A DNA stretch of 64,000 nucleotides from Candidatus Methanoperedens sp. (GTDB lineage: Archaea; Halobacteriota; Methanosarcinia; Methanosarcinales; Methanoperedenaceae): the NCBI GenBank assembly GCA_012026795.1, contig VEPM01000011.1:1-64000 (forward strand), read 5' to 3'. The position numbers and the translations under genes are program-made. Shown piece after piece: positions 1 through 64,000 of the stretch (position 1 is its first letter; each line of letters opens with the position of its first letter). Below the pieces are notes generated by a model. That model saw only the letters and a list, made by a program, of their open reading frames with translations. It was not told the DNA's origin and searched no databases.

Positions 1-61
1 CTATACCAAGGTGATCAATGTTTTTACTCGAATATTCCATGCCGGTTGATTCTTATTTTGA

Positions 62-226
62 TTATATAAAATCAACGGGCACCATGTGCGGAATGTGGGT
101 GAAAAGGTTGTACTTAAAAAAGCTCCCCTGAACCCTGTGGCCAATCTCGTTGGTCTCGGAAAAGGCATTTTTGGTCCGGGTTTAAGATACCAGCGTAAAA
201 TTCGAAGTGAGTGGGAAGAAAAATGA
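62..226 (+). other. Possible 3' remnant of an unidentified gene
   Basis: An open frame without a convincing start runs to a TGA at 224-226. Its end reads like a basic protein tail (GKGIFGPGLRYQRKIRSEWEEK region). The same frame is closed upstream by stops at 47-49 and 59-61, and a GTG at 86 is the only plausible start. No ribosome binding site is visible. It could be the decayed or frameshifted end of a gene lying left of the window. I do not recognise the family. Confidence 0.25.
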
Positions 227-243
227 GGATATTTAAGAAGTGA

Positions 244-927
244 TTATTGCTCTGAAAGAATCGACCCTGTAACCTTATCCAAATTTGCTATCGAATAATC
301 TTCCTGGGGCTTCCCATTGATAAAAACGCTGGGAGTACCTGCAATATTATAATCATTCGCCAACCTGAGATTGTAATTAGCTGCATTTTTCATAGCGCCA
401 CTTTCAAGTTTCTGGTTAAAATCCGCTCCAAGCCCGATGCTTGCCGCAACAGTTTCAATTGCAATGGTGCTTTCCAATATATCCATTCCCTTATCGAACC
501 TGGCATCAAATAATGCATTTAGCATTTCATCTCCTTTACCCATCTGTTCTGCAATAAGATAGGCTTCAACACTCTTTGTTGACTGCCTGGGAAAATTGAT
601 GGGAATGTATGTTATTTCCACTTTATCTCCGTATTTTTGTAGAAGCCGGGGCATATCTTTACGAAGATCATTACAGTGTGTACAGCCGAAATTCAAAAAT
701 TCTATGATCTTTACTTTACCCGGCTCAATAGTAGTGTTCAGTTTTTTAAAATTGTCAGCTGGAAGTGTGTCTGAATTATTTCCCCCTGAATTCAGGAAAT
801 AAATTGCCAGTGCCGCAATAACAAGTACTGCCAGTATTATATGAATTGTTTGGATACCTGATTTTTTATCAGGTAGTTTTTGCCTCTTTTTTGCCATTGT
901 ATTTGTTTTAATATGGTTATTATTCAT
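244..927 (-). CDS. Membrane-anchored DsbA-like thioredoxin-fold protein
   Basis: The 227-residue protein has a cytoplasmic basic N-terminus, one membrane segment at about residues 28-46, and an extracytoplasmic DsbA/thioredoxin-like domain. The active site is Cys82-Thr-His-Cys85 and the conserved cis-proline is in GTPS (Pro199). DsbA-family proteins with this layout oxidise or isomerise disulfides in exported proteins; that role is inferred here. The start is uncertain because a second Met lies at residue 11 and neither has a good ribosome binding site. It is transcribed alone, towards the left edge, just downstream of the tRNA-Gly gene on the same strand. Confidence 0.85.
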   Translation of the reverse strand: MNNNHIKTNTMAKKRQKLPDKKSGIQTIHIILAVLVIAALAIYFLNSGGNNSDTLPADNFKKLNTTIEPGKVKIIEFLNFGCTHCNDLRKDMPRLLQKYGDKVEITYIPINFPRQSTKSVEAYLIAEQMGKGDEMLNALFDARFDKGMDILESTIAIETVAASIGLGADFNQKLESGAMKNAANYNLRLANDYNIAGTPSVFINGKPQEDYSIANLDKVTGSILSEQ

Positions 928-1012
928 AAATATTGTGTTTTAAAACTGTAGCTTGCAAACTATATCCTGAAGAAGAAAAAGGTCATTCCGGCGATAAAAA
1001 AATCACCGAAAA

Positions 1013-1084
1013 TGCGCTGGTCGGGAATCGAACCCGAGTTTAAGCGTTGGCAACGCCTAGTGATAACCGCTACACTACCAGCGC
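1013..1084 (-). tRNA. tRNA-Gly (GCC anticodon)
   Basis: Read on the minus strand, the segment folds into a full cloverleaf. The 7-bp acceptor stem is GCGCTGG/CCAGCGC, the D arm contains the usual AGCGGTTA loop, the anticodon loop is TTGCCAA with GCC centred, and the T arm has TTCGATT. The discriminator base is A. CCA is not encoded. There is no intron. Confidence 0.95.
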
Positions 1085-1136
1085 AATCTGAAAATTTTGC
1101 GGGTATCCTCTTAATATTTCAATCCATATTAATAGT

Positions 1137-1180
1137 TTCTCTAATCCCACTAACTACCTTCTCTAATCTTACTAACTACC
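1137..1180. repeat. Two tandem 22-bp direct repeats
   Basis: Two adjacent copies of a unit beginning TTCTCTAATC and ending ACTAACTACC occupy 1137-1158 and 1159-1180. They differ at only two positions. They lie between the tRNA-Gly gene and aspartate kinase. No function is evident; duplicated regulatory sites or simple slippage would both fit. Confidence 0.6.
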
Positions 1181-1241
1181 CGGATTTCCCTGTTATTTTT
1201 AGTAACCTTTAATAGAACCTTTGACGATTGAAAAAGCCTGT

Positions 1242-2642
1242 ATGAGATTAGTGATGAAATTCGGAGGCACATCTGTAGGCGACGGCATCCGCATAAGACA
1301 TGTCGCAGAACTGGCAAAAAAATACCGTAATGAAGGAAATGAAGTCGTACTTGTGACATCAGCCTTAAGCGGAGTCACGGATGCCCTCCTGAAAAACGCA
1401 AAAGATGCCTCAGAGACCGGAAAAACATCAGGTGTAAAAGAATTCATCGCTGACCTCACAAAACAGCACCATAAGGCTGTAAAGGATGCTATTGGCAATC
1501 CGGGGATTGAAGAAAAAGTAACGCATCATCTTGACCAGCGCATTGAGGAACTTGAAAAGGCCCTTATTGGAATCTGCTACCTTGGTGAGCTGACCGCAAG
1601 GTCTATCGATTACATATCATCGTATGGCGAGAGGCTGGCCGCTCCGATCATCGCGGGATCATTTAATTCCCTCGGTGTAAATTCATGTTCCTTCACCGGC
1701 GGCGAGGCAGGAATAATAACAACAGACGAATACGGGAATGCCAAACCCCTTGAGGGATCATATTCATTAATAAAAGAACGGATAGAACCACTTCTTAATG
1801 ATAGTATCCCGGTAATTTGTGGTTTTATCGCCCAGAATGAGGCAGGTATTATCACAACGCTGGGGCGCGGAGGTTCTGATTTCACAGCATCGATTGTGGG
1901 AGCAGCGATAAAAGCCAATGAAATATGGCTCTGGAAAGAAGTGAACGGGATAATGACTACTGACCCCAACATCGTTCCCGAAGCAAGACCTATCCCTGTT
2001 ATTTCCTATATTGAAGCAATGGAGTTATCATATTTCGGGGCAAAAGTACTGCATCCAAGGGCGATCGAGCCTGCGATCAGGCACGGGATACCTGTGCGCG
2101 TAAAGAATACATTCCATCCTGAGGTTCCGGGGACTATCGTAGTCAAAGACCAGAAACTGAGTGCGGATATAGTAAAAGCCGTAACAGTAATTAAAAATGT
2201 AGCTCTCTTCAATATTTCAGGCGCAGGAATGGTAGGAACGATCGGTGTAGCAGCACGCGTTTTTACTACACTTGCAAATGCAGGCGTAAATATTGTAATG
2301 ATAAGCCAGGGTTCTTCCGAGGCCAACATCTCACTTGTGGTTGATGCCTCGCATCTTGATAAGGCTGTAAAGGCGATAAAAACTGAATTCAAGAACGGGA
2401 TCATTAAAGAGATCACTCCTGACAGGAACATTTCCGTTGTAGCCGTTGTAGGTGCAGGCATGGCAAATACCCCCGGCGTAGCAGGGAGAGTTTTCGGGGC
2501 CCTTGGAAAAGCAAAAGTAAATGTGATTATGATAAGCCAGGGTTCATCGCAGCACAATATCTCTTTTGCAGTCAGTGGAGACGGAGCAAAAAAGGCTGTA
2601 TCAGTACTGCATAAAGAGTTTGGCCTTGATCAGGCAAAATAA
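1242..2642 (+). CDS. lysC: Aspartate kinase
   Basis: It phosphorylates aspartate, the first step towards lysine, threonine and methionine. The chosen start gives MRLVMKFGGTSVGD, the family's normal N-terminus; an in-frame TTG at 1221 would only add seven residues. The kinase domain spans about residues 1-300. Two ACT domains follow (about 315-385 and 390-460), each with the VNIVMISQGSS / VNVIMISQGSS signature, so allosteric control by an end product is expected. The length of 466 residues is normal. It is monofunctional, with no homoserine dehydrogenase domain. It is followed closely by a small membrane protein gene. Confidence 0.95.
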   Translation: MRLVMKFGGTSVGDGIRIRHVAELAKKYRNEGNEVVLVTSALSGVTDALLKNAKDASETGKTSGVKEFIADLTKQHHKAVKDAIGNPGIEEKVTHHLDQRIEELEKALIGICYLGELTARSIDYISSYGERLAAPIIAGSFNSLGVNSCSFTGGEAGIITTDEYGNAKPLEGSYSLIKERIEPLLNDSIPVICGFIAQNEAGIITTLGRGGSDFTASIVGAAIKANEIWLWKEVNGIMTTDPNIVPEARPIPVISYIEAMELSYFGAKVLHPRAIEPAIRHGIPVRVKNTFHPEVPGTIVVKDQKLSADIVKAVTVIKNVALFNISGAGMVGTIGVAARVFTTLANAGVNIVMISQGSSEANISLVVDASHLDKAVKAIKTEFKNGIIKEITPDRNISVVAVVGAGMANTPGVAGRVFGALGKAKVNVIMISQGSSQHNISFAVSGDGAKKAVSVLHKEFGLDQAK

Positions 2643-2647
2643 CATTC

Positions 2648-2881
2648 ATGATTGATTTTAATAGCCTCCCATTATTATCCAAAATAATTCTTATTATTGG
2701 TTTCGCTCTGGGCATCACATCATTGATAATATCCCTGCGCTATCCGATAATGCTTATATTGATGAAATATAGCCCGAAGTACCGGGAATTCATAAAGAAA
2801 ACTCTCGTAACACAAAAACAAGACAAAATAAATTCATATAGAAAATATGGTAGATATGGTAGGAAATTTAAAGAGAAGTAA
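2648..2881 (+). CDS. Small membrane protein, unknown
   Basis: This 77-residue protein has a hydrophobic segment at about residues 9-41 (one long or two short helices) and a strongly basic, Lys/Arg/Tyr-rich tail. It starts five bases after aspartate kinase and its stop abuts the next gene, so it is probably cotranscribed. No ribosome binding site is clear and no family is recognised. Confidence 0.55.
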   Translation: MIDFNSLPLLSKIILIIGFALGITSLIISLRYPIMLILMKYSPKYREFIKKTLVTQKQDKINSYRKYGRYGRKFKEK

Positions 2882-3448
2882 ATGAATCTTTCATTCATGA
2901 GAAAAATAATCTTTGTAACAGGCAATTCCCATAAAGTAAGTGAAGCAACCCGGATCATGGCGCCTCTGGGTATAGAAATAGAGCAAAACAATTGCGGATA
3001 TCCTGAATTACAGGAGGATACGCTGGAAGCCATCGCAGGTTTCGGTGCAAGATGGGCCGCGAATAAATTGAATTGCGAGGTCATGGTGGATGATTCCGGG
3101 ATATTTATCGATGCGCTTTGCGGATTCCCCGGGCCTTATTCTGCATACGTTGCCAGGACTCTTGGAAATGAGAGAATATTGAAACTTCTTGATGGGGAAA
3201 CGAACCGGCGCGCTTGCCTCAAATGCGTGATAGGATACTGCCGCCCCCATGATGAACCAGTGGTTTTTGAAGGAGAAGTAGCAGGGGAAATCGCAAAAGA
3301 TATCCGGGGAAACCTGGGTTTCGGGTACGATCCAATATTCGAAGTCAACGGAGTGACATTCGGTGAAATGGCTGATGAAGAAAAGAACGGGATATCCCAC
3401 AGGTACAGGGCACTGGTTATGTTTGCGCGATGGTTGAAAAATGAATAA
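2882..3448 (+). CDS. XTP/dITP diphosphatase (HAM1/RdgB family)
   Basis: It hydrolyses non-canonical purine triphosphates (dITP, XTP) to monophosphates, cleaning the nucleotide pool. Family signatures seen are FVTGNSHK near the N-terminus, VDDSGIFIDAL with the catalytic Asp, and the C-terminal FGYDPIFEV and SHRYRAL blocks. Translation may begin at the second Met (2897, MRKIIFVTGN), which matches the family start better than 2882. It directly follows the small membrane protein and overlaps the next gene by 8 bases. Confidence 0.92.
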   Translation: MNLSFMRKIIFVTGNSHKVSEATRIMAPLGIEIEQNNCGYPELQEDTLEAIAGFGARWAANKLNCEVMVDDSGIFIDALCGFPGPYSAYVARTLGNERILKLLDGETNRRACLKCVIGYCRPHDEPVVFEGEVAGEIAKDIRGNLGFGYDPIFEVNGVTFGEMADEEKNGISHRYRALVMFARWLKNE

Positions 3449-4832
3449 TTACGATTGTATTGTCGTGGGTGGGGGCATCAGCGGGTTATTGTCCGCTTTA
3501 GTATTATCAAAGGAAGGAAAAAAAGTTCTTGTTCTTGAAAGAAACGATATATTGGGGAACAATTGTAACAGCTATATGGTTGATGGTTACCAGGTGGATA
3601 CAGGGCCTCATGCCATAACACAATTGCGAAAAGGCGGGCCATTATCTTATCTCATGGAAAAATATTTTGATTATGTTCCTGTTTTTGTGGATTACGGAGA
3701 ATATTTCATCCGTACAGAAACAGGATTGAAAAAAGTGCCTACAACACTTAATGGTTACCTGACAATGGATATACTACCACGAAAAGACCGGCTTGTGATC
3801 GCGCAGGCCCTTACAAAAATGATGATAATGTGCCAGTTCGGGAATGATCTTTCAAAAACCTCTGTTTATCAATGTCTTCCCTGGGAGAATCTCTCGCCAG
3901 ATACAGCCGATTTTATCAACACATTCTGTTATTTCCTATCCGGAAAATCGATGAAAGAAACCTCGGTCCAGAGAATGTTTGTAGGTAGCGGATTCGTGGA
4001 AGAAAATATAAAAAAAGAGATAGGTAATGAAAATCAAATAAACCTGTTCGAGAATATTAAAAAAACATCATATATCAGCCGTTTGTTGAATAACAGGAAA
4101 GTAAGCTATAACCAGTTCTACCCGAAAGACGGCTTGAAAGCTATAGTTAATGCGATATTGTATTCTTTGCCCGGATCAGTGGAAATCAAAACCAGTACAG
4201 CCGTTAAAGAAATTATTACCATTGATAATGCTGCAAAAGCTGTCCTGGCAAATGAAAATTCCTATTACGCAGGAACTATTATCTATTCAGCTTTCGTGAA
4301 AGACCTTCCAATTTATATAAAGGACTTACCAGAAAGATATATTTCCGATCTAAAAAATGTAAGCCAATCCCGGACATTAACGATATGGCTCGGGATAAGC
4401 GATGAATTTAATGAATTTAATTACGTGGGTGGTGAAGTATGGTTCAGGAAGAAAGCTTTCTGGGCAATGCCAATAAGCAATTATAATAAGGATTTTGCCC
4501 CGGAAGGTAAAAAACTTGTAGGGTTCATGTTCTCTGTTGATAGGACTTCTGAGATCGAATCTGAAAAACGTGAGGCATACGACACCATTGTAAAGGTCTA
4601 TCCCGGGATAGAAAAATATATTGAGATGGTGCATTACCAGGTAACAACACCGGAAAAAGCTTCTGTAACAATTGATGGTTTTATCGCAGATACGAAAACG
4701 CCAATTGAGAACCTTTATGTGGTTGGAACTGATTCAGACGAGAGAAGTATGGGAGTGACAAGGGCTGCTTATTCTGTAGTTAAGCTGATCAACGTATTAA
4801 AAAAAGAAGGGATTCTGGCCGATCAGGCTTAG
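3441..4832 (+). CDS. FAD-dependent phytoene desaturase-like oxidoreductase
   Basis: The 463-residue protein has an N-terminal Rossmann dinucleotide-binding motif (VVGGGISGLLSAL) followed by LERNDILGNN, and a C-terminal FAD-contacting block (NLYVVGTDSDERSMGVTRA). This is the architecture of the phytoene desaturase/amine oxidase superfamily. In archaea such proteins include carotenoid or isoprenoid saturases and desaturases; the substrate cannot be read from sequence. It overlaps the XTP diphosphatase gene by 8 bases, suggesting coupling. A relative lies at 41404-42648, paired there with a ferredoxin. Confidence 0.8.
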   Translation: MNNYDCIVVGGGISGLLSALVLSKEGKKVLVLERNDILGNNCNSYMVDGYQVDTGPHAITQLRKGGPLSYLMEKYFDYVPVFVDYGEYFIRTETGLKKVPTTLNGYLTMDILPRKDRLVIAQALTKMMIMCQFGNDLSKTSVYQCLPWENLSPDTADFINTFCYFLSGKSMKETSVQRMFVGSGFVEENIKKEIGNENQINLFENIKKTSYISRLLNNRKVSYNQFYPKDGLKAIVNAILYSLPGSVEIKTSTAVKEIITIDNAAKAVLANENSYYAGTIIYSAFVKDLPIYIKDLPERYISDLKNVSQSRTLTIWLGISDEFNEFNYVGGEVWFRKKAFWAMPISNYNKDFAPEGKKLVGFMFSVDRTSEIESEKREAYDTIVKVYPGIEKYIEMVHYQVTTPEKASVTIDGFIADTKTPIENLYVVGTDSDERSMGVTRAAYSVVKLINVLKKEGILADQA

Positions 4833-4870
4833 CAGCAACATCCTTTGCTCTCTTTGCGAACCAATGAATC

Positions 4871-7039
4871 CTAACAGAGTTTCGTAATTATAATATCAAA
4901 GGATTTGGGGTCAACAAGCATTATCAAACGGCCAATCCTGTTATTCCCGAATTCAACATTAGTCGCAAGGGCAAACTCAACCTTTCCGGTAATATCTTTC
5001 AATACGGATTCTGCGATATGTGTTGATTGACCTGTCTTGAATGATGGGGCTTTTAATGATAAAGGAACTCCAATATATTCGGAAATTGCGCTAACATACT
5101 GCCCACCATAAATATTGGCAGTTTCCTTCAATGTGGAAGTAATGTCATCATTGAATTCCTTTATTGAAGTATCCGGGGTATTGCAAAGAAGTTCGTTAGC
5201 TACCTCAAGCGCATTCCCGCTTGAAACATACATTTGCATCTCGCCTTTCACATCTCCTTCCGGTCCATTCCCATGAAGTTCGACACTGATCATCACAATA
5301 TTATCACCAAGGCCGGTTATTTCATCATTCATTTCTTCAATTGGAATCGTACGAAGTTGAGAATGTTTCGACTCTGCTTCTTCTCCTGCTAACTGGGTGA
5401 CAGTTGAAGCTGCATTCGTCATACCTGACATACCGATATTACTTAAGAGATGGACTGCAGAATCCACATTTCCATCTGGAGTTGATATGCTTGCAGGTTT
5501 TGCTTTTACAGCTTCCACAGGCGGCTTTATTTCTGGCTCAGGTATTTTTGGAGGTGCTGCCTGGACAGGTTCCTTAATTGGCTTAACATCAGTTTTTGTC
5601 TCTTTGGGTTTTTGTTCTGGTTTTGGCTGCTCAGGTATCTTTGGAGGGGCAGGGAGAGGTTCCTTAATTGGCTTAACTTCAGCTTTAGTCTCTTTGGGTT
5701 TTGGTTCTGGTTTTGGCTGTTCGGGTATCCTTGGAGGGGCAGCCTGAAGTGGTTCCTTAATTGGCTTAACATCAGTTTTTGTCTCTTTGGGTTTTGGTTC
5801 TGGTTTTGGCTGCTCAGGTATCTTTGGAGGGGCAGGAAGAGGTTCCTTTATTAGTTTAACTTCAGCTTTTGTCTCTATGGGCTTTGGTTCAGGTTTGATT
5901 ATCTTAGCTTCCGGTTCAGGTTCTGATAATTCAATTTCCTGGTTTTCTTCTTCATACCCATATTCCTGTTCTGGTTCTTTGGGTATTTCCCTTACTGGTC
6001 CTTTATTCCTGCGAGAAATAATCTTCCTGGTGATAACCCTCTCTTCCGGGACTTCAATATCAATTTCACAGGTTTCATCAATTTCAGAAATATCTCTCTC
6101 GGATTGACCTAATCCTGTTTCGTCAGGTAGATCATATTCAGCTGGCTTTGTCTTTCTTGAATGTTTTATTTTCGTCTTTTTCTTGGTACCTTCGGTTCTC
6201 TTAATATATTTTGGTCCCGAATCACTCCTGTCTATTTCCCGTTCAATCTTGATCTTATTATTATCCCCATTTGCCCCTGTCCCTGCACTTGCCATTTGCA
6301 GCCATACAGAACTTGACTTTCGTTCACCATTTGTGTTCTCTTTATATTTGAATATAATATCGATAGATACAAGACCATTGGAATCGTCTTTTAACCCCAA
6401 TACGATCTTTCTTACATCATCTTCTGATAATGGATCACCTGTATCTTTTACCTGGACATTTCTTGAAAACCTGGCCATATTCTCATAATCTGTCTGGGTG
6501 TCAGCATCTTCTACTCTTGATATATAATTACACTCCATATCCGGTGGAACTTCAATCTCAATCAGGGGATTGTCCACAATATCAGGAAGGTCAGCATCCT
6601 CACAGTTTCGCCACCTGTCACTTTCATTAGATTCTATTCTTGCTATTGCTTCCCGCGCATGTTTTCGGAGTTCTGTTGAACCGTTCTTCCTGGCAGATCT
6701 TAATACTGTTAAGGCACGTTTATCACCAATGCGCCCCAGTGACCATGCCGCATTTATCCTGACGTTTTCAATCGGGTCGTTCAAAAGTCCGATCAGGGGA
6801 AGAACAGCTTTCACATGTCCTATTTCTCCAAGAGCCCATGCAGCGTTTGTACGGATATGAACATCATCTATCTCAAGAAATCCTATTAGAGGAGATATTG
6901 CCTTCCTTGTCCTCAGTTCCCCCAGCATGCGTATCGCTTCACGGCACTCCTTTATATCGCCGGATTCAAGAATATTCAGCAACCCTTCAATATCCCGGCG
7001 TTTTTTCATGTCTCTTAAATCAGTATAATCTAAAGGCAA
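4871..7039 (-). CDS. HEAT-repeat / proline-rich / CheC-like fusion protein
   Basis: The 722-residue protein has three parts. Residues about 10-135 are HEAT repeats (RTNAAWALGEIG, RINAAWSLGRIG). Residues about 230-530 are charged, low-complexity and Pro/Lys/Glu-rich, including four near-identical 30-31 residue units. Residues about 535-722 resemble CheC/CheX-type phosphatases: NIGMSGMTNAASTVTQL, a second half-site NDDITSTLKETANIYGG, and a conserved C-terminal fold. CheC proteins dephosphorylate CheY in chemotaxis, but no che genes are adjacent. The fusion points to a scaffolded signalling or adaptor role (inference). It is a single gene on the minus strand, convergent with the FAD oxidoreductase. 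Confidence 0.75.
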   Translation of the reverse strand: MPLDYTDLRDMKKRRDIEGLLNILESGDIKECREAIRMLGELRTRKAISPLIGFLEIDDVHIRTNAAWALGEIGHVKAVLPLIGLLNDPIENVRINAAWSLGRIGDKRALTVLRSARKNGSTELRKHAREAIARIESNESDRWRNCEDADLPDIVDNPLIEIEVPPDMECNYISRVEDADTQTDYENMARFSRNVQVKDTGDPLSEDDVRKIVLGLKDDSNGLVSIDIIFKYKENTNGERKSSSVWLQMASAGTGANGDNNKIKIEREIDRSDSGPKYIKRTEGTKKKTKIKHSRKTKPAEYDLPDETGLGQSERDISEIDETCEIDIEVPEERVITRKIISRRNKGPVREIPKEPEQEYGYEEENQEIELSEPEPEAKIIKPEPKPIETKAEVKLIKEPLPAPPKIPEQPKPEPKPKETKTDVKPIKEPLQAAPPRIPEQPKPEPKPKETKAEVKPIKEPLPAPPKIPEQPKPEQKPKETKTDVKPIKEPVQAAPPKIPEPEIKPPVEAVKAKPASISTPDGNVDSAVHLLSNIGMSGMTNAASTVTQLAGEEAESKHSQLRTIPIEEMNDEITGLGDNIVMISVELHGNGPEGDVKGEMQMYVSSGNALEVANELLCNTPDTSIKEFNDDITSTLKETANIYGGQYVSAISEYIGVPLSLKAPSFKTGQSTHIAESVLKDITGKVEFALATNVEFGNNRIGRLIMLVDPKSFDIIITKLC
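5527..5892 (-). repeat. Higher-order tandem repeat inside the HEAT-CheC gene
   Basis: Four units encode ETK(A/T)-(E/D)VK-IKEP followed by PPKIPEQPKPE-like residues. Units alternate between a 30-residue type (LPAPPKIP) and a 31-residue type (QAAPP-IP), so the true DNA period is about 183 bp. For example, the same segment recurs near 5632 and 5815. This pattern indicates duplication of a two-unit block. Confidence 0.8.
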
Positions 7040-7239
7040 TTTAACTCCCTCTCTGGGGTAATAATCGATTATTTATCATCATTGATACATCTGCTTGAGT
7101 CTAAAGACATATTTCCCTTCACACAAATATAAATGAGGGTGTGAAGTAGGGTATCAAAAAATAACTATTAAAAAATAAAATATAAATCCAGACCTGACCC
7201 CGTATGTCATAATCTGGTTATTTTCACGTTAAAACTAAT

Positions 7240-7590
7240 TTAATGATGAGGTGACTCTTCTTTTTCGGCAATTCGCCTTTTTAACGTGTCTTCACAGGCT
7301 TCAAAACAACTTTCACATATTGCTTTGTTTGAATCCCTGTGATAGGGTTCCTGGAATATGGGTATCTCGACTGTCACCTGGAATAAAGGCACATTCCTTG
7401 TGCCGCACAGGTCGCATTTTTTTGCCTTTATGGGAACCCGGTTGATGTTTGCCTCATGACACCTGTTAAGACATTCCTCGTTTATGCCTCTCCACGTCCC
7501 TTTCGGATAAGCGAGCAGTACACGTTCGTCTTTTACTTTTACCGGGCAAAGGGTTGGTCTTGCTGCACCACATAATTCACAATCTGCCAT
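7240..7590 (-). CDS. fpoO: F420H2 dehydrogenase subunit FpoO
   Basis: Last gene of the fpo operon. The 116-residue cysteine-rich protein has CxxC pairs near residues 4-7 (CELC) and in CDLC, plus further Cys in CLNRC and CESCFEAC. Methanosarcina FpoO is a small iron-sulfur subunit unique to this complex; here the Cys pattern could also bind zinc. The ATG at 7590 is preferred because AGGAG lies 10 bases upstream; a GTG at 7599 overlapping the fpoN stop has no usable spacing. Identification relies on position and Cys pattern. Confidence 0.8.
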   Translation of the reverse strand: MADCELCGAARPTLCPVKVKDERVLLAYPKGTWRGINEECLNRCHEANINRVPIKAKKCDLCGTRNVPLFQVTVEIPIFQEPYHRDSNKAICESCFEACEDTLKRRIAEKEESPHH

Positions 7591-7595
7591 AATTA

Positions 7596-9071
7596 TCACA
7601 CTCCTAAAGCTTTAGCCGCATTGATCGCCATCTGTATGAACGGTTCAGGATACAGGCCAATTCCGATCGTACCTATCACCGCAAGAAGGATAGCAATCAC
7701 ATAGGGAGCAGGTTCTTTTATTCTTTCGCCATTTGGCGGCAGCACATACATATATTTTATGACCCTGGCATAATAATATATGGATAGTGCACTGTTTAAA
7801 ATTGCAATAATCACAACAATTAAGAGCCAGGTGCTTGCCTGGCTTGCTGCTTCTACCATTATTGAATAGAACAGTACGAATTTCCCGATAAATCCTGCTG
7901 ATGGCGGTATTCCTGCCAGGGCCAGGAAAAATATGAACAGGGACAATGCGGTTATTGGCGCACGTTTTCCAAGCCCTGCAAAATTCCCTAAATCATCTGT
8001 GTTCTTTGCATCCTTATTATCTTTCAAAACCATATAGCTGACAACTGCCACAGCAATGAATGCGCCTCCTTTCATGAGGGCATGGCCAAGCGCAAGAAGT
8101 ACGCCTCCGGCGACTGACATTTGTGTCATCACCACAAAAGCAAGTGAAATATATCCAGCCTGGGCTATGGATGAATATGCAAGCATCCTCTTGATGCTGC
8201 GCTGTGAGATTGCTACAACGTTGCCATAAGTCATGGTTATTATTGCAAGTATTGCAAAAGTATACTGGATATCCACTCTGATCGCCACTAATGCCAGGAT
8301 AAGAACCCTGAATGCTGCAACAAATCCCATCTTTTTTGAACCTGCTGCAAGCAGGGCAGATACTACGCTTGGTGAACCTTCGTATGTATCAGGAGCCCAC
8401 ATATGGAATGGCACAAGCGCCATCTTGAAACCAAATCCTGCAACAAGGAAAATCATCGCCAGTATCCCGAGAGAGCTTTCTGCAATGAGATGAGTCGTAT
8501 TAAAGAATTCAATTATCGCAGGAATATTGGTTGAACCGGTTATTCCATAAATAAGCGACATGCCGAACAACATCAATGCAGATGATATTGAACCTATTAT
8601 GAAATATTTCAATGCAGCTTCAAGTGAAGCAGGGTTCTTTTTCTCAAAACCTGCAAGTACGTATGTTGACATGCTTGCAAGTTCAAAACCTACAAATAAT
8701 GCTATCAGGTCATTTGCCGATGCCACTACCATCATTCCGACCGTAGACAGGAGAAGAAGTGCATAATACTCATCCTGATTGCGATTATTCTTAAAATATT
8801 CGATAGAAGCAATGACTGCTATTAATGAAACTACTATGAATATTAATTTGAAAACCTGGGACAAAGGATCAATAACCAGGGAATCATAGAAGAAATTTGT
8901 CTTCCCGGTCATCCCGTTACCAAGAACATATACAAGTGAAGCCACAAGTCCTGCTGCGCTCAAGTATCCAAACATATTCTTGGATTTATCGCTTACCAGT
9001 AAACCCAGTAGTATAATTACAAAAGCCAGTATGATCAGCAGTATTTCAGGAAGAAGTAAAGTAAAATTCAT
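7596..9071 (-). CDS. fpoN: F420H2 dehydrogenase subunit FpoN (NuoN-like)
   Basis: A 491-residue polytopic membrane subunit of the proton-pumping F420H2:methanophenazine oxidoreductase, homologous to complex I NuoN and Mrp-type antiporters. Family blocks include FVGFELASMSTYVLAG, the functional Lys region AALKYFIIGS, and PFHMWAPDTYEGSP. It overlaps fpoM by the 4-base ATGA arrangement. Its length is normal. Confidence 0.96.
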   Translation of the reverse strand: MNFTLLLPEILLIILAFVIILLGLLVSDKSKNMFGYLSAAGLVASLVYVLGNGMTGKTNFFYDSLVIDPLSQVFKLIFIVVSLIAVIASIEYFKNNRNQDEYYALLLLSTVGMMVVASANDLIALFVGFELASMSTYVLAGFEKKNPASLEAALKYFIIGSISSALMLFGMSLIYGITGSTNIPAIIEFFNTTHLIAESSLGILAMIFLVAGFGFKMALVPFHMWAPDTYEGSPSVVSALLAAGSKKMGFVAAFRVLILALVAIRVDIQYTFAILAIITMTYGNVVAISQRSIKRMLAYSSIAQAGYISLAFVVMTQMSVAGGVLLALGHALMKGGAFIAVAVVSYMVLKDNKDAKNTDDLGNFAGLGKRAPITALSLFIFFLALAGIPPSAGFIGKFVLFYSIMVEAASQASTWLLIVVIIAILNSALSIYYYARVIKYMYVLPPNGERIKEPAPYVIAILLAVIGTIGIGLYPEPFIQMAINAAKALGV

Positions 9072-10585
9072 GTTATCACTCCTTTTATTCCGGTAACAAA
9101 CTGAAGTAGCGAAGTCGCACTTGTAGTCATCATATCAAGCACAGGGTTCGGATTCAGTCCGAAGTATATGACCAGCAGGACAAGGATGGCCATGGAGGCT
9201 ATTTCATAGCTCGCCCCATCATGGATATGCCCCAGTTTTTCATTATATGTACCAAATACTGCTCTTTGCATGGCCCAGAGATGATATCCTGCTGTGAAAA
9301 CGATACCAAAGAGTGCAAGTATCACAAATGTCGGAAGTGTAAAATACGAGTTCACAAGAATGAGGAATTCAGCAACGAACCCGCTCATAGCCGGTAATCC
9401 CAGCGAAGCCAGGAACCCTGCCAGCATGACAAATGTCAGTTTTGGCATATATTTAGCTATGCCTCCCAGGTCATGGATTATCCTTGTTCCTGCAGAATGC
9501 TGGATCACACCGCATGACATGAACAGGATACCTGTTATGAGACCATGCGAAAACTGCTGGTACATCGCCCCGCTTACGGAAAGTGGAATAAGTGCAGCAG
9601 CGCCAAGGGTCACATAACCCATGTGGCTTATACTGGAATAAGCCACCATCTTCTTGAGGTCGCGCTGGGCCAGGGCCAGGAAAGTTCCATATAATATGCT
9701 GAGCACTCCGATTATAGCCATGATCGTGATCAATTTTCCTGGTGAGTCAGAATATGGCAGGATTGGAAGTATTACCCTGAAAAGGCCATAACCACCCATC
9801 TTGAGCAGCAAAGCAGCAAGTATGACACTGCCCGCTGTCGGGGCTTCAACGTGTGCATCAGGCAGCCATGTATGGAAAGGCACCGCAGGCATTTTGACAA
9901 GAAAACCAAACAATAACCCTAAGAATACAGCATCTTTTATAGATAATATGCCTTTCAATAGCCACCCGTCCATAACCTGATAGGATTTCAGGAGTTCAAA
10001 GATATCAAAACTCGGTTTTCCGGTTACATTGAGTGCGTTGAAGTAGAGCGTAAATATCGCAAGCAGCATAACCAGGCTCGCCACATGTGTATATATGAAG
10101 AACTTAATTGCAGCATAGTCTTTTCTCGGACCCCCCCAGATACTTATCAGGAAGTACATTGGTATGAGGACGATTTCCCAGAATATATAGAACACAAAGA
10201 AATCAAGTGAGGTGAAAACTCCCATAACACCTACCAGTTCAAGGAGTATCAAACCATAGAACTTGTTTGCCTGCTGTGTTTCACCCCATGCAAATATGAC
10301 TGTAAGCGGGATAATTATATTAGATAACAGTACAAGCGGCATACCTATCCCATCAACACCGAACTTTAAGTTCACTCCGATACTTGGTACCCAGGAGTAT
10401 GTTTCAAGGAACTGTATAGTGGATATTTTACTATCAAATCCCCAGAATAATATCAATGATAAAGCAAATGACGCCAATGATGTTACCAGGGCAACCGTAC
10501 GTGCCTGCTCACGGTTTTTTGTTAAGAATGTTAAGATCGCTCCAAGCAAGGAGATAACGATCATTAATGAAATTAAAGCTGCCAT
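9068..10585 (-). CDS. fpoM: F420H2 dehydrogenase subunit FpoM (NuoM-like)
   Basis: A 505-residue antiporter-like membrane subunit. Characteristic stretches are FYIFWEIVLIPMYFLI (the conserved Glu of transmembrane helix 5), AIKFFIYTH, PFHTWLPDAHVEAPT and KKMVAYSSISHMGY. It forms one of the three putative proton channels of the complex. Start and stop overlap both neighbours, consistent with translational coupling across the operon. Confidence 0.97.
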   Translation of the reverse strand: MAALISLMIVISLLGAILTFLTKNREQARTVALVTSLASFALSLILFWGFDSKISTIQFLETYSWVPSIGVNLKFGVDGIGMPLVLLSNIIIPLTVIFAWGETQQANKFYGLILLELVGVMGVFTSLDFFVFYIFWEIVLIPMYFLISIWGGPRKDYAAIKFFIYTHVASLVMLLAIFTLYFNALNVTGKPSFDIFELLKSYQVMDGWLLKGILSIKDAVFLGLLFGFLVKMPAVPFHTWLPDAHVEAPTAGSVILAALLLKMGGYGLFRVILPILPYSDSPGKLITIMAIIGVLSILYGTFLALAQRDLKKMVAYSSISHMGYVTLGAAALIPLSVSGAMYQQFSHGLITGILFMSCGVIQHSAGTRIIHDLGGIAKYMPKLTFVMLAGFLASLGLPAMSGFVAEFLILVNSYFTLPTFVILALFGIVFTAGYHLWAMQRAVFGTYNEKLGHIHDGASYEIASMAILVLLVIYFGLNPNPVLDMMTTSATSLLQFVTGIKGVIT

Positions 10586-12591
10586 TATGTCCCTCCATAT
10601 TTAAGCCTGAGTAAAACCAAAAGCAACGCTACTCCAAGTATTGTGATTGAAGCGTAATTCTGGACTACGCCTGTCTGCAATTTCCGGACTACTTCACCAA
10701 GCTTAAACAGTGTATTGCTTATAATATTGTCTATTATAAGCCAGTCAATGATCTTTCGGTCAATGAACTCTCCTGATTGGGCTGCAACATCATGTGTCAA
10801 TTTGACACCGATCAGATCTGCACCAATCTTTGGCTCATAATACCTGTTATATAACAGTTTATAAAGCGGATTCCCGGATGAAATGATCTTACTCATATCG
10901 ATCATTCGTTTGTTGTAAATCGCATATGATATCAGGAAACCCAGTACACCCACGATCACGGGCAGCAATACTAAAAATGCTGATGGGTGGAATGCCTCAC
11001 CTTCATGGACAGCTATGTTTACATCCATCAATTCAAAATTTTTCTCAAGATAACCATAGAAACCAACCTGGGAGAAACCAAACAGCAGGGCAAATATTGC
11101 CAGTATCATTAATGGTCCGGTCATCACTCCGGGTGATTCATGGGAATGCCTTTCAGAACGCGGCTTTCCTGTAAAAGTCATAAACCACAGCCTGAATATG
11201 TATATTGATGTCAGAAGTGCTGCAACAATGGCAAAGCCGTATGGGATCAGGTCATGTGTTACTTCCCCGTACTCTAATGCCCCTTCTATTATTGCATCCT
11301 TACTGAAGAAACCAGCAGTCCCGATATTCATGATTGGCATACCCAGACCTGCAAACGGAAAGCCAATACCTGCCAGTGCAAGTGCTGCTATTAACATGGT
11401 TGTGCCTGTGATCTTCATCTTGCTGAATAATCCACCCATTTCACGAATATCGTTGGTGCCAACCGCATGTATCACGCTTCCGGCACAAAGGAAAAGCAGT
11501 GCCTTAAAGAATGCGTGGCTCAAGAGATGGAACATGGATATTCCTACGGCTTTTGCTCCAAGGACAGTTCCGGCCGTCCCGAGTGCCAGCATCATGTAAC
11601 CAAGCTGGCTGACTGTCGAATAAGCAAGCACTCTCTTAATATCATTCATTACAAGTCCCATCGTTGCTGCAAAAATAGCAGTGAAACCACCTACATACGT
11701 AACAACCAGAAGCGCATCCGGCACACCCGCAGATATTGTTGACGGGGTTGCGACAAACATCGGGAATGTTCTTGCGACAAGGTAAACACCAGCCGTTACC
11801 ATTGTTGCTGCATGAATAAGTGCAGATACCGTGGTCGGGCCCTCCATTGCATCAGGCAACCAGCCATGAAGCGGGAACTGGCCGCTCTTACCTACTGCCC
11901 CGCCAAAGAAGAGAAGTGTGATATATGTTAATTGTGTCCCATCAATCAACGGAATGGCTTCAAACATTTTCCTGAATTGCAGTATGTAACTTTGCGATTC
12001 AAGAACAAGAGTCCCATTATCTACAAGCAGTTTCATATTTACATAGAGCAGTACGATCCCTGCAAGGAAAAGTACATCTCCTACCCTTGTAACAAGGAAA
12101 GCCTTCTTAGCTGCTGCCGCTGCCGATGGTTTGTGATACCAGAAACCTATCAGGAGGAACGAACATAAGCCCACAAGTTCCCAGGAAACGAAGAACTGGA
12201 GGATATTATCGGATAATATTACGCTTAACATTGCTGCTGTGAACAATGATGTTTCTGCAAAATACCGCGGTCTTGCAGGGTCATGCGCCATGTACCCGAC
12301 AGCATAAATGTGAATCAGCAGGCTTACAAATGAAACCATCATCAGCATTACTACAGCCAGCGGATCAATCAATATCCCAAGATTCATTCCCGCAAACCAT
12401 GGCAATGATTGCTGTACCGTTCCATCTGGATATATTTCAAGGAATATCCCGAACGAGATGATGAACGATCCTGCTATAGCCGCTATTGGGAGCAATGCCC
12501 CGCCTGAATAGAGCTTCTTTCCGAGGAAAAGAGTAAAAACAAACGCTATAACCGGTAATAATACTATTAGAGCTGCATAATCACCGAACAT
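10585..12591 (-). CDS. fpoL: F420H2 dehydrogenase subunit FpoL (NuoL-like)
   Basis: A 668-residue, largest antiporter-like subunit. It contains FFVSWELVGLCSFLLIGFW, GKSGQFPLHGWLPDAMEGPTTVSALIHAATM and KRVLAYSTVSQLGYM. The C-terminal extension matches the long lateral helix and anchor of NuoL, which couples the distal proton channels. It starts one base after the fpoK stop region and runs into fpoM. Confidence 0.97.
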   Translation of the reverse strand: MFGDYAALIVLLPVIAFVFTLFLGKKLYSGGALLPIAAIAGSFIISFGIFLEIYPDGTVQQSLPWFAGMNLGILIDPLAVVMLMMVSFVSLLIHIYAVGYMAHDPARPRYFAETSLFTAAMLSVILSDNILQFFVSWELVGLCSFLLIGFWYHKPSAAAAAKKAFLVTRVGDVLFLAGIVLLYVNMKLLVDNGTLVLESQSYILQFRKMFEAIPLIDGTQLTYITLLFFGGAVGKSGQFPLHGWLPDAMEGPTTVSALIHAATMVTAGVYLVARTFPMFVATPSTISAGVPDALLVVTYVGGFTAIFAATMGLVMNDIKRVLAYSTVSQLGYMMLALGTAGTVLGAKAVGISMFHLLSHAFFKALLFLCAGSVIHAVGTNDIREMGGLFSKMKITGTTMLIAALALAGIGFPFAGLGMPIMNIGTAGFFSKDAIIEGALEYGEVTHDLIPYGFAIVAALLTSIYIFRLWFMTFTGKPRSERHSHESPGVMTGPLMILAIFALLFGFSQVGFYGYLEKNFELMDVNIAVHEGEAFHPSAFLVLLPVIVGVLGFLISYAIYNKRMIDMSKIISSGNPLYKLLYNRYYEPKIGADLIGVKLTHDVAAQSGEFIDRKIIDWLIIDNIISNTLFKLGEVVRKLQTGVVQNYASITILGVALLLVLLRLKYGGT

Positions 12592-12592
12592 A

Positions 12593-12892
12593 TTACCACC
12601 TCAAGATATTGATATTGTCGAGATTGATAGTGTCCCGCAACCTGAACAATGCAACAAGTATAGCAAATCCGATGGCCGCTTCTGCTGCTGCTATGGCAAT
12701 TGAGAATATCGCAAACACCTGGCCTGCCGCATTATCATAGTAACTTGAGAATGCAACAAGATTAAGATTTGCTGAGTTCAGAAGCAGTTCTATGCACATC
12801 AGGATTTTGATCCCGCTTCTCTGTGTAATTATTCCATATACACCTATGGTAAATATTATTATCGAAATTAAGAGATATGAATATAACGACAT
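12593..12892 (-). CDS. fpoK: F420H2 dehydrogenase subunit FpoK (NuoK-like)
   Basis: A 99-residue protein with three membrane helices. It carries the NuoK hallmark Glu residues in [17 protein letters not shown] and [13 protein letters not shown]. The start at 12892 (MSLYSYLL) fits the family; the longer reading frame upstream overlaps fpoJ and lacks homology. Its place between fpoJ and fpoL is the canonical order. Confidence 0.96.
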
Positions 12893-12893
12893 T

Positions 12894-13145
12894 TTATGCC
12901 TCCTTTTTTGCGATATACAGGGCACCGATCAATGCTGCCAGCAACAACAGTGAAAGCAATTCAAAGGAAAAAATAAAATCGCTGAAAATCCCGCCCTTGA
13001 TATCGGGACTTCCTGCAATTTCCTCCATACTTATTGCATTTATTTCTTCATGCTTTGCAAGATCCGTATAACTGTTATCCAGGGCCATGAACAATACAGC
13101 AAACAACAGTAATGCTATCAATAAATTGAATGTCTTGTTGATCAT
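12894..13145 (-). CDS. fpoJ: FpoJ C-terminal half, separate gene (NuoJ-like)
   Basis: An 83-residue protein with two membrane helices, corresponding to the C-terminal part of NuoJ ([20 protein letters not shown]). In Methanosarcina the J subunit is also encoded by two consecutive genes, so the split is probably native and not a frameshift. It overlaps the upstream half by one base at 13145. Confidence 0.88.
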
Positions 13146-13390
13146 TATTCTTCCTCTCCCTTCCTGGTCAACATAATGGTGAATAATATCAGGGTTATAA
13201 CCGCCCCAACATAGACAAGTACCTGTACCCAGGCAAGGAACTCCGCTTCAAGGAGTATGAAAAGACCGGCGGTTCCAATGAATGTACCTGCAAGATATAT
13301 TGCACTGTGAACTAATTTGTTTGACCTGACCACCATAATCGTTGATATGATCGTGAGGATTGCAATAACCGGAAATACAATATCTATCAT
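13145..13390 (-). CDS. fpoJ: FpoJ N-terminal half, separate gene (NuoJ-like)
   Basis: An 81-residue protein with three membrane helices. It contains NuoJ-like SNKLVHSAIYLAGTFIGTAG and LEAEFLAWVQVLVYVGAV, the latter including the pi-bulge region of the family. Its start overlaps the fpoI stop by 4 bases. With the following 83-residue gene it makes one J subunit equivalent. Confidence 0.92.
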   Translation of the reverse strand: MIDIVFPVIAILTIISTIMVVRSNKLVHSAIYLAGTFIGTAGLFILLEAEFLAWVQVLVYVGAVITLILFTIMLTRKGEEE

Positions 13391-13803
13391 TGTTTCACCT
13401 CTTTTTTGAATAATAATCTATCAGGGCCATACACAAGACTCTCACGGGTGTAATCCGCAGTTTCATAATTCCCGGTCATTTTCATAGCGTTCATGGGGCA
13501 TACATCCACACAGAGGCCGCAAAACATGCACATTCCGATATTGACCTGGGGATACCATCTGGTTTTATACTTGACTATCTGGATAGTCCCATTCGGACAG
13601 TTTACTTCACATATCCCGCAGCCTATGCAGGCGTCCTCATCTACTGCATGCAGTCCCCTGAATCTTGGTGATACTTTCATTTTCTGGTAGGGGTACTGAA
13701 CAGTCACAGTCGGCCTGTTACCGATGCGTAATATATGTTTCATTGTAACAATGAGCCCTTGAATTATCCCGACCATTGTCCAGTTCTTTGTTATCCAGGT
13801 CAT
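13387..13803 (-). CDS. fpoI: F420H2 dehydrogenase subunit FpoI (NuoI-like, two [4Fe-4S])
   Basis: A 138-residue ferredoxin-type subunit that carries electrons towards FpoB. Two complete cluster motifs are visible: CIGCGICEVNCPNG and CMFCGLCVDVCPMNA. The N-terminal amphipathic region resembles the membrane-docking helix of NuoI. It overlaps fpoH and fpoJ by 4 bases each. Confidence 0.96.
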   Translation of the reverse strand: MTWITKNWTMVGIIQGLIVTMKHILRIGNRPTVTVQYPYQKMKVSPRFRGLHAVDEDACIGCGICEVNCPNGTIQIVKYKTRWYPQVNIGMCMFCGLCVDVCPMNAMKMTGNYETADYTRESLVYGPDRLLFKKEVKQ

Positions 13804-14909
13804 TGGAACACTCCTACGGTCAAAAGGAAACCGGTGACCAGTAAATTAAGTAAAGCAAGAGGTATCATAATTTTCCATCCCAGGCTGAGGAGTTGATCTA
13901 TCCTTACCCTTGGTACTGTATCTCTCAACCACATCGCAAAGAATATTACTGCATAGGTTTTAACCAGAAATACTCCAAGCGACACCAGTGGAACCAATGC
14001 TGCCGGAAGTAATGAAATGTATGGGAATGACCATCCTCCAAGGAACAGCGTTACAACAATTGCAGATACTGAGAATAAATGAGCATATTCTGCAAGGAAG
14101 AACATTGCAAATTTCATTCCGCTGTATTCAGTGAAGAACCCTGCAACAAGTTCCTGTTCAGATTCCTGGAAATCAAAAGGTATGCGCCCCATTTCAGCGA
14201 TAGAAGCAATAAGGAATAAAACGAAACCCAGAGGCTGCAGGAATATGAACCATTTCGGGATAAAGCCAAACCATGTGCCATTCTGCGCGGTTACAATTTC
14301 AACAGTGCTCAGGGAACCTGTAAACAAAACAATAGCAATCGCAGAAATGGCCAGCGGTATTGTATAGCTTATATCCTGGGCTACGGCCCTCATCGCTCCC
14401 ATCAAAGAATATTTATTATTTGAAGCCCAGCCTGCAAGCAAAATCGCAATTGGTGACACGGCAGATATAGCAATCAGATAGAGAAGCCCCACACTTAGAT
14501 CTGATATTATCAGTGATTCGCCAAACGGCAGTGGAATAAATATAAGAAGCGCCGGTATGAACACTAGAAAAGGCGCAAGTGTGAAAACCCACCTGTCAGC
14601 TTTTGCAGGAATTATATCCTCTTTTCCGATGAGTTTTACACCATCCATGACTGGCTGGAGCAATCCTCTCGGGCCTGTTACCATCGGACCGTATCTTGCC
14701 TGCACCATAGCAACAACCTTACGTTCCATCCATGTAAGGAACATGATCGTCAGAAGTGCAAAAACAAATAGGATCGCAATCTCTACGAGTACTATAATGA
14801 TCCTCAAAACATACTCGATTCCTAATGTCTTGAATGTGTTATTTACAGGTTCATAAATCCCTATATAATTCAAGGTAAACACAATAAGTTCGTAAGCATT
14901 TGCAAACAT
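13800..14909 (-). CDS. fpoH: F420H2 dehydrogenase subunit FpoH (NuoH-like)
   Basis: A membrane subunit forming the quinone-site interface, here for methanophenazine. Hallmarks are FLTWMERKVVAMVQARYGPM, PFDFQESEQELVAGFFTEYSGMKFA and WLRDTVPRVRIDQL. I place the start at 14909 (MFANAYELI), just after the fpoD stop at 14914; an upstream in-frame Met at 14945 would add 12 residues overlapping fpoD. About eight membrane helices are expected. Confidence 0.96.
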   Translation of the reverse strand: MFANAYELIVFTLNYIGIYEPVNNTFKTLGIEYVLRIIIVLVEIAILFVFALLTIMFLTWMERKVVAMVQARYGPMVTGPRGLLQPVMDGVKLIGKEDIIPAKADRWVFTLAPFLVFIPALLIFIPLPFGESLIISDLSVGLLYLIAISAVSPIAILLAGWASNNKYSLMGAMRAVAQDISYTIPLAISAIAIVLFTGSLSTVEIVTAQNGTWFGFIPKWFIFLQPLGFVLFLIASIAEMGRIPFDFQESEQELVAGFFTEYSGMKFAMFFLAEYAHLFSVSAIVVTLFLGGWSFPYISLLPAALVPLVSLGVFLVKTYAVIFFAMWLRDTVPRVRIDQLLSLGWKIMIPLALLNLLVTGFLLTVGVFQ

Positions 14910-14913
14910 TATA

Positions 14914-16062
14914 TCACCGGTCCACATCGCCAAGAACAACATCAATGGTCCCGAAGGCCGCTATCAGGTCAGGGATCATAAGTCCTTCCACCATTTTAGG
15001 TATAGCTGTAAGATTACAGAAAGAGGGTGAACGTATTTTGATCCTGTAGGGTTTTATGGTTCCATCACTTACAATATAAAATCCTAATTCACCTTTAGGC
15101 GCCTCGATCCTGCTGTAAACCTCGCCAGGCGGCGGAGTGAATATCCTCGGGAAATACGTGGAAACTGCTGTTGAAGCGCCTGTCATCGGGGCTATCCCAT
15201 ATTTAGCCAAACTTACCGGTTTTGCCTGAGGCATCTGATCTACTGCCTGTCTTAGAATATGCAGGCTTTCTCTCATCTCATCAATTCTTACCATGTATCT
15301 GGCGAAGCTGTCCCCTTCATTGCGCACGCATACCTTGAAATCAAGGTCAGGATATACGGAATATGGCTCCAGTTTCCTTATATCGTAATTCACGCCATGA
15401 CCGCGAAGCGAGGGACCTGTCATACCATAATTGATAGCATCCTGCGTGCTCATTACCCCTATACCTTTCATTCTCCCCATGAAAATCTCATTACCGCTGA
15501 TAAGCTGCTCGTAATCATCAATGCGCTTTTCCATATCATTTATGAACTCGTTGAGTTTTGGTATGAAGCCCTCAGGCATGTCTTCCCTTACTCCTCCGGG
15601 CCTGATATAGTTAAAAGTCATGCGGGCTCCGCATAACATCTCGAATAACTGCAGGGCATTCTCCCTTTCCCTGAATCCGTACATTATCATAGTTGATGCG
15701 CCAAGGTCAAGAAGAAGAGAGCCCAGCATTACAAGATGGTTCACTATCCTGTTCAGTTCAAGAGTGATAACACGTATGTACTCTGCTCTCAACGGAACCT
15801 CTATTCCTGCAAGTTCCTCCACAGCCTTGGTATAAGCGTAATTATTGGGAAATGCTGAGATATAATCGAGCCTGTCTGTGTAAGGCACGAACTGCATATA
15901 CGTCTTCATCTCTCCCAGCTTTTCAGTCCCCCGATGAAGATATCCCATGACGATTTCACATTTCCTGATTATCTCCCCGTCCATGGTTAACTTAAACCTC
16001 AATACACCGTGTGTACTGGGATGAACAGGACCCATATTAATTAGAAGTTCGTCTGTTTTCAT
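14914..16062 (-). CDS. fpoD: F420H2 dehydrogenase subunit FpoD (NuoD-like, 49 kDa)
   Basis: A 382-residue peripheral subunit related to the large subunit of [NiFe] hydrogenases and complex I NuoD. It shows the N-terminal NMGPVHPSTHGVLRF signature with the quinone-site His, then GYLHRGTEKLGE and the C-terminal FGTIDVVLGDVDR ending. Together with FpoB and FpoH it forms the methanophenazine reduction site. Spacing to fpoC is one base. Confidence 0.97.
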   Translation of the reverse strand: MKTDELLINMGPVHPSTHGVLRFKLTMDGEIIRKCEIVMGYLHRGTEKLGEMKTYMQFVPYTDRLDYISAFPNNYAYTKAVEELAGIEVPLRAEYIRVITLELNRIVNHLVMLGSLLLDLGASTMIMYGFRERENALQLFEMLCGARMTFNYIRPGGVREDMPEGFIPKLNEFINDMEKRIDDYEQLISGNEIFMGRMKGIGVMSTQDAINYGMTGPSLRGHGVNYDIRKLEPYSVYPDLDFKVCVRNEGDSFARYMVRIDEMRESLHILRQAVDQMPQAKPVSLAKYGIAPMTGASTAVSTYFPRIFTPPPGEVYSRIEAPKGELGFYIVSDGTIKPYRIKIRSPSFCNLTAIPKMVEGLMIPDLIAAFGTIDVVLGDVDR

Positions 16063-16063
16063 T

Positions 16064-16564
16064 TTATCTCCTCAACAGGTTCGTCCCATCAGTGCTCACT
16101 ATATCTTCTCCATCCTCTCCAACAGTAACAAACTGCTCAATATTCATATCATAGTCCTTTCGCAGGGGATGGCCGATCCAGCCATCAGGCAGCAGTATTC
16201 TTTTAAGATTGGGGTGGCCTGAAAATTTGATTCCGACAAGGTCATAAGTTTCCCGTTCAAGCCAGTCTGCCCCTTTCCAGATAGATGAAAGCGAAGAGAC
16301 CTCTGGATTATTATGGTCAAGTATAATCTTCAAAACAAGGTTCTGTTTTTTAGTATAAGAAAAGAAATTGTAAACAACCTCGAACCTGTCCACATAATCA
16401 ATTCCCGTTATAACAGAGAGATGATCAAATCCCATTTCTTTCACTTTTCCTGCGACCTTTAACAGATCTTCTTTCTTTATGATTGCAAGAGGTTTTTTTA
16501 TCTGAAGTCCTGCACTTATGACAGAATCCGGAAATAACTGCTTTAACTCTTCAGCCGGGTTCAT
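16064..16564 (-). CDS. fpoC: F420H2 dehydrogenase subunit FpoC (NuoC-like, 30 kDa)
   Basis: The 166-residue NuoC-like subunit has the 30 kDa signature [25 protein letters not shown]. The start at 16564 gives an ATGA overlap with the fpoB stop and is preceded by GGGGGCTGAACAA. The longer frame back to 16660 is shadowed by fpoB and has no homology. The subunit is structural and stabilises the connecting module. Confidence 0.94.
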
Positions 16565-17154
16565 TTGTTCAGCCCCCATTTTGCTCCATATCCCTGGTTC
16601 TTGATTTTTTCCCTCAACTGGATAATCCCATACAACCATGCCTCTGGCCTGGGAGGGCATCCGGGAATATAAACGTCCACCGGTATTATCAGGTCAACGC
16701 CTCTTAATACACAATACGATTCATGATAAGGCCCTCCTGTATTTGCACAGCTGCCTACGGAAATGACCCATTTGGGCTCAGCCATCATTTCGTAAAGTTT
16801 TTTTACTCTGGGGGCCATGCGTTTTGTAACAGTTCCTGCCACTAACATAAGATCAGCCTGTCTCGGGCTTGCCCTGAATATTTCCATTCCAAAGCGCGAT
16901 ATATCATGATGCGCCATGGCTGTGGCCATCATTTCGATAGCGCAGCAGGCAAGACCGGACGTGACCGGCCAGAGGGAGCTTAAACGAGCCCAGTTAAAAA
17001 TCTGGTCAATTGTTGAAAATAATATTAATCCTTCCCGTTCCCTGGCTGCAAGGACTGTGCTTATAAGTCCTGTATCATTCAGTTTATCAAGCGCAGTCAC
17101 AGGCTTCTTCTTTGCCATTCTGATCTTTGTAGTATCAATTGTTAATGGATCCAC
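16561..17154 (-). CDS. fpoB: F420H2 dehydrogenase subunit FpoB (NuoB-like)
   Basis: A 197-residue subunit bearing the terminal N2-type [4Fe-4S] cluster. The ligands are recognisable in [21 protein letters not shown] and [11 protein letters not shown]. It passes electrons from FpoI to methanophenazine. Its 5' end overlaps fpoA by 13 bases if both are read from the first ATG. Confidence 0.97.
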
Positions 17155-17516
17155 TCTAAAGCCTCCTTTCTCCAGGCATAAGCCAGGCCTATTATAAGTA
17201 CTTCAATAAAAATTATCATTTCAAAGAATCCCAGCGGTCCGAGGTTCTTGAATTGCACTGCCCAGGGATACAGGAAAAGAACTTCAACATCAAATACCAG
17301 GAAAACAATAACGATCAGGTAATACTGGATGTTAAAATGAACCCTTGCATCTCCTATGGGCGTTTCAGCGCATTCATATGTAGAAAGTTTTACTTTTGTC
17401 TTATTGCTTGGTCTTACCATCCTTGACATGAATAGTGAGATCGCCACGAAAACAACACCTACGATCGTAAGAATTACGACAGGCAAATAATTATCTAGAA
17501 TTTCATTTGTGACCAT
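17142..17516 (-). CDS. fpoA: F420H2 dehydrogenase subunit FpoA (NuoA-like)
   Basis: First gene of the operon. The 124-residue, three-helix membrane subunit has the NuoA signature block [46 protein letters not shown] ribosome binding site sits 5-9 bases before the ATG. fpoF, the F420-oxidising input subunit, is not here; in Methanosarcina it is also unlinked. Confidence 0.96.
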
Positions 17517-17557
17517 TGGACCACCGTTTGCATTTATATTCTGCTTAAAAAAGGATT

Positions 17558-17571
17558 ATTGATATAAAAAG
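17558..17571 (-). promoter_or_regulatory. Candidate TATA box for the fpo operon
   Basis: On the minus strand the sequence reads CTTTTTATATC, 44-54 bases upstream of the fpoA ATG. That would leave a leader of roughly 20 bases containing the GGTGG site. A second AT-rich match (GAATATAAATG) lies closer at 17534-17544. Because the segment is near-symmetric it could also serve the divergent marker-9 gene. Inferred from the archaeal TATA consensus only. Confidence 0.4.
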
Positions 17572-17647
17572 CTTATGAAATTGTTTTAGCGTAAAATTCT
17601 TTAATGATTCCGACAACTGAAAGACAAATAATTAATCAGGCTAAATC

Positions 17648-18763
17648 ATGACAGAAAAATTATTTGACATCAAAATAGGTTATGCATTATTCAAAAATCC
17701 AATTGCAGTTGCTTCAATGGCAGGTATAACAGATAGCAAATTCGCAACTGGTCTTGCAAATGCGGGTTTGATAATTCTTGGCGGATATAATCTCGATAAG
17801 CCAACAAATGAAGCGGCCCGTAAAGAAGTTGAGAGGGGCAGGACTGAGTTCGTATCAGATAAGCCCATGGAATTCCTGAAATCAGAACTTGTTGCTGCAA
17901 AAGGATACACAACGATCGCAGCCAATGTGCGTGCAGCATCCGTTGAACCGTTTTTAGAAGCGGCTGCACTTGCAAAAGAAAATGGCGCTATTCTTGAATT
18001 AAATGCGCATTGCAGGCAGCCTGAAATGGTTGGACTGGGAGCAGGTGAGGCATTATTGAAAGACATACCGCGTCTTTGCGAATATATTAAAGAGATCAAA
18101 AAAACAGGTGTCGTGCTCTCGGTCAAAACAAGGGCAAATGTTGTGAATGATGTTGAGCTTGCAAAAGCTATCGAAAAAGCCGGGGCTGATATTATACATA
18201 TAGACGCCATGCATCCGGAGGGTGTGGATATCGGGATTATCAAAAGGATCAGGAACTCAACGAACCTGTTCATTATAGGCAATAATTCGATCACGGATTT
18301 TGAAAGCGCCAGGGAAATGTTCTCACATGGTGCGGACATGGTCTCGGTTGCGCGCGCAGTCCGGAAAAATCCCCGGATCATCGACCAGCTTGTTTTTGAG
18401 GTGACATCTTTCCAATCAATGACAGGATGGTATAACGCCCCCAAACATATTTGCGGCGGCGGTGACCTGAGGGCGCTTGCTTTTTGCTGCCTTCCCGTAA
18501 AACCCTGCGCACTTCACGGCGCGCTTAAACAGGCAGGCATCAGCGCTGAGGAATTCATGAAGATCAAGACTGACTTTGCACGGAAAACACCTATTGAATA
18601 CGGAGAAGGAACATGTTTCGGAAGCATGACATGGTGCTGCAAGATCACAAAACCCTGTTTTTTAAGGGATTCTGCGCTTGAATCCAGCGGCCTGTCAGAT
18701 GTGGAATATATGAGGACCAAGAAGAGATTATCGGAATATATATTGAAGCAAACAAAAAATTAA
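17648..18763 (+). CDS. Methanogenesis marker 9 protein (TIM-barrel plus Cys-rich domain)
   Basis: The 371-residue protein has an N-terminal TIM-barrel related to dihydrouridine synthase/dihydroorotate dehydrogenase folds (NAHCRQPEMVGLGAG, FIIGNNSITDFESA). A C-terminal cysteine-rich domain holds two copies of the marker-9 motif: Phe-Cys280-Cys281-LPVKPC286 and Trp-Cys330-Cys331-KITKPC336. That domain is described as restricted to methanogen-type archaea; its function is unknown, with metal binding likely. The gene is divergent from fpo and overlaps the next, convergent gene by 4 bases. Confidence 0.9.
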   Translation: MTEKLFDIKIGYALFKNPIAVASMAGITDSKFATGLANAGLIILGGYNLDKPTNEAARKEVERGRTEFVSDKPMEFLKSELVAAKGYTTIAANVRAASVEPFLEAAALAKENGAILELNAHCRQPEMVGLGAGEALLKDIPRLCEYIKEIKKTGVVLSVKTRANVVNDVELAKAIEKAGADIIHIDAMHPEGVDIGIIKRIRNSTNLFIIGNNSITDFESAREMFSHGADMVSVARAVRKNPRIIDQLVFEVTSFQSMTGWYNAPKHICGGGDLRALAFCCLPVKPCALHGALKQAGISAEEFMKIKTDFARKTPIEYGEGTCFGSMTWCCKITKPCFLRDSALESSGLSDVEYMRTKKRLSEYILKQTKN

Positions 18764-19389
18764 GATTGATAATTAACATCTTTCTTTTTTTTATGTAACA
18801 GTTTTATTATTTCTGCTTCTTCTTCTGTGGGGTTTTTTATCCTTTCAGCCATTATTTCATAAAGCTGGATTGGTTGAAGTTTAGTCCGGTATTCTTCATG
18901 TTTATGTTTGTGACATTTATTCGCATGCCATACCTCGAAGATTTTTTCATCGATCTGGCTTGATTTTTTTGGATTTATTAAATCTATATTCAGCTTAGTT
19001 AAAATAATAGGAAGGATTATGACGAGTATTGTTGCAAGAATTACAGATGCCAGGATGAAACTGCGATCCGATGATTCTTTTATTGAATCATAAGTAAAAA
19101 TTACTGTAATAAAAATTATAATAAAAGTTAGAACTATCAATCCTGCTACAATGCATATCAAATCGCTAAGGCTACAAATTTCCCTTGACAGGGATTCCAG
19201 ATTACTGCATAATTTTCTCCTGGCTTCATTATTTTTATCTGCTTCTTCTCCGGTTGAAACAACTCCGGGAGGATAGACGATTTCCCTTATCCATATAGCA
19301 TATGCTTCTCTGCTTTGCCCGATAAATTGCCCTAAAAGCATGCCAAATAAACCAAAAAGAATAACTTCAAATACGAGTAACGTCATCAT
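18760..19389 (-). CDS. Membrane protein of unknown function
   Basis: The 209-residue protein has a first membrane helix at about residues 3-22, a soluble loop with charged helical character, two further helices at about 80-101 and 111-131, and a cytoplasmic-looking C-terminal region with a His/Lys cluster (HANKCHKHKHEEY). I do not recognise a family. Its 3' end overlaps that of the marker-9 gene by 4 bases in convergent orientation. Confidence 0.55.
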   Translation of the reverse strand: MMTLLVFEVILFGLFGMLLGQFIGQSREAYAIWIREIVYPPGVVSTGEEADKNNEARRKLCSNLESLSREICSLSDLICIVAGLIVLTFIIIFITVIFTYDSIKESSDRSFILASVILATILVIILPIILTKLNIDLINPKKSSQIDEKIFEVWHANKCHKHKHEEYRTKLQPIQLYEIMAERIKNPTEEEAEIIKLLHKKKKDVNYQS

Positions 19390-19444
19390 ATTTCAATACC
19401 ACCTGGCCCAGGATTAAAAAGTCAAAATGCAAGCAGAACGAATT

Positions 19445-19540
19445 TCACAATATTATTTTTAAAATTATTGTAAGAATTATTGATACTATCAAAATAATAT
19501 ACATACGTTGTATATTAACAGCCATCTGAACGACTCTCAT
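19445..19540 (-). CDS. 31-residue single-helix membrane peptide
   Basis: An ATG at 19540 is preceded by GGGAGG at optimal spacing (7 bases) and opens a 31-residue frame ending in TGA. The peptide is MRVVQMAVNIQRMY followed by a pure hydrophobic stretch of Ile/Leu/Val to the end, so it would be a single membrane helix. The ribosome binding site is much better than that of many real genes nearby. No homologue can be named. Confidence 0.5.
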   Translation of the reverse strand: MRVVQMAVNIQRMYIILIVSIILTIILKIIL

Positions 19541-19894
19541 TTTTTATCCTCCCATAATCGATAATCCTGATTTTTTGTTTCAACTTTTAGTTTATTTCTA
19601 CAGTGAAACATTCTGTATCATGTAACGTCCTATTTAAGTATTTCGATTTATATTTAACTATTGTTCATTAATTTCATGTCAAATTTACATGCTCATCATA
19701 ACTATTATAGCTATTGCGGAATATACTTTATACTATAAAATGTTTTCCTCCCATTATAGAATATAAACTATAGAGTATTAAGGATTCCTGTGTTTAAATA
19801 TTCCTGATGACAAAATGACATTCTTATCTTGAAACTGGTAAGGAACATTTCCATCTATGTCTGCTGAGCAGGGAGATTTAAATCTTTTATAGAG
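19541..19894. other. AT-rich intergenic stretch without a gene
   Basis: About 350 bases between the small membrane peptide and tRNA-Ser carry only short open frames. A TTTATATTTAAC segment near 19650 and several TATA-like runs could hold promoters for the minus-strand genes, but nothing else is supported. Confidence 0.4.
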
Positions 19895-19980
19895 CGCCGA
19901 GGTAGGGATTTGAACCCTAGCTTACCGGAAGGTAAAACAGGTCTCGAGCCTGCCGCGTTAGTCCGCTCTGCCACCTCGGC
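19895..19980 (-). tRNA. tRNA-Ser (CGA anticodon)
   Basis: The minus strand gives an 86-nt class II tRNA. The acceptor stem is GCCGAGG/CCTCGGC with discriminator G (as in serine tRNAs), the anticodon loop is CTCGAGA with CGA centred, and the long variable arm (TTTACCTTCCGGTAAG) forms a hairpin. The T arm is GGGTTCAAATCCC. CCA is not encoded. Confidence 0.95.
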
Positions 19981-20049
19981 ATGGTGTATGCTTTTAATAT
20001 AGTTGATTTGCTATTAACCTTTGGAATGAATCTATGAAAAAGGTGTCTC

Positions 20050-20697
20050 ATGAGGCTTGACTCCTATCTAGTGGAAATCGGCAATGTCGGTTCCAGGGGC
20101 AGGGCAAAACGCGCAATAACGGAAGGGCATGTCAGAGTAAATGACAGCATCATAACCAGACCTTCATTCGATGTGGCATATTCTGACACAATTGAAATCA
20201 CAGATGGCCTGGACAAGCCCGCAGGATACTGGAAACTTAAAGATATACAGGAAAAGACTAATATAATCAAGAAAGGCGATACTGTGCTGGACGTTGGCTC
20301 AAGCGCAGGAGGTTTCCTGCTGTATGCATCAGAGATTGCCTCTTGCGTTCATGGAATTGAATTCAGCCGCGAGTTCCATTCAGAACTTGGAAAAATCGCA
20401 CATGAGCATGAGAATATCACAATTGAATTCGCCGATGCATTCATGATGTCTCATGGCAATGAAAAATATGATGTTTTGCTTCTTGACATTACAGTGGAAC
20501 CACAGGATTCATTAAAAGCCCTTAAGAATCTGCTTCCCGCATTGAAAAGAGGCGGCATGCTGCTCTGGGTCTTAAAATTACCAAAAAAAAATGATATGGA
20601 ACCCATCATGGAAGAATTATTAGTTATGGGATTTGATATCCTGCAAATCATGGAATCGCAAAAAAAAGAAGCGTATGCAGTAGCAAGGAAATTATGA
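20050..20697 (+). CDS. S4-domain rRNA methyltransferase, TlyA/FtsJ-like
   Basis: The 215-residue protein has an N-terminal S4 RNA-binding domain ([23 protein letters not shown], residues 1-55) joined to a Rossmann methyltransferase domain with the SAM motif [13 protein letters not shown] (about residue 77). This matches the TlyA/hemolysin-like family, which 2'-O-methylates rRNA in bacteria; the archaeal target is not known. It overlaps dph2 by 4 bases (ATGA), so the two are likely cotranscribed as translation-related genes. Confidence 0.82.
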
Positions 20698-21689
20698 AGA
20701 ACCAGTTCGATTTTGATTTGGGGAGAATAATAAATATCATAGAAGAAAATCACTTTAAAACAGTCGGGCTCCAATTTCCCGAAGGTTTTAAAAGACAGGC
20801 TTTTTCCATTTCTGAGATGCTTGAAGAACGAACAGGAGCAGGCATTTTAATATCCGGAAATCCCTGTTTTGGTGCATGCGATATCGATACATCCCTTGCA
20901 GGAAGAGTCGATGTAATGTTCCATTTCGGGCATTCAAAGATGGGAAATTTCAACAATGTGGTTTTTATTGAAACGCGCTCTAACGTTGATGTCCTGCCAT
21001 GCGTTAAAACCGCACTCCCGCTTTTAAAAACCACTAAGATCGGCCTCATAACCACTGTCCAGCACATACATAAACTTGATGAGATTTCCAATTTCCTGCT
21101 GGAAAATGGAAAGAAAGGGATAACGGGAAAAGGTGATTTAAGAGTAAGTTATCCCGGACAGGTCCTTGGATGCAATTTCACGGCAGCACGTGTTGATTGT
21201 GATGAATATCTCTATATTGGCAGCGGTATTTTCCATCCGCTTGGGGTGGCTATAGCCACGGGAAAAAGAGTGGTTGCGGCAGACCCGTATTTAAACAAGG
21301 CAGTCGAAGTATCTCCCGATAAGTTCCTGCGAAAGCGAAGCGGGTATATCGCAAATTCAATGGACGCAAAGATCTTCGGCATAATCGTTTCCTCAAAAAG
21401 CGGACAGAACAGGAAAGAACTTGCAAAAAAGCTTGCGAAAATTGCATGGGAGCATGGGAAGAAGGCGCAAATTATTATGATGGATCTTGTGACCCCTGAG
21501 CAATTGCTGGCTTTTAAAGTAGATGCGTATGTTAATACAGCATGCCCGAGGATCACTATCGATGATGCAGAAAGGTTCCATGTACCAGTCCTTACGCCGC
21601 AGGAATTTGAAATTGTCCTGGGGGAAAGACCCTGGGATAGACTGGTAATGGATGAGATATCAGGTGATGAAATGCAGGAACTGCTATAA
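20694..21689 (+). CDS. dph2: Diphthamide biosynthesis enzyme Dph2
   Basis: A 331-residue non-classical radical SAM enzyme. It transfers the 3-amino-3-carboxypropyl group from SAM to a histidine of elongation factor 2, the first diphthamide step. The three conserved cluster cysteines lie in [18 protein letters not shown] and [15 protein letters not shown] near residue 24 is the family N-terminal block. Archaeal Dph2 acts as a homodimer. It is coupled to the upstream methyltransferase gene. Confidence 0.95.
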
Positions 21690-21724
21690 AAAGCGGTCAA
21701 AAAATAAAAATTCTTATTTTCAAT

Positions 21725-21817
21725 TTATTTCAACTTATTTTCCATCTGGAAATATGCTTTTCTTGCACTTTCCAGGTCTTTTGCAAAAATTCTGTACTTG
21801 CCTATATGATATGTCAT
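21725..21817 (-). CDS. 30-residue charged peptide, unknown
   Basis: An ATG at 21817 preceded by AGGAGAAATAAA (good spacing) opens a frame of 30 codons closed by TAA. The peptide starts MTYHIGKYRIFAKDLESARK and is predicted to be helical, with no membrane segment. It ends 36 bases from the dph2 stop, convergently. Real but unclassified is my best reading; chance remains possible at this length. Confidence 0.4.
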   Translation of the reverse strand: MTYHIGKYRIFAKDLESARKAYFQMENKLK

Positions 21818-22029
21818 TTTATTTCTCCTGTTCTTTTTTCGAGCTTGTTTCTCAATGAAAAACACCTATCGATATATCCAATAAGCAAATCTTATTTTAA
21901 ACTATATATAGATATTTTAAAATTTTAATGCTTAGTATAATTCTCATTATTATGTTAATGTAGTATTTCTAAAGCAACGATTGCAAGACACTTTGAACTT
22001 ATGTAGAAATTAAAAATAGAATGGCAGAT
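21818..22029. other. AT-rich intergenic region
   Basis: About 210 bases without a gene. A TATATATAGATATTTTAAA-like segment near 21903-21920 resembles a TATA element and could drive the small minus-strand gene ending at 21725. Nothing else is seen. Confidence 0.3.
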
Positions 22030-22545
22030 TCAATATCCGGTCTCATGTTCCGGGTATATGGTCATCTGTTTTTCATCCGAAAATATCTCTATTCCATCAA
22101 CTATGGCATGAGCCCTGAAGTAAATGGTACTGCTCGGACCAGCCTTCAATGTCTGATTGAATTCCATAGGGGTTTTCCCGGTCATGGATAGCGTACTCTG
22201 GGAATAATCATTAACAGTCGCATTCCCTTTCTTGGAATCCCACAGCAGCTCTGTTTTGGTAATATCTCCTGCTGTTCCGCCTGATACCTGCCATTTAATA
22301 GTATAACTTGAGTTTTCAACAGGTCTGCCTGGAATGGATGTTATTGTTATTGTCGCAGGAGCAGATACTGTTACCGGCTGCTGAGTTGGAATCACTGTAG
22401 CTGTTTCTACAGGTGTAACTGTTTCTATGGGTGTAGCCGTTGGCATAGCTGCTGGAGTGCCTGTTGGTTCTTGGCTCATACAACCAGATATGATCAATAA
22501 TGAAAGAATTACAATGAATACAAAAGTTGTTCTTCCCCGAATCAT
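22030..22545 (-). CDS. Secreted lipoprotein with Pro/Thr-rich linker
   Basis: Start at 22545 has GGAGGTAATT directly upstream. A signal peptide ends in the lipobox LLIISGC (Cys22), then comes a Pro/Thr/Ala-rich spacer (residues 28-60). The C-terminal domain of about 110 residues is beta-rich (TITSIPGRPVENSSYTIKW, IYFRAHAIVDG). It is reminiscent of archaeal surface lipoproteins with an immunoglobulin-like domain. Function unknown. The reading frame extends upstream to 22599 but without a ribosome binding site. Confidence 0.75.
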   Translation of the reverse strand: MIRGRTTFVFIVILSLLIISGCMSQEPTGTPAAMPTATPIETVTPVETATVIPTQQPVTVSAPATITITSIPGRPVENSSYTIKWQVSGGTAGDITKTELLWDSKKGNATVNDYSQSTLSMTGKTPMEFNQTLKAGPSSTIYFRAHAIVDGIEIFSDEKQMTIYPEHETGY

Positions 22546-22711
22546 AATTACCTCCAGATAAGGATTATCTGGAATAGTATATAAAACATCTGTTCTCAAT
22601 TATTCCCAATCAATAAAATACATATTCAACAGGGAAATCCATATTTAACAGAGTAAAAAAACTGCGATATCTATTTATCCGACAAGTTCTAATGTTTATA
22701 TGGGGAAGAAT

Positions 22712-22927
22712 ATGAATTGCGAGATATGTGGGAAATCCACATCAAACAGTAAAATATGCGATAGGTGCACACGGATAATAAATAAAGTCATAAAAGAGGT
22801 AGGCCCGGATGTCTTGAATAACATCGATGACTGCAAGTACATATATCCTATGATACAGCGCGTTGCCACAGGAGAGCTCAGGACCCAGGACGTAATCAAT
22901 TCACTTCTAAAAGGCGAAACAGATTAG
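22712..22927 (+). CDS. Small zinc-ribbon protein
   Basis: The 71-residue protein begins MNCEICGKSTSNSKICDRC, a CxxC...CxxC zinc knuckle, followed by a helical tail. GGGGAAG precedes the ATG at 22712; an in-frame Met at 22700 is less likely. Similar small zinc-ribbon proteins are common in methanogens, with no assigned role. It stands alone. Confidence 0.6.
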   Translation: MNCEICGKSTSNSKICDRCTRIINKVIKEVGPDVLNNIDDCKYIYPMIQRVATGELRTQDVINSLLKGETD

Positions 22928-22983
22928 AATTCCAATGAATCATTCTCTGTCTTTTTTCCATCGAAAATGAAAATATTTCAAGT

Positions 22984-23282
22984 ATGGAAATATTCCAGAT
23001 TGACGAAAATCTATATCAGAGATAGACGATGTGGAAAGAGCCAGGATGTTTGATGCTTGCATCGACCTGGAAGGCGGTATAGATCCGAACTCAAGCGATT
23101 TTAAAATATATTTAAACTGGGCAATAGAAGATGCCGGATTGCCGGATTTAGATATTTTAAAGCTGGTTGCATCTTTTGGATATGATCTGGCCTATAAAAA
23201 GAAGATGAAAGTCCTGGTTCATTGCAAGCAGGGGATAAAACGGGCAAGTTTGATAAACGGTGTAATTTTATGGATGATTTGA
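22984..23282 (+). pseudogene. Frameshifted dual-specificity phosphatase-like gene
   Basis: ATG at 22984 opens MEIFQIDENLY and then hits TAG at 23023. One base back, the alternative frame continues SEIDDVERARMFDACIDLEGG through to VHCKQGIKRAS, which holds the Cys-x5-Arg phosphatase signature. The two halves join into one plausible phosphatase N-terminus if a single base is restored near 23014-23017. The downstream half ends only 11 residues after the signature, so the C-terminal helices are also missing. Either a decayed gene or a sequence error plus truncation. Confidence 0.6.
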
Positions 23283-23325
23283 AGTAAAATAAAATATTTT
23301 AACCAGAAGGGATGTGTTATATATA

Positions 23326-25806
23326 ATGGATTTGGAAAATAACAAGGGCTTGAGTTCCAGCGAAGCTAAAGAAAAACTCTTAAAATCCGGTCCGAACCGG
23401 ATTTTCAAAGCAACCGAAATCAGTTTCTTTGGCATTGCAAGACATGAAGTAACGGAGCCCATGATCCTTCTTTTGTTAGTCGTTGGCTTTTTCTACAGTA
23501 TCTGGGGAAAACTCGAAGATGCTATTACCATCTTTATAGTGATCATTTTGTTGGTTTTTGCCGAAGTATATAATGAATTCAGGGCAAAAAAAGCAATAGC
23601 CTCTTTAGAAAAAATTGCCGCACCCAGAACAAGGGTGTTAAGGGATGGGAAAGTAACGGAAATCGACTCGGAAAATGTTGTTCCGGACGATATGTTGATT
23701 CTTACCCCGGGAACTAAAGTCGCTGCTGATGCAAAAACCAATGCGTCAATCGGCATGAAATTCGATGAATCTGCCTTAACAGGCGAATCTTTTCCCCGGG
23801 ACAAAGAGATTGGCGATGAGATTTATGCAGGTACAATAGTGCTTTCCGGTGAAGGATCGGCTGTTGTTTTCGCAACTGGCAGGAATACAAGGATTGGTAA
23901 AATCGCTGCTGCTTCCAAAATAATCAAACCGCCGAAAACCCGGCTGCAGTTAGCGATGAAATCACTTACGGGCAAATTGGTCTTCGTGGCATTATTCTTT
24001 TCAATTATTATCCCTCTTATGGGAATCCTGAGAGGACAGGATTTAAAAACTATGATCCTGACAGGTCTTTCCCTTTCTTTTGCTACTATTCCTGAAGAGC
24101 TTCCGATTATTATTACGATGGTCCTGGGCCTCGGAGCTTATACCCTTTCCAAAAATAATTTTTTAGTTAAGAGGATCAAGGCTGCTGAAACTTTAGGCAA
24201 TGCAACTGTGATTGTTACTGATAAAACAGGAACTATAACCGAAAATAAAATGAAAATCGCCGGCTTTTATCCTGCAGATAAAGGGAAAGAAATCTTAGAA
24301 ATCGCACTCGCTTCACTGACTGAATATTCTTTATCTCCTCTGGACTATGAGATTAAAAATAAAGCCAGGGAATTAAAAATAGATAAGGCACCGCTAAAAG
24401 TGGCCAGGCAGCGAAATTTTGGAAATGGCAGGAAAACAAAAGCAGTTGTAAGAGAAAATGCAGACCATGAATTAATCTTAAGCGGTGCGCCTGAGGAGAT
24501 ATTTGGAGTTTGTTCCAGCATAAGTGATGATATAAAAGCTGCATTAGATAATGAAACTGAAAAAGGGAGACGTGTAATCGCCATTGCTTATAAAAAACTG
24601 GCACCTCAAGAAGAGAGACTTGATTTTAATGAAATCGAAAAGGAAATGAATTTTGCAGGACTCATAAGCTTTGAAGACCCGCAGCGGGAAGGAGTCAAAG
24701 AAACCATCGCTTTGTCAATGATGGCTGGCATCAGGACAATTATGGTAACAGGGGATCATCCGCAGACAGCAGTTTTCATTGCAAAAGAGGTGGGTATTTC
24801 AACCACCAGTAAAGTATTGACAGGCCAGGATCTGGATAAGATTACTGACGATGAATTACAGAATACTGTGAAAGAGTTCTCTGTTTTTGCCAGGACTACT
24901 CCGGAACATAAATACAGGATCGTGAAAGCCCTGCAAAAAAACGGTGAAGTAGTAGCTGTAACAGGTGACGGGATCAATGATGCATTGGCGCTAAAAGGTG
25001 CTGATATCGGCATCGCAATGGGAATCAGGGGAACAGATGTGGCTAAGGAAGCAGCTGAAGTTGTTTTAGCAGATGATAATTATAACACCATTGCCCGGGG
25101 TATTTTTGAGGGCAGGAAGTTTTTTGATAATCTTCAAAAGGGCATCAAATATTATCTTTCTGTCAAGGTTGCTTTAATATTGATTTTCCTCGTACCTGTT
25201 ATTCTGGCGGCCCCGATGCCTTTTGCCCCAATCCAGATAATCCTCCTGGAATTATTTATGGATCTGGCAGCATCTGCGGGTTTTGTTGCTGAGGCGAAAG
25301 AAAAAAATATTTATTCCAGGCCGCCTCGAAACCCCGGAGAAAACATATTCAATGACCAGGTAATTAAAGACTTTTTGACAAAGGGAATAGTGCTTTTCGT
25401 GGCAGTTATTTCTGTTTATTTTTATGCACAGAGCCAGGATTTAAGTCTCAGGGAGACACAAACCTATGCTTTTTCAGCATGGATTTTTGGTCATATCTTT
25501 CTTGCTTATATTTCCCGTTCAGATAAAGAATCCATTTTCTCTCTTGGAATATTTGCTAATAAGGTTATCAACCTCTGGGCAGTAGCAGCAATCACCTTCC
25601 TGATCCTTGGGATTTATATCCCCTTCTTAAATGACAGGTTTAATCTTGTTGCGATCAATTTTACCCGGCTAATTCTTATTGCCCTTGTGATGTTATTCAT
25701 TATGGGCTTACTGGAGATTAAGAAAATACTCAGCCTCTCTTCTCTTTCAAAAACCAGTCCGGATAATGCTCCTTTGCCCATGCAGCATCAACTTTTCCGT
25801 AAATAA
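23326..25806 (+). CDS. P-type cation-transporting ATPase (P2-like)
   Basis: The 826-residue protein has the full P-type set: an N-terminal cation-ATPase domain, the actuator TGES (152-155), the phosphorylation site DKTGT (Asp299), and the hinge TGDGIND (546-552). About ten membrane helices are expected. The M4 ion-site motif is PEELP, not the PEGLP of SERCA-like calcium pumps, so the transported ion is uncertain (Ca2+, Mn2+ and H+ are all possible). ATG 23326 is chosen because AGAAGGGATG lies 11 bases upstream; a GTG at 23314 would overlap that site. Its 3' end overlaps the convergent cytochrome gene by 77 bases. Confidence 0.88.
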   Translation: MDLENNKGLSSSEAKEKLLKSGPNRIFKATEISFFGIARHEVTEPMILLLLVVGFFYSIWGKLEDAITIFIVIILLVFAEVYNEFRAKKAIASLEKIAAPRTRVLRDGKVTEIDSENVVPDDMLILTPGTKVAADAKTNASIGMKFDESALTGESFPRDKEIGDEIYAGTIVLSGEGSAVVFATGRNTRIGKIAAASKIIKPPKTRLQLAMKSLTGKLVFVALFFSIIIPLMGILRGQDLKTMILTGLSLSFATIPEELPIIITMVLGLGAYTLSKNNFLVKRIKAAETLGNATVIVTDKTGTITENKMKIAGFYPADKGKEILEIALASLTEYSLSPLDYEIKNKARELKIDKAPLKVARQRNFGNGRKTKAVVRENADHELILSGAPEEIFGVCSSISDDIKAALDNETEKGRRVIAIAYKKLAPQEERLDFNEIEKEMNFAGLISFEDPQREGVKETIALSMMAGIRTIMVTGDHPQTAVFIAKEVGISTTSKVLTGQDLDKITDDELQNTVKEFSVFARTTPEHKYRIVKALQKNGEVVAVTGDGINDALALKGADIGIAMGIRGTDVAKEAAEVVLADDNYNTIARGIFEGRKFFDNLQKGIKYYLSVKVALILIFLVPVILAAPMPFAPIQIILLELFMDLAASAGFVAEAKEKNIYSRPPRNPGENIFNDQVIKDFLTKGIVLFVAVISVYFYAQSQDLSLRETQTYAFSAWIFGHIFLAYISRSDKESIFSLGIFANKVINLWAVAAITFLILGIYIPFLNDRFNLVAINFTRLILIALVMLFIMGLLEIKKILSLSSLSKTSPDNAPLPMQHQLFRK

Positions 25807-26326
25807 TACTTTTCAACGATTCGCTGTAATACAGAGCCAGAGTAATGTGCCCTGCAAGAAGGATTATGGACATTATCGCAAGGGAATCGTGAATAATAAA
25901 GTTCAATTCAACGAAACTGCGACTGAACATTGATTTCATCCAGACAAGGAAACCCGTCAAAGAAAAGCCGGCAATAAGAAGCAAGACCAGCAGGAAATTC
26001 GCTTTCTGCCCCGCGTTGAATTTTCCGGGAATATCGGTTTTATTCATTTTAAATAATCCGATAAACCATTGCAGATCATCCTTCCCCCATTCCATAAGTT
26101 CTTTAATATCATTTCGTGTGGATATACTCCCACGAAAATATATTATAAGAGGCAATAAAATAAAAGGAAAGGAGGCATACAGGTGAACCATTTTTATGAA
26201 AGGGTCGCCAAGCAAGGATTTTGGAGTGAAAAATAAAATGATTCCTGTTATCATGAGCCAGAAAAAAACCAGTGCATGAGACCAGTGCAATAATCTTGAA
26301 GAAACATCGAATCGCAATATTTTCAA
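25730..26326 (-). CDS. Cytochrome b-type membrane subunit (FdnI/HyaC-like)
   Basis: A 198-residue protein with four membrane helices. RLLHWSHALVFFWLMITG near residue 11 places a haem-ligand His in helix 1, HLYASFPFILL follows in helix 2, and DSLAIMSIILLAGHITLALYY carries the last ligand. This is the formate-dehydrogenase gamma / Ni,Fe-hydrogenase cytochrome b fold. It overlaps the upstream molybdoenzyme gene by 4 bases, so it probably serves as that enzyme's membrane electron exit. Confidence 0.82.
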   Translation of the reverse strand: MKILRFDVSSRLLHWSHALVFFWLMITGIILFFTPKSLLGDPFIKMVHLYASFPFILLPLIIYFRGSISTRNDIKELMEWGKDDLQWFIGLFKMNKTDIPGKFNAGQKANFLLVLLLIAGFSLTGFLVWMKSMFSRSFVELNFIIHDSLAIMSIILLAGHITLALYYSESLKSIIYGKVDAAWAKEHYPDWFLKEKRG

Positions 26327-26955
26327 GGATAAGACACCCCATCAATACTGTAACCAAATCTTTCCCAGTAGCCTGTTTCCTGTATTCCTGTAAGTGTGAT
26401 CCTGTTCACCCATTTCACATTCTTATACCCGAACATCCTTGGCATCACAAGACGTAACGGCAAACCCTGTTCTTGAGGCAATGGCTCATCATTCATCATG
26501 TAAGCAAGCATGACATCGGGTTCAAGACTTTCTTTTACCGAGAGGCTGTCACTGTATAAGCCGCTTGAAGAATGGAATGTAGCAAAAGCAGCATTGGATT
26601 TGAGTCCGGCTTTATCAAATAGCACTTTTAATCGCACACCTTTCCATTTCACATTTTCCACAGACCAGCCTTCAACGCAATGAAAATCAGAAATTTGTTC
26701 CTCGCTTTCAAGCCTGAGAAGTTCATTATAACTTATATTGAGCGGAGTATTTACAAGCCCCTCTATTGTGAGTTTCCAGGTATCAGGGTCAAAAGCAGGG
26801 TTTTGTTCGATACTTCTTATCCTGAATCTATTAATTGTTTTTATCCCGATCTGCCTAAGATAGGCAAGACCTGCTATTACTGCTGCGAAAAGAATTCCCA
26901 GCAGTGTCAAAAACCTTCTGCGGCTAACAGGATCTGGTTCTTTTTCCTGGTTCAC
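26323..26955 (-). CDS. Sulfite-oxidase-like molybdopterin oxidoreductase, Tat-exported
   Basis: The 210-residue protein starts with a twin-arginine signal (SRRRFL, residues 11-16) and a hydrophobic stretch to about residue 33. The molybdopterin domain follows: DFHCVEGWS with Cys93 as the expected Mo ligand, and QGLPLRLVMPRMFGYKNVKWV near the end. MsrP (YedY) and sulfite oxidase share this fold. The natural substrate is unknown; MsrP with its haem partner MsrQ repairs methionine sulfoxide, whereas here the partner is a FdnI-type cytochrome. It forms a two-gene operon with the cytochrome. Confidence 0.85.
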   Translation of the reverse strand: MNQEKEPDPVSRRRFLTLLGILFAAVIAGLAYLRQIGIKTINRFRIRSIEQNPAFDPDTWKLTIEGLVNTPLNISYNELLRLESEEQISDFHCVEGWSVENVKWKGVRLKVLFDKAGLKSNAAFATFHSSSGLYSDSLSVKESLEPDVMLAYMMNDEPLPQEQGLPLRLVMPRMFGYKNVKWVNRITLTGIQETGYWERFGYSIDGVSYP

Positions 26956-27022
26956 ATATACTCCCAGTAAATCTTGGTTGATAACGGGTATATACTTATC
27001 TGCCTTTCTTAAATAAGGATCA

Positions 27023-27706
27023 TTATGGTCTTACAATCGTAATCAACTCCAGTATCCCAATAATGACTGCCACAGCCAGTAATGGAATTATCGCTATGGA
27101 AAGAGATGCACTTAACGATGAGAATATTATATCCAGGTATTGGATTTTGACCCCGAAGTAATTCAATGCATAGAATGCCGTAACAATTACTACCAGACCT
27201 GGAAGCATGGTTATGATATCGGTTCTGCTGGGTGCTGCGCCTGCTCCCAGGGTTAGTGCAAAGTAAAGGAAAAGATATGTTTTCCAGCTTAAGTAATCCA
27301 GGCCTGTTATGAAAGAATGAGTTCCATCGAGTAAAAATCTTGTTTCAGTCAGGATGTCAAAAGAACCTGGATGAAGGCCAAAATAAACTCCAAAATAGCT
27401 GCTCATAAGAAGTAATATTACCGGACATCCGATCAATGGGGCAATCGATATGGCAACATTGCCGATGATGGGTATCTTCGGAGCAGTATATTCTACATGT
27501 CCCAGTGTGTCTCCTGACGGGATGACGCTGAATTCTGTGATACGTGAGCCCATGAGCAAAGCGGCTAATGCATGACTGGTTTCATGAGCGATCGTTCCGG
27601 GAAGCATAAGAAGAATGTACAGAATTTTAGATATTGACGATAGGGAGCGATGTAAGTATCCTGAGATCAGATAAAGCACAATTGCCTGTAATGGAATGGT
27701 ATACAT
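27023..27706 (-). CDS. Putative integral-membrane metalloprotease (M50-like)
   Basis: The 227-residue protein is almost entirely membrane-embedded. The first segment contains His41-Glu-Thr-Ser-His45 (HExxH) in GTIAHETSHALAALLMGS, the zinc site of site-2 type and related M50 proteases. GHVEYTAPKIPIIGNVAISIAPL follows. The second-domain Asp motif is not obvious, so activity is inferred. It lies 6 bases after trmY. Confidence 0.65.
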   Translation of the reverse strand: MYTIPLQAIVLYLISGYLHRSLSSISKILYILLMLPGTIAHETSHALAALLMGSRITEFSVIPSGDTLGHVEYTAPKIPIIGNVAISIAPLIGCPVILLLMSSYFGVYFGLHPGSFDILTETRFLLDGTHSFITGLDYLSWKTYLFLYFALTLGAGAAPSRTDIITMLPGLVVIVTAFYALNYFGVKIQYLDIIFSSLSASLSIAIIPLLAVAVIIGILELITIVRP

Positions 27707-27712
27707 ATTTGT

Positions 27713-28270
27713 TCAAGTTAGCAATGATTCTCTCCTGTCAAGAATATAGTTAATAATGCAAATGCATGCACAAGCAAGATATGCTTTTTCCCCGATCGAG
27801 ACTTTTTTACCATACCTCAGCACGAATTCTTCATCCTTCCTGGGTAATCCCACCTGGTCGCCAAGGACAAAAACAGGGTCGCTCCCAAGGTCAATGGTAT
27901 TTATGCTTTCTCCGGATTCTTCAAGCACAAATATGCTCCGTTTCTCTTTTACCAGGTGTTGAAGACTGTTTTTCCGAACCGTTATCCCCGGATGTTCCCT
28001 TCCTGAGAGGACTTTTCGCATTATATCTTCCCATGTTTTTTCATCGGTCCGGGCATCCCTGAGTGTTTCTCCTTCGACCATGAGTTCAAGCGGTGGATTC
28101 GGGGGTCCTCCCAGTAATGCATGGAATGTAACATCTCTTCTAATACCATGTGAACGGAAAAGCGACATCAATATGGACTGGTAAACAACATCAAGTCTCC
28201 CGGCTTCTCTCAGGTTCGGGAATCTTGAATCGGTTCGTCCGGTCCGTGAATATAAAATAAATTCGCGCAT
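27713..28270 (-). CDS. trmY: tRNA pseudouridine(54)-N1-methyltransferase TrmY
   Basis: A SPOUT-class enzyme that methylates pseudouridine 54 in archaeal tRNA T loops. Family blocks are MREFILYSRTG, HALLGGPPNPPLEL, VFVLGDQVGLPRKDE and SIGEKAYLACACICIINYILDR. The start at 28270 gives the normal N-terminus; the frame upstream overlaps nikR. It is 4 bases after nikR and probably in one transcript with it. Confidence 0.94.
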   Translation of the reverse strand: MREFILYSRTGRTDSRFPNLREAGRLDVVYQSILMSLFRSHGIRRDVTFHALLGGPPNPPLELMVEGETLRDARTDEKTWEDIMRKVLSGREHPGITVRKNSLQHLVKEKRSIFVLEESGESINTIDLGSDPVFVLGDQVGLPRKDEEFVLRYGKKVSIGEKAYLACACICIINYILDRRESLLT

Positions 28271-28274
28271 AGCT

Positions 28275-28697
28275 TTAGATCTCTTCATCCGGAATAATGG
28301 TTGTTAACTTGACATGCTTTACACCGCGAAGTGTCATTATCTTTTCAGTAACAGCTTTAACATTCTGTCCCTCTCCCCGTACCATCAATACTTCCATGCA
28401 CATATCATGATTGATGTGTATGTGGATTGAGGAACGGATTATATCTGTGAATTCATGCTCTATGTCAAGTAATGAATTGACAAGACCGCGCTGGTTATGG
28501 TCGTACACAAGCGAGATGGTCCCCACTCTTTCGCCTTCTACTTCGCTCATCCAGGCATAATAACGAATGTAACCCCTGATAGCATCCCTTATTCCTTCTG
28601 ATCTTGAAGAATAACCTCTTTTAGTGATTATCTCATCAAATCTCTCAAGTAAATTCTCGGGAAGAGAAACGCCTATTCTTGCTAAATCCTGTTCCAT
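28275..28697 (-). CDS. nikR: Nickel-responsive regulator NikR
   Basis: The 140-residue protein has an N-terminal ribbon-helix-helix DNA-binding domain (RIGVSLPENLLERFDEII) and a C-terminal ACT-like metal domain. The nickel ligands align in spacing with the E. coli set: His81, His92, His94 and Cys100 (11, 2 and 6 residues apart, exactly as 76/87/89/95). Nickel is needed here for F430 and hydrogenases. No nickel transporter is adjacent. It is followed by trmY. Confidence 0.95.
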   Translation of the reverse strand: MEQDLARIGVSLPENLLERFDEIITKRGYSSRSEGIRDAIRGYIRYYAWMSEVEGERVGTISLVYDHNQRGLVNSLLDIEHEFTDIIRSSIHIHINHDMCMEVLMVRGEGQNVKAVTEKIMTLRGVKHVKLTTIIPDEEI

Positions 28698-28859
28698 GTA
28701 TCCTGACTCCTGGATTCAAATATAATTTAAGAGTTGATATATCTTTTCATTATTAACCTTAACCCTATCTTACCCGAACTCCGCTATCGGGTATTAAAAC
28801 CCAAAAAAAAGGATTACATGTTCGTGATGCAAAGTCCGGATCCCAAAAAGTTGTGATAT

Positions 28860-29039
28860 TTATAAACTTCTGGGTTTGATCTTATCCCCGACAAGTTTCT
28901 GTATATCGGGTAATGATATATGATATTCTTTAGATACAACTTTCTCTGCTTTAATGAGGGCTTTATGTTTTGTTATGCCGCTTTTCATCAAGTTAATTCT
29001 TCTCTTTGAGACAGCGGATAATACTTCAAATATATCCAT
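28860..29039 (-). CDS. 59-residue helical protein, possible DNA-binding
   Basis: An ATG at 29039 preceded by AAGGAGG starts a 59-codon frame closed by TAA at 28860. The protein begins MDIFEVLSAVSKRRINLMKS and continues with a basic helical middle (GITKHKALIKAEK) and a C-terminal IKPRSL. The pattern of short helices and positive charge is compatible with a small helix-turn-helix or nucleoid factor, but I do not recognise it. It sits alone between nikR and aspA. Confidence 0.6.
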   Translation of the reverse strand: MDIFEVLSAVSKRRINLMKSGITKHKALIKAEKVVSKEYHISLPDIQKLVGDKIKPRSL

Positions 29040-29145
29040 TAGTCTAGCCTCCTTAAAATAATATTATAACTCTAAATATTTATAGTTATTTGAAATCAAC
29101 AATGATTATAATCTACAATAATTATAATCTGTTAAATTCTTCAAA

Positions 29146-30579
29146 TCATACATCCTTTTTCCCGTATGATTTAATTTCATAGATAATCCTTTTATCCACT
29201 ATCCCGGGTTCTGTCATCTTCATAGCATCAAGAATCTCATCCAGGTATTTCCGTGGGATAATATCCTTCTCAATAAGTACCTGTTTAAGGGATTTATTTT
29301 CCAACAGCGCTGTTTTAACGAGTTGAGCCACTTTATCATAGCCTATATATGGATTCAACACTGTCGCAAGCGCATGACTATTTTCAATAAGTTCATTGCA
29401 TCTTTTCTCATCCACTATCATTCCCGATATGCAATCTTCACGGAACATCTTCATTGTATTCGACAGCAGCCCGATACTCCATAAAAGGTCAAATGCGATA
29501 AGCGGTGTCATCACATTAAGCTCAAGCTGGCCTGCTTCTGCTGCCATTGCAACAGCATGATCGTTGCCTGCGACCTGGAAACATACCATGTTCACGGCTT
29601 CAGCTATGGAAGGATTGATCTTGCCAGGCATAATGGAAGAGCCGGGTTCAACTTCTGGAAGGACAATTTCCGAAATTCCGGTTCTGGGCCCGGAATTAAG
29701 AAGGCGCAGGTCATTTGAGATCTTATTCAATTCAATAGCAAGCATCCTCAGGGCATTGGAAACTTCCACAAAACCGGTCATGCTCCATGATAGCATGATG
29801 CTGTTGCCTGAATGGAATTCAAAGCCTGTAAGATTATTTAATTCCGAAATAACCCTTTTCTTGAAATCCGGATGTGTGTTTATGCCGGTCCCGACAGCAG
29901 TACCGCCAATACTCAGTTCAAGCATGCTCTTTTCGCCTGTCTTGATTCGTTCCAGGCATTTTTCAAGTGATGCCGCATATCCGTTAAGCACCTGGCTATA
30001 CCTGATCGGTACGGCATCTTCAAGATGAGTCCTGCCAACTTTGATCACATGGTTGTATTCCTTTGCTTTTAATTTAAATACCGTAATTAATTCTTCCAGT
30101 TCCTTTTTCATGGGCAAGAGTGATAGAAGGACGCTTAATCTTATCGTGGTCGGGATAACATCATTTGAAGACTGCGCCATGTTCACATGGTTATTCGGAT
30201 GGACTTTCGAATATTCTCCCGGATCACCGCCAAGTTTCAATGTCGCAACATTTGCAATAACCTCATTCATGTTCATATTAAAAGGAGTGCCTGCGCCTGC
30301 CTGGAACACGTCAAGGATGAACTGGTCCCTGTATTTTCCTTCGATGATCTCATCTGCGGCCTGGATTATCACATCCCCGATGGTTTCATTAAGCATGTCG
30401 AGCCTGATGTTGGCTTTTGCGCATGCTTTCTTGATGATGGCGAGTGATTTTATAAAATCAGGATTGGCTTTTATGCCGCTAATCCTGAAATTCCGCAAAG
30501 CGCGTGTTGTAAATGCGCCATATAAAACATTATCCGGGACTTCGATTTCCCCGATACTATCTTTCTCTATCCTGCTCAT
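29146..30579 (-). CDS. aspA: Aspartate ammonia-lyase
   Basis: It reversibly deaminates aspartate to fumarate and ammonia. The 477-residue protein has the aspartase/fumarase superfamily signature GSSIMPGKINP (residues 313-323), plus VHPNNHVNMAQSSNDVIPT and the GRTHLEDAVPI substrate-binding block. Those combinations favour aspartase over class II fumarase but do not prove it. ATG 30579 has GAAGGAGTCAAC upstream. The promoter faces a divergent regulator gene. Confidence 0.88.
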   Translation of the reverse strand: MSRIEKDSIGEIEVPDNVLYGAFTTRALRNFRISGIKANPDFIKSLAIIKKACAKANIRLDMLNETIGDVIIQAADEIIEGKYRDQFILDVFQAGAGTPFNMNMNEVIANVATLKLGGDPGEYSKVHPNNHVNMAQSSNDVIPTTIRLSVLLSLLPMKKELEELITVFKLKAKEYNHVIKVGRTHLEDAVPIRYSQVLNGYAASLEKCLERIKTGEKSMLELSIGGTAVGTGINTHPDFKKRVISELNNLTGFEFHSGNSIMLSWSMTGFVEVSNALRMLAIELNKISNDLRLLNSGPRTGISEIVLPEVEPGSSIMPGKINPSIAEAVNMVCFQVAGNDHAVAMAAEAGQLELNVMTPLIAFDLLWSIGLLSNTMKMFREDCISGMIVDEKRCNELIENSHALATVLNPYIGYDKVAQLVKTALLENKSLKQVLIEKDIIPRKYLDEILDAMKMTEPGIVDKRIIYEIKSYGKKDV

Positions 30580-30599
30580 GTTGACTCCTTCACGTTGCA

Positions 30600-30634
30600 C
30601 CATATATTATTGTTCGCCATATATTATTTGTTCG
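30600..30634 (-). promoter_or_regulatory. aspA: Duplicated element at the aspA promoter
   Basis: Two adjacent direct copies of a 17-18 base element occupy 30600-30616 and 30617-30634. On the minus strand each reads CGAACAA(A)TAATATATGG. Each contains a TATA-like TAATATATGG, about 20-40 bases before the aspA ATG. They could be a core promoter plus its duplicate or a pair of regulator sites. Confidence 0.5.
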
Positions 30635-30663
30635 TTTAAAATCTTATTGGATTCTCCAAAAAA

Positions 30664-30683
30664 CACACAATCTTTATTGTGTG
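30664..30683. promoter_or_regulatory. Perfect inverted repeat, candidate operator
   Basis: CACACAAT(CTTT)ATTGTGTG is a perfect 8-bp inverted repeat with a 4-base spacer. It lies between aspA and the divergent winged-helix gene, 21 bases before the latter's first ATG. Its position is that expected for an operator through which the regulator controls itself and aspA (inference). Confidence 0.55.
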
Positions 30684-30704
30684 GCAGCAATAATATAAAA
30701 TGGC

Positions 30705-31019
30705 ATGGTAAATTCTGTTAAGGCCAGGACAGAGATAATGGCCAGGGAAGACTGGCGCATAAAGAGGTTCAAAAATTTAGCTATGTCTGCAAAGTTTGTT
30801 TTCAAAATCCTGGATTATAATGGGCTATTAACTCAGAAAGAAATTGCAGATGAAAGTGGTCTTCCAAACAGAACTGTGAGATATGCCCTGAATATACTGG
30901 ATAAAGAAGGACTTATAGAAAAACGCATACATAGAGACGCACGCCAGACTTTATATGGGCTAAAAAATCACACAAGCACAGTGGACGAGGTGGCTAACTT
31001 TTCATGCATTCCTTTATAG
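30705..31019 (+). CDS. Winged helix-turn-helix regulator (MarR/ArsR-like)
   Basis: The 104-residue protein is dominated by a winged-helix domain: KFVFKILDYNGLLTQKEIADESGLPNRTVRYALNILDKEGLIEKR (residues 30-75), with the recognition helix in NRTVRYALNIL. No effector domain is present. Start may be 30705 or the downstream Met at 30738. It is divergent from aspA, with a perfect inverted repeat between them, and lies upstream of the two marker-8 genes. Confidence 0.8.
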   Translation: MVNSVKARTEIMAREDWRIKRFKNLAMSAKFVFKILDYNGLLTQKEIADESGLPNRTVRYALNILDKEGLIEKRIHRDARQTLYGLKNHTSTVDEVANFSCIPL

Positions 31020-31177
31020 TCAATAATATGTATCCCATCGATTCAAAATAAATCAATGTGCATCACCGCAGTAAGGCAATGGTTGCCGCATGTTTTGCTT
31101 CTGTTTCCTATTTAACAACCATTATAGTCTGATATTAACAACAGTGATAATAAGGCATCATAAGCCGAGGTGATTTT

Positions 31178-32038
31178 ATGAAAGATAGGCACATAATGGA
31201 AGCATTGGGGAAAACCCGTGTGGTAGTAGAAAATGGAAAGATAGTCGAGGTAGGAGAGCCTGTGACCGAATACTGCCCTATCTGGGATAAGGTAACAGGC
31301 GTAAAGAAATTTACACCTCAAATTGTAAAGGAAAACATCGACCTTAGAATGAAAGAGTTCGGCATGTTCACCGCCAACAGGGCAATTGAAATGGAGACCT
31401 TCGTTGGCTTTGGCGCAAGCGAGACATTTATGACCGCCCTTAAAAAGGGGATGCTGGATGCATGCGTAACTGCATGCGATGGTGCAGGCACTGTAATTAC
31501 CTCTAACCCAAAACTCGTACAGGGGATAGGTGCAAAAATTTCAGGATTGGTAGAAACCTCTCCAATACCTGAACTTATAGAGAGAATCGAGCACGCTGGA
31601 GGAATCGTGCTCGATAAAGACACTGCTGCTATAGATCAACCAGAAGGCGTGAAAAGGGCAATTGATGCCGGATATAAAAAAATAGGGGTCTCTGTTACAA
31701 ATATTAAAGACCTAAAGAGGATACGCATGCTTGAGAAATCGAATGGCGCAGATGTGATTGTCTTTGGAGTGCATACAACAGCTATGCCAGAAGATGAGGC
31801 AAAGGAGTTTATCGGGCTTATTGATATGACCACAAGCTGCACATCAAAGTGGATAAGAGGACAAATAGAGGGTAAAACAATAGCACAGTTTGGCAATGGT
31901 ATACCTATATTCGCAATTACGCAGCGGAGTAAAGAGCTGCTCCTGGAAAGAGCAAAAGATGTGAGCGACTCGATTCTTGTGAATACAGCGAAGCTGCCTG
32001 AACTGCCAGACGAAAGGCAACCAAAGCCATTAGTTTAA
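31178..32038 (+). CDS. Methanogenesis marker protein 8 (DUF2099), copy 1
   Basis: The 286-residue protein matches methanogenesis marker 8: GKTRVVVENGKIVEVGEP, YCPIWDKVTGVKK, TFVGFGASETFMTALKKGMLDACVTACDGAGTVIT and TTSCTSKWIRGQI. Its biochemical role is unknown, and its distribution follows methyl-coenzyme M reductase organisms (family knowledge). It starts after GAGGTGATTTT. A second paralogue follows after 42 bases. Confidence 0.88.
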   Translation: MKDRHIMEALGKTRVVVENGKIVEVGEPVTEYCPIWDKVTGVKKFTPQIVKENIDLRMKEFGMFTANRAIEMETFVGFGASETFMTALKKGMLDACVTACDGAGTVITSNPKLVQGIGAKISGLVETSPIPELIERIEHAGGIVLDKDTAAIDQPEGVKRAIDAGYKKIGVSVTNIKDLKRIRMLEKSNGADVIVFGVHTTAMPEDEAKEFIGLIDMTTSCTSKWIRGQIEGKTIAQFGNGIPIFAITQRSKELLLERAKDVSDSILVNTAKLPELPDERQPKPLV

Positions 32039-32080
32039 ATATTGTGGAGAAACAAATATGTGCGCAAAAGTATCATATCA

Positions 32081-32938
32081 ATGAGTAAACATGTTGTAGA
32101 AGCAATGGGAAGAACCCGCATCACCATAGAAGATGGGAAAGTGGTTGATGTCGGCAATCCCCTGACCAGATATTGCCCTATCTGGGACAAAGTAAAAGGT
32201 ATAAAAAAAATCACTTCCCAGGTTGCAAAGGAAAATATTGAATACAGGATACGGGAATTTGGCATGTTTACTTCCAACAGGAGAATTAATATGGATGTCT
32301 TTGTTGGCTTTGGAGCTTCTGAGACCTTCATGACTGCTCTAGAAGCGGGATTGATAGATTCCTGTGTCATTAATTGCGATGGGGCAGGTACTGTCATAAC
32401 CAATAATCCCAATTTAGTTCAGGGAATAGGCGCCTTGATGCCGGGATTGTTGGAAACGAGTCCTATTCCAATACTTATCAAAAGAGTAGAATGTGCAGGC
32501 GGGATCGTGTTGGACCAGATCAGTGCAAAAATGGATTCTGTGGCGGGAGTAAAAAAAGCAATTGAACTCGGTCATAAAAAAATTGGTGTACCCGTGTCTT
32601 CTGTAGAAGTAGCAAAAGAATGCAGACAGCTTGAATCAAAACAAGGTGTTGACATTATTACTTTTGCTGTGCATTTAACAGGTATAGGAAAAGAAGAGTC
32701 CAGAGAGCTTACCCGTCTTGTTGATATTACTACAGGTTGTATGTCCAGATATATCCGAAACGGTGTGGCAGGCAAGGCAGTTGCACAGTTCGGGGTATCT
32801 ATACCTATCTTTGCCTTAACAAAACGTGGTAAGAGGTTATTATTGGAAAGGGCAAAAGAAATCGACTCCCAAATGCTTATAAACACAACAGAATTACCAG
32901 TTTTACCGGGTGATATGCAATCAAGACCGCTTGTGTGA
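32081..32938 (+). CDS. Methanogenesis marker protein 8 (DUF2099), copy 2
   Basis: The 285-residue paralogue of the preceding gene is aligned along its whole length: YCPIWDKVKGIKK, VFVGFGASETFMTALEAGLIDSCVINCDGAGTVIT and TTGCMSRYIRNGV. The two copies differ at many positions, so the duplication is not recent. The start at 32081 (MSKHVVEAMGRTR) matches the start of copy 1; an upstream in-frame Met at 32042 is less likely. The Cys residues in SCVINCDG and TTGC are kept in both copies. Confidence 0.87.
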   Translation: MSKHVVEAMGRTRITIEDGKVVDVGNPLTRYCPIWDKVKGIKKITSQVAKENIEYRIREFGMFTSNRRINMDVFVGFGASETFMTALEAGLIDSCVINCDGAGTVITNNPNLVQGIGALMPGLLETSPIPILIKRVECAGGIVLDQISAKMDSVAGVKKAIELGHKKIGVPVSSVEVAKECRQLESKQGVDIITFAVHLTGIGKEESRELTRLVDITTGCMSRYIRNGVAGKAVAQFGVSIPIFALTKRGKRLLLERAKEIDSQMLINTTELPVLPGDMQSRPLV

Positions 32939-33141
32939 AGGGGTTCATCTAACTTAACTTTTAGGATAGATTCGATTCAAACTTTTGATTCCACGTTATA
33001 AACATTTATTTAGTATCAAGGGAAATATTATATTTGCATTCCATCGCTGAATTTATCAAGTGATTTATAATTGTTAACTTGACAGGCTGTAAGAATATCA
33101 ATTCTTAAGCAGGATTCAGTTCGAAATAGAGGGAAGGGATA

Positions 33142-33741
33142 ATGGCAAATTCACACATATTAGATGTATCCGAACAAACATCACATGGTTTTCGACAAAT
33201 GAACCTGTATTCTCATCTACTGGATAAACAAATAATTTTTCTAAGTGGTGATATCGATGTGGAGATGGCTGAAAGTATTATTGCGCAGCTTCTTTATCTG
33301 GAAGACAAGGATTTTGAAGGTGACATCCGTATTTATATAAACAGCCCCGGAGGTGTGATCAGCGCAGGTCTTGCTATCTATGATACCATGCAGTGCATGA
33401 AGTGCAGTGTTGCAACTATCTGTATCGGTGAAGCTGCGTCGATGGCAGCGATTTTGCTGGCAGCAGGCACAGAAGGGAGGAGAATGGCATTTCCTAATGC
33501 ACGGGTAATGATACACCAGCCTCTTGGTAGCATGCAGGGACAGGCAACTGAGATAGATATCCAGGCAAAAGAACTGGACAGGGTCAAGAAAGTTCTGGAC
33601 AATATCCTGGTCTATCATACAGGGCAACCCATAGAAGTCATCGAGAATGATACGAACCGGGATTTTTTCCTTACGGCAGAAAAGGCATTGGAATATGGAA
33701 TAATAGATAAAATAATAAGGGCTGGAGAAGGAGTATTATAA
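33142..33741 (+). CDS. clpP: ClpP-type serine peptidase
   Basis: The 199-residue protein is a standard-length ClpP with an intact catalytic triad: Ser100 in GEAASMAA, His125 in MIHQP and Asp174. The spacing (25 and 49 residues) equals that of E. coli ClpP (97/122/171). ClpP normally forms a barrel driven by ClpX or ClpA; no Clp ATPase is adjacent, and most archaea rely on the proteasome and Lon. AGAGGGAAGGGATA precedes the ATG. Probably of bacterial origin (inference). Confidence 0.95.
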   Translation: MANSHILDVSEQTSHGFRQMNLYSHLLDKQIIFLSGDIDVEMAESIIAQLLYLEDKDFEGDIRIYINSPGGVISAGLAIYDTMQCMKCSVATICIGEAASMAAILLAAGTEGRRMAFPNARVMIHQPLGSMQGQATEIDIQAKELDRVKKVLDNILVYHTGQPIEVIENDTNRDFFLTAEKALEYGIIDKIIRAGEGVL

Positions 33742-33848
33742 ATAAAAAATTTTTAATATGCATAAGATGTATTCTTCTGAAACGCCGAAGATTAAAACAG
33801 CTTAAAAATTGACATAAAAACAGAGAACAAAAAAGACAAAAAAGACAA

Positions 33849-34118
33849 ATGACAGAACTTTTTATTGATGATGCTGCCCTCGAACTCATTAGAACAGAGT
33901 TATTTAAAGAAAATGCACCCGCAATGCGTATTTTCATTGGCGGAGGCGGATGCTGCAAGCATTTTGAGATTATCCCTGTCAAAAAAGCGCTTTCCGGAGA
34001 TATAACTTTCATGCAGGGCGGGATCAGGATACTGGTGGAAAAAGAAATTGCGCAAAATTCTTCAAGTATCCTGATAAAATATGATGAACACAAAGGGTTA
34101 TTAATTGATTTAACCTAA
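33849..34118 (+). CDS. HesB/IscA-like small protein
   Basis: The 89-residue protein has the A-type Fe-S carrier fold pattern (LFIDDAALELIRTEL, MRIFIGGGGCCKHFEI). It lacks the C-terminal Cys-x-Cys of classical IscA; only the Cys35-Cys36 pair remains. It may be a degenerate scaffold or a distinct metal-binding member. It is 68 bases upstream of ahbC, which itself needs Fe-S clusters, but a separate promoter lies between them. Confidence 0.7.
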   Translation: MTELFIDDAALELIRTELFKENAPAMRIFIGGGGCCKHFEIIPVKKALSGDITFMQGGIRILVEKEIAQNSSSILIKYDEHKGLLIDLT

Positions 34119-34136
34119 TAAAGTAACCAGGATAGG

Positions 34137-34147
34137 TTTATATAAAA
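34137..34147 (+). promoter_or_regulatory. ahbC: TATA box of ahbC
   Basis: TTTATATAAAA matches the archaeal TATA element closely. It lies 40-50 bases before the ATG, leaving a short leader with TTGGAG as ribosome binding site at 34174-34179. Confidence 0.6.
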
Positions 34148-34151
34148 TAGA

Positions 34152-34167
34152 TTCGTTCTTATACGAA
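34152..34167. promoter_or_regulatory. Inverted repeat downstream of the ahbC TATA box
   Basis: TTCGT(TCTTAT)ACGAA lies where transcription of ahbC should start, a classic site for a repressor. A longer, perfect relative (TTCGTATATATACGAA) occurs at 44445-44460. Confidence 0.4.
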
Positions 34168-34186
34168 CATATATTGGAGAAAAAAA

Positions 34187-35389
34187 ATGATAGGCATTTC
34201 AAAACTTTATTGCGGGACTGTTGAACCATCAGACGCTCTGCGGTATGGGCGTGATTCAGGTAAACTCCCATCGCATTTATTGCAATTTTCAAAAGACAAA
34301 AAACCGGTCGTTGTCTGGAACATGGGCAGGCGCTGCAACCTTAAATGCGTCCATTGTTATGCCCGGTCAAAAGACATTGAATATAAGAACGAACTAACGA
34401 CCCGGCAGGGTAAGGAGCTTATTGATGATCTTGCACAGTTCGGCGCGCCAGTTATTCTTTTTTCGGGCGGCGAACCCACAATGCGAAAAGACCTTCCTGA
34501 ACTTGCGCTATATGCAAGGTCAAAAGGGATGCGCGCGGTCATTTCTACGAACGGCACGCTTATCGATAAAAAAATGGCTAAAGTCCTGAAGGACATCGGC
34601 CTGTCATATGTCGGGGTTTCACTTGATGGCATGAAAGAAACGAATGATAAGTTCAGGGGCGTAAAAGGAGCGTTCGATGCTGCCCTGAATGGCATGCGGA
34701 ACTGCCTGGCAGAAGGCGTCAAGGTAGGATTGCGTTTTACGATCAACAAACAAAATGTAAAGGATATACCGGCTATTTTTGATCTTCTTGAAAAAGAAAA
34801 TATCCCAAGAGTGTGTTTCTATCATCTTGTTTATGCAGGGCGCGGCTCAAAAATGGTTGAGCAGGAACTCTCGCATGAGGAAAGCAGGAAAACCCTTGAT
34901 ATTATAATGGACAGGACCCGGGCGCTCCATGAGAGAGGCTTTCCGATCGAAGTACTGACTGTTGATAATCATTGCGACGGCCCGTATGTTTACTTCCGTC
35001 TCCTGAAAGAAGACCCGGAGCGCGCCGCAGAAGTGTTTGAATTATTGCAGATGAACCAGGGCAACTCTACAGGCATCGGTATAGGCTGCGTTTCCTGGGA
35101 TGGTTCTGTTCATGCAGACCAGTTCTGGAGGCACTACTCATTTGGCAACGTGAAAGAACGGAAATTCAGCGAGATATGGATGGATACCACCAATGAATTA
35201 ATGGCAGGACTCAAGAACCGCAAGCCTCTTATAAAGGCAAATTCTGACAGGTGCGCCCACTGCAAATGGTTCGATATTTGCAACGGGAACTTCCGCGTGA
35301 GGGCTGAAGCGATATATAATAACGTCTGGGCCGATGACCCTGCTTGCTACCTGACAAAAGAAGAGATCGGGTATGATGAAATGAAATAG
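34187..35389 (+). CDS. ahbC: AhbC, 12,18-didecarboxysiroheme deacetylase (radical SAM)
   Basis: It removes acetate side chains from 12,18-didecarboxysirohaem to give Fe-coproporphyrin III in the archaeal (siroheme-dependent) haem pathway. The N-terminal IGISKLYCGTVEPSDALRYG is typical of AhbC. The radical SAM motif is Cys50-x3-Cys54-x2-Cys57, and a C-terminal Cys-rich SPASM-like region (CAHCKWFDIC) would carry an auxiliary cluster. The length of 400 residues is normal. AhbD and AhbAB are not in this window. Haem supply fits the cytochrome-based metabolism expected of this lineage. Confidence 0.9.
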   Translation: MIGISKLYCGTVEPSDALRYGRDSGKLPSHLLQFSKDKKPVVVWNMGRRCNLKCVHCYARSKDIEYKNELTTRQGKELIDDLAQFGAPVILFSGGEPTMRKDLPELALYARSKGMRAVISTNGTLIDKKMAKVLKDIGLSYVGVSLDGMKETNDKFRGVKGAFDAALNGMRNCLAEGVKVGLRFTINKQNVKDIPAIFDLLEKENIPRVCFYHLVYAGRGSKMVEQELSHEESRKTLDIIMDRTRALHERGFPIEVLTVDNHCDGPYVYFRLLKEDPERAAEVFELLQMNQGNSTGIGIGCVSWDGSVHADQFWRHYSFGNVKERKFSEIWMDTTNELMAGLKNRKPLIKANSDRCAHCKWFDICNGNFRVRAEAIYNNVWADDPACYLTKEEIGYDEMK

Positions 35390-35414
35390 AAATAGAATAA
35401 AAGTAATATTCATG

Positions 35415-35438
35415 GGTTCTGTCAAGTCTACGTTTGCT
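35415..35438 (+). repeat. Left terminal inverted repeat of an island
   Basis: A 24-base sequence beginning GGTTCTGTCAAGTCTA and ending GTTTGCT recurs in inverted form at 37778-37801 with one mismatch. Beyond it both copies continue with a GATAG that is offset by two bases. No target duplication is obvious next to it. The GG..CTGT start resembles ends of IS6-type elements, but no transposase is present. Confidence 0.8.
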
Positions 35439-35662
35439 CGGATAGTTATTTATCTTTGATACTCTGGAACAATCAAAGCTCAAAAGTGTAAAACATTTTT
35501 GAATTTAACCGTTGCTTCTCATTCCTATATCTTTTCAAGCCAGACGGTGCGCTTGTCTTTGAGGATGAGCTTCATTTTTTCATCAGGTCAATAATAATTC
35601 TATAGATAACTATACATATATAGAATACTATTATTATTATAATCATAATAGAGGCGAAACAA

Positions 35663-36061
35663 ATGGCTGGAAAATATAAGGATAAATACATAGATGATAC
35701 TACTTCTTTATCTGAAAAGGAAATTGAAAAAATCGAGAGAGTTTCTGAAGCAATTGAGAAAAGGTATGATGCAGAAGCAAGAAGAGAATCTCAATTGAAA
35801 ATGAGAGTTCTTTTTCAAAGAACTGCTCCTGAGATGTTGCCTTTTGTAATTTATTGTTTAACATTTGCTCCAATCGCAACATATTCTTTATTTAAAATAA
35901 TTGATTTAAAAGGGACTCCAGAATTCTACTGGGGGTTAGGGGGATTGTTTGTTATCATGATAGTCCCGATTTTTGTTTTGCCACGACTCCCCTTCAAGAA
36001 CATGCTTTCTAAACAGGATTTAAGTTTCTCATCCCCATCTAAAGAGGATGATGTTGTATAA
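35663..36061 (+). CDS. Small membrane protein with coiled N-terminus
   Basis: The 132-residue protein has a charged helical N-terminal half (SEKEIEKIERVSEAIEKRYDAEARRESQLKMRV region, likely coiled) followed by two membrane helices at about 58-77 and 86-107, and a Ser-rich charged tail. GAGGCGAAACAA precedes the ATG. It is the first gene of the island. No family is recognised; membrane effector or immunity-type proteins have similar shapes. Confidence 0.6.
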   Translation: MAGKYKDKYIDDTTSLSEKEIEKIERVSEAIEKRYDAEARRESQLKMRVLFQRTAPEMLPFVIYCLTFAPIATYSLFKIIDLKGTPEFYWGLGGLFVIMIVPIFVLPRLPFKNMLSKQDLSFSSPSKEDDVV

Positions 36062-36399
36062 CTCCCCTCACGACAAAGACGCGTCAATAGTGAATATACA
36101 CTATTGAGAGTATAGTAAATTTTTAAAATTCTTTCAAATAAACCCGTTTCCAATCTAAAATATCAGGAATATCCCCATATCCTCAATTATCATCAAAAAC
36201 CAGCAGAAACACAGTAAACTGCCCTTTAATTTCGTGCCCTATAAATTAAAATAAGATGTGTGAATAAAAACAAAAGTGGCTATGTGTGGCTTTTTGGGTT
36301 ATTATTCAACACCCTTTGATACTGTATATGCAGATCCACACTTTTTTCACACCATGTTTTATATTAAACACATTCAATCATAGGGTATATTAAGACCAA
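36062..36399. other. Intergenic region with hairpin and promoter
   Basis: There is no gene here. A perfect inverted repeat, TCAATAGTG(AATATA)CACTATTGA, spans 36084-36107, 23 bases after the membrane protein stop, and may be a terminator or an operator. A TTTATATTAAA element at 36358-36368 is well placed as TATA box for the PIN gene. Confidence 0.5.
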
Positions 36400-36414
36400 T
36401 TGCTAATTCAGAAT

Positions 36415-36969
36415 GTGGAAAAAACTATTGTGATTTCTAATACAAGTCCCTTAATTAACTTAGGAATGGCCAATGCGCTAAATTTAATACCATCATTGTT
36501 TCCAGAAGAAGGGTTTGAAGTGGTGATCCCCACTGAAGTTATAAACGAAATAAAACCCCCACTAAAGAATAAGGTAAAAGAAATGCAGAATGAAGGACAT
36601 ATAATCATATCTCCTTTTTTTATTTCTTCTGTGATGAATAGCGTGATTCCAATTGCACAAGAAATAGCTATGAATGCAAAAACATGGGAACCGGAACAAC
36701 ATTATACCGAAGCATACGTGATTGTCAAAGGAGAACAAGCTAAATTATCACTTGGAAGCGCTTTCGTTTTGATAGATGAAAAGGATGCAAAAACTATCGC
36801 TAAGCAGAAAGGCTTAAGGGTTATGAACCACATTGATATTATAAGAGAATGCGTAAGAAAGGAAATAATAACCCAAGACGATGGGTTGCATCTGCTTGAA
36901 ACACTAGTTTCAAAAGGTATAAAATATAGGTCAGGGATGTTAGAACATTATAAAAATGAATGGTCGTAA
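36415..36969 (+). CDS. PIN-like protein (DUF3368 type)
   Basis: The N-terminus TIVISNTSPLINLG is typical of DUF3368-type PIN proteins, in which the first acidic residue is often Asn. VIPTEVINEI and LGSAFVLIDEKDAKTIAKQKGLRV supply further acidic positions of the PIN active site. PIN proteins are usually ribonucleases and often toxins of toxin-antitoxin pairs. The start is uncertain: GTG 36415 is chosen, with TTG 36400 as the alternative. The adjoining partner gene completes a two-gene cassette. Confidence 0.65.
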   Translation: MEKTIVISNTSPLINLGMANALNLIPSLFPEEGFEVVIPTEVINEIKPPLKNKVKEMQNEGHIIISPFFISSVMNSVIPIAQEIAMNAKTWEPEQHYTEAYVIVKGEQAKLSLGSAFVLIDEKDAKTIAKQKGLRVMNHIDIIRECVRKEIITQDDGLHLLETLVSKGIKYRSGMLEHYKNEWS

Positions 36970-36973
36970 AATT

Positions 36974-37513
36974 ATGTCATGGGATGAAATTGATTGGGAA
37001 GATGAAAGTGGTTCTATTGCTTTCAAAGAATGGGAGAAACGAAATGAAATTAGAAATAGAACAAAGGAAGATATAAAGAAAGTAGTGGATTTCACTCCAG
37101 ATGATTGGGTTTTGGTATTATTACATTTAAATGGTAATTCATTGAAAAAAACACCAATATTTAAACAATTATGTATTTTTGGGGAACGTATAGGTCTTAA
37201 TGATTCAGGTATTTTTTCATGGTATCCGCATAATTATGGTGCATACTCTAACGTAGTTGAAAATGCATTAAAGGATTTGGTGTCTAAGGGTAAACTTGAG
37301 TTACAAATGGGAACAACCCCAGAAGACCATATATTCAAAAACTACATAAATAAGGATAATGAGCAGGCAGCGCAATTATGGGGGGTGTTGCCAGATTCAA
37401 TTAAGACCGTTCTACTTGAATTAAAAGAAGAATTTAAGGATAAAAGAACTATTGAAATAGTTAATTATGCCCATGATGCATATCCAGAATATGCAACTAA
37501 ATGTTTGCGATGA
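36974..37513 (+). CDS. Acidic helical partner of the PIN gene (Panacea/YwgA-like)
   Basis: About 180 residues. The N-terminus is highly acidic (MSWDEIDWEDES). It is followed by a domain with FTPDDWVLVLLHLNG, KTPIFKQLCIFGER, WYPHNYGAYSNVVENALKDLVSKGKLEL, reminiscent of winged-helix 'Panacea' or YwgA-type proteins found as antitoxins. That likeness is from pattern recall only. Start may be 36956, overlapping the PIN stop by 14 bases, or 36974. An acidic antitoxin-like protein directly downstream of a PIN gene suggests a toxin-antitoxin or defence pair. Confidence 0.55.
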   Translation: MSWDEIDWEDESGSIAFKEWEKRNEIRNRTKEDIKKVVDFTPDDWVLVLLHLNGNSLKKTPIFKQLCIFGERIGLNDSGIFSWYPHNYGAYSNVVENALKDLVSKGKLELQMGTTPEDHIFKNYINKDNEQAAQLWGVLPDSIKTVLLELKEEFKDKRTIEIVNYAHDAYPEYATKCLR

Positions 37514-37833
37514 ATGATTTTATAATGTTACTTGACAAATAGGAAGGTCAGGTTTTTTCATAATCAGAGTTTACTAACTTTGGTGGTTGGTATGCCTATC
37601 CAAACCTTATAGAGAGTTCACTGGCATGGTGACAATGAGGATTATGGTATAATTGTGCATGGCTTAGATTCCCAGGTTATAGATTCCATGCTAGGCTATT
37701 ACTGTGAAGACTCCAAATAAAAAGAAATGTGGCTGTACTTCCTGTTTTGAGTTATTTGAGTTTTGACAACATCTATCAGCAAACATAGACTTGACAGAAC
37801 CATATTTACGGATGAGTAAATGCGTGCTCTATT
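37514..37833. other. Non-coding right end of the island
   Basis: About 320 bases with no gene. Short peptides such as one with CGCTSC occur in one frame but with stops on both sides. The right terminal inverted repeat lies at 37778-37801. The sequence between the last gene and the repeat may be decayed coding DNA, which I cannot identify. Confidence 0.4.
37778..37801 (-). repeat. Right terminal inverted repeat of the island
   Basis: Reverse complement of the left repeat at 35415-35438 with one mismatch (23 of 24). It lies 33 bases beyond the natural stop of the neighbouring minus-strand gene. Confidence 0.8.
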
Positions 37834-37992
37834 TCATATTTTTTCGTCATATATTTCATCATGCTCTTCTGATAAGTCTCTGGATGCCCGGAAAGTTTGC
37901 ATTTTGAAAAAGGAATCTTCTTTATTAAAGCCAGATTTTTCTCTTACCCGTTCTAACATATCTTCTCTTATTGCTTTCTTGATACGCTCATC
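37834..37992 (-). pseudogene. Out-of-frame C-terminal tail of the DUF6930-like gene
   Basis: Beyond the TGA at 37991 the minus-strand sequence continues as a good open frame, DERIKKAIREDMLERVREKSG and so on to a TGA at 37834-37836, about 51 codons. Removing one T from the ATTTGATGAG run at 37987-37996 joins it in frame to the upstream gene (RRSMRKFI-DERIKKAIRE). This looks like a one-base insertion or sequencing error. Confidence 0.65.
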
Positions 37993-39016
37993 AAATGAAC
38001 TTTCTCATGCTTCTGCGGGCATCTTCAAGCATGGGCAGGTCCTCGACCATTTTAATTTTACTGCCCAGCATTGCAGCAAAAGGTTCCAGTGATACATAGA
38101 CTTCATCGCGTTTAACCAGAAATTCTTTAGGTTTGATCTTTGCACCTTCAAGAAAACTGACGAACTTATCAGGGAATTTTAAGGTGAATTCTTCCCGCTT
38201 TTCAATCTGGAAGTAAAAAACAAATGCAGATCTATGTTCAACCATAATACACATATAAGGATAATATGGCCTTTCCTCTTTTTCTTTTATGGGTGCAGGC
38301 ACATAAAAAAAGTCAACTTCCCATACCCCTTTTTGCTGGAATTTTACTTTTTTCAATCTCTCCAAAATTGTTTCATCTAAAGCCATTACTGGAAAGTCAT
38401 TTCTTTCAGGAAATGTGGGTTCTATCCACTCATCCTTCCATAAAATATTCACACCCTGCTGCAAGGGAACACGAACCAGATATTGTTCGCCTGGTGAGTG
38501 ATTGAGCATATCGGGATCCTTCTGAAAGCGCCGGGAAACTTCAACTGCCTGCTGCAGGGCAAGTGTAAGGAACACGGCCTCTTTTCCTGTCAGAAACCAC
38601 GGAACAAGACCCGGCGTATAATTCCTGAACATGGGCCATGCGTTATTTCCCCTGAACTTCAAACCAAGAGCTTTTATTTGTTGAAGGTCTTCTTTTTGTA
38701 AGTATTTCCTATCCTCAAAGGATGCCATCAGGCATTTCTGAATAAAAAGTGCTTCTCCATCGTAAGGAGAAACATCACCTGAGACGATCCTCATTATTCC
38801 TTCAAGTCCCTCTGCGCCTAAATAAACTCCAAGGGCATAATGTTCTCCTGCTGCGCCCATGATGCAGCAGTACCCTATTTCACCGCTTACCGGATCCTGT
38901 ACCCCGAAAATATCAATATCGTGCATCCAGTCCCAGGGAGCAGCTTTTTTGAATTCAATAGTTGCCTCATAAAGGGCTTTCCATTCCTGATGAGAAGGTG
39001 GCTGGTCAGTATTCAT
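37991..39016 (-). CDS. Conserved unknown protein (DUF7309/DUF6930-like), 3' frameshift
   Basis: The 341-residue protein has a first half with WDWMHDIDIFGVQDPVSGEIGYCCIMGAAGEHYALGVYLG and a second half with VWEVDFFYVPAPIKEK and PYYPYMCIMVEHRSAFVFYF. I associate this with two-domain proteins of DUF7309 and DUF6930 type, found scattered in bacteria and archaea; the function is unknown. The reading frame ends early because of a probable single-base insertion; about 51 further codons continue in another frame to 37834. It is divergent from the RecJ-like gene. Confidence 0.65.
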   Translation of the reverse strand: MNTDQPPSHQEWKALYEATIEFKKAAPWDWMHDIDIFGVQDPVSGEIGYCCIMGAAGEHYALGVYLGAEGLEGIMRIVSGDVSPYDGEALFIQKCLMASFEDRKYLQKEDLQQIKALGLKFRGNNAWPMFRNYTPGLVPWFLTGKEAVFLTLALQQAVEVSRRFQKDPDMLNHSPGEQYLVRVPLQQGVNILWKDEWIEPTFPERNDFPVMALDETILERLKKVKFQQKGVWEVDFFYVPAPIKEKEERPYYPYMCIMVEHRSAFVFYFQIEKREEFTLKFPDKFVSFLEGAKIKPKEFLVKRDEVYVSLEPFAAMLGSKIKMVEDLPMLEDARRSMRKFI

Positions 39017-39134
39017 GATTTTATTTACTCACTATAAGCGATGATAGTAAGGGGATAAATATCTTTTTCTTTTGCATCAAACATAATCCCCGCGTAACCT
39101 ATTTCACCCCTGAACACATCTATCACTCAAATCT

Positions 39135-41249
39135 ATGACTACTGAATGTAAAGACTGTAAAGGCACAGGGACTATAATCCTCAGTGAAAGGGAATGTCCT
39201 GACTGCAAAGGTACTGGTAAGCCAAAATCCATAAGCCTTGACCGACTTTCTGAAAAAGACCTTGGTGCCCTTATGGGTGGTGGCATAAAGTGCATAAAAT
39301 GTTTCGGTACAGGCAAATTCTCGGTGACAGAACCCTGTAAAGCGTGCGGAGGGCGGGGGAAATTCATCACATGCAAGGTATGCGGGATAGAAATTACAGG
39401 CAGGGGAGAACTGTGTGAAAACTGCGCCAAAAAACAATATGTCCATATCCTCGGTACCGAATGCGACATACGTGAACTTGAGATCGGGAAGATCTACGAA
39501 GGAAAAGTGCAGGGTCATGCCAATTTTGGTGTGTTCGTTGACCTGAATCCACAAATGCGGGGGCTTATTCATTCAAGCAATCTGAGTTATACTCCTGAAA
39601 TCGGGGACAAGATATTCGTCGAAGTAAAAAACATTGCCCAGAACGGCAATATCGAACTGTTGCTCAGGAGTGCGAAAGAATACCAGGTAATTTATGTTGA
39701 AAAACAGCTTCCCAGAAGAAAGACCATAGAGCTCACAAAGTTCCTCGGGAAACTCATCCACCTCTCAGGTGAGGTCATCCAGATAAAGCAGACCGGAGGT
39801 CCCACGATATTTTCCATTTCAGATGAGGAGGGGACAGTCCAGTGCGCGGCATTTGAAAAAGCAGGAGAACGGGCATATCCGGAGATAAAGGCCGAGATGA
39901 TTGTTAAAGTCATTGGGGAACCTTCCATGAGAAATGGCGCATTGCAGGTTGAGATCCGCTCCATAAGACAGCTGGGAGGAAAGGATGCCGCAGGAATAAA
40001 AGAGCAGATCGAAGCAGCCATAGACAAACGCGTCCAACCCCACGAAATCCAGTTCCTTGTAAAAAGTGATATACTCGATAAGTTAAAACCTAGGATGAAA
40101 AACGCTGCCAGGCTTATAATGAAAGCTGTATATAAATCCAGGCCAATAATCATAAGACATCATGCTGATGCAGATGGAATAACATCTGCTATCGCAATTG
40201 AGCGTGCCATTTTGCCTCTTATCAGGGAAATCGGGGGATCTGATGCTGACCGGCACTTTTTCAGGCGCTCTCCTTCCAAAGCGCCTTTTTATGAGATAGA
40301 GGATGTGACAAAAGATATTACTTTTGCGCTTGAGGACCAGGAGCGTTTTTCCCAGAAGATGCCGCTTGTAGTGTTGATGGATAACGGGGCGACAGAGGAA
40401 GATATGCCTTCCATGAAACAGGCTGTTATTTATGGAATTGATATCATGGTCATTGACCACCATCACCCGGACGGGTCTATCGATAGCATGGTTCTTGAAC
40501 ATGTGAACCCTGCTTATGCAGGCGGGGATTATGGATTAACAACAGGGATGATCGGTACTGAAATCGCAAGAATGATAAACCCTGATGTGACAGAAGAAAT
40601 AAAGCACCTTCCTGCGGTTTCAGCAATGGGCGACAGGTCGTCTGCACCTGAAGCTGATAGTTACAAAGCCCTTGTGGCAGATAAATATAAGATCGAGGAT
40701 CTGAGGAAAATGGCTCTTGCAATCGATTATGAGGCATTCTGGCAGAGGTTCAACGATGGAAGGGGGATAATGAATGATATCCTTAATCTTAATTCGAATG
40801 TAAGACATCAAAAGATCGTGAATTTATTGAACGAGCAGGCAAATGCTGCAATTACCGAACAGCTTGAGGCATCAATGCCTAATGTTAAAACGCAGAAATT
40901 GCCTAACGGGACAATAATGAACGTGATCGACGTTGAGAATTTTGCACATAAATTTACGTTCCCGCCTCCTGGAAAGACAAGTGGGGAGATACATGACAGG
41001 TTATGTAACCAGCATGCAGGACAGCCTTTAGTCACCATCGGATACGGGCCTGATTTTGCAGTGCTTCGCTCAAAAGGCGTCAGGATGAACATCCCCCAGA
41101 TGGTGAAAGAACTTCACAGCGAGATAAAAGGCGCTGGCGTAAGCGGTGGAGGGCATCTTGTGGTGGGAAGCATTAAATTCGTGGAAGGGATGAGAAAAGA
41201 AGTGCTTGCAAAACTTGCAGAGAAAATAGGAGCGGCAGGGGTTGAATGA
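39135..41249 (+). CDS. Archaeal RecJ-like DHH phosphoesterase with DnaJ-type zinc finger
   Basis: The 704-residue protein belongs to the archaeal COG1107-like group. Its order is DnaJ-type zinc repeats (CKDCKGTGT, CPDCKGTGK, CIKCFGTGK, CKACGGRGK) and a further CxxC set to residue 97, an S1 domain (IYEGKVQGHANFGVFVDL), an OB fold (about 195-290), then DHH (HHADADGITSAIAI, DNGATEEDM, IDHHHPDG) and DHHA1-like (GAGVSGGGHLVVGSIKF) domains. Likely a nucleic-acid nuclease. It overlaps the following ferredoxin gene by 4 bases. Confidence 0.93.
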   Translation: MTTECKDCKGTGTIILSERECPDCKGTGKPKSISLDRLSEKDLGALMGGGIKCIKCFGTGKFSVTEPCKACGGRGKFITCKVCGIEITGRGELCENCAKKQYVHILGTECDIRELEIGKIYEGKVQGHANFGVFVDLNPQMRGLIHSSNLSYTPEIGDKIFVEVKNIAQNGNIELLLRSAKEYQVIYVEKQLPRRKTIELTKFLGKLIHLSGEVIQIKQTGGPTIFSISDEEGTVQCAAFEKAGERAYPEIKAEMIVKVIGEPSMRNGALQVEIRSIRQLGGKDAAGIKEQIEAAIDKRVQPHEIQFLVKSDILDKLKPRMKNAARLIMKAVYKSRPIIIRHHADADGITSAIAIERAILPLIREIGGSDADRHFFRRSPSKAPFYEIEDVTKDITFALEDQERFSQKMPLVVLMDNGATEEDMPSMKQAVIYGIDIMVIDHHHPDGSIDSMVLEHVNPAYAGGDYGLTTGMIGTEIARMINPDVTEEIKHLPAVSAMGDRSSAPEADSYKALVADKYKIEDLRKMALAIDYEAFWQRFNDGRGIMNDILNLNSNVRHQKIVNLLNEQANAAITEQLEASMPNVKTQKLPNGTIMNVIDVENFAHKFTFPPPGKTSGEIHDRLCNQHAGQPLVTIGYGPDFAVLRSKGVRMNIPQMVKELHSEIKGAGVSGGGHLVVGSIKFVEGMRKEVLAKLAEKIGAAGVE

Positions 41250-41404
41250 AGATAAACGATGATTGCGTGGGATGCGGCCAGTGCGCTGCATATTGTCCAT
41301 TTGATGCAATTAATGTATTTGGCCGCGCTGCCATGAATGAGAACTGCACAGAATGCGGCAAATGCGTTGATTATTGCCCCCAATGTGCAATTTCGGAGGC
41401 GTAA
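41246..41404 (+). CDS. 52-residue 2x[4Fe-4S] ferredoxin
   Basis: ATGA overlaps the RecJ-like stop, and TAATG overlaps the next ATG by one base. The whole protein is two cluster motifs: CVGCGQCAAYCPFDAI and CTECGKCVDYCPQCAI. It is too short for standard gene calling yet clearly coding. It is translationally coupled on both sides and probably the electron partner of the FAD oxidoreductase that follows. Confidence 0.92.
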   Translation: MKINDDCVGCGQCAAYCPFDAINVFGRAAMNENCTECGKCVDYCPQCAISEA

Positions 41405-42648
41405 TGAAGGTAGTAGTTATTGGCGCGGGTCTTGGCGGGTTGCTTGCCGGAGCAAAACTCACAAAAGCCGGATACGATGTTGAGATTTTTGAGCGCCTTC
41501 CTTTTATTGGGGGCAGGTTTACAAATCTTCCTTATAAAGGTTTCAAACTCAGCACTGGCGCTCTTCACATGATACCTCATGGCTCGCGCGGGCCCCTGGC
41601 ACAGATGTTAAAAGAAGTGGGTGCGGATGTAACCATCATTGATTCTTCGCCGATGGCAGTGATCCAGAAAGAAAACAGAGAAATAATCTCGTTTCATGAT
41701 TTCCGGAATGAACTTACACTTACAAAGCAGGTGAAACTCGGGACTGTTCTTGCGTATTCCCTGAAATACAAACCAAAAAGCGATATATCATTCAGGGATT
41801 GGGTATTGAAATATTTTGATGATGAATTCCTTTTCAAGCTTGCTGATTCTTTTTGCGGCTGGGCATTGAGCCTTGCGGCAAAGGATGTCCCGGCGCGGGA
41901 GATGCTTGAAATAATCGATAATATGTATCTCTACAAAGGCTCAGGAATCCCGGTGGGTGGATGCGGCGCTGTAACAGATGCGCTTTCTGGGATAATAAGA
42001 TCAAATGGGGGAAGGATTTATTCACAATCCGGTGTTGAAAGAATAATCATCGAAAATGAACATGCAAAAGGTGTCATCGTTAATGGAAAAACAATTGATG
42101 CTGACATTGTGATCAGTGACACAGGACATTCTGGGACAAGCAAATTGTATGAGTGCAGGGATAAGGAATATTTAGATAAAATATCAAATGTCAAACCTTC
42201 AAAAGGAATCAAAATATGTCTTTCCTCGGATGAAGCGTTGATAGGCCATAGCGGTGTGTTTTTTACACCATACGCCAGGAGGATAAATGGCATCAATGAA
42301 GTTACAAATGCAGACCCATCTCTTGCACCGCCTGGAAAACATCTTGTGATGTCTCACCAGGCAATTATTACAGATGACCTGAAATCTGAGATCAATCTTG
42401 GACTCTTTGACCTGAAGCAGCTTTTCCCTGGTAAGAAATACGAAGTGCTTTTGATCCAATCATATTCCAGCGGATGGCCTGTCAACAGGGCATCATCAGG
42501 AACCGATAACGGGAATAAGACTCCTGTCAGGAACCTGTATATCGTAGGCGATGGCGCCAAAGGAAAGGGCGGGATAGAGGTGGAGGGTGTGGCGCTCGGT
42601 GTCAGGAATATGATGGGTGAGATCGGGATATGCGAAGGCTCATCCTGA
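41404..42648 (+). CDS. FAD-dependent phytoene desaturase-like oxidoreductase
   Basis: The 414-residue protein starts MKVVVIGAGLGGLLAGAKL (Rossmann motif), with FERLPFIGGRF next and NLYIVGDGAKGKGGIEVEGVALG near the C-terminus for FAD binding. It belongs to the phytoene desaturase/isoprenoid saturase superfamily. Its start overlaps the ferredoxin stop, so the two are cotranslated; a ferredoxin-driven reduction of an isoprenoid double bond is a reasonable idea. It is a distant relative of the gene at 3441-4832. Confidence 0.85.
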   Translation: MKVVVIGAGLGGLLAGAKLTKAGYDVEIFERLPFIGGRFTNLPYKGFKLSTGALHMIPHGSRGPLAQMLKEVGADVTIIDSSPMAVIQKENREIISFHDFRNELTLTKQVKLGTVLAYSLKYKPKSDISFRDWVLKYFDDEFLFKLADSFCGWALSLAAKDVPAREMLEIIDNMYLYKGSGIPVGGCGAVTDALSGIIRSNGGRIYSQSGVERIIIENEHAKGVIVNGKTIDADIVISDTGHSGTSKLYECRDKEYLDKISNVKPSKGIKICLSSDEALIGHSGVFFTPYARRINGINEVTNADPSLAPPGKHLVMSHQAIITDDLKSEINLGLFDLKQLFPGKKYEVLLIQSYSSGWPVNRASSGTDNGNKTPVRNLYIVGDGAKGKGGIEVEGVALGVRNMMGEIGICEGSS

Positions 42649-42659
42649 TTTGAAAAATG

Positions 42660-43526
42660 TTATTTACTAACAATCAGGTGCTTGAGATTCATTCCTTTCA
42701 AAAGATCTATCATTTCCTCTTTATCCGGGGCCATCAGTTCGGATAATCCTGAAAAAAGATTATCGGACATTTCAGCTCTTCCAACAAGATGCTCTGGTTT
42801 TCGTATATTCTTCACTGGCGCTGATTGCAAAGGTTCCTGTTGGACTGCTTCTTTCAGTTTATCCATTGCAAATCCGGCCTCTGAGCGCAAATTACTGTCC
42901 GGATGATTAAGGCGCAAATCTTCTAACAGGTCGTATGTATCTGCTACTATTGCCGGATCCTTCTGGGCAAGTTGTTTCGTTAACCTGATAGCATATATTC
43001 TCTCATCCACGTTGAGACCGTTTAGAATCCGGATGATCTCTTTTGACCGGTCTTTGAAAAACTCATGATGGGTGGCTGCAAGGATGCTAAGTATGAAATA
43101 AGATATCTCCCTGCTTTTTGCATTCGTACTTTCAAGGGTGATAAGTAGTTCAGGGACTGCGGTTTTCATCCGATCCGGGTATTTCGGGGCTATTTTTGAA
43201 AGGATTTCAAGGATATTCAACATATTGTTTTCATGCAGGTCATTTCTCCTATCCCTCATGCAGCTTACGATAACATCTACCTGATAATGTGCTACCCCGA
43301 TATGATTTTGTGCCATTCTGTCATAGGCTGAAATTGCAGAATTTAACGCTTTTACGTTTCCTTTTGTCAATATGTCATTGAGTAACCCTATGGCTTCCGG
43401 TACTAAATCCTGGTGGTCATCAAGTAATTCGCAAAGAGATGCCATATTGGACTCGCTTGCGTTTCCTTTTCCTATTTTTTTAAGGATATTTCGGATTTTT
43501 TCTTGAAAATTATTAAAAAAAATCAT
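42660..43526 (-). CDS. HEAT/ARM-like repeat protein
   Basis: The 288-residue all-helical protein has repeating units (EAIGLLNDILTKGNVKALNSAISAY, TYDLLEDLRLNHPDSNLRSEAGFAMDKL). The start at 43526 has GGAGG 6-10 bases upstream. The C-terminal 60 residues are low in complexity and may be a flexible tail. It is probably a scaffold for protein contacts. It is convergent with the FAD oxidoreductase, 11 bases apart. Confidence 0.7.
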   Translation of the reverse strand: MIFFNNFQEKIRNILKKIGKGNASESNMASLCELLDDHQDLVPEAIGLLNDILTKGNVKALNSAISAYDRMAQNHIGVAHYQVDVIVSCMRDRRNDLHENNMLNILEILSKIAPKYPDRMKTAVPELLITLESTNAKSREISYFILSILAATHHEFFKDRSKEIIRILNGLNVDERIYAIRLTKQLAQKDPAIVADTYDLLEDLRLNHPDSNLRSEAGFAMDKLKEAVQQEPLQSAPVKNIRKPEHLVGRAEMSDNLFSGLSELMAPDKEEMIDLLKGMNLKHLIVSK

Positions 43527-43610
43527 AATATACCTCCGGATATGTATATTCTTCAATGAACATTCATATAGGTTTTATGAACACAAGTTAAATATTATCC
43601 TTTTTTCATA

Positions 43611-44330
43611 ATGACATCAGCCATGGCAAAAAGAATCGCCCCACAATATGACATGCTCTTTGGCGAGGGCAAATTCAATGCAACTCTTCTTATAGGTCCT
43701 GACCCCCTGGGTGCAAATTTTGACTTTAAAGTTTTTCTTGAAGCCAGGCGAAGACTGGTATCGATCGGCTTCAGATTGACCGATAGCAAACGCGGGTTTG
43801 TGGAGTATCAAAAAACATTCGATTACGATAATAAGAAAATAAAGGCAAGAATACATCTTATTCTTGGCCGTAATTTCAGCGGGAACCTGCAGGAAACATG
43901 GCGCGAAAGTCTTGCTAACGAGGATCTCATATACCTGAAAACGCACGCGGGATATGGTAAACATCTGAGCCTGAGCGATGATGTGATTTATTTTACTGAT
44001 GCAATGAAAGAAGGATTTGATCTTTCGGAAAGGAAACCATACCAGTTGTACTATCTTGATTGCTGCAAGAGTGAAATGTATTATAAGGATGCATTCAGGA
44101 ACTATATCGGGGGCAATGGTGTTGACCTTATTTTGCATAAATGGTTTTGCGACTACATGATAATCGGGCCTGTGGTGATACTGATCAGGGAACTGATGGC
44201 TGGTTCTGACTTTGAGACAATTGTTTTGAAAATGAATGAAGAATATGGAATACCGCATTTTGATGTGGAAGATGATCCTGCGGATAAGAGACTGGACAGG
44301 AAGATGGTGACATATTCGGTAAGTGATTAA
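43611..44330 (+). CDS. Unknown cytosolic protein
   Basis: The 239-residue protein has no membrane helix or signal. It contains scattered Cys (LDCCKSEMYYKD, KWFCDYMI) and Tyr/Asp-rich segments. No family is recognised. There is no ribosome binding site, but AT-rich sequence about 20 bases upstream (TTAAATATTA) suggests a leaderless message. A start at the second Met (43623) is possible. Confidence 0.55.
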   Translation: MTSAMAKRIAPQYDMLFGEGKFNATLLIGPDPLGANFDFKVFLEARRRLVSIGFRLTDSKRGFVEYQKTFDYDNKKIKARIHLILGRNFSGNLQETWRESLANEDLIYLKTHAGYGKHLSLSDDVIYFTDAMKEGFDLSERKPYQLYYLDCCKSEMYYKDAFRNYIGGNGVDLILHKWFCDYMIIGPVVILIRELMAGSDFETIVLKMNEEYGIPHFDVEDDPADKRLDRKMVTYSVSD

Positions 44331-44444
44331 TCCAATCCGGGATATGATCGTATTGAAATTTCAAATCGGGAATTTAGTATAGGAGTGAGTGGACAGGTTG
44401 GGGAGTGGTGGTATCTTAAAAAGGTTTTTTCCTGTCCACTGCAA

Positions 44445-44460
44445 TTCGTATATATACGAA
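44445..44460. promoter_or_regulatory. Perfect 16-bp palindrome
   Basis: TTCGTATATATACGAA is a perfect palindrome in the convergent space between two genes, followed by CGATGG. It resembles the inverted repeat at the ahbC promoter. It may be a regulator site of an undetected small transcript or a structural element. Confidence 0.45.
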
Positions 44461-44508
44461 CGATGGTATTTATAGCTTACGATTGGTGTTTGTGAAGTAC
44501 TTATTCTC

Positions 44509-45255
44509 TTAAACTCTCACTTTCTCCCCACACTCATTTCTCCTGTAAACCCCGAACTCGCTGTTCTTTAAAACCTCCCCTCCGAACACAGGCCCATCCC
44601 TGCATACGCGCAGGCCATCCACGCAGCATGCCCCGCAAATCCCGATTCCGCATTTAATATAGCGGTGGAGGCTGAATTGTGCTTTTCCCGGCTCGACTTT
44701 ATCAAGCACCTTTTTCATCATAATTTCAGGGCCGCAGCAATATATCCGGTCATAATTTTCCTGTTCCGGTATCAACCCGGTCACATATCCGTGTATTCCA
44801 GAAGATCCATCATCTGTCGCGACCATCACCGATCCTGCTGCTTCAAAGCGTTCCATGAATACCAGTTCTTCTTTTGTCTTTGCGCCAAGAAGAGTTGTGA
44901 CTTTTAGCCCCTGTAAACTTGCTTTTTCAGCAAGAGGCGAAAGAGGCGCAGCCCCTACCCCGCCTGCTATCAGCAAAATATGATCTCCCTTCAGCTGGAA
45001 CCCGTTTCCGAAAGGTCCGCGGATGCCAATTGAGTCGCCTTCGCCAAGTTTGAACAATTCTGATGTTGCATGCCCTACCTTCTGGACTGTAATCGCATTA
45101 TCATAGGAGAGAGCCATCGGGATTTCATCAACGCCGCGTATCCACGCCATTACGAACTGGCCAGGCTCAGAATAAAAAGAGGTATCAAAGAAAAAAGTCC
45201 TTATTGTTGGTGTTTCCTCAACTACCTTTGTTATTACGGCATTCACAGGTTTCAT
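44509..45255 (-). CDS. pyrK: Dihydroorotate dehydrogenase electron transfer subunit PyrK
   Basis: The 248-residue protein has an FAD-binding region (PMALSYDNAITVQKVGHATSEL), NAD-binding region (HILLIAGGVGAAPLSPLA) and a C-terminal [2Fe-2S] motif in CGIGICGACCVDGLRVCRDGPVF. It passes electrons from dihydroorotate oxidation to NAD or another acceptor. It overlaps pyrD by 4 bases. Confidence 0.95.
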   Translation of the reverse strand: MKPVNAVITKVVEETPTIRTFFFDTSFYSEPGQFVMAWIRGVDEIPMALSYDNAITVQKVGHATSELFKLGEGDSIGIRGPFGNGFQLKGDHILLIAGGVGAAPLSPLAEKASLQGLKVTTLLGAKTKEELVFMERFEAAGSVMVATDDGSSGIHGYVTGLIPEQENYDRIYCCGPEIMMKKVLDKVEPGKAQFSLHRYIKCGIGICGACCVDGLRVCRDGPVFGGEVLKNSEFGVYRRNECGEKVRV

Positions 45256-46142
45256 ATTTTATGCGCCATCCCACAAACTTCATCTAATGTCCATTCTTTT
45301 TTTGCCAGGAATGTTTCCATACCCTTTGATATATCTTTGAAAACATTGATGTTATTCCCGACAGCAGAGCCAATTTCGACTGCAAGGGCTCCTGCCATTA
45401 TGAATTCCACCGCATCCTTCCAGTCCGAAATCCCGCCAGCGCCAATTACAGGTATATCAAGAGCATCGTAAAGATCATAAACACATTTTATTGCAACCGG
45501 CTTTATTGCACGGCCGGAGAGACCCCCGAACCTGTTTCCCAGTACAGGATAACCACTTTCGATATCTATTGCCATCCCCCTCACAGTGTTTATCGCAACA
45601 ACTGCATCAGCACCCCCGCGTTGGGCTGCCAATCCAATACTCTTTATATCTGTGACATTGGGCGTTAATTTTACCCAGACCGGCTTATCAGTAGCGGTTT
45701 TTACCGCAATCGTAATATCTTCCACAAGATTTGGGTCTGTACCGATTTCTGCGCCAAATCCGTGGGCATGCGGGCAGCTTACGTTCAGCTCAAACGCATC
45801 AGCATCCAGGGCTCCTGCGATTTGCGAAAAATCAAGAGCGCATCCCCCGAAAATACTTGCGATCACGGGGATGCCCGAATCCCGCGCAATATCAATTTCC
45901 TGCTGGAAATTCTTATAAGAAGGATTCGGAAGACCCATTGCATTCAGGTAACCGCAATCCACTTCAACCATGCTCGGATTAGCATGCCCTGTTTTTGGCT
46001 CAATCCCCAGGGATTTTGTGATGACTGCGCCTGCCCCATTATCCGCAATCCGCTTTAGTGAGCCGCCTGTTGTCCCCATGACTCCTGCTGCAAGAAGTAG
46101 CGGATTTTTTAGGTTCAGGCCCGTTAAAGTTAGTGAAAGCAT
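45252..46142 (-). CDS. pyrD: Dihydroorotate dehydrogenase catalytic subunit PyrD (class 1B)
   Basis: The 296-residue FMN enzyme oxidises dihydroorotate to orotate in pyrimidine synthesis. The catalytic-loop Cys lies in FELNVSCPHAHGFG. Other blocks are NAMGLPNPSYKNF, VWVKLTPNVTDI and IGAGGISDWKDAVEFIMAGALAVEIGSA. Class 1B is indicated by the adjacent pyrK. The two genes form an operon on the minus strand. Confidence 0.96.
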   Translation of the reverse strand: MLSLTLTGLNLKNPLLLAAGVMGTTGGSLKRIADNGAGAVITKSLGIEPKTGHANPSMVEVDCGYLNAMGLPNPSYKNFQQEIDIARDSGIPVIASIFGGCALDFSQIAGALDADAFELNVSCPHAHGFGAEIGTDPNLVEDITIAVKTATDKPVWVKLTPNVTDIKSIGLAAQRGGADAVVAINTVRGMAIDIESGYPVLGNRFGGLSGRAIKPVAIKCVYDLYDALDIPVIGAGGISDWKDAVEFIMAGALAVEIGSAVGNNINVFKDISKGMETFLAKKEWTLDEVCGMAHKI

Positions 46143-46248
46143 TAATACTAACCATGCTTAGACCGTACTTAGCTTTTTTTATCCGGGACTCTGGCTCAAA
46201 ATTTTAATGCCATGAAATTCATATCCATGTTCAAAAGAACTATAAAAT

Positions 46249-47034
46249 GTGAAAAACAATATCAAATACATAATACTGTTATTCTCATTAACATTTATTA
46301 TTAACCAGGTATCTGCTGCTGAAGTAAAAATCATTCCCCTGAACCAGACAGTGACTCAGGGTGACATATTTGATTTGAATATAACAATAGACCCACAGGG
46401 ACCAGAAATTGCAGGTGCGCAGTTGAATGTCGAATTTAACAATTCCATGCTCTCCTTAAATAATGTCATAGAAGGGGAGTTTTTTAAACAAAACGGAGCC
46501 AGTACATTATTCAACACGGTTATATTAAATAATCCAGGCGTTACATCAATAAATGTTTACAGCGCTATTCTTGGTCCTTATAATGTATCCTCTCCCGGAA
46601 CGTTTTTGACCATCAACGTTACTGCCACAGGTTCGCATGAACAGGCCGGGATATATCTTTCCAGTGTACAGATTGTTGATCCTGCCGGGAATTATGTACC
46701 GGCTAATGTAATAAACGGGAATGTAAATATTAACAGCTCTTCTGATACATCGATAAGATATATCAATGGTACAGTACTTGATAGCGTCACAAAAGCAGGT
46801 ATCATCGGTGTGGACATATTCACCAACACCAGCATTTCAACAACGACTGATGCATCAGGGTTCTACTCACTGGCTGTTCCTGATGGTACATATGATATTA
46901 CGGTTAAATTCGATCCTGAATATTACCCGAATAGTACCACTGTCTCAACAACTTCAAGCGTAGTTGTAATGCAGGATTTTGAACTTGTTAAGAAGCCGAC
47001 AGGAACTATAACCGGAATTGTTACACACGCCTAA
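46249..47034 (+). CDS. Secreted cohesin-like protein, apparently truncated
   Basis: The protein has a GTG start, a signal peptide (residues 1-23, ending VSAAE), then a cohesin-type beta domain (VTQGDIFDLNITIDPQGPEIAGAQLNVEFNNSMLSL) and a carboxypeptidase-regulatory domain (NGTVLDSVTKAGIIGVDIFTNTS). It ends in KPTGTITGIVTHA, which looks like the beginning of another repeat domain cut by a stop. Likely a surface protein that has lost its C-terminal part by mutation. Confidence 0.7.
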   Translation: MKNNIKYIILLFSLTFIINQVSAAEVKIIPLNQTVTQGDIFDLNITIDPQGPEIAGAQLNVEFNNSMLSLNNVIEGEFFKQNGASTLFNTVILNNPGVTSINVYSAILGPYNVSSPGTFLTINVTATGSHEQAGIYLSSVQIVDPAGNYVPANVINGNVNINSSSDTSIRYINGTVLDSVTKAGIIGVDIFTNTSISTTTDASGFYSLAVPDGTYDITVKFDPEYYPNSTTVSTTSSVVVMQDFELVKKPTGTITGIVTHA

Positions 47035-47059
47035 CGATTGAACGAAAGCCGGCATTATG

Positions 47060-47266
47060 TTACCACCCTCGCTCAAGCCTTATTGCTTTTGGTATGCAGT
47101 ATGCCACGCATGTTGTACATCCGATACAGAAACTTTTATCCACAACTTCTGCAACAGTCTTACCATTTTTCTTAACGAGCCTGTAAATCCTTGGCCCTTT
47201 CGGGCAAACCCTTATACATTCCCCGCATCCTGTGCATTTTTCTTCATCAATGAGTATGTCTATCAT
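47060..47266 (-). CDS. 2x[4Fe-4S] ferredoxin
   Basis: The 68-residue protein (start at 47266) has [15 protein letters not shown] and [16 protein letters not shown]. The spacing between cluster motifs is that of small bacterial-type ferredoxins. It is an electron carrier with no assigned partner; aroC is divergent, and its reduced-flavin requirement may be served elsewhere. There is no strong ribosome binding site. Confidence 0.9.
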
Positions 47267-47276
47267 GGCCAAGCAC

Positions 47277-47286
47277 ATATATAAAC
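47277..47286 (+). promoter_or_regulatory. aroC: TATA box of aroC
   Basis: ATATATAAAC is centred about 27 bases before the aroC ATG, so transcription should begin at or near the start codon and give a leaderless message. No ribosome binding site is seen before the ATG, in agreement. Confidence 0.5.
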
Positions 47287-47307
47287 AATAATACTAAATT
47301 AAAGCGC

Positions 47308-48402
47308 ATGTCTGGAAATACTTTTGGTACACTTTTTCGGATAACAACATGGGGCGAGAGCCACGGCCCTGCCGTCGGTGTTGTCGTTGACGGCTGCCCT
47401 GCCGGCCTTTTACTTGATGAGTCTGATATCCAGAAAGAATTAAACCGCAGGCGTCCGGGGCAAAGCGATATAACAACCCCGCGCAAGGAAGAGGATAAAG
47501 CAGAGATATTATCAGGCATATTCCAGGGAAAGACCACAGGCGCGCCGATATCGATACTTGTGCGAAATAATGATGTTGATTCAAGCAAGTACGAGGCGCT
47601 TCGTGACACTCCCCGCCCGGGACATGCGGATATGACTTATGAATTAAAGTATGGATACCGCGATTGGCGGGGGGGAGGGAGATCATCAGCGCGTGAAACG
47701 ATAGGACGTGTCGCAGCCGGCGCAATTGCTAAGAAAATCCTCGGTATTAATGGCGTTGAAGTGTTAGGTCATGTAGTTGAAATCGGAGGAATTCGCGCAA
47801 AGACAACCGATATAGAACATATCCGTGAAAATACGGAGAAAAACCCTGTCAGGTGTGCGGATATGGATGATGCATTGCAAATGGAGGCAATGATCCATGC
47901 AGCCAGAAGCGAGGGCGATAGTGTAGGCGGGATCGTTGAAATTATTGGCCTCGGAGTCCCGGCCGGGGTAGGTGAGCCTGTATTTGATAAGCTGGGCGCT
48001 GAACTTGCAAAGGGATTAATGAGTATAGGCGCTGTGAAGGGCATAGAGATAGGCATGGGATTTAAGAGTTCAATTATGAGAGGCAGCCAGATGAATGATC
48101 CGGTCGGGATGCAGGATGGTAAGCCAAAGCCTCTTACAAACAATGCAGGCGGTATCCTTGGAGGCATCAGCAATGGTGAACCAATAGTTTGCAGGATCGC
48201 AGTAAAGCCCACTCCATCGATCTCAAAAGAACAGCACACAGTAGACCTTAAGACTATGAAGGATACCCGGATAAAGATAACAGGCCGCCATGATCCTTCT
48301 ATCCCGCCGCGCATCGTGCCGGTCGCGGAAGCGATGGTGGCGCTTGTGCTTGTTGATATGATGATGAGAGGCGGGTTCGTAAAAACTTCTGCAATGGGAT
48401 GA
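47308..48402 (+). CDS. aroC: Chorismate synthase
   Basis: It makes chorismate from EPSP, the last shikimate-pathway step, using reduced FMN. The 364-residue protein has [32 protein letters not shown] at the N-terminus, [29 protein letters not shown], and [12 protein letters not shown]. The length is normal. A leaderless start is likely. It begins the aromatic-pathway stretch that continues with shikimate kinase and chorismate mutase downstream. Confidence 0.97.
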
Positions 48403-48416
48403 TTATGAACGATTTT

Positions 48417-48602
48417 AAACCGCAAAGTTCGCAAAGAACGCAAAGCATGTCAATCACGGCGATCTTGTATGAAAGAGAGCAGCAGCGACTTAGAACACGG
48501 ATAACACGGATTGGACGGATTTTCACGGATCCGTGTGCATCCGTGTCATCCGTGCAATCCGTGTTCTATTTTAAATCTGCTTTTATCTGCGTTCATCTGC
48601 GG
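48417..48602 (+). repeat. Interspersed repeat, copy A (ACGGAT palindrome)
   Basis: A 186-bp element starts AACCGCAAAGTTCGCAAAG and ends GTTCATCTGCGG. Its central 90 bases are an imperfect palindrome built of CACGGAT and ATCCGTG units meeting at GGATCC. It matches copy B (55464-55644, inverted) nearly end to end. It separates aroC from sepS and shortens the space for their own signals. Confidence 0.85.
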
Positions 48603-48685
48603 CTAATATTCGTTTCATTGTACTTGCGCGTTAGTCATATATTCGTATTTAATATTGTTAAAAAACGTTCAGGAGATATCTATTC

Positions 48686-50302
48686 ATGAAATTCAATCCC
48701 GATGAGATAAAAGAAGCAACAAAGAAAGATTTTGACAAAGCCTGGAATGAAGGCAAAAAATATGTTACAAACCCCGGCATCAATGAAAAATACCCGCGCG
48801 TATCCTTGAAATATGGTAAACCGCATCCTGTTTTTGACACAATCCAGCGCCTTCGCGATGCATATATGAGGATGGGTTTTGAAGAATTCATGAACCCCAT
48901 CATAGTTGAAGACAGGGATATCCATAAACAGTTCGGATACGAAGCTCTTGCAGTTCTTGACCGCTGCTTCTACATAGGCGGCTTGCCAAGACCAAACGTG
49001 GGAATATCCGATGATAGAATAATCCAGATAAAAAATATCCTGGGAGACATTGGTGATGAGGGCGTTGAAAAAATAAGGCAGATCCTTCATTCCTATAAGA
49101 AAGGTGAGATAGAGGGAGATGATCTTGTCCCTGAAATGGCCGCAGGATTAAAAGTCGCAGATTCCAGAGTGGCAGTAATGATAGACCATGTATTCCCTGA
49201 ATTCAAGTCACTTGTTCCCGTATCCTCGCAGAATACACTTCGAAGCCACATGACATCAGGCTGGTTCATAAGTCTTGGCGAAATGTGTGAATACCGGAAA
49301 GTGCCGCTTCGCCTTTTTTCCGTGGACAGGGTATTCCGGCGCGAGCAGGCCGAAGATGCCACACGGCTTATGGCGTATTATTCAGCATCATGCGTTATAA
49401 TGGATGAGAACGTAAGCGTAGAGGATGGGAAGGCTGTGGCTGCGGGGCTTCTCTCTCAATTCGGTTTTTCTAATTTCACTTTCAGGCCCGATGAAAAGCG
49501 GAGTAAATATTATGTGCCTGATACCCAGACCGAAGTTTTTGCATATCATCCGAAGCTTGTGGGTTCAAAGACAAAATACAAGGACGGCTGGGTCGAAGTT
49601 GCAACATTCGGGATTTATTCGCCATCTGCCCTCTCACAGTACAATATACCATATCCTGTGATGAACCTGGGGATGGGTGTTGAGCGCCTCGCAATGATAC
49701 TGCACGATTCAACGGATGTCCGCGCTCTGACATATCCGCAGTTCCAGTACAGGACCAACTGGGTCATGTCAGATAGCGAAATAGCATCAATGATATTTGT
49801 CGAGGATGTGCCTGTTACTGAAACAGGAAAAGAGATACAGGCTGCGATCGTCAGGACCTGTGAGCAGTATGGGAATACAGTAAGCCCATGTGAATTTACA
49901 GCATGGGAAGGGGAATTATCAGGAAAGAATATTCGTGTCAGGGTCATTGAGCCCGAGGAAAATACAAAGCTTTGCGGACCTGCTGCGATGAACGAGGTCA
50001 TTTCTTACAAGAACGACATCCTTGGCCTGCCCAGGACTTCGAGGTGGAATGAGGCATTCAAGAACGGTGTCAGTTCCGGCATAAGATATATTGATGCATT
50101 CGCGGCGCGCTGCGCAAAAGAGATAGAGGAAGCTGCAAAGAATGGAAATGGCTGCGAAATCAGGGCCAGGATCATCAAGGTGCCATCTGAGATAAATATC
50201 ACGATAGACCCCATTGTACAGCGGTATATCACGGGATTACAGAAAAAAATAGATACGAGAGGACCTGTATTTACAACTGTCAGGATGGAGATCGTATCTT
50301 GA
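48686..50302 (+). CDS. sepS: O-phosphoseryl-tRNA(Cys) synthetase SepRS
   Basis: It charges tRNA-Cys with O-phosphoserine in methanogen-type archaea; SepCysS then makes Cys-tRNA. The 538-residue class II enzyme has motif 2 in RLFSVDRVFRREQAED and motif 3 in MNLGMGVERLAMILHDS. GSKTKYKDGWVEVATFGIYSPSALS is a family-specific block. The start is the only ATG that preserves MKFNPDEIKEATKKDF. TTGA overlaps the next gene. Confidence 0.96.
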   Translation: MKFNPDEIKEATKKDFDKAWNEGKKYVTNPGINEKYPRVSLKYGKPHPVFDTIQRLRDAYMRMGFEEFMNPIIVEDRDIHKQFGYEALAVLDRCFYIGGLPRPNVGISDDRIIQIKNILGDIGDEGVEKIRQILHSYKKGEIEGDDLVPEMAAGLKVADSRVAVMIDHVFPEFKSLVPVSSQNTLRSHMTSGWFISLGEMCEYRKVPLRLFSVDRVFRREQAEDATRLMAYYSASCVIMDENVSVEDGKAVAAGLLSQFGFSNFTFRPDEKRSKYYVPDTQTEVFAYHPKLVGSKTKYKDGWVEVATFGIYSPSALSQYNIPYPVMNLGMGVERLAMILHDSTDVRALTYPQFQYRTNWVMSDSEIASMIFVEDVPVTETGKEIQAAIVRTCEQYGNTVSPCEFTAWEGELSGKNIRVRVIEPEENTKLCGPAAMNEVISYKNDILGLPRTSRWNEAFKNGVSSGIRYIDAFAARCAKEIEEAAKNGNGCEIRARIIKVPSEINITIDPIVQRYITGLQKKIDTRGPVFTTVRMEIVS

Positions 50303-50859
50303 AATTAAGAGCTGAACCTTATACGCTTGAGTTGCGTCATGATATTAAAGTCTCAGAACAGGATTTGCGGCACAATTTAAATCTTGATTGGTGCGATGCA
50401 GTATTATTTAATGTTGTTGCGATGGAGAATAAACAACTAAAAGAATATGATGCCATTCTATGGAACGAGAACGAAAAAGCTATTTTATTCATAGAATATA
50501 AAAACACGATTTCAAGTTACAAAGATTTAAGAAAACGGGATGCACAGCAGAAAAAAGCTTATGCTCGCAACATAGCAAGAGCATTCGGTTTTTCAAAATA
50601 TAATTTTGTCATTACAGTCAATGGTATCGAACCGAACATAGAAAAAGAAAAGGGAGGGGCTGATGTTATTTCGATTAAAAAACTAAAAGAATATATGATT
50701 GACCCGGAATCATTCGAATCCACTCTAATCGAACTTGATTATGTAAATAGGCTATTAAATAAATATGATCGCGAAGAAAATATTGTTGATTTAAAGAAAG
50801 AACAAGTATTAAATGAATTAAAAGATTTACGTAGCATGATTGAGCAGGTGAATAAATGA
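50299..50859 (+). CDS. PD-(D/E)xK nuclease-like protein, TTG start
   Basis: The 186-residue protein contains a candidate restriction-endonuclease fold core, EYDAILWNENEKAILFIEYKN, with Asp51, Glu66 and Lys68 in D-x(n)-ExK spacing. The remainder is helical and charged. The TTG start overlaps the sepS stop (TTGA), and the stop overlaps the shikimate kinase start (ATGA), so it is embedded in an operon of housekeeping genes. Function is inferred from the motif only. Confidence 0.6.
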   Translation: MKLRAEPYTLELRHDIKVSEQDLRHNLNLDWCDAVLFNVVAMENKQLKEYDAILWNENEKAILFIEYKNTISSYKDLRKRDAQQKKAYARNIARAFGFSKYNFVITVNGIEPNIEKEKGGADVISIKKLKEYMIDPESFESTLIELDYVNRLLNKYDREENIVDLKKEQVLNELKDLRSMIEQVNK

Positions 50860-51707
50860 AGCAAGCTGGATACGCCTATGCATACGGTGCAGGAACAATA
50901 ATCAACGCGATTTCCACATGGAAAGGCGCTGCATTTGGTATTGACTTAAAAACACAGGCTGAGGTCATACTTACAGATGATAAAAAAATAATCGGCTACA
51001 TGGAAGAAGGCGGTGACACAACTCTTATCGAACGCAGTGTTGAACTCACACTTTTACGCTTTGATTCAAAAATCGGTGCCAAAGTGGCAACAAAATCCCA
51101 GATACCAATAGCAAGCGGGCTTAAGAGCTCAAGTGCGGCCGCAAATGCAACTGTTCTTGCCACCCTTGATGCGCTTGGCGAAAAACTGGAACCTCTCGAA
51201 GTAATCAAGATTGGTGTCCAGGCCGCGCTTGATGCTAAAGTCACGATAACAGGGGCTTTTGACGATGCCTGCGCCTCTATGCTCGGAGGATTCGTGATAA
51301 CCGATAATAAGAAGAAAGAACTCATCAAAAGGGAGGAGCGGGATTCACAGGTGCTGATATTAGCTCCTGAAAAAAAGGTATTAAGCTCCGGGACAAATGT
51401 ACTGCGTTCACGGCTTATTGGCAAGTGGGTGGAAATGGCATATAAGGAAGCAGTTGCGGGAAATTATGAGAAGGCCATGACCCTGAACGGTTTCCTGTAC
51501 TGCGCAGCCCTGGGCTTTAGCACAGATCCCATGATGATGGCACTTGAACTGGGTATCGATGGGGTAAGTTTATCAGGGACAGGGCCTGCCTATACCGCGC
51601 TTGGAAGTCCTGAGTTGCTCGATAAGCTTGAACCCGTATGGGAGCGATCCGGCGGAAAAGTGATAAGGACAAAAGTCAATAATAGCGGTGGGAAAGCATG
51701 CCTCTGA
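50856..51707 (+). CDS. aroK: Archaeal shikimate kinase (GHMP family)
   Basis: It phosphorylates shikimate. It is the archaeal, GHMP-kinase type (283 residues), unrelated to bacterial AroK. It shows IPIASGLKSSSAAANATVLATLDAL (the GHMP Pro-x3-Gly-Leu-x-Ser-Ser-Ser motif) and SLSGTGPAYTALG near the end. It overlaps the upstream gene by 4 bases and chorismate mutase by 10. Confidence 0.93.
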   Translation: MKQAGYAYAYGAGTIINAISTWKGAAFGIDLKTQAEVILTDDKKIIGYMEEGGDTTLIERSVELTLLRFDSKIGAKVATKSQIPIASGLKSSSAAANATVLATLDALGEKLEPLEVIKIGVQAALDAKVTITGAFDDACASMLGGFVITDNKKKELIKREERDSQVLILAPEKKVLSSGTNVLRSRLIGKWVEMAYKEAVAGNYEKAMTLNGFLYCAALGFSTDPMMMALELGIDGVSLSGTGPAYTALGSPELLDKLEPVWERSGGKVIRTKVNNSGGKACL

Positions 51708-51982
51708 AAGAAATAAGGGCAAAGATAGAAAGAATCGACATACAGATACTGAATCTTATCGACCAGCGAACTGCCCTTGCAAAGGATGTGCTTGATGCAA
51801 AAAAAGCAGAGTGTAAGCCGATCAATGATGTTGATCAAAACAAAGTGGTGCTGGAAAGAGTTGTGAACCTGGCGATTGAGAGGGGATTGGATGGGGAAGA
51901 AGTAAAGAAGATATTTGAGATATTGATCCGTATGAATATCGAGCGCCAGCATGGGATGAGCGGGGAAGGGAATCTGCCGTGA
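51698..51982 (+). CDS. Chorismate mutase (AroQ type)
   Basis: The 94-residue all-helical protein is of AroQ class: LKEIRAKIERIDIQILNLIDQRTALAKDVLDAKK and GEEVKKIFEILIRMNIERQ. It converts chorismate to prephenate for Phe/Tyr. It overlaps shikimate kinase by 10 bases; the set aroC, aroK, chorismate mutase makes a partial aromatic operon. Confidence 0.93.
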   Translation: MPLKEIRAKIERIDIQILNLIDQRTALAKDVLDAKKAECKPINDVDQNKVVLERVVNLAIERGLDGEEVKKIFEILIRMNIERQHGMSGEGNLP

Positions 51983-52008
51983 GGGTTGTTTGCGGCACTG
52001 AATTTCCC

Positions 52009-53367
52009 TTAATTCCTCATGCTCGTAACAGGGCATGGCATCCTTCCGCCCCTTAAAATAAAATCATGCGAACTGAAAGCGCTCATGTTCATCACATAGG
52101 TCTCACCCAGAAGACCGCCAAAATTAACATAATCTCCTGCTCTCTTTCCCGGAACCGGAATTAACCTTACTCCTGTGGTCTTGTTGTTGACAACTCCTAT
52201 GGCAAGTTCATCTGCAATGATTGCTGATATTGTCTCTGCCTTCGTGTCCCCCGGAATTGCAATCATATCAAGCCCGACCGAGCATACTGCTGTCAGCGCT
52301 TCAAGCTTTTCGATTGAAAGCGCGCCAACCCTTACTGCCTCGTTCATGCAGGAATCCTCGCTGACCGGGATGAACGTGCCGCTTAAACCGCCAACATTCC
52401 CTGATGCCATAGCCCCGCCTTTTTTCACTGCATCGATAAGAAGGGCAAGTGCAGCAGTGCTTCCTGGCGCTCCCATTTTCTCAATGCCCATCATCTCAAC
52501 GATCCCGGCGACAGAATCGCCTACCTTTGTGGTTGAGGCAAGTGATATATCCACGATCCCGAAAGGCACCGATAGATTATGTGCAAGCTCTCTCCCGATT
52601 AGCTCCCCGGCTCTTGTTATCTTAAATGTTGTGCGCTTTATAACCTCAGAAAGCTCGGTAAGGCCGCAGTCCCTGTTCTTTTCAACAACACTTCGGACAA
52701 CCCCGGGGCCGCTTATCCCGATGTTTAGCGAAAAATCAGGCTCTCCCACTCCATGGAAAGCCCCTGCCATGAAAGGATTATCCTCAGGCGCGTTCGCAAA
52801 AACCACGAATTTGGCGCATCCGATGCCGTTTTCTGTCCTGTCTGCTATCTCTTTCAAGGTTTTTCCGAGCCTTATCACAGCATCCATATTCATACCTGAA
52901 ACAGTTGAAGCCACGTTCAGGAAAGCACATACCCTTTCCGTACTTGAGAGGACTTCAGGAAGTGAATTTATGAGCCTTTCATCTGCCCGTGTCATACCTT
53001 TCTGGACAAGCGCGCCGAAGCCACCGATGAAATCAATACCAACATCCTTTGATGCCTTATCAAGGGCCTTTGCGATCTGGTAAGGAGCATCAGGCTCGGC
53101 GCATGCTTCGATGATAAGTGAGACCGGAGTTACAGATATCCTTTTATTGATGATGGGAATGCCGTATTTATCTTCAAGTTTTTGTGCTTCAAGGATAAGT
53201 CTTCTTCCATAATCAGATACCCTGCCATATACGTTTTCCTTGAAAATATCAAGGTCTGAATTGATGCAATCCTTAAGGTTTATCCCCAGGGTCACAGTCC
53301 TTATATCAAAATTATGATAAAGAGTCATCTGGACAGTTTCCATGACCTCTTCAAGTGAATATTCCAT
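52009..53367 (-). CDS. UPF0210 (PFL-family, DUF711) protein
   Basis: The 452-residue protein belongs to the UPF0210/DUF711 family: SNLNVASTVSGMNMDAVIRLGKTLKEIA-like block, PDFSLNIGISGPGVV and VDISLASTTKVGDSVAGIVEMMG. Its function is unknown. In bacteria and archaea it is regularly paired with a UPF0237 ACT protein, as here (3-base gap to the upstream gene). Confidence 0.9.
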   Translation of the reverse strand: MEYSLEEVMETVQMTLYHNFDIRTVTLGINLKDCINSDLDIFKENVYGRVSDYGRRLILEAQKLEDKYGIPIINKRISVTPVSLIIEACAEPDAPYQIAKALDKASKDVGIDFIGGFGALVQKGMTRADERLINSLPEVLSSTERVCAFLNVASTVSGMNMDAVIRLGKTLKEIADRTENGIGCAKFVVFANAPEDNPFMAGAFHGVGEPDFSLNIGISGPGVVRSVVEKNRDCGLTELSEVIKRTTFKITRAGELIGRELAHNLSVPFGIVDISLASTTKVGDSVAGIVEMMGIEKMGAPGSTAALALLIDAVKKGGAMASGNVGGLSGTFIPVSEDSCMNEAVRVGALSIEKLEALTAVCSVGLDMIAIPGDTKAETISAIIADELAIGVVNNKTTGVRLIPVPGKRAGDYVNFGGLLGETYVMNMSAFSSHDFILRGGRMPCPVTSMRN

Positions 53368-53370
53368 GTG

Positions 53371-53649
53371 CTACACCCTGTGCATGGTCTTGAAGATATT
53401 TTCATGCTGTACCTGTATCTTTAAATCCATCTCACCTTCTATTAATGATAGCTCTTTTTTCAACCGGGTTATGGTTATAGAAGAATCAGTGATATCGGCA
53501 AGCAGCGTCATCACAAAATAGCCGCCCATTATTTTCTGGTTTAAATCTTCAATATTGATATTATGAGCAAAGACAGCATTTGAGATCCTTGCGATTATTC
53601 CTTTCTGGTCTTTTCCGATCACTGTTATGAATACCTGTTCTTTTGTCAT
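53371..53649 (-). CDS. UPF0237 ACT-domain protein
   Basis: The 92-residue protein has an ACT domain (FITVIGKDQKGIIARISNAVFAHNINIEDLNQKIMGGYFVMTLLADI). The start at 53649 (MTKEQVFITV) is the family form, with a short GAGG upstream; an earlier in-frame Met at 53682 is unlikely. It probably binds a small ligand and works with the UPF0210 protein. Confidence 0.9.
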   Translation of the reverse strand: MTKEQVFITVIGKDQKGIIARISNAVFAHNINIEDLNQKIMGGYFVMTLLADITDSSITITRLKKELSLIEGEMDLKIQVQHENIFKTMHRV

Positions 53650-53724
53650 TGGAGCCTCGTTCGGGATTGTTATCCTCTTCACACTTCTGTTTATATTAAT
53701 GTGAATCCTTATTATTTGACTGGA

Positions 53725-54009
53725 ATGAATACAAAGAACGTAAAACTACCTGATAATTCAAGAGAACTCCAGAATATACAACATCTTGTGGGTGGAACTC
53801 ACAATATTTTACTGGTGCTAGTCGGTGTGTATTTCGGAAAAGATGATACTACACTGGGTATTGTAATGGCCTTTCTCACATTCCTTGTTTCACGTTTATC
53901 ATCTGAAATATCATATCAAACATCTATAAAGGTTGTAGAAGAATATGGTAATTCAAGGTATGATCAGGATCTGCAAAACTCCACGAAAGCCCCTGCAAAA
54001 TCCGTATAA
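53725..54009 (+). CDS. Small protein with hydrophobic segments, unknown
   Basis: The 94-residue protein (start 53725) has two moderately hydrophobic helices (NILLVLVGVYFG, TLGIVMAFLTFLVSRL) and a polar tail. An earlier ATG at 53701 is possible. The 3' end overlaps that of cfbB by 46 bases in convergent orientation. No family is recognised; coding potential is moderate. Confidence 0.4.
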   Translation: MNTKNVKLPDNSRELQNIQHLVGGTHNILLVLVGVYFGKDDTTLGIVMAFLTFLVSRLSSEISYQTSIKVVEEYGNSRYDQDLQNSTKAPAKSV

Positions 54010-55391
54010 GAAGCTGCATGCAGGTGCGCATAGGCTGCCATTGTATTGTTTACAAGTATCCCATCATAATCACCTTTTATCCCAACCCCGCGGTCAAGCT
54101 TAATTGCAAATTCAGTATTATCCGGCAGGTCAATTATCTCAGAATGATGGAATTCATGACCGATAAAAGAAGCTCTGGCTTTTCCGATCACATTATCTTT
54201 AATGAAACTGCCGATATTATAACTTACGACCCTTTTATGTCCCATCAATGTCTTTCCGGGAAGCGCGCCTACCATTTTGAAAGTCCCGCCTTTCATTTCT
54301 GCCATATTGTAATTCCCGCTTCCGGTAACATTTGTTGTGATCTCCCGGGTCAGGTACATCAGTCCGCCGCATTCTGCATAAATCGGAAGACCTTCATTGG
54401 AAACCTGTTTTATGGCCTCACGCATGGAAATATTATTTTCGAGTTCATTTGTGAATAATTCAGGATAACCGCCCCCGATATACAATCCATCCACGTCAGG
54501 CAGCGTCCTGTCGTTCACAGGGCTGAAATATACAAGCTGCGCTCCTGCAAGTTCAAGCAATTCAAGGTTATCACGGTAATAAAAATTAAATGCTTCATCA
54601 AGCGCCACGCCGATCTTTATCTTGTTTTTTTGATATTGCGCCCTGAATATTTTCTCTGCTGGTTTTTCAAGCGCCCGGGCGGAACGGGCAATCGAAATAA
54701 ACCTGTCTATATCGATTCCTTCTTTTATGATCTCTTTTATCCTTCCAAGATTTGCATCAAAATCCGCCACTCTTCGCCGTCCTTCCATGGCAGGGATAAG
54801 CCCCAGGTGCCTCATAGAGATCTTCATCGAGTCATTGCGGGGTATTATTCCGATGACCGGGGTATCCGTATAAGTTTCAATTGCAACCTTTGCTTTCTCG
54901 GCATGCCGCTGGCTTCCGATATTATTCAGGATCACCCCGACTATGTTCACTTCAGGGTCAAATGACTTATAACCCGACACAAGCGCTGCGGTACTTCTGG
55001 TAATGCTTCTTGCATTTATCGTAAGAATTACGGGACATTTTAATATTTTGGCGATCTGGGCTGTGCTTCCGATGTCGCTTGTTGCCTCAAGTCCCTCGAA
55101 AAGACCACGTACTCCTTCAATAACAGCAATATCAGCCCCCTTTGTTGCATGGGAAAAAACCTCACAAACGGCTTCTTCTGACATTAAATAACCATCAAGG
55201 TTCCTTGAATACCTGCCCGTCACTTCCGTATGATAGCTGGGGTCAATGAAATCAAGACCAACCTTATATGGCTGGACATTATAGCCCATATCCTTAAGAA
55301 CCGACATTATGCCGATCGATATTGTTGTTTTTCCTGCTGATGAGCGATCACCTGCGATAAGAATTCTGGGAATATCAAGATTTTCGGTCAT
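53964..55391 (-). CDS. cfbB: CfbB, Ni-sirohydrochlorin a,c-diamide synthase
   Basis: It amidates the a and c acetate side chains of Ni-sirohydrochlorin in F430 synthesis (ATP- and glutamine-dependent). The N-terminal ATPase region is AGDRSSAGKTTISIGIM. The C-terminal glutaminase has the catalytic Cys in YAECGGLMYLT. The protein is of the CobB/CbiA superfamily (475 residues); the nearby cfbC and cfbD genes favour CfbB over a cobalamin role. It is separated from cfbC by a 272-base gap holding a repeat. Confidence 0.9.
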   Translation of the reverse strand: MTENLDIPRILIAGDRSSAGKTTISIGIMSVLKDMGYNVQPYKVGLDFIDPSYHTEVTGRYSRNLDGYLMSEEAVCEVFSHATKGADIAVIEGVRGLFEGLEATSDIGSTAQIAKILKCPVILTINARSITRSTAALVSGYKSFDPEVNIVGVILNNIGSQRHAEKAKVAIETYTDTPVIGIIPRNDSMKISMRHLGLIPAMEGRRRVADFDANLGRIKEIIKEGIDIDRFISIARSARALEKPAEKIFRAQYQKNKIKIGVALDEAFNFYYRDNLELLELAGAQLVYFSPVNDRTLPDVDGLYIGGGYPELFTNELENNISMREAIKQVSNEGLPIYAECGGLMYLTREITTNVTGSGNYNMAEMKGGTFKMVGALPGKTLMGHKRVVSYNIGSFIKDNVIGKARASFIGHEFHHSEIIDLPDNTEFAIKLDRGVGIKGDYDGILVNNTMAAYAHLHAASYTDFAGAFVEFCRS

Positions 55392-55463
55392 ATTTTTCCA
55401 CTATTTATATCATTGTAATGCAAAAAATCAATTATCAAATACTTAACTATAAGATGAAAATTA

Positions 55464-55644
55464 AACCGCAGATGAACGCAGATAAACGCAGATTTAAAAT
55501 AGAACACGGATGACACGGATGCGCACGGATCCGTGAAAATCCGTCCAATCCGTATCATCCGTGTTCTAAGTCGCTGTAGCTGGACATCTACATACAAAGT
55601 TGCCATGATTACTGATCTTTGTGAAATTTTCGAACTTTGCGGTT
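55464..55644 (-). repeat. Interspersed repeat, copy B (ACGGAT palindrome)
   Basis: On the minus strand this 181-bp element begins AACCGCAAAGTTCG and ends GTTCATCTGCGGTT. It matches copy A (48417-48602) over its whole length, with about 20 differences and one deleted ATCCGTG unit. It sits between cfbB and cfbC and may be a MITE-like or REP-like insertion. Both copies can encode the same meaningless peptide, so open frames here are not genes. Confidence 0.85.
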
Positions 55645-55663
55645 CCATTACTAACTCCAACAA

Positions 55664-56455
55664 TCAAATCCTTGTCAATTCCCGCAACCTGCTATCATCA
55701 AGCGGCACAGGGATTTTTCCATCCCTTTTTCCCATAATACTTTTTGCAAGCTTACGGTACACCGCCGCGATCTGTGAATCGGGAGCTTTCTCAATTACAG
55801 AATAACCGTCTCTTTCGCAGGTCTGCACCAATACATCTTTTGGAATAAAAGCAAGAAGCTGGCTCCCGACCTCTTTTGCAAACTCGCTGACGATCTTTTC
55901 CTCATTCAAAGCGCCGCGCGAATTGCATATTACACCATTTAGCGTCATCTCAAGGCGTGAAAGTCCTTTGCAGATGTTGTTAGCAGCATACAGGGGCATG
56001 TATTCCCCGGAAGTAAGCACATACGCCTCATTCACAAGCCCTTTCTTGACTGGAGCAACAAATCCTCCGCATACGATATCCCCGGGCACGTCATAAATAA
56101 CAAGATCCGTATCCTCGATGGCGCGTGAAATTTTCTTAAGAAGACTGATAGCAACGATAATTCCCCTTCCAGCGCATCCGATGCCAGGTTCGGGGCCTCC
56201 GATCTCAATACATTTTACTCCTTTATACCCATTGAAAACGATATCTGCTTCCTTTATATCTATTCCTTCCCTCATAAGGTCCATTATGGTAGGAATGCGC
56301 CTTCCCTGCAATAATGTAATGGAGGAATCGCTCTTCGGGTCGCATCCGATTATAGTAACGCGATAGCCCTCATCGGCGCATGCGGCGGCAACATTTGAAG
56401 CAGTGCTTGATTTGCCGATCCCGCCTTTTCCGTAAATAGCTATTTGTTTAGGCAT
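55664..56455 (-). CDS. cfbC: CfbC, F430 reductive cyclase reductase (NifH-like)
   Basis: A 263-residue homodimeric Fe-protein that feeds electrons, with ATP hydrolysis, to CfbD for reductive cyclisation of the Ni-macrocycle. The P-loop is [11 protein letters not shown]. The bridging [4Fe-4S] cluster cysteines lie in GIGCAGRG and DIVCGGF, as in NifH. The start at 56455 ([12 protein letters not shown]) overlaps cfbD by 8 bases; the frame upstream is a cfbD shadow. Confidence 0.95.
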
Positions 56456-57569
56456 CTTTGACCATCTCCCTGAGCGTTGCCCCGAATTCAGATTCCACGA
56501 TATGGGATACTCCCAGCGTCTTGGGATGAAGATCAATTTCTACCACAACATGAGTATGTCCCATATCTTTCAGGGGAACGACCTGGCGCGGCCCGTTTGT
56601 TACAGAGAATAATTCCATATTCTTTATATTATCCATGGGAAGCGCATGAGGAACACCGGATATGACTGCAAAATCATAATCACTATATTTCTCACCGATT
56701 ATCCGGTCTGCGGTATTTCCTGCCACAGGATACTCATCCAGTCCTCCGATAATATGGTGTATTTCAAATCCTTTTTCTTTAAGATCCTCCTTAATTTCAC
56801 GGGCATTTCTCCTGTTCTTGGGAAGTCCCACATTATCATCAAGGTTCGCCATGTTCACGATATTTGAGCCAGATCCCAGTTTTTCAGCAACCTGCGCGAC
56901 TGCAAGGTTAACATCCGCGAACATGAAAGCGGTTTCTTTCTTGGCGTTGAGGATATTCAGTCCTTTTTTACCCTGCTTTAATAATTCAAGCAATCTTCCT
57001 GCAACTTTGTATTTAAGATCGCCGCGGTTAGGTTCAAGATATTCCTTGCTGGCAGCGCCATGTCGTTTCTCGACCATTGTGGCTTCCTTAAGAAGCGCTT
57101 TTTGCCTCTCAAATTCAGCTTCACTGATAATTCCACTGGCAAGCGCGGATTCAAGAGCCATAACAACTCCTTTTGTGTTATCCCTGTAGCCAGCGTGCAC
57201 ATCAACTTCAATTACAGGAACATCAGGCTGGACCTGGGTCACCGCCTCGTGCAGTTCCTCTCCGATTATCATGCTTGCACATGTGCCAACAATACCTATG
57301 CGTCCGGGATTAAAGCGCTCAATTACTTTTTCAAGCACCTCGACAAGGGCATCATGCCCCCCGAAAACAAATCCGGTCTCATCAAGCGATGTTGTTACGA
57401 CTCTCATTCCGTCCTCTTCAAGAAGCCGGGCATGCTTGAAACTGCATCCAGGGGGGCCGTGCAGTATGACAACATCGGTATCAAGGTCTCTTAACGTGTA
57501 CAATGCGGCTACGATCGAACTGGGCCGCGGGTGCATTATAAGTGGTTCTTTTTCTTTTTTAACAGGCAT
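56448..57569 (-). CDS. cfbD: CfbD, F430 reductive cyclase catalytic subunit (NifD-like)
   Basis: The 373-residue catalytic component reduces Ni-sirohydrochlorin a,c-diamide in F430 synthesis. It has nitrogenase-component features: [30 protein letters not shown] and [15 protein letters not shown]; the conserved cysteines in PPGCS and GTCAS would hold the cluster. GGAGAAAAAGG precedes the ATG. It is first in a cfbD-cfbC transcript. Confidence 0.95.
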
Positions 57570-57889
57570 CCTTTTTCTCCGAATTTAATAGAATTATTAA
57601 TTATTATGAAAACGGTGGTTTTTATAGGGCACTTTATTGGATAATACTTTCGGATAAGAATTTGGTGCAGGGCTTCAATTCGGTGCGACTATATCCATTT
57701 AAGGAAGGTGCGCTGCAAGCCCTGGACCGGATGGCTTGCCATTTCCTGCGAAGTCACCTGCGCCAGGCATATATTTGATGGCAACAATATTTTAAACTTA
57801 CGCTTTGATAACAGTCTTGTTTTTCTTCTTGCCCTTTCACAAACAATTATTACACAGCAACCCATTAAAGCCCAAAATCTGGGATTACA
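57570..57889. other. Non-coding region with two competing stems before sat
   Basis: There is no gene in about 320 bases between cfbD and sat. An 8-bp stem (CAGGGCTT 57668-57675 with AAGCCCTG 57717-57724) and a 7-bp stem (GCAAGCC 57715-57721 with GGCTTGC 57733-57739) use overlapping bases, so they exclude one another. TATA-like AATATTTTAAAC near 57785 may drive sat. The structure may be a regulatory RNA or chance. Confidence 0.35.
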
Positions 57890-59026
57890 ATGACACAAAT
57901 CAAACCTCACGGCGGAAAATTAATCAACCGAACCTTAACCGAACAAAAACGAAACAAGATCATAGACCAGGCTTCGCAATACCAGAGCGTTCCTGTCACC
58001 GTTGACCTGATGAAGGATATTGAAAATATCGCTTCCGGGCTTTTCAGCCCTCTTGAAGGCTTCAATGGCCGGGAAGATTACGAAAGCATACTCTACAACA
58101 AGCGCCTCTCCAACGGCCTCCCCTGGACGCTTCCTATTGTTCTTGACACAGATAACAAAGATATAAAAGAAGGAGATGAAATTCTCCTCAAAAATGATGC
58201 AAATCTCGTTGCAGTGATGCAGGTTGAAGAAATCTACAGCTATGATAAAAGAGCATTCGCAGAGCAGGTTTACGGAACAAACGATGCAGCACATCCGGGC
58301 GTGGCAAAGACGTATTCCATGAAGGACACACTGCTTGGCGGAAAGATAAGCCTTATAAACGAATCGGAAACCCCTTATTTCAAATATGCGATGAAACCCG
58401 CCGAGACAAGGAATCTCTTCAAGGAAAAAGGCTGGGAAAAAGTAGTCGGTTTCCAGACAAGGAACGTCGCGCACCTGGGTCATGAATACCTGCAAAAATC
58501 AGCGCTTACAATGGTCGATGGGCTTTTCATAAATCCTGTTATCGGCAAGAAGAAGAAAGGGGACTTCAGGGACGAGGTTATCCTCGAAAGCTATGAAGTC
58601 CTGATCGACAATTATTATCCAAAGGACAGGGTCGTCCTTGGTATTTTCCAGACAGAAATGCGCTATGCGGGCCCCCGCGAAGCCATATTCCATGCCATCG
58701 TGAGAAAGAATTACGGCTGCACCCATTTCATCATCGGCAGGGATCATGCAGGTGTGGGGAGCTACTATCATCCTTTTGCTGCTCAGGAGATATTCAAGGA
58801 GTTCCCCGATATCGGTATTGAGCCGATGTTCTTCATGTCGTTCTTCTATTGCAACAAGTGCGGCGGCATATCCAACGACAAGGTCTGTCCGCATACTGAC
58901 AGGGTGGATTTCAGCGGTACGAAAATGCGTCAGATGATCGAAGCGGGAAAAAGACCGCCGGCGGATTCCATGAGGCCGGAAGTTGCTGATGTGATATTGA
59001 AGTCAGGTCATCCATTTGTGGAATGA
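57890..59026 (+). CDS. sat: ATP sulfurylase (sulfate adenylyltransferase)
   Basis: It makes APS from ATP and sulfate. The 378-residue single-chain type has VVGFQTRNVAHLGHEYLQKSAL (the Gln-Thr-Arg-Asn and HxGH motifs), IIGRDHAGVGSYYHPFAAQ and a cysteine pair in FYCNKCGGISNDKVCPH that probably binds zinc. No APS kinase or APS reductase is adjacent, so the direction (assimilation or APS use) is open. It is divergent from cfbD. Confidence 0.95.
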   Translation: MTQIKPHGGKLINRTLTEQKRNKIIDQASQYQSVPVTVDLMKDIENIASGLFSPLEGFNGREDYESILYNKRLSNGLPWTLPIVLDTDNKDIKEGDEILLKNDANLVAVMQVEEIYSYDKRAFAEQVYGTNDAAHPGVAKTYSMKDTLLGGKISLINESETPYFKYAMKPAETRNLFKEKGWEKVVGFQTRNVAHLGHEYLQKSALTMVDGLFINPVIGKKKKGDFRDEVILESYEVLIDNYYPKDRVVLGIFQTEMRYAGPREAIFHAIVRKNYGCTHFIIGRDHAGVGSYYHPFAAQEIFKEFPDIGIEPMFFMSFFYCNKCGGISNDKVCPHTDRVDFSGTKMRQMIEAGKRPPADSMRPEVADVILKSGHPFVE

Positions 59027-59105
59027 CCCTTCTTTTTGATTGGAAATCATTAAGACCTTTTAATCTCTCTTTAGGAAGATCAAATAATGAGAAGGAGAGT
59101 GAATC

Positions 59106-60917
59106 ATGCTCGATAAAGATGCCTTAAAAGGTATTATAAAATCACTGGGTCTTGTTTTCGGGGATATAGGTACAAGTCCGATATACACTCTCACAGTTAT
59201 TTTTCTATTGACCCCACCTACGTTGTCTCATGTTTTAGGTATTCTTTCCCTTATTATCTGGACACTTATTATCGTAGTTACGGTAGAATATGCGTGGCTC
59301 GCCATGAGCCTTGGCCAGAAAGGTGAAGGAGGCACCATTGTTCTTCAGCAGTTGCTAATCCCCATGCTGAAATCAGGCAGGCAGATATCGTTTGTCACTT
59401 TGCTCACTTTTATTGGCATATCGCTCCTTTTCGGAGATGGGGTGATTACTCCTGCCATCAGCATACTCAGCGCTGTTGAAGGAATGAAATTGATCCCGGG
59501 ACTTGAAGGAACAAGTATAGATACACTCGTTATCATAGCGGCCATTATCGCGATTATATTATTTGCAGTTCAGAAAAAAGGAACAGAAAAGGTTGCGTGG
59601 TTATTCGGACCAGTTATGGTTTTATGGTTCATATCGTTAACTTTTTCCGGTTTTATCAACATTATCAGTTTTCCGGCCATTTTGCAGTCTTTTAGCCCGT
59701 ACTTTGCAATAACCTACCTTTCAGAGAACGGTATCACAGGATTTTTCTTACTTTCCCAGGTTATCCTTTGCGCTACAGGAGGAGAAGCATTATATGCAGA
59801 TATGGGGCATCTGGGGAAACTTCCAATAATAAGAGCATGGTATTTTGTATTATTCGCCCTTTTATTAAATTACCTGGGGCAGGGATCGTATATCATCCAG
59901 CATCCTGATGCGCGTAATGTGCTTTTTGAAATGATATTCTACCAGGCTCCGATATTTTATATCCCATTTCTTATCTTAAGTATCCTTGCCACGGTAATAG
60001 CATCCCAGGCGATGATTAGCGGTATGTTCTCGATAGTGTACCAGGGAATTACAACGCACATTCTGCCTATGTTAAAAGTGGATTATACGTCAAAGGAAAT
60101 GATGTCCCAAATATACATTGATTCTGCAAACTGGTTCCTGCTGGGTTCGGTTCTTACTATTATGTTCATTTTCAAACAATCGTACCTGCTTGCTGAGGCA
60201 TATGGTCTTGCAGTTACCGGAACTATGACTCTTACCGGTGTGATGATGACCTGGATATTCTACTTAAAGGGTAATAGATTAAAGACTGTTATATCTATAA
60301 TTGTTACCTTTGTTGATATGGCATTCCTGGTGTCAAGTCTTCATAAGATACCATTCGGAGGCTACTGGTCAATAATACTGGCGATAATACCTTTCAGTAT
60401 AATCATGATTTACATATCAGGCCAGGCCAGACTTTACAGGGCACTTTCGCCTGTGGAGCTTGATCTATTTCTTAACGAATATAATAACGTATATAATAAT
60501 ATGTGTAAAATCAAAGGAACTGCCCTTTTTTTTGCCAGGGATGTAAAAAAGATACCACCATATATCGTAAACACCATGTTCAAAAATAATATCATTTACG
60601 AAGAGAATATTATCGTTTCAATTATAAGAATGGATAATCCCTTCGGTGTTTCGGGTTCTTTCAAAGGTCACCTTGGGGATGGATTGAGAGTTTATGAAAT
60701 ATATCTGGGTTACATGGAAGTCGTTGATGTTGAAAAGATTTTAAAAGAATCCGGCATTGAAGAAAAAACCATTTTCTACGGGCTTGAGGACATTGTTTCG
60801 GAAAATGTGATCTGGAGAATATATTCGGCTATAAAAAGAAATACTCCTGCATTCGTCCAATTTTATAAACTTCCGTCCCATAAGCTTCATGGTGTCATAT
60901 CCAGGATTGAGATGTAA
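59106..60917 (+). CDS. kup: Kup potassium transporter, copy 1
   Basis: The 603-residue protein has twelve membrane helices and a C-terminal cytoplasmic domain. Signatures are LGLVFGDIGTSPIYTLTVIF, VVTVEYAWLAMSLGQKGEGGT, FGDGVITPAISILSAVEGMKLIPGLEG and TGGEALYADMGHLGKLPI. Kup imports K+ with H+. AGAAGGAGAGTGAATC precedes the ATG. A second, closely related gene follows in tandem. Confidence 0.96.
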   Translation: MLDKDALKGIIKSLGLVFGDIGTSPIYTLTVIFLLTPPTLSHVLGILSLIIWTLIIVVTVEYAWLAMSLGQKGEGGTIVLQQLLIPMLKSGRQISFVTLLTFIGISLLFGDGVITPAISILSAVEGMKLIPGLEGTSIDTLVIIAAIIAIILFAVQKKGTEKVAWLFGPVMVLWFISLTFSGFINIISFPAILQSFSPYFAITYLSENGITGFFLLSQVILCATGGEALYADMGHLGKLPIIRAWYFVLFALLLNYLGQGSYIIQHPDARNVLFEMIFYQAPIFYIPFLILSILATVIASQAMISGMFSIVYQGITTHILPMLKVDYTSKEMMSQIYIDSANWFLLGSVLTIMFIFKQSYLLAEAYGLAVTGTMTLTGVMMTWIFYLKGNRLKTVISIIVTFVDMAFLVSSLHKIPFGGYWSIILAIIPFSIIMIYISGQARLYRALSPVELDLFLNEYNNVYNNMCKIKGTALFFARDVKKIPPYIVNTMFKNNIIYEENIIVSIIRMDNPFGVSGSFKGHLGDGLRVYEIYLGYMEVVDVEKILKESGIEEKTIFYGLEDIVSENVIWRIYSAIKRNTPAFVQFYKLPSHKLHGVISRIEM

Positions 60918-61006
60918 AAATCTAAATATATATACTTTTTTTTAGAAACAATTAAAAGGAATGAGATAAATCAGGGAGGAGGATTTAGATAGGGATAAAA
61001 TAGAAC

Positions 61007-62818
61007 ATGCTTGACAGGGAAACCTTTAAAGGAATTATAAAATCGCTGGGTCTGGTATTTGGCGATATCGGAACAAGCCCCATCTATACCCTTACAGTCA
61101 TTTTATTAATGACAAGCCTTACTGAAGACCATATTCTGGGTATCCTTTCACTCATCATCTGGACACTTATTATAATAGTGTCCATTGAATATGGGTGGCT
61201 TGCGATGAGCCTTGGCCAGAAAGGCGAAGGTGGCACCATAGTTCTTCGTGAAATACTTATTCCCCTGTTAAAGTCGGGAAGACAAATCGGATTTGTCTCT
61301 CTTCTGTCATTCATTGGTATATCCCTGCTTTTCGGTGATGGTGTGATAACACCCGCAATCAGCATACTCAGCGCTGTTGAAGGAATGAAATTGATCCCGG
61401 GACTTGAAGAGACGGGGCAGCAAGTACTGGTCTTTATCGCGGCGCTCATTGCTATAATCCTTTTTGCAGTCCAGAAAAAAGGAACTGAAAAAGTCGCCGG
61501 GGCGTTCGGACCTTTAATGTTTTTGTGGTTTATGTCACTTGCAGTTTCGGGTATTGTCTCGATAATACAGGTCCCATCAGTCCTTAAGGCCATTAATCCA
61601 TACTATGCGATCATTTTCTTACTGGAAAACGGTGTTGCCGGATTTTTTGTGTTATCCCAGGTCATACTTTGCGCCACAGGCGGAGAGGCCCTGTTTGCTG
61701 ACATGGGGCAATTGGGAAGACTTCCAATCGTCAGGGCGTGGAAATTTGTATTTGTTGCCCTTTTGTTGAATTATCTTGGCCAGGGAGCTTATGTGATCAG
61801 GCATCCTGAAACAAAAAGCGTACTTTTTGAGATGATATACCAGCAGGCACATATTCTCTATATTCCCTTCCTTGTTTTAAGTATTATTGCAACTGTTATC
61901 GCATCCCAGGCTATGATAAGCGGTATGTTCTCCATAGTATACCAGGGAATAACCACGCGTATATTGCCGATGCTCAAAGTGGATTATACATCAAGGAAAC
62001 TCCAGTCACAGATATATATTGATTCAGCAAACTGGTTTTTGCTTTTTTCCGTACTCATGGTCATGTTCATCTTCAAAGAATCCAAGAGTCTTGCGGCAGC
62101 GTACGGCCTTGCTGTCACAGGTGACATGGTACTTACCGGAATAATGATGTCATGGATATTCTATTTAAGGAAGAAGATGTCAAAATTCACGATCGCAATT
62201 TTTATTACGATTATTGATATGGCGTTCCTGTTATCGAGTCTTCATAAGTTACCTTCGGGAGGGTACTGGTCAATAATACTCGCGTTGATTCCGTTCAGTA
62301 TAATTATGATCTACACGTCAGGCCAGAAAAAGCTTGGAGCGGCGCTTTCACCAGTGATGCTTGATGATTTTCTTAAGAAGTATGATGAATGTTACAAAAA
62401 CATGCCTAAAATTAAAGGCACCGCCCTTTTCTTTGCCAGGGAGACCGCCAGGATCCCTCCATATATGGCCAATACGATGTTTAAAAATAATATAATTTAT
62501 GAGGACAATATAATTGTTTCCCTTATTAAAACAGAGAATCCATTCGGAGTTTCAGGTTCGTTAAAGGGAAGCCTTTCAGACGGGTTAAGGGTATTTGAGA
62601 TATATATGGGATATATGGAAGTTGTTGATGTTGAGGCACTTTTAAAAGAGAATGGGATAGAGGAAAAGACCATCTTCTATGGTCTTGAGGATATTGTTTC
62701 GGATAATGTTATCTGGAGAATCTATTCTACAATTAAAAAGCTTACTCCGGCGTTTGTTCAATTTTATAAACTCCCGCCTCATAAGCTTCACGGGGTTATC
62801 TCAAGGATAGAGATGTAA
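61007..62818 (+). CDS. kup: Kup potassium transporter, copy 2
   Basis: The 603-residue paralogue of the preceding gene is of identical length and collinear throughout (KGTEKVAGAFGPLMFLW, SQIYIDSANWFLLFSVLM, TPAFVQFYKLPPHKLHGVISRIEM). The duplication is recognisable over the whole gene yet diverged at many positions. It is 89 bases from copy 1. Two copies may have different affinity or regulation. Confidence 0.96.
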   Translation: MLDRETFKGIIKSLGLVFGDIGTSPIYTLTVILLMTSLTEDHILGILSLIIWTLIIIVSIEYGWLAMSLGQKGEGGTIVLREILIPLLKSGRQIGFVSLLSFIGISLLFGDGVITPAISILSAVEGMKLIPGLEETGQQVLVFIAALIAIILFAVQKKGTEKVAGAFGPLMFLWFMSLAVSGIVSIIQVPSVLKAINPYYAIIFLLENGVAGFFVLSQVILCATGGEALFADMGQLGRLPIVRAWKFVFVALLLNYLGQGAYVIRHPETKSVLFEMIYQQAHILYIPFLVLSIIATVIASQAMISGMFSIVYQGITTRILPMLKVDYTSRKLQSQIYIDSANWFLLFSVLMVMFIFKESKSLAAAYGLAVTGDMVLTGIMMSWIFYLRKKMSKFTIAIFITIIDMAFLLSSLHKLPSGGYWSIILALIPFSIIMIYTSGQKKLGAALSPVMLDDFLKKYDECYKNMPKIKGTALFFARETARIPPYMANTMFKNNIIYEDNIIVSLIKTENPFGVSGSLKGSLSDGLRVFEIYMGYMEVVDVEALLKENGIEEKTIFYGLEDIVSDNVIWRIYSTIKKLTPAFVQFYKLPPHKLHGVISRIEM

Positions 62819-62922
62819 AATATATTTAGTCATTATAAAAAGGATGCTCATAAGGTTTAAATATAATCGTATTATATACTGTTTTGCAGATGATCCCGAA
62901 ACGGAAGGAAAGTTATAACTTG

Positions 62923-64000
62923 ATGAATAAATTCTCTTTTCTATTATTATCCTTATTAATCCTCTCAATGCCTGTTGATGCCTTGAAGAACGAGTCCTTT
63001 TTCCTCGAAAACAACACCGGGTTAGATTTCATGAAGGGATATTATAAAATAGAGTTAATCGAGATCAGTAAACCCGGCGATATGCCCTTCGTTAAGGTCA
63101 ACCTGATTACAGCGGGATTGACAAAATTATATTATTTACGGGAAAATGAAAATCCCTCAATCAATACTGAGCCCTTTAATAAGATCAGTCTTAATTCGTC
63201 TTTTATAACCCTGACAGCTGCAAGGGTTTCGGTGCAATACCCTGATAACTGGGAAAGTCCCATCAAATATAACATTGAAATACCCGTTGTTGCCGAGAAA
63301 ATACCGGAAATCGTGTTAACAAAATCGGTCGATAAAACAACCCTGAATAAAGGTGATGTTGTTGAATTTAAAATTATAGCGGAAAACACCGGTAATGGGA
63401 CTGCTTATAACCTGACTATCGAAGACAGGTTCCCGCCGGGATTTACAAGCGCGCCGGGTTCAAGGTTCCCACCTGCTATACAGGATGAACTTAAAGCTGG
63501 CGAAAGCCTTGAGCTTTTGTTCGCCCTGAAGGCAGTAGAACCCGGGTCTTATAATATTGATCCGACTATTGTCAGGTACAGTTCAAAAAGTGCGCAGTCT
63601 AATTCTGTTTCTTTAACTGTTCTTGAGGATAAAAAAGAAAAATCCAGTCTCGTTACGGTTATTACACTGGATAAAGTTAATATATTCGCAGGCGAGCCGG
63701 TAAAAGCTATTGTGAAAATCACAAACAAAGGTAATGTATCTGCTGAATCAATCCTCATAAAAGCAATTGTTCCGAAAGGAATGGAAGTGATTGAAGGAGA
63801 CTTAAGGCAGGCATATACAAAAATAGGGCCGGATGAATCTGAAGAATATTCAGCTACCCTGAAAGCAGTTGAAAGTGGAAATTATTCTATTCAGTTAAAA
63901 ACCAGTTATTCTGATGATATGGCGGGTTTCCCTTCTAATTCCGATCCTATTACTGTGACAGAAAAAGAAAAAAATTATCTGTATATCCTTATTCCTGTGA
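62923..64000 (+). CDS. Secreted surface protein with repeat domains, partial
   Basis: A signal peptide (residues 1-21, ending PVDA) is followed by a beta-rich region. Two related domains of the DUF11/CARDB type then appear: IVLTKSVDKTTLNKGDVVEFKIIAENTGNGTAYNLTIEDRFPPGF and TVITLDKVNIFAGEPVKAIVKITNKGNVSAESILIKAIVPKGMEV. Typical of archaeal S-layer-like surface proteins. The frame is open to the window edge at residue 359, so the C-terminal anchor is not seen. GGAAAG precedes the ATG. Confidence 0.8.
   Translation, partial: MNKFSFLLLSLLILSMPVDALKNESFFLENNTGLDFMKGYYKIELIEISKPGDMPFVKVNLITAGLTKLYYLRENENPSINTEPFNKISLNSSFITLTAARVSVQYPDNWESPIKYNIEIPVVAEKIPEIVLTKSVDKTTLNKGDVVEFKIIAENTGNGTAYNLTIEDRFPPGFTSAPGSRFPPAIQDELKAGESLELLFALKAVEPGSYNIDPTIVRYSSKSAQSNSVSLTVLEDKKEKSSLVTVITLDKVNIFAGEPVKAIVKITNKGNVSAESILIKAIVPKGMEVIEGDLRQAYTKIGPDESEEYSATLKAVESGNYSIQLKTSYSDDMAGFPSNSDPITVTEKEKNYLYILIPV

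Follow-up and report, generated by a model that had tools for sequence, protein, structure and literature searches.

In a 64-kb stretch of Candidatus Methanoperedens DNA (the window), between the end of an fpo operon and a convergent gene for a FAD-dependent oxidoreductase, lies a single open reading frame (4871..7039, minus strand) coding for a protein of 722 amino acids. Members of this genus oxidize methane with nitrate or metal oxides. The protein is built of HEAT repeats, a conserved beta-rich domain, a low-complexity linker and a CheC domain. The original prediction had placed HEAT repeats and CheC in one chain, and the uninterrupted frame, the Pfam and NCBIfam matches and the fold comparison all bear this out. 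The frame opens with TTG, and a ribosome-binding site GGGAG (7045..7049, minus strand) can be read in the sequence 5 nt upstream. Since a TTG with a Shine-Dalgarno-like AGAGG or GGGAG recurs at the same place in most named relatives, this start is probably genuine. Unbroken genes of the fusion code for 558-743 amino acids. The neighbouring Fpo (F420H2 dehydrogenase) operon (7240-16062, minus strand) includes a gene for an FpoO-like small Cys-rich protein, and it has stayed syntenic with the fusion in several relatives (L038-L045).

Domain layout of the protein

The HEAT / HEAT_PBS repeats occupy residues 17-139 (6623..6991, minus strand; Pfam HEAT_2 E=4.9e-22, HEAT_PBS 3.3e-14). About 300 low-complexity residues had been predicted between these repeats and CheC, which is true only of the second part of the interval, some 260 residues long; it is preceded by a conserved domain of about 100 residues (residues ~155-252; 6284..6577, minus strand). 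This domain was recognized by its conservation, with invariant Y, S, D, R, G, S and W among the fusion members, and by six predicted beta strands. The search of Pfam gave no match of note and that of Foldseek no significant fold match. A CheF-like PH domain was considered for this region and found unsupported: the AF2 model, which is of moderate confidence only (mean pLDDT 69), has its six strands without a C-terminal helix, and nothing significant was returned by Foldseek.

The linker (residues ~256-521; 5477..6274, minus strand) is rich in Pro, Lys and Glu, shows low conservation and occupancy in the alignment, and varies in length among relatives, even between close ones. It contains a 90-bp in-frame DNA tandem repeat in 3.9 copies (5536..5896, no strand assigned; TRF). 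The low complexity, the poor conservation and the tandem repeat together make this region look like a tether.

The C-terminal domain and its active sites

Residues 522-722 (4874..5476, minus strand) were assigned to a CheC domain of two halves by NCBIfam, by AF2 and Foldseek, and by alignment with the CheC of the same genome. The NCBIfam profile CheC_Thtogales aligned end to end over 528-721 (E 1.5e-12) and was matched by all 20 family members, the NCBIfam value for the CheC domain here being 8.5e-14; the score of the NCBIfam CheC equivalog stayed far under its cut-off. Pfam matches over the whole protein were to CheX (2.9e-5) and CheC (6e-4), both below the gathering cut-offs: 20.1 bits for PF04509 (CheC), with a cut-off of 22, and 24.5 bits for PF13690 (CheX), rising to 27.4 with the domain alone, with a cut-off of 27. 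The CheC of Thermotoga maritima was matched at 7.6e-6 (phmmer against PDB), and the identity to the CheC of the own genome was 27% over 186 columns (E 4e-14).

The AF2 model of residues 522-722, made with 20 sequences, had a mean pLDDT of 84 and a pTM of 0.82. Against PDB, Foldseek placed CheC (3QTA, 2F9Z, 1XKR) at the top, then FliY, CheX and FliM, and nothing else had E < 0.001. The E values of the CheC, FliY and CheX matches went from 6.9e-11 to 1e-5; superpositions on CheC gave TM 0.57-0.67 with a high rmsd (8-9 A). These are the proteins against which the original prediction had proposed to compare the fold. A failure to match CheC would have refuted it; the comparison instead gave CheC, and the two-half domain that it described is borne out. 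As modelled, then, the C-terminal domain has a CheC fold made of two similar halves.

Canonical CheC proteins have two ExxN sites, and the consensus of the CheC active site, as compared here with the second half, is D/S-x3-E-x2-N-x22-P. The alignment with canonical CheCs puts N534-I-G-M537 (5429..5440, minus strand), from the first half of the fusion domain, at the position of the first ExxN. There, the canonical LKEVGN reads LS[D/N]IG followed by M: D or N stands in place of the E, and the N is replaced by M, with L, I, H or T as rare variants of single members. The second site, S635-x3-E639-x2-N642-x22-P665 (5045..5137, minus strand), aligns with a canonical ExxN and is intact; none of the residues S635, E639, N642 and P665 varies among the 20 members, in contrast to the freely diverging linker. 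The expectation that active-site residues are retained is thus right for the Glu/Asn pair of the second half and wrong for the half marked by 'TNAAS', where both catalytic residues are lost in every member. Since the first ExxN is lost throughout and the second is invariant, the domain is, as judged from its sequence, of a single-site CheC type and not a two-site CheC.

A domain with one of its two ExxN sites left, in a genome with a second CheC, could be catalytically idle and merely bind CheY or another response regulator, which the protein would titrate or localize. The activity of known CheC is also weak, that of Bacillus subtilis being 6% of that of FliY (PMC3513319). On the other hand, none of the 20 members departs from the remaining site or from its flanking S and P. 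Such constancy is not easily accounted for unless the site catalyses or binds CheY-P, and we find such an idle scaffold very improbable.

Another difference appears in the region that we take, from its place in the alignment, to be equivalent to that of the acidic residue D149 of B. subtilis CheC, at the interface with CheD. In this region, placed by alignment and not by structure, D-[M/I] of several canonical CheCs reads T-G in the fusion. This replacement suggests that CheD binding may be weaker or absent in the fusion, and would speak against a role in CheD-dependent adaptation.

Distribution and gene neighbourhood

The scan of 84,980 species genomes with family-specific peptides gave 19 named loci, belonging to Candidatus Methanoperedens, Methanoperedenaceae, or sequence-close uncultured archaea / Methanosarcinales. 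At class level (238 genomes), CheC matches from outside the family were all in open frames of at most 257 amino acids. As far as searched, the HEAT-CheC fusion is restricted to Methanoperedenaceae. A viral or mobile origin was also considered and set aside, no relative having been found in one IMG/VR scan.

Within the family we have analysed 34 genomes, and the comparison with CheA was made on those at least 90% complete. The full-length fusion is found in 17 of the 18 with CheA and in none of the 7 without it (Fisher one-sided 1.7e-5, relatedness ignored). The exception is G002, where only the HEAT and beta part is present. This gene (L079:1725-2597) is a natural truncation: the HEAT and beta domains remain, the linker and CheC are gone, and a CBS-domain gene comes next. 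Among the less complete genomes, G011 (87% complete; L080:401-1660) has CheA and arlCDE, and the fusion is missing from its expected place beside arlCDE; in G027 and G032 (63-67% complete) CheA is present and the fusion was undetected. One apparent case of the fusion without CheA (G023) was discarded, as its contig breaks off within cheB and the missing CheA probably reflects a gap in the assembly.

Mapped on a tree of rpoB from 21 members of the genus, CheA shows a minimum of four changes. Out of four independent pairs, three have the fusion changing together with CheA and none has it changing in the opposite direction; in the fourth there is no difference in the fusion, which G011 lacks despite its CheA. 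With only three informative pairs the sign test gives p 0.25, the sample being too small for significance. Since G011 is without the fusion and G002 without CheC, the fusion, or its phosphatase part, is dispensable in some lineages. Archaellum-type ArlD/E genes are present also in the seven genomes without CheA and, because these also lack the fusion, the link of the latter is with chemotaxis and not merely with the archaellum.

The original statement that no che genes lie nearby holds for the 64-kb window, in which no further che or arl gene was found. It does not hold beyond it: the source genome has an archaellin-arlGFHIJ-cheYBARCD cluster on contig 26 and a block with arlCDE, a KaiC-like gene, MCP and CheW on contig 9, the fusion being on a different contig from arlCDE and che, and in most relatives the fusion is beside arl/che genes. 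Its commonest neighbour is arlCDE (the product has both FlaC and FlaD/E domains), which lies within 6 kb and convergent to it in 12 of the 21 genomes that have the fusion. The arlCDE side is constant, while the opposite side varies by clade (the fpo operon or another block). Beyond arlCDE, the relatives have genes for a KaiC-like ATPase, a conserved protein of ~140 amino acids, MCPs and CheW. In M. nitroreducens (L077/L078, G015) the cluster is unbroken, with the fusion at the end of an arl-che supercluster that continues with arlCDE, KaiC-like, CheW, MCP, archaellins, arlGFHIJ and cheYBARCD. In one MAG (L054) the fusion is flanked on one side by a response-regulator/CheB cluster and on the other by an MCP gene.

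The KaiC-like ATPase gene adjoins arlCDE, in divergent orientation, across Methanoperedens (G000:C9:35894 region, L072:8140-10248; L041, L042, L047, L053), and in most loci is followed by the gene of the ~140-aa protein, which has no Pfam match. Both are candidate accessory genes of the switch.

The original prediction could not place the architecture. As the fusion tracks CheA across genomes and, in roughly half of those that carry it, adjoins arlCDE, it can now be assigned to the chemotaxis/archaellum system, and the same two observations rule out an orphan gene outside chemotaxis.

A different place within this system would be the chemoreceptor array, where the CheC domain would act in CheC/CheD/CheY-P adaptation and the HEAT repeats would be a scaffold of the array, away from the motor. 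Along these lines, MCP and CheW genes come next in the same block in several relatives, and in Halobacterium the HEAT_PBS protein OE2401F, needed for switching, binds CheD and CheF1 (PMC2666748, PMC3579733); in B. subtilis the main role of CheC is to bind CheD (PMC3513319). However, a canonical two-site CheC already adjoins CheD in the same genomes as the fusion, and the motif of the CheD-interface region is not retained in the latter. We consider this receptor-side role quite improbable.

A putative role at the archaellum switch

The reading that we prefer, and to which we give an even chance, is that the fusion is a chemotaxis-archaellum component, a tethered phosphatase with a single site that would act on CheY-P at the archaellum switch and may have assumed part of the role of CheF, the archaeal adaptor between CheY-P and ArlCDE. 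The HEAT and beta domains would be the docking half, placed near the switch through ArlCDE or a partner of it, and the long, length-variable Pro/Lys-rich linker would be the tether by which the CheC domain reaches CheY-P at the switch. This domain would bind CheY-P and hydrolyse it at the single intact ExxN, and the switching signal would thereby be ended at the motor, as by FliY in B. subtilis. The separate two-site CheC of the che operon would keep the CheD-coupled adaptation, in a division of labour between the two proteins. So far as we are aware, a CheY-P phosphatase located at the motor has yet to be demonstrated in any archaeon, and the arrival of CheY-P at the archaellum motor and its departure from it are known only for archaea with CheF.

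CheF was not detected in our searches of the family. PF04283 matched in none of the 34 Methanoperedenaceae genomes, and was found in five genomes from elsewhere in the order, outside this family, and in the controls M. jannaschii, H. volcanii and M. acetivorans; no CheF-like gene is seen within the arl-che cluster of M. nitroreducens, and the fusion protein itself has no Pfam match to CheF (PF04283 / DUF439). One genome (G049) has a divergent CheF between cheW and cheY (L075:14590-15390), which was missed by PF04283; its matches to those CheFs that Pfam does recognize had E values of 4e-15 to 5e-11. Because Pfam had missed it, we have used this protein as a second query, again with no match in the 34 family genomes. 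The case shows that a Pfam-based absence of CheF in this order needs a second test.

These results give room to another explanation, namely that the fusion replaces CheF, receiving CheY-P and passing the switching on to ArlCDE, besides or instead of hydrolysis. The HEAT and beta domains would correspond to the PH domains of CheF, and the CheC domain (of the FliM/FliY fold) to its CheY-P-binding C-terminal domain. Apart from the absence of CheF in both searches and in the M. nitroreducens cluster, it is in favour of this explanation that FliM was also returned by the fold search with the CheC domain, and that CheF, the coupler of CheY-P to ArlCDE in archaea so far studied, docks on ArlCDE (PMC9126983), whose genes are the commonest neighbour of the fusion. 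Nevertheless, G011 has CheA without the fusion and G002 lacks the CheC half, and the family may have a CheF too divergent to be recognized. Moreover, in G037, from another family, CheF was undetected and the fusion is absent, so that absence of CheF is not tied to the fusion. We take the replacement to be possible, if unlikely. That the Methanoperedenaceae swapped CheF for a fusion that both receives and hydrolyses CheY-P at the ArlCDE switch, which would make it an independently evolved counterpart of FliY/FliM with the same CheC fold, is in our opinion rather unlikely. The che cluster of G037 (L073:13319-16654) contains three CheC-type genes, with some active-site residues changed.

CheC domains, HEAT proteins of chemotaxis and motor-located CheC-type phosphatases (FliY) are already known. 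In the open literature searched we have found no description of the single-chain fusion, of its beta domain, of its confinement to Methanoperedenaceae or of its occurrence in che-positive genomes that lack a detectable CheF. The fusion unites HEAT_PBS and CheC, types that belong in Halobacterium to one pull-down network together with CheF, in a lineage with no detectable CheF, and it makes a motor-side phosphatase, possibly an alternative adaptor, directly testable.

In Halobacterium, CheC2 binds CheF1/2, which was read by the authors as dephosphorylation of CheY-P at the motor (PMC2666748, PMC3579733). With its ties to genomes that have che genes and to arlCDE, the fusion would suit a corresponding position. 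Our case resembles OE2401F in having HEAT_PBS repeats in a che context, and the interaction set of OE2401F and CheF1/2 in Halobacterium likewise includes a CheC; however, in Halobacterium these are separate proteins with CheF, OE2401F consisting of HEAT repeats only, whereas in Methanoperedenaceae HEAT and CheC are in one chain and CheF was undetected. The OE2401F type (HEAT_PBS alone, beside cheF) does not describe the fusion, which has HEAT_PBS plus further domains, in genomes where no cheF was detected. The domain resembles CheX in its one ExxN site and in its best Pfam match, but its length and the order of its halves are as in CheC, and in the fold comparison CheC and FliY score above CheX. 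CheC (Thermotoga maritima 1XKR/2F9Z; Haloarcula rrnAC0528 3QTA) is the closest match in sequence and fold, with the two-half fold and the SxxxExxN-x22-P of the second site; the fusion differs in its HEAT and beta domains joined by the tether, in the loss of the first site, in the changed motif of the CheD region and in its position outside the che operon. From FliY, of the Gram-positive and Thermotoga switches, it is distinguished by the lack of a FliN/SpoA domain (no C-terminal one was found in the Pfam scan), by the archaellum instead of the flagellum and by the putative HEAT/beta docking half, but it shares with FliY the fold (4HYN) and the presence of a CheC-type phosphatase domain within a larger protein proposed to be at the motor switch.
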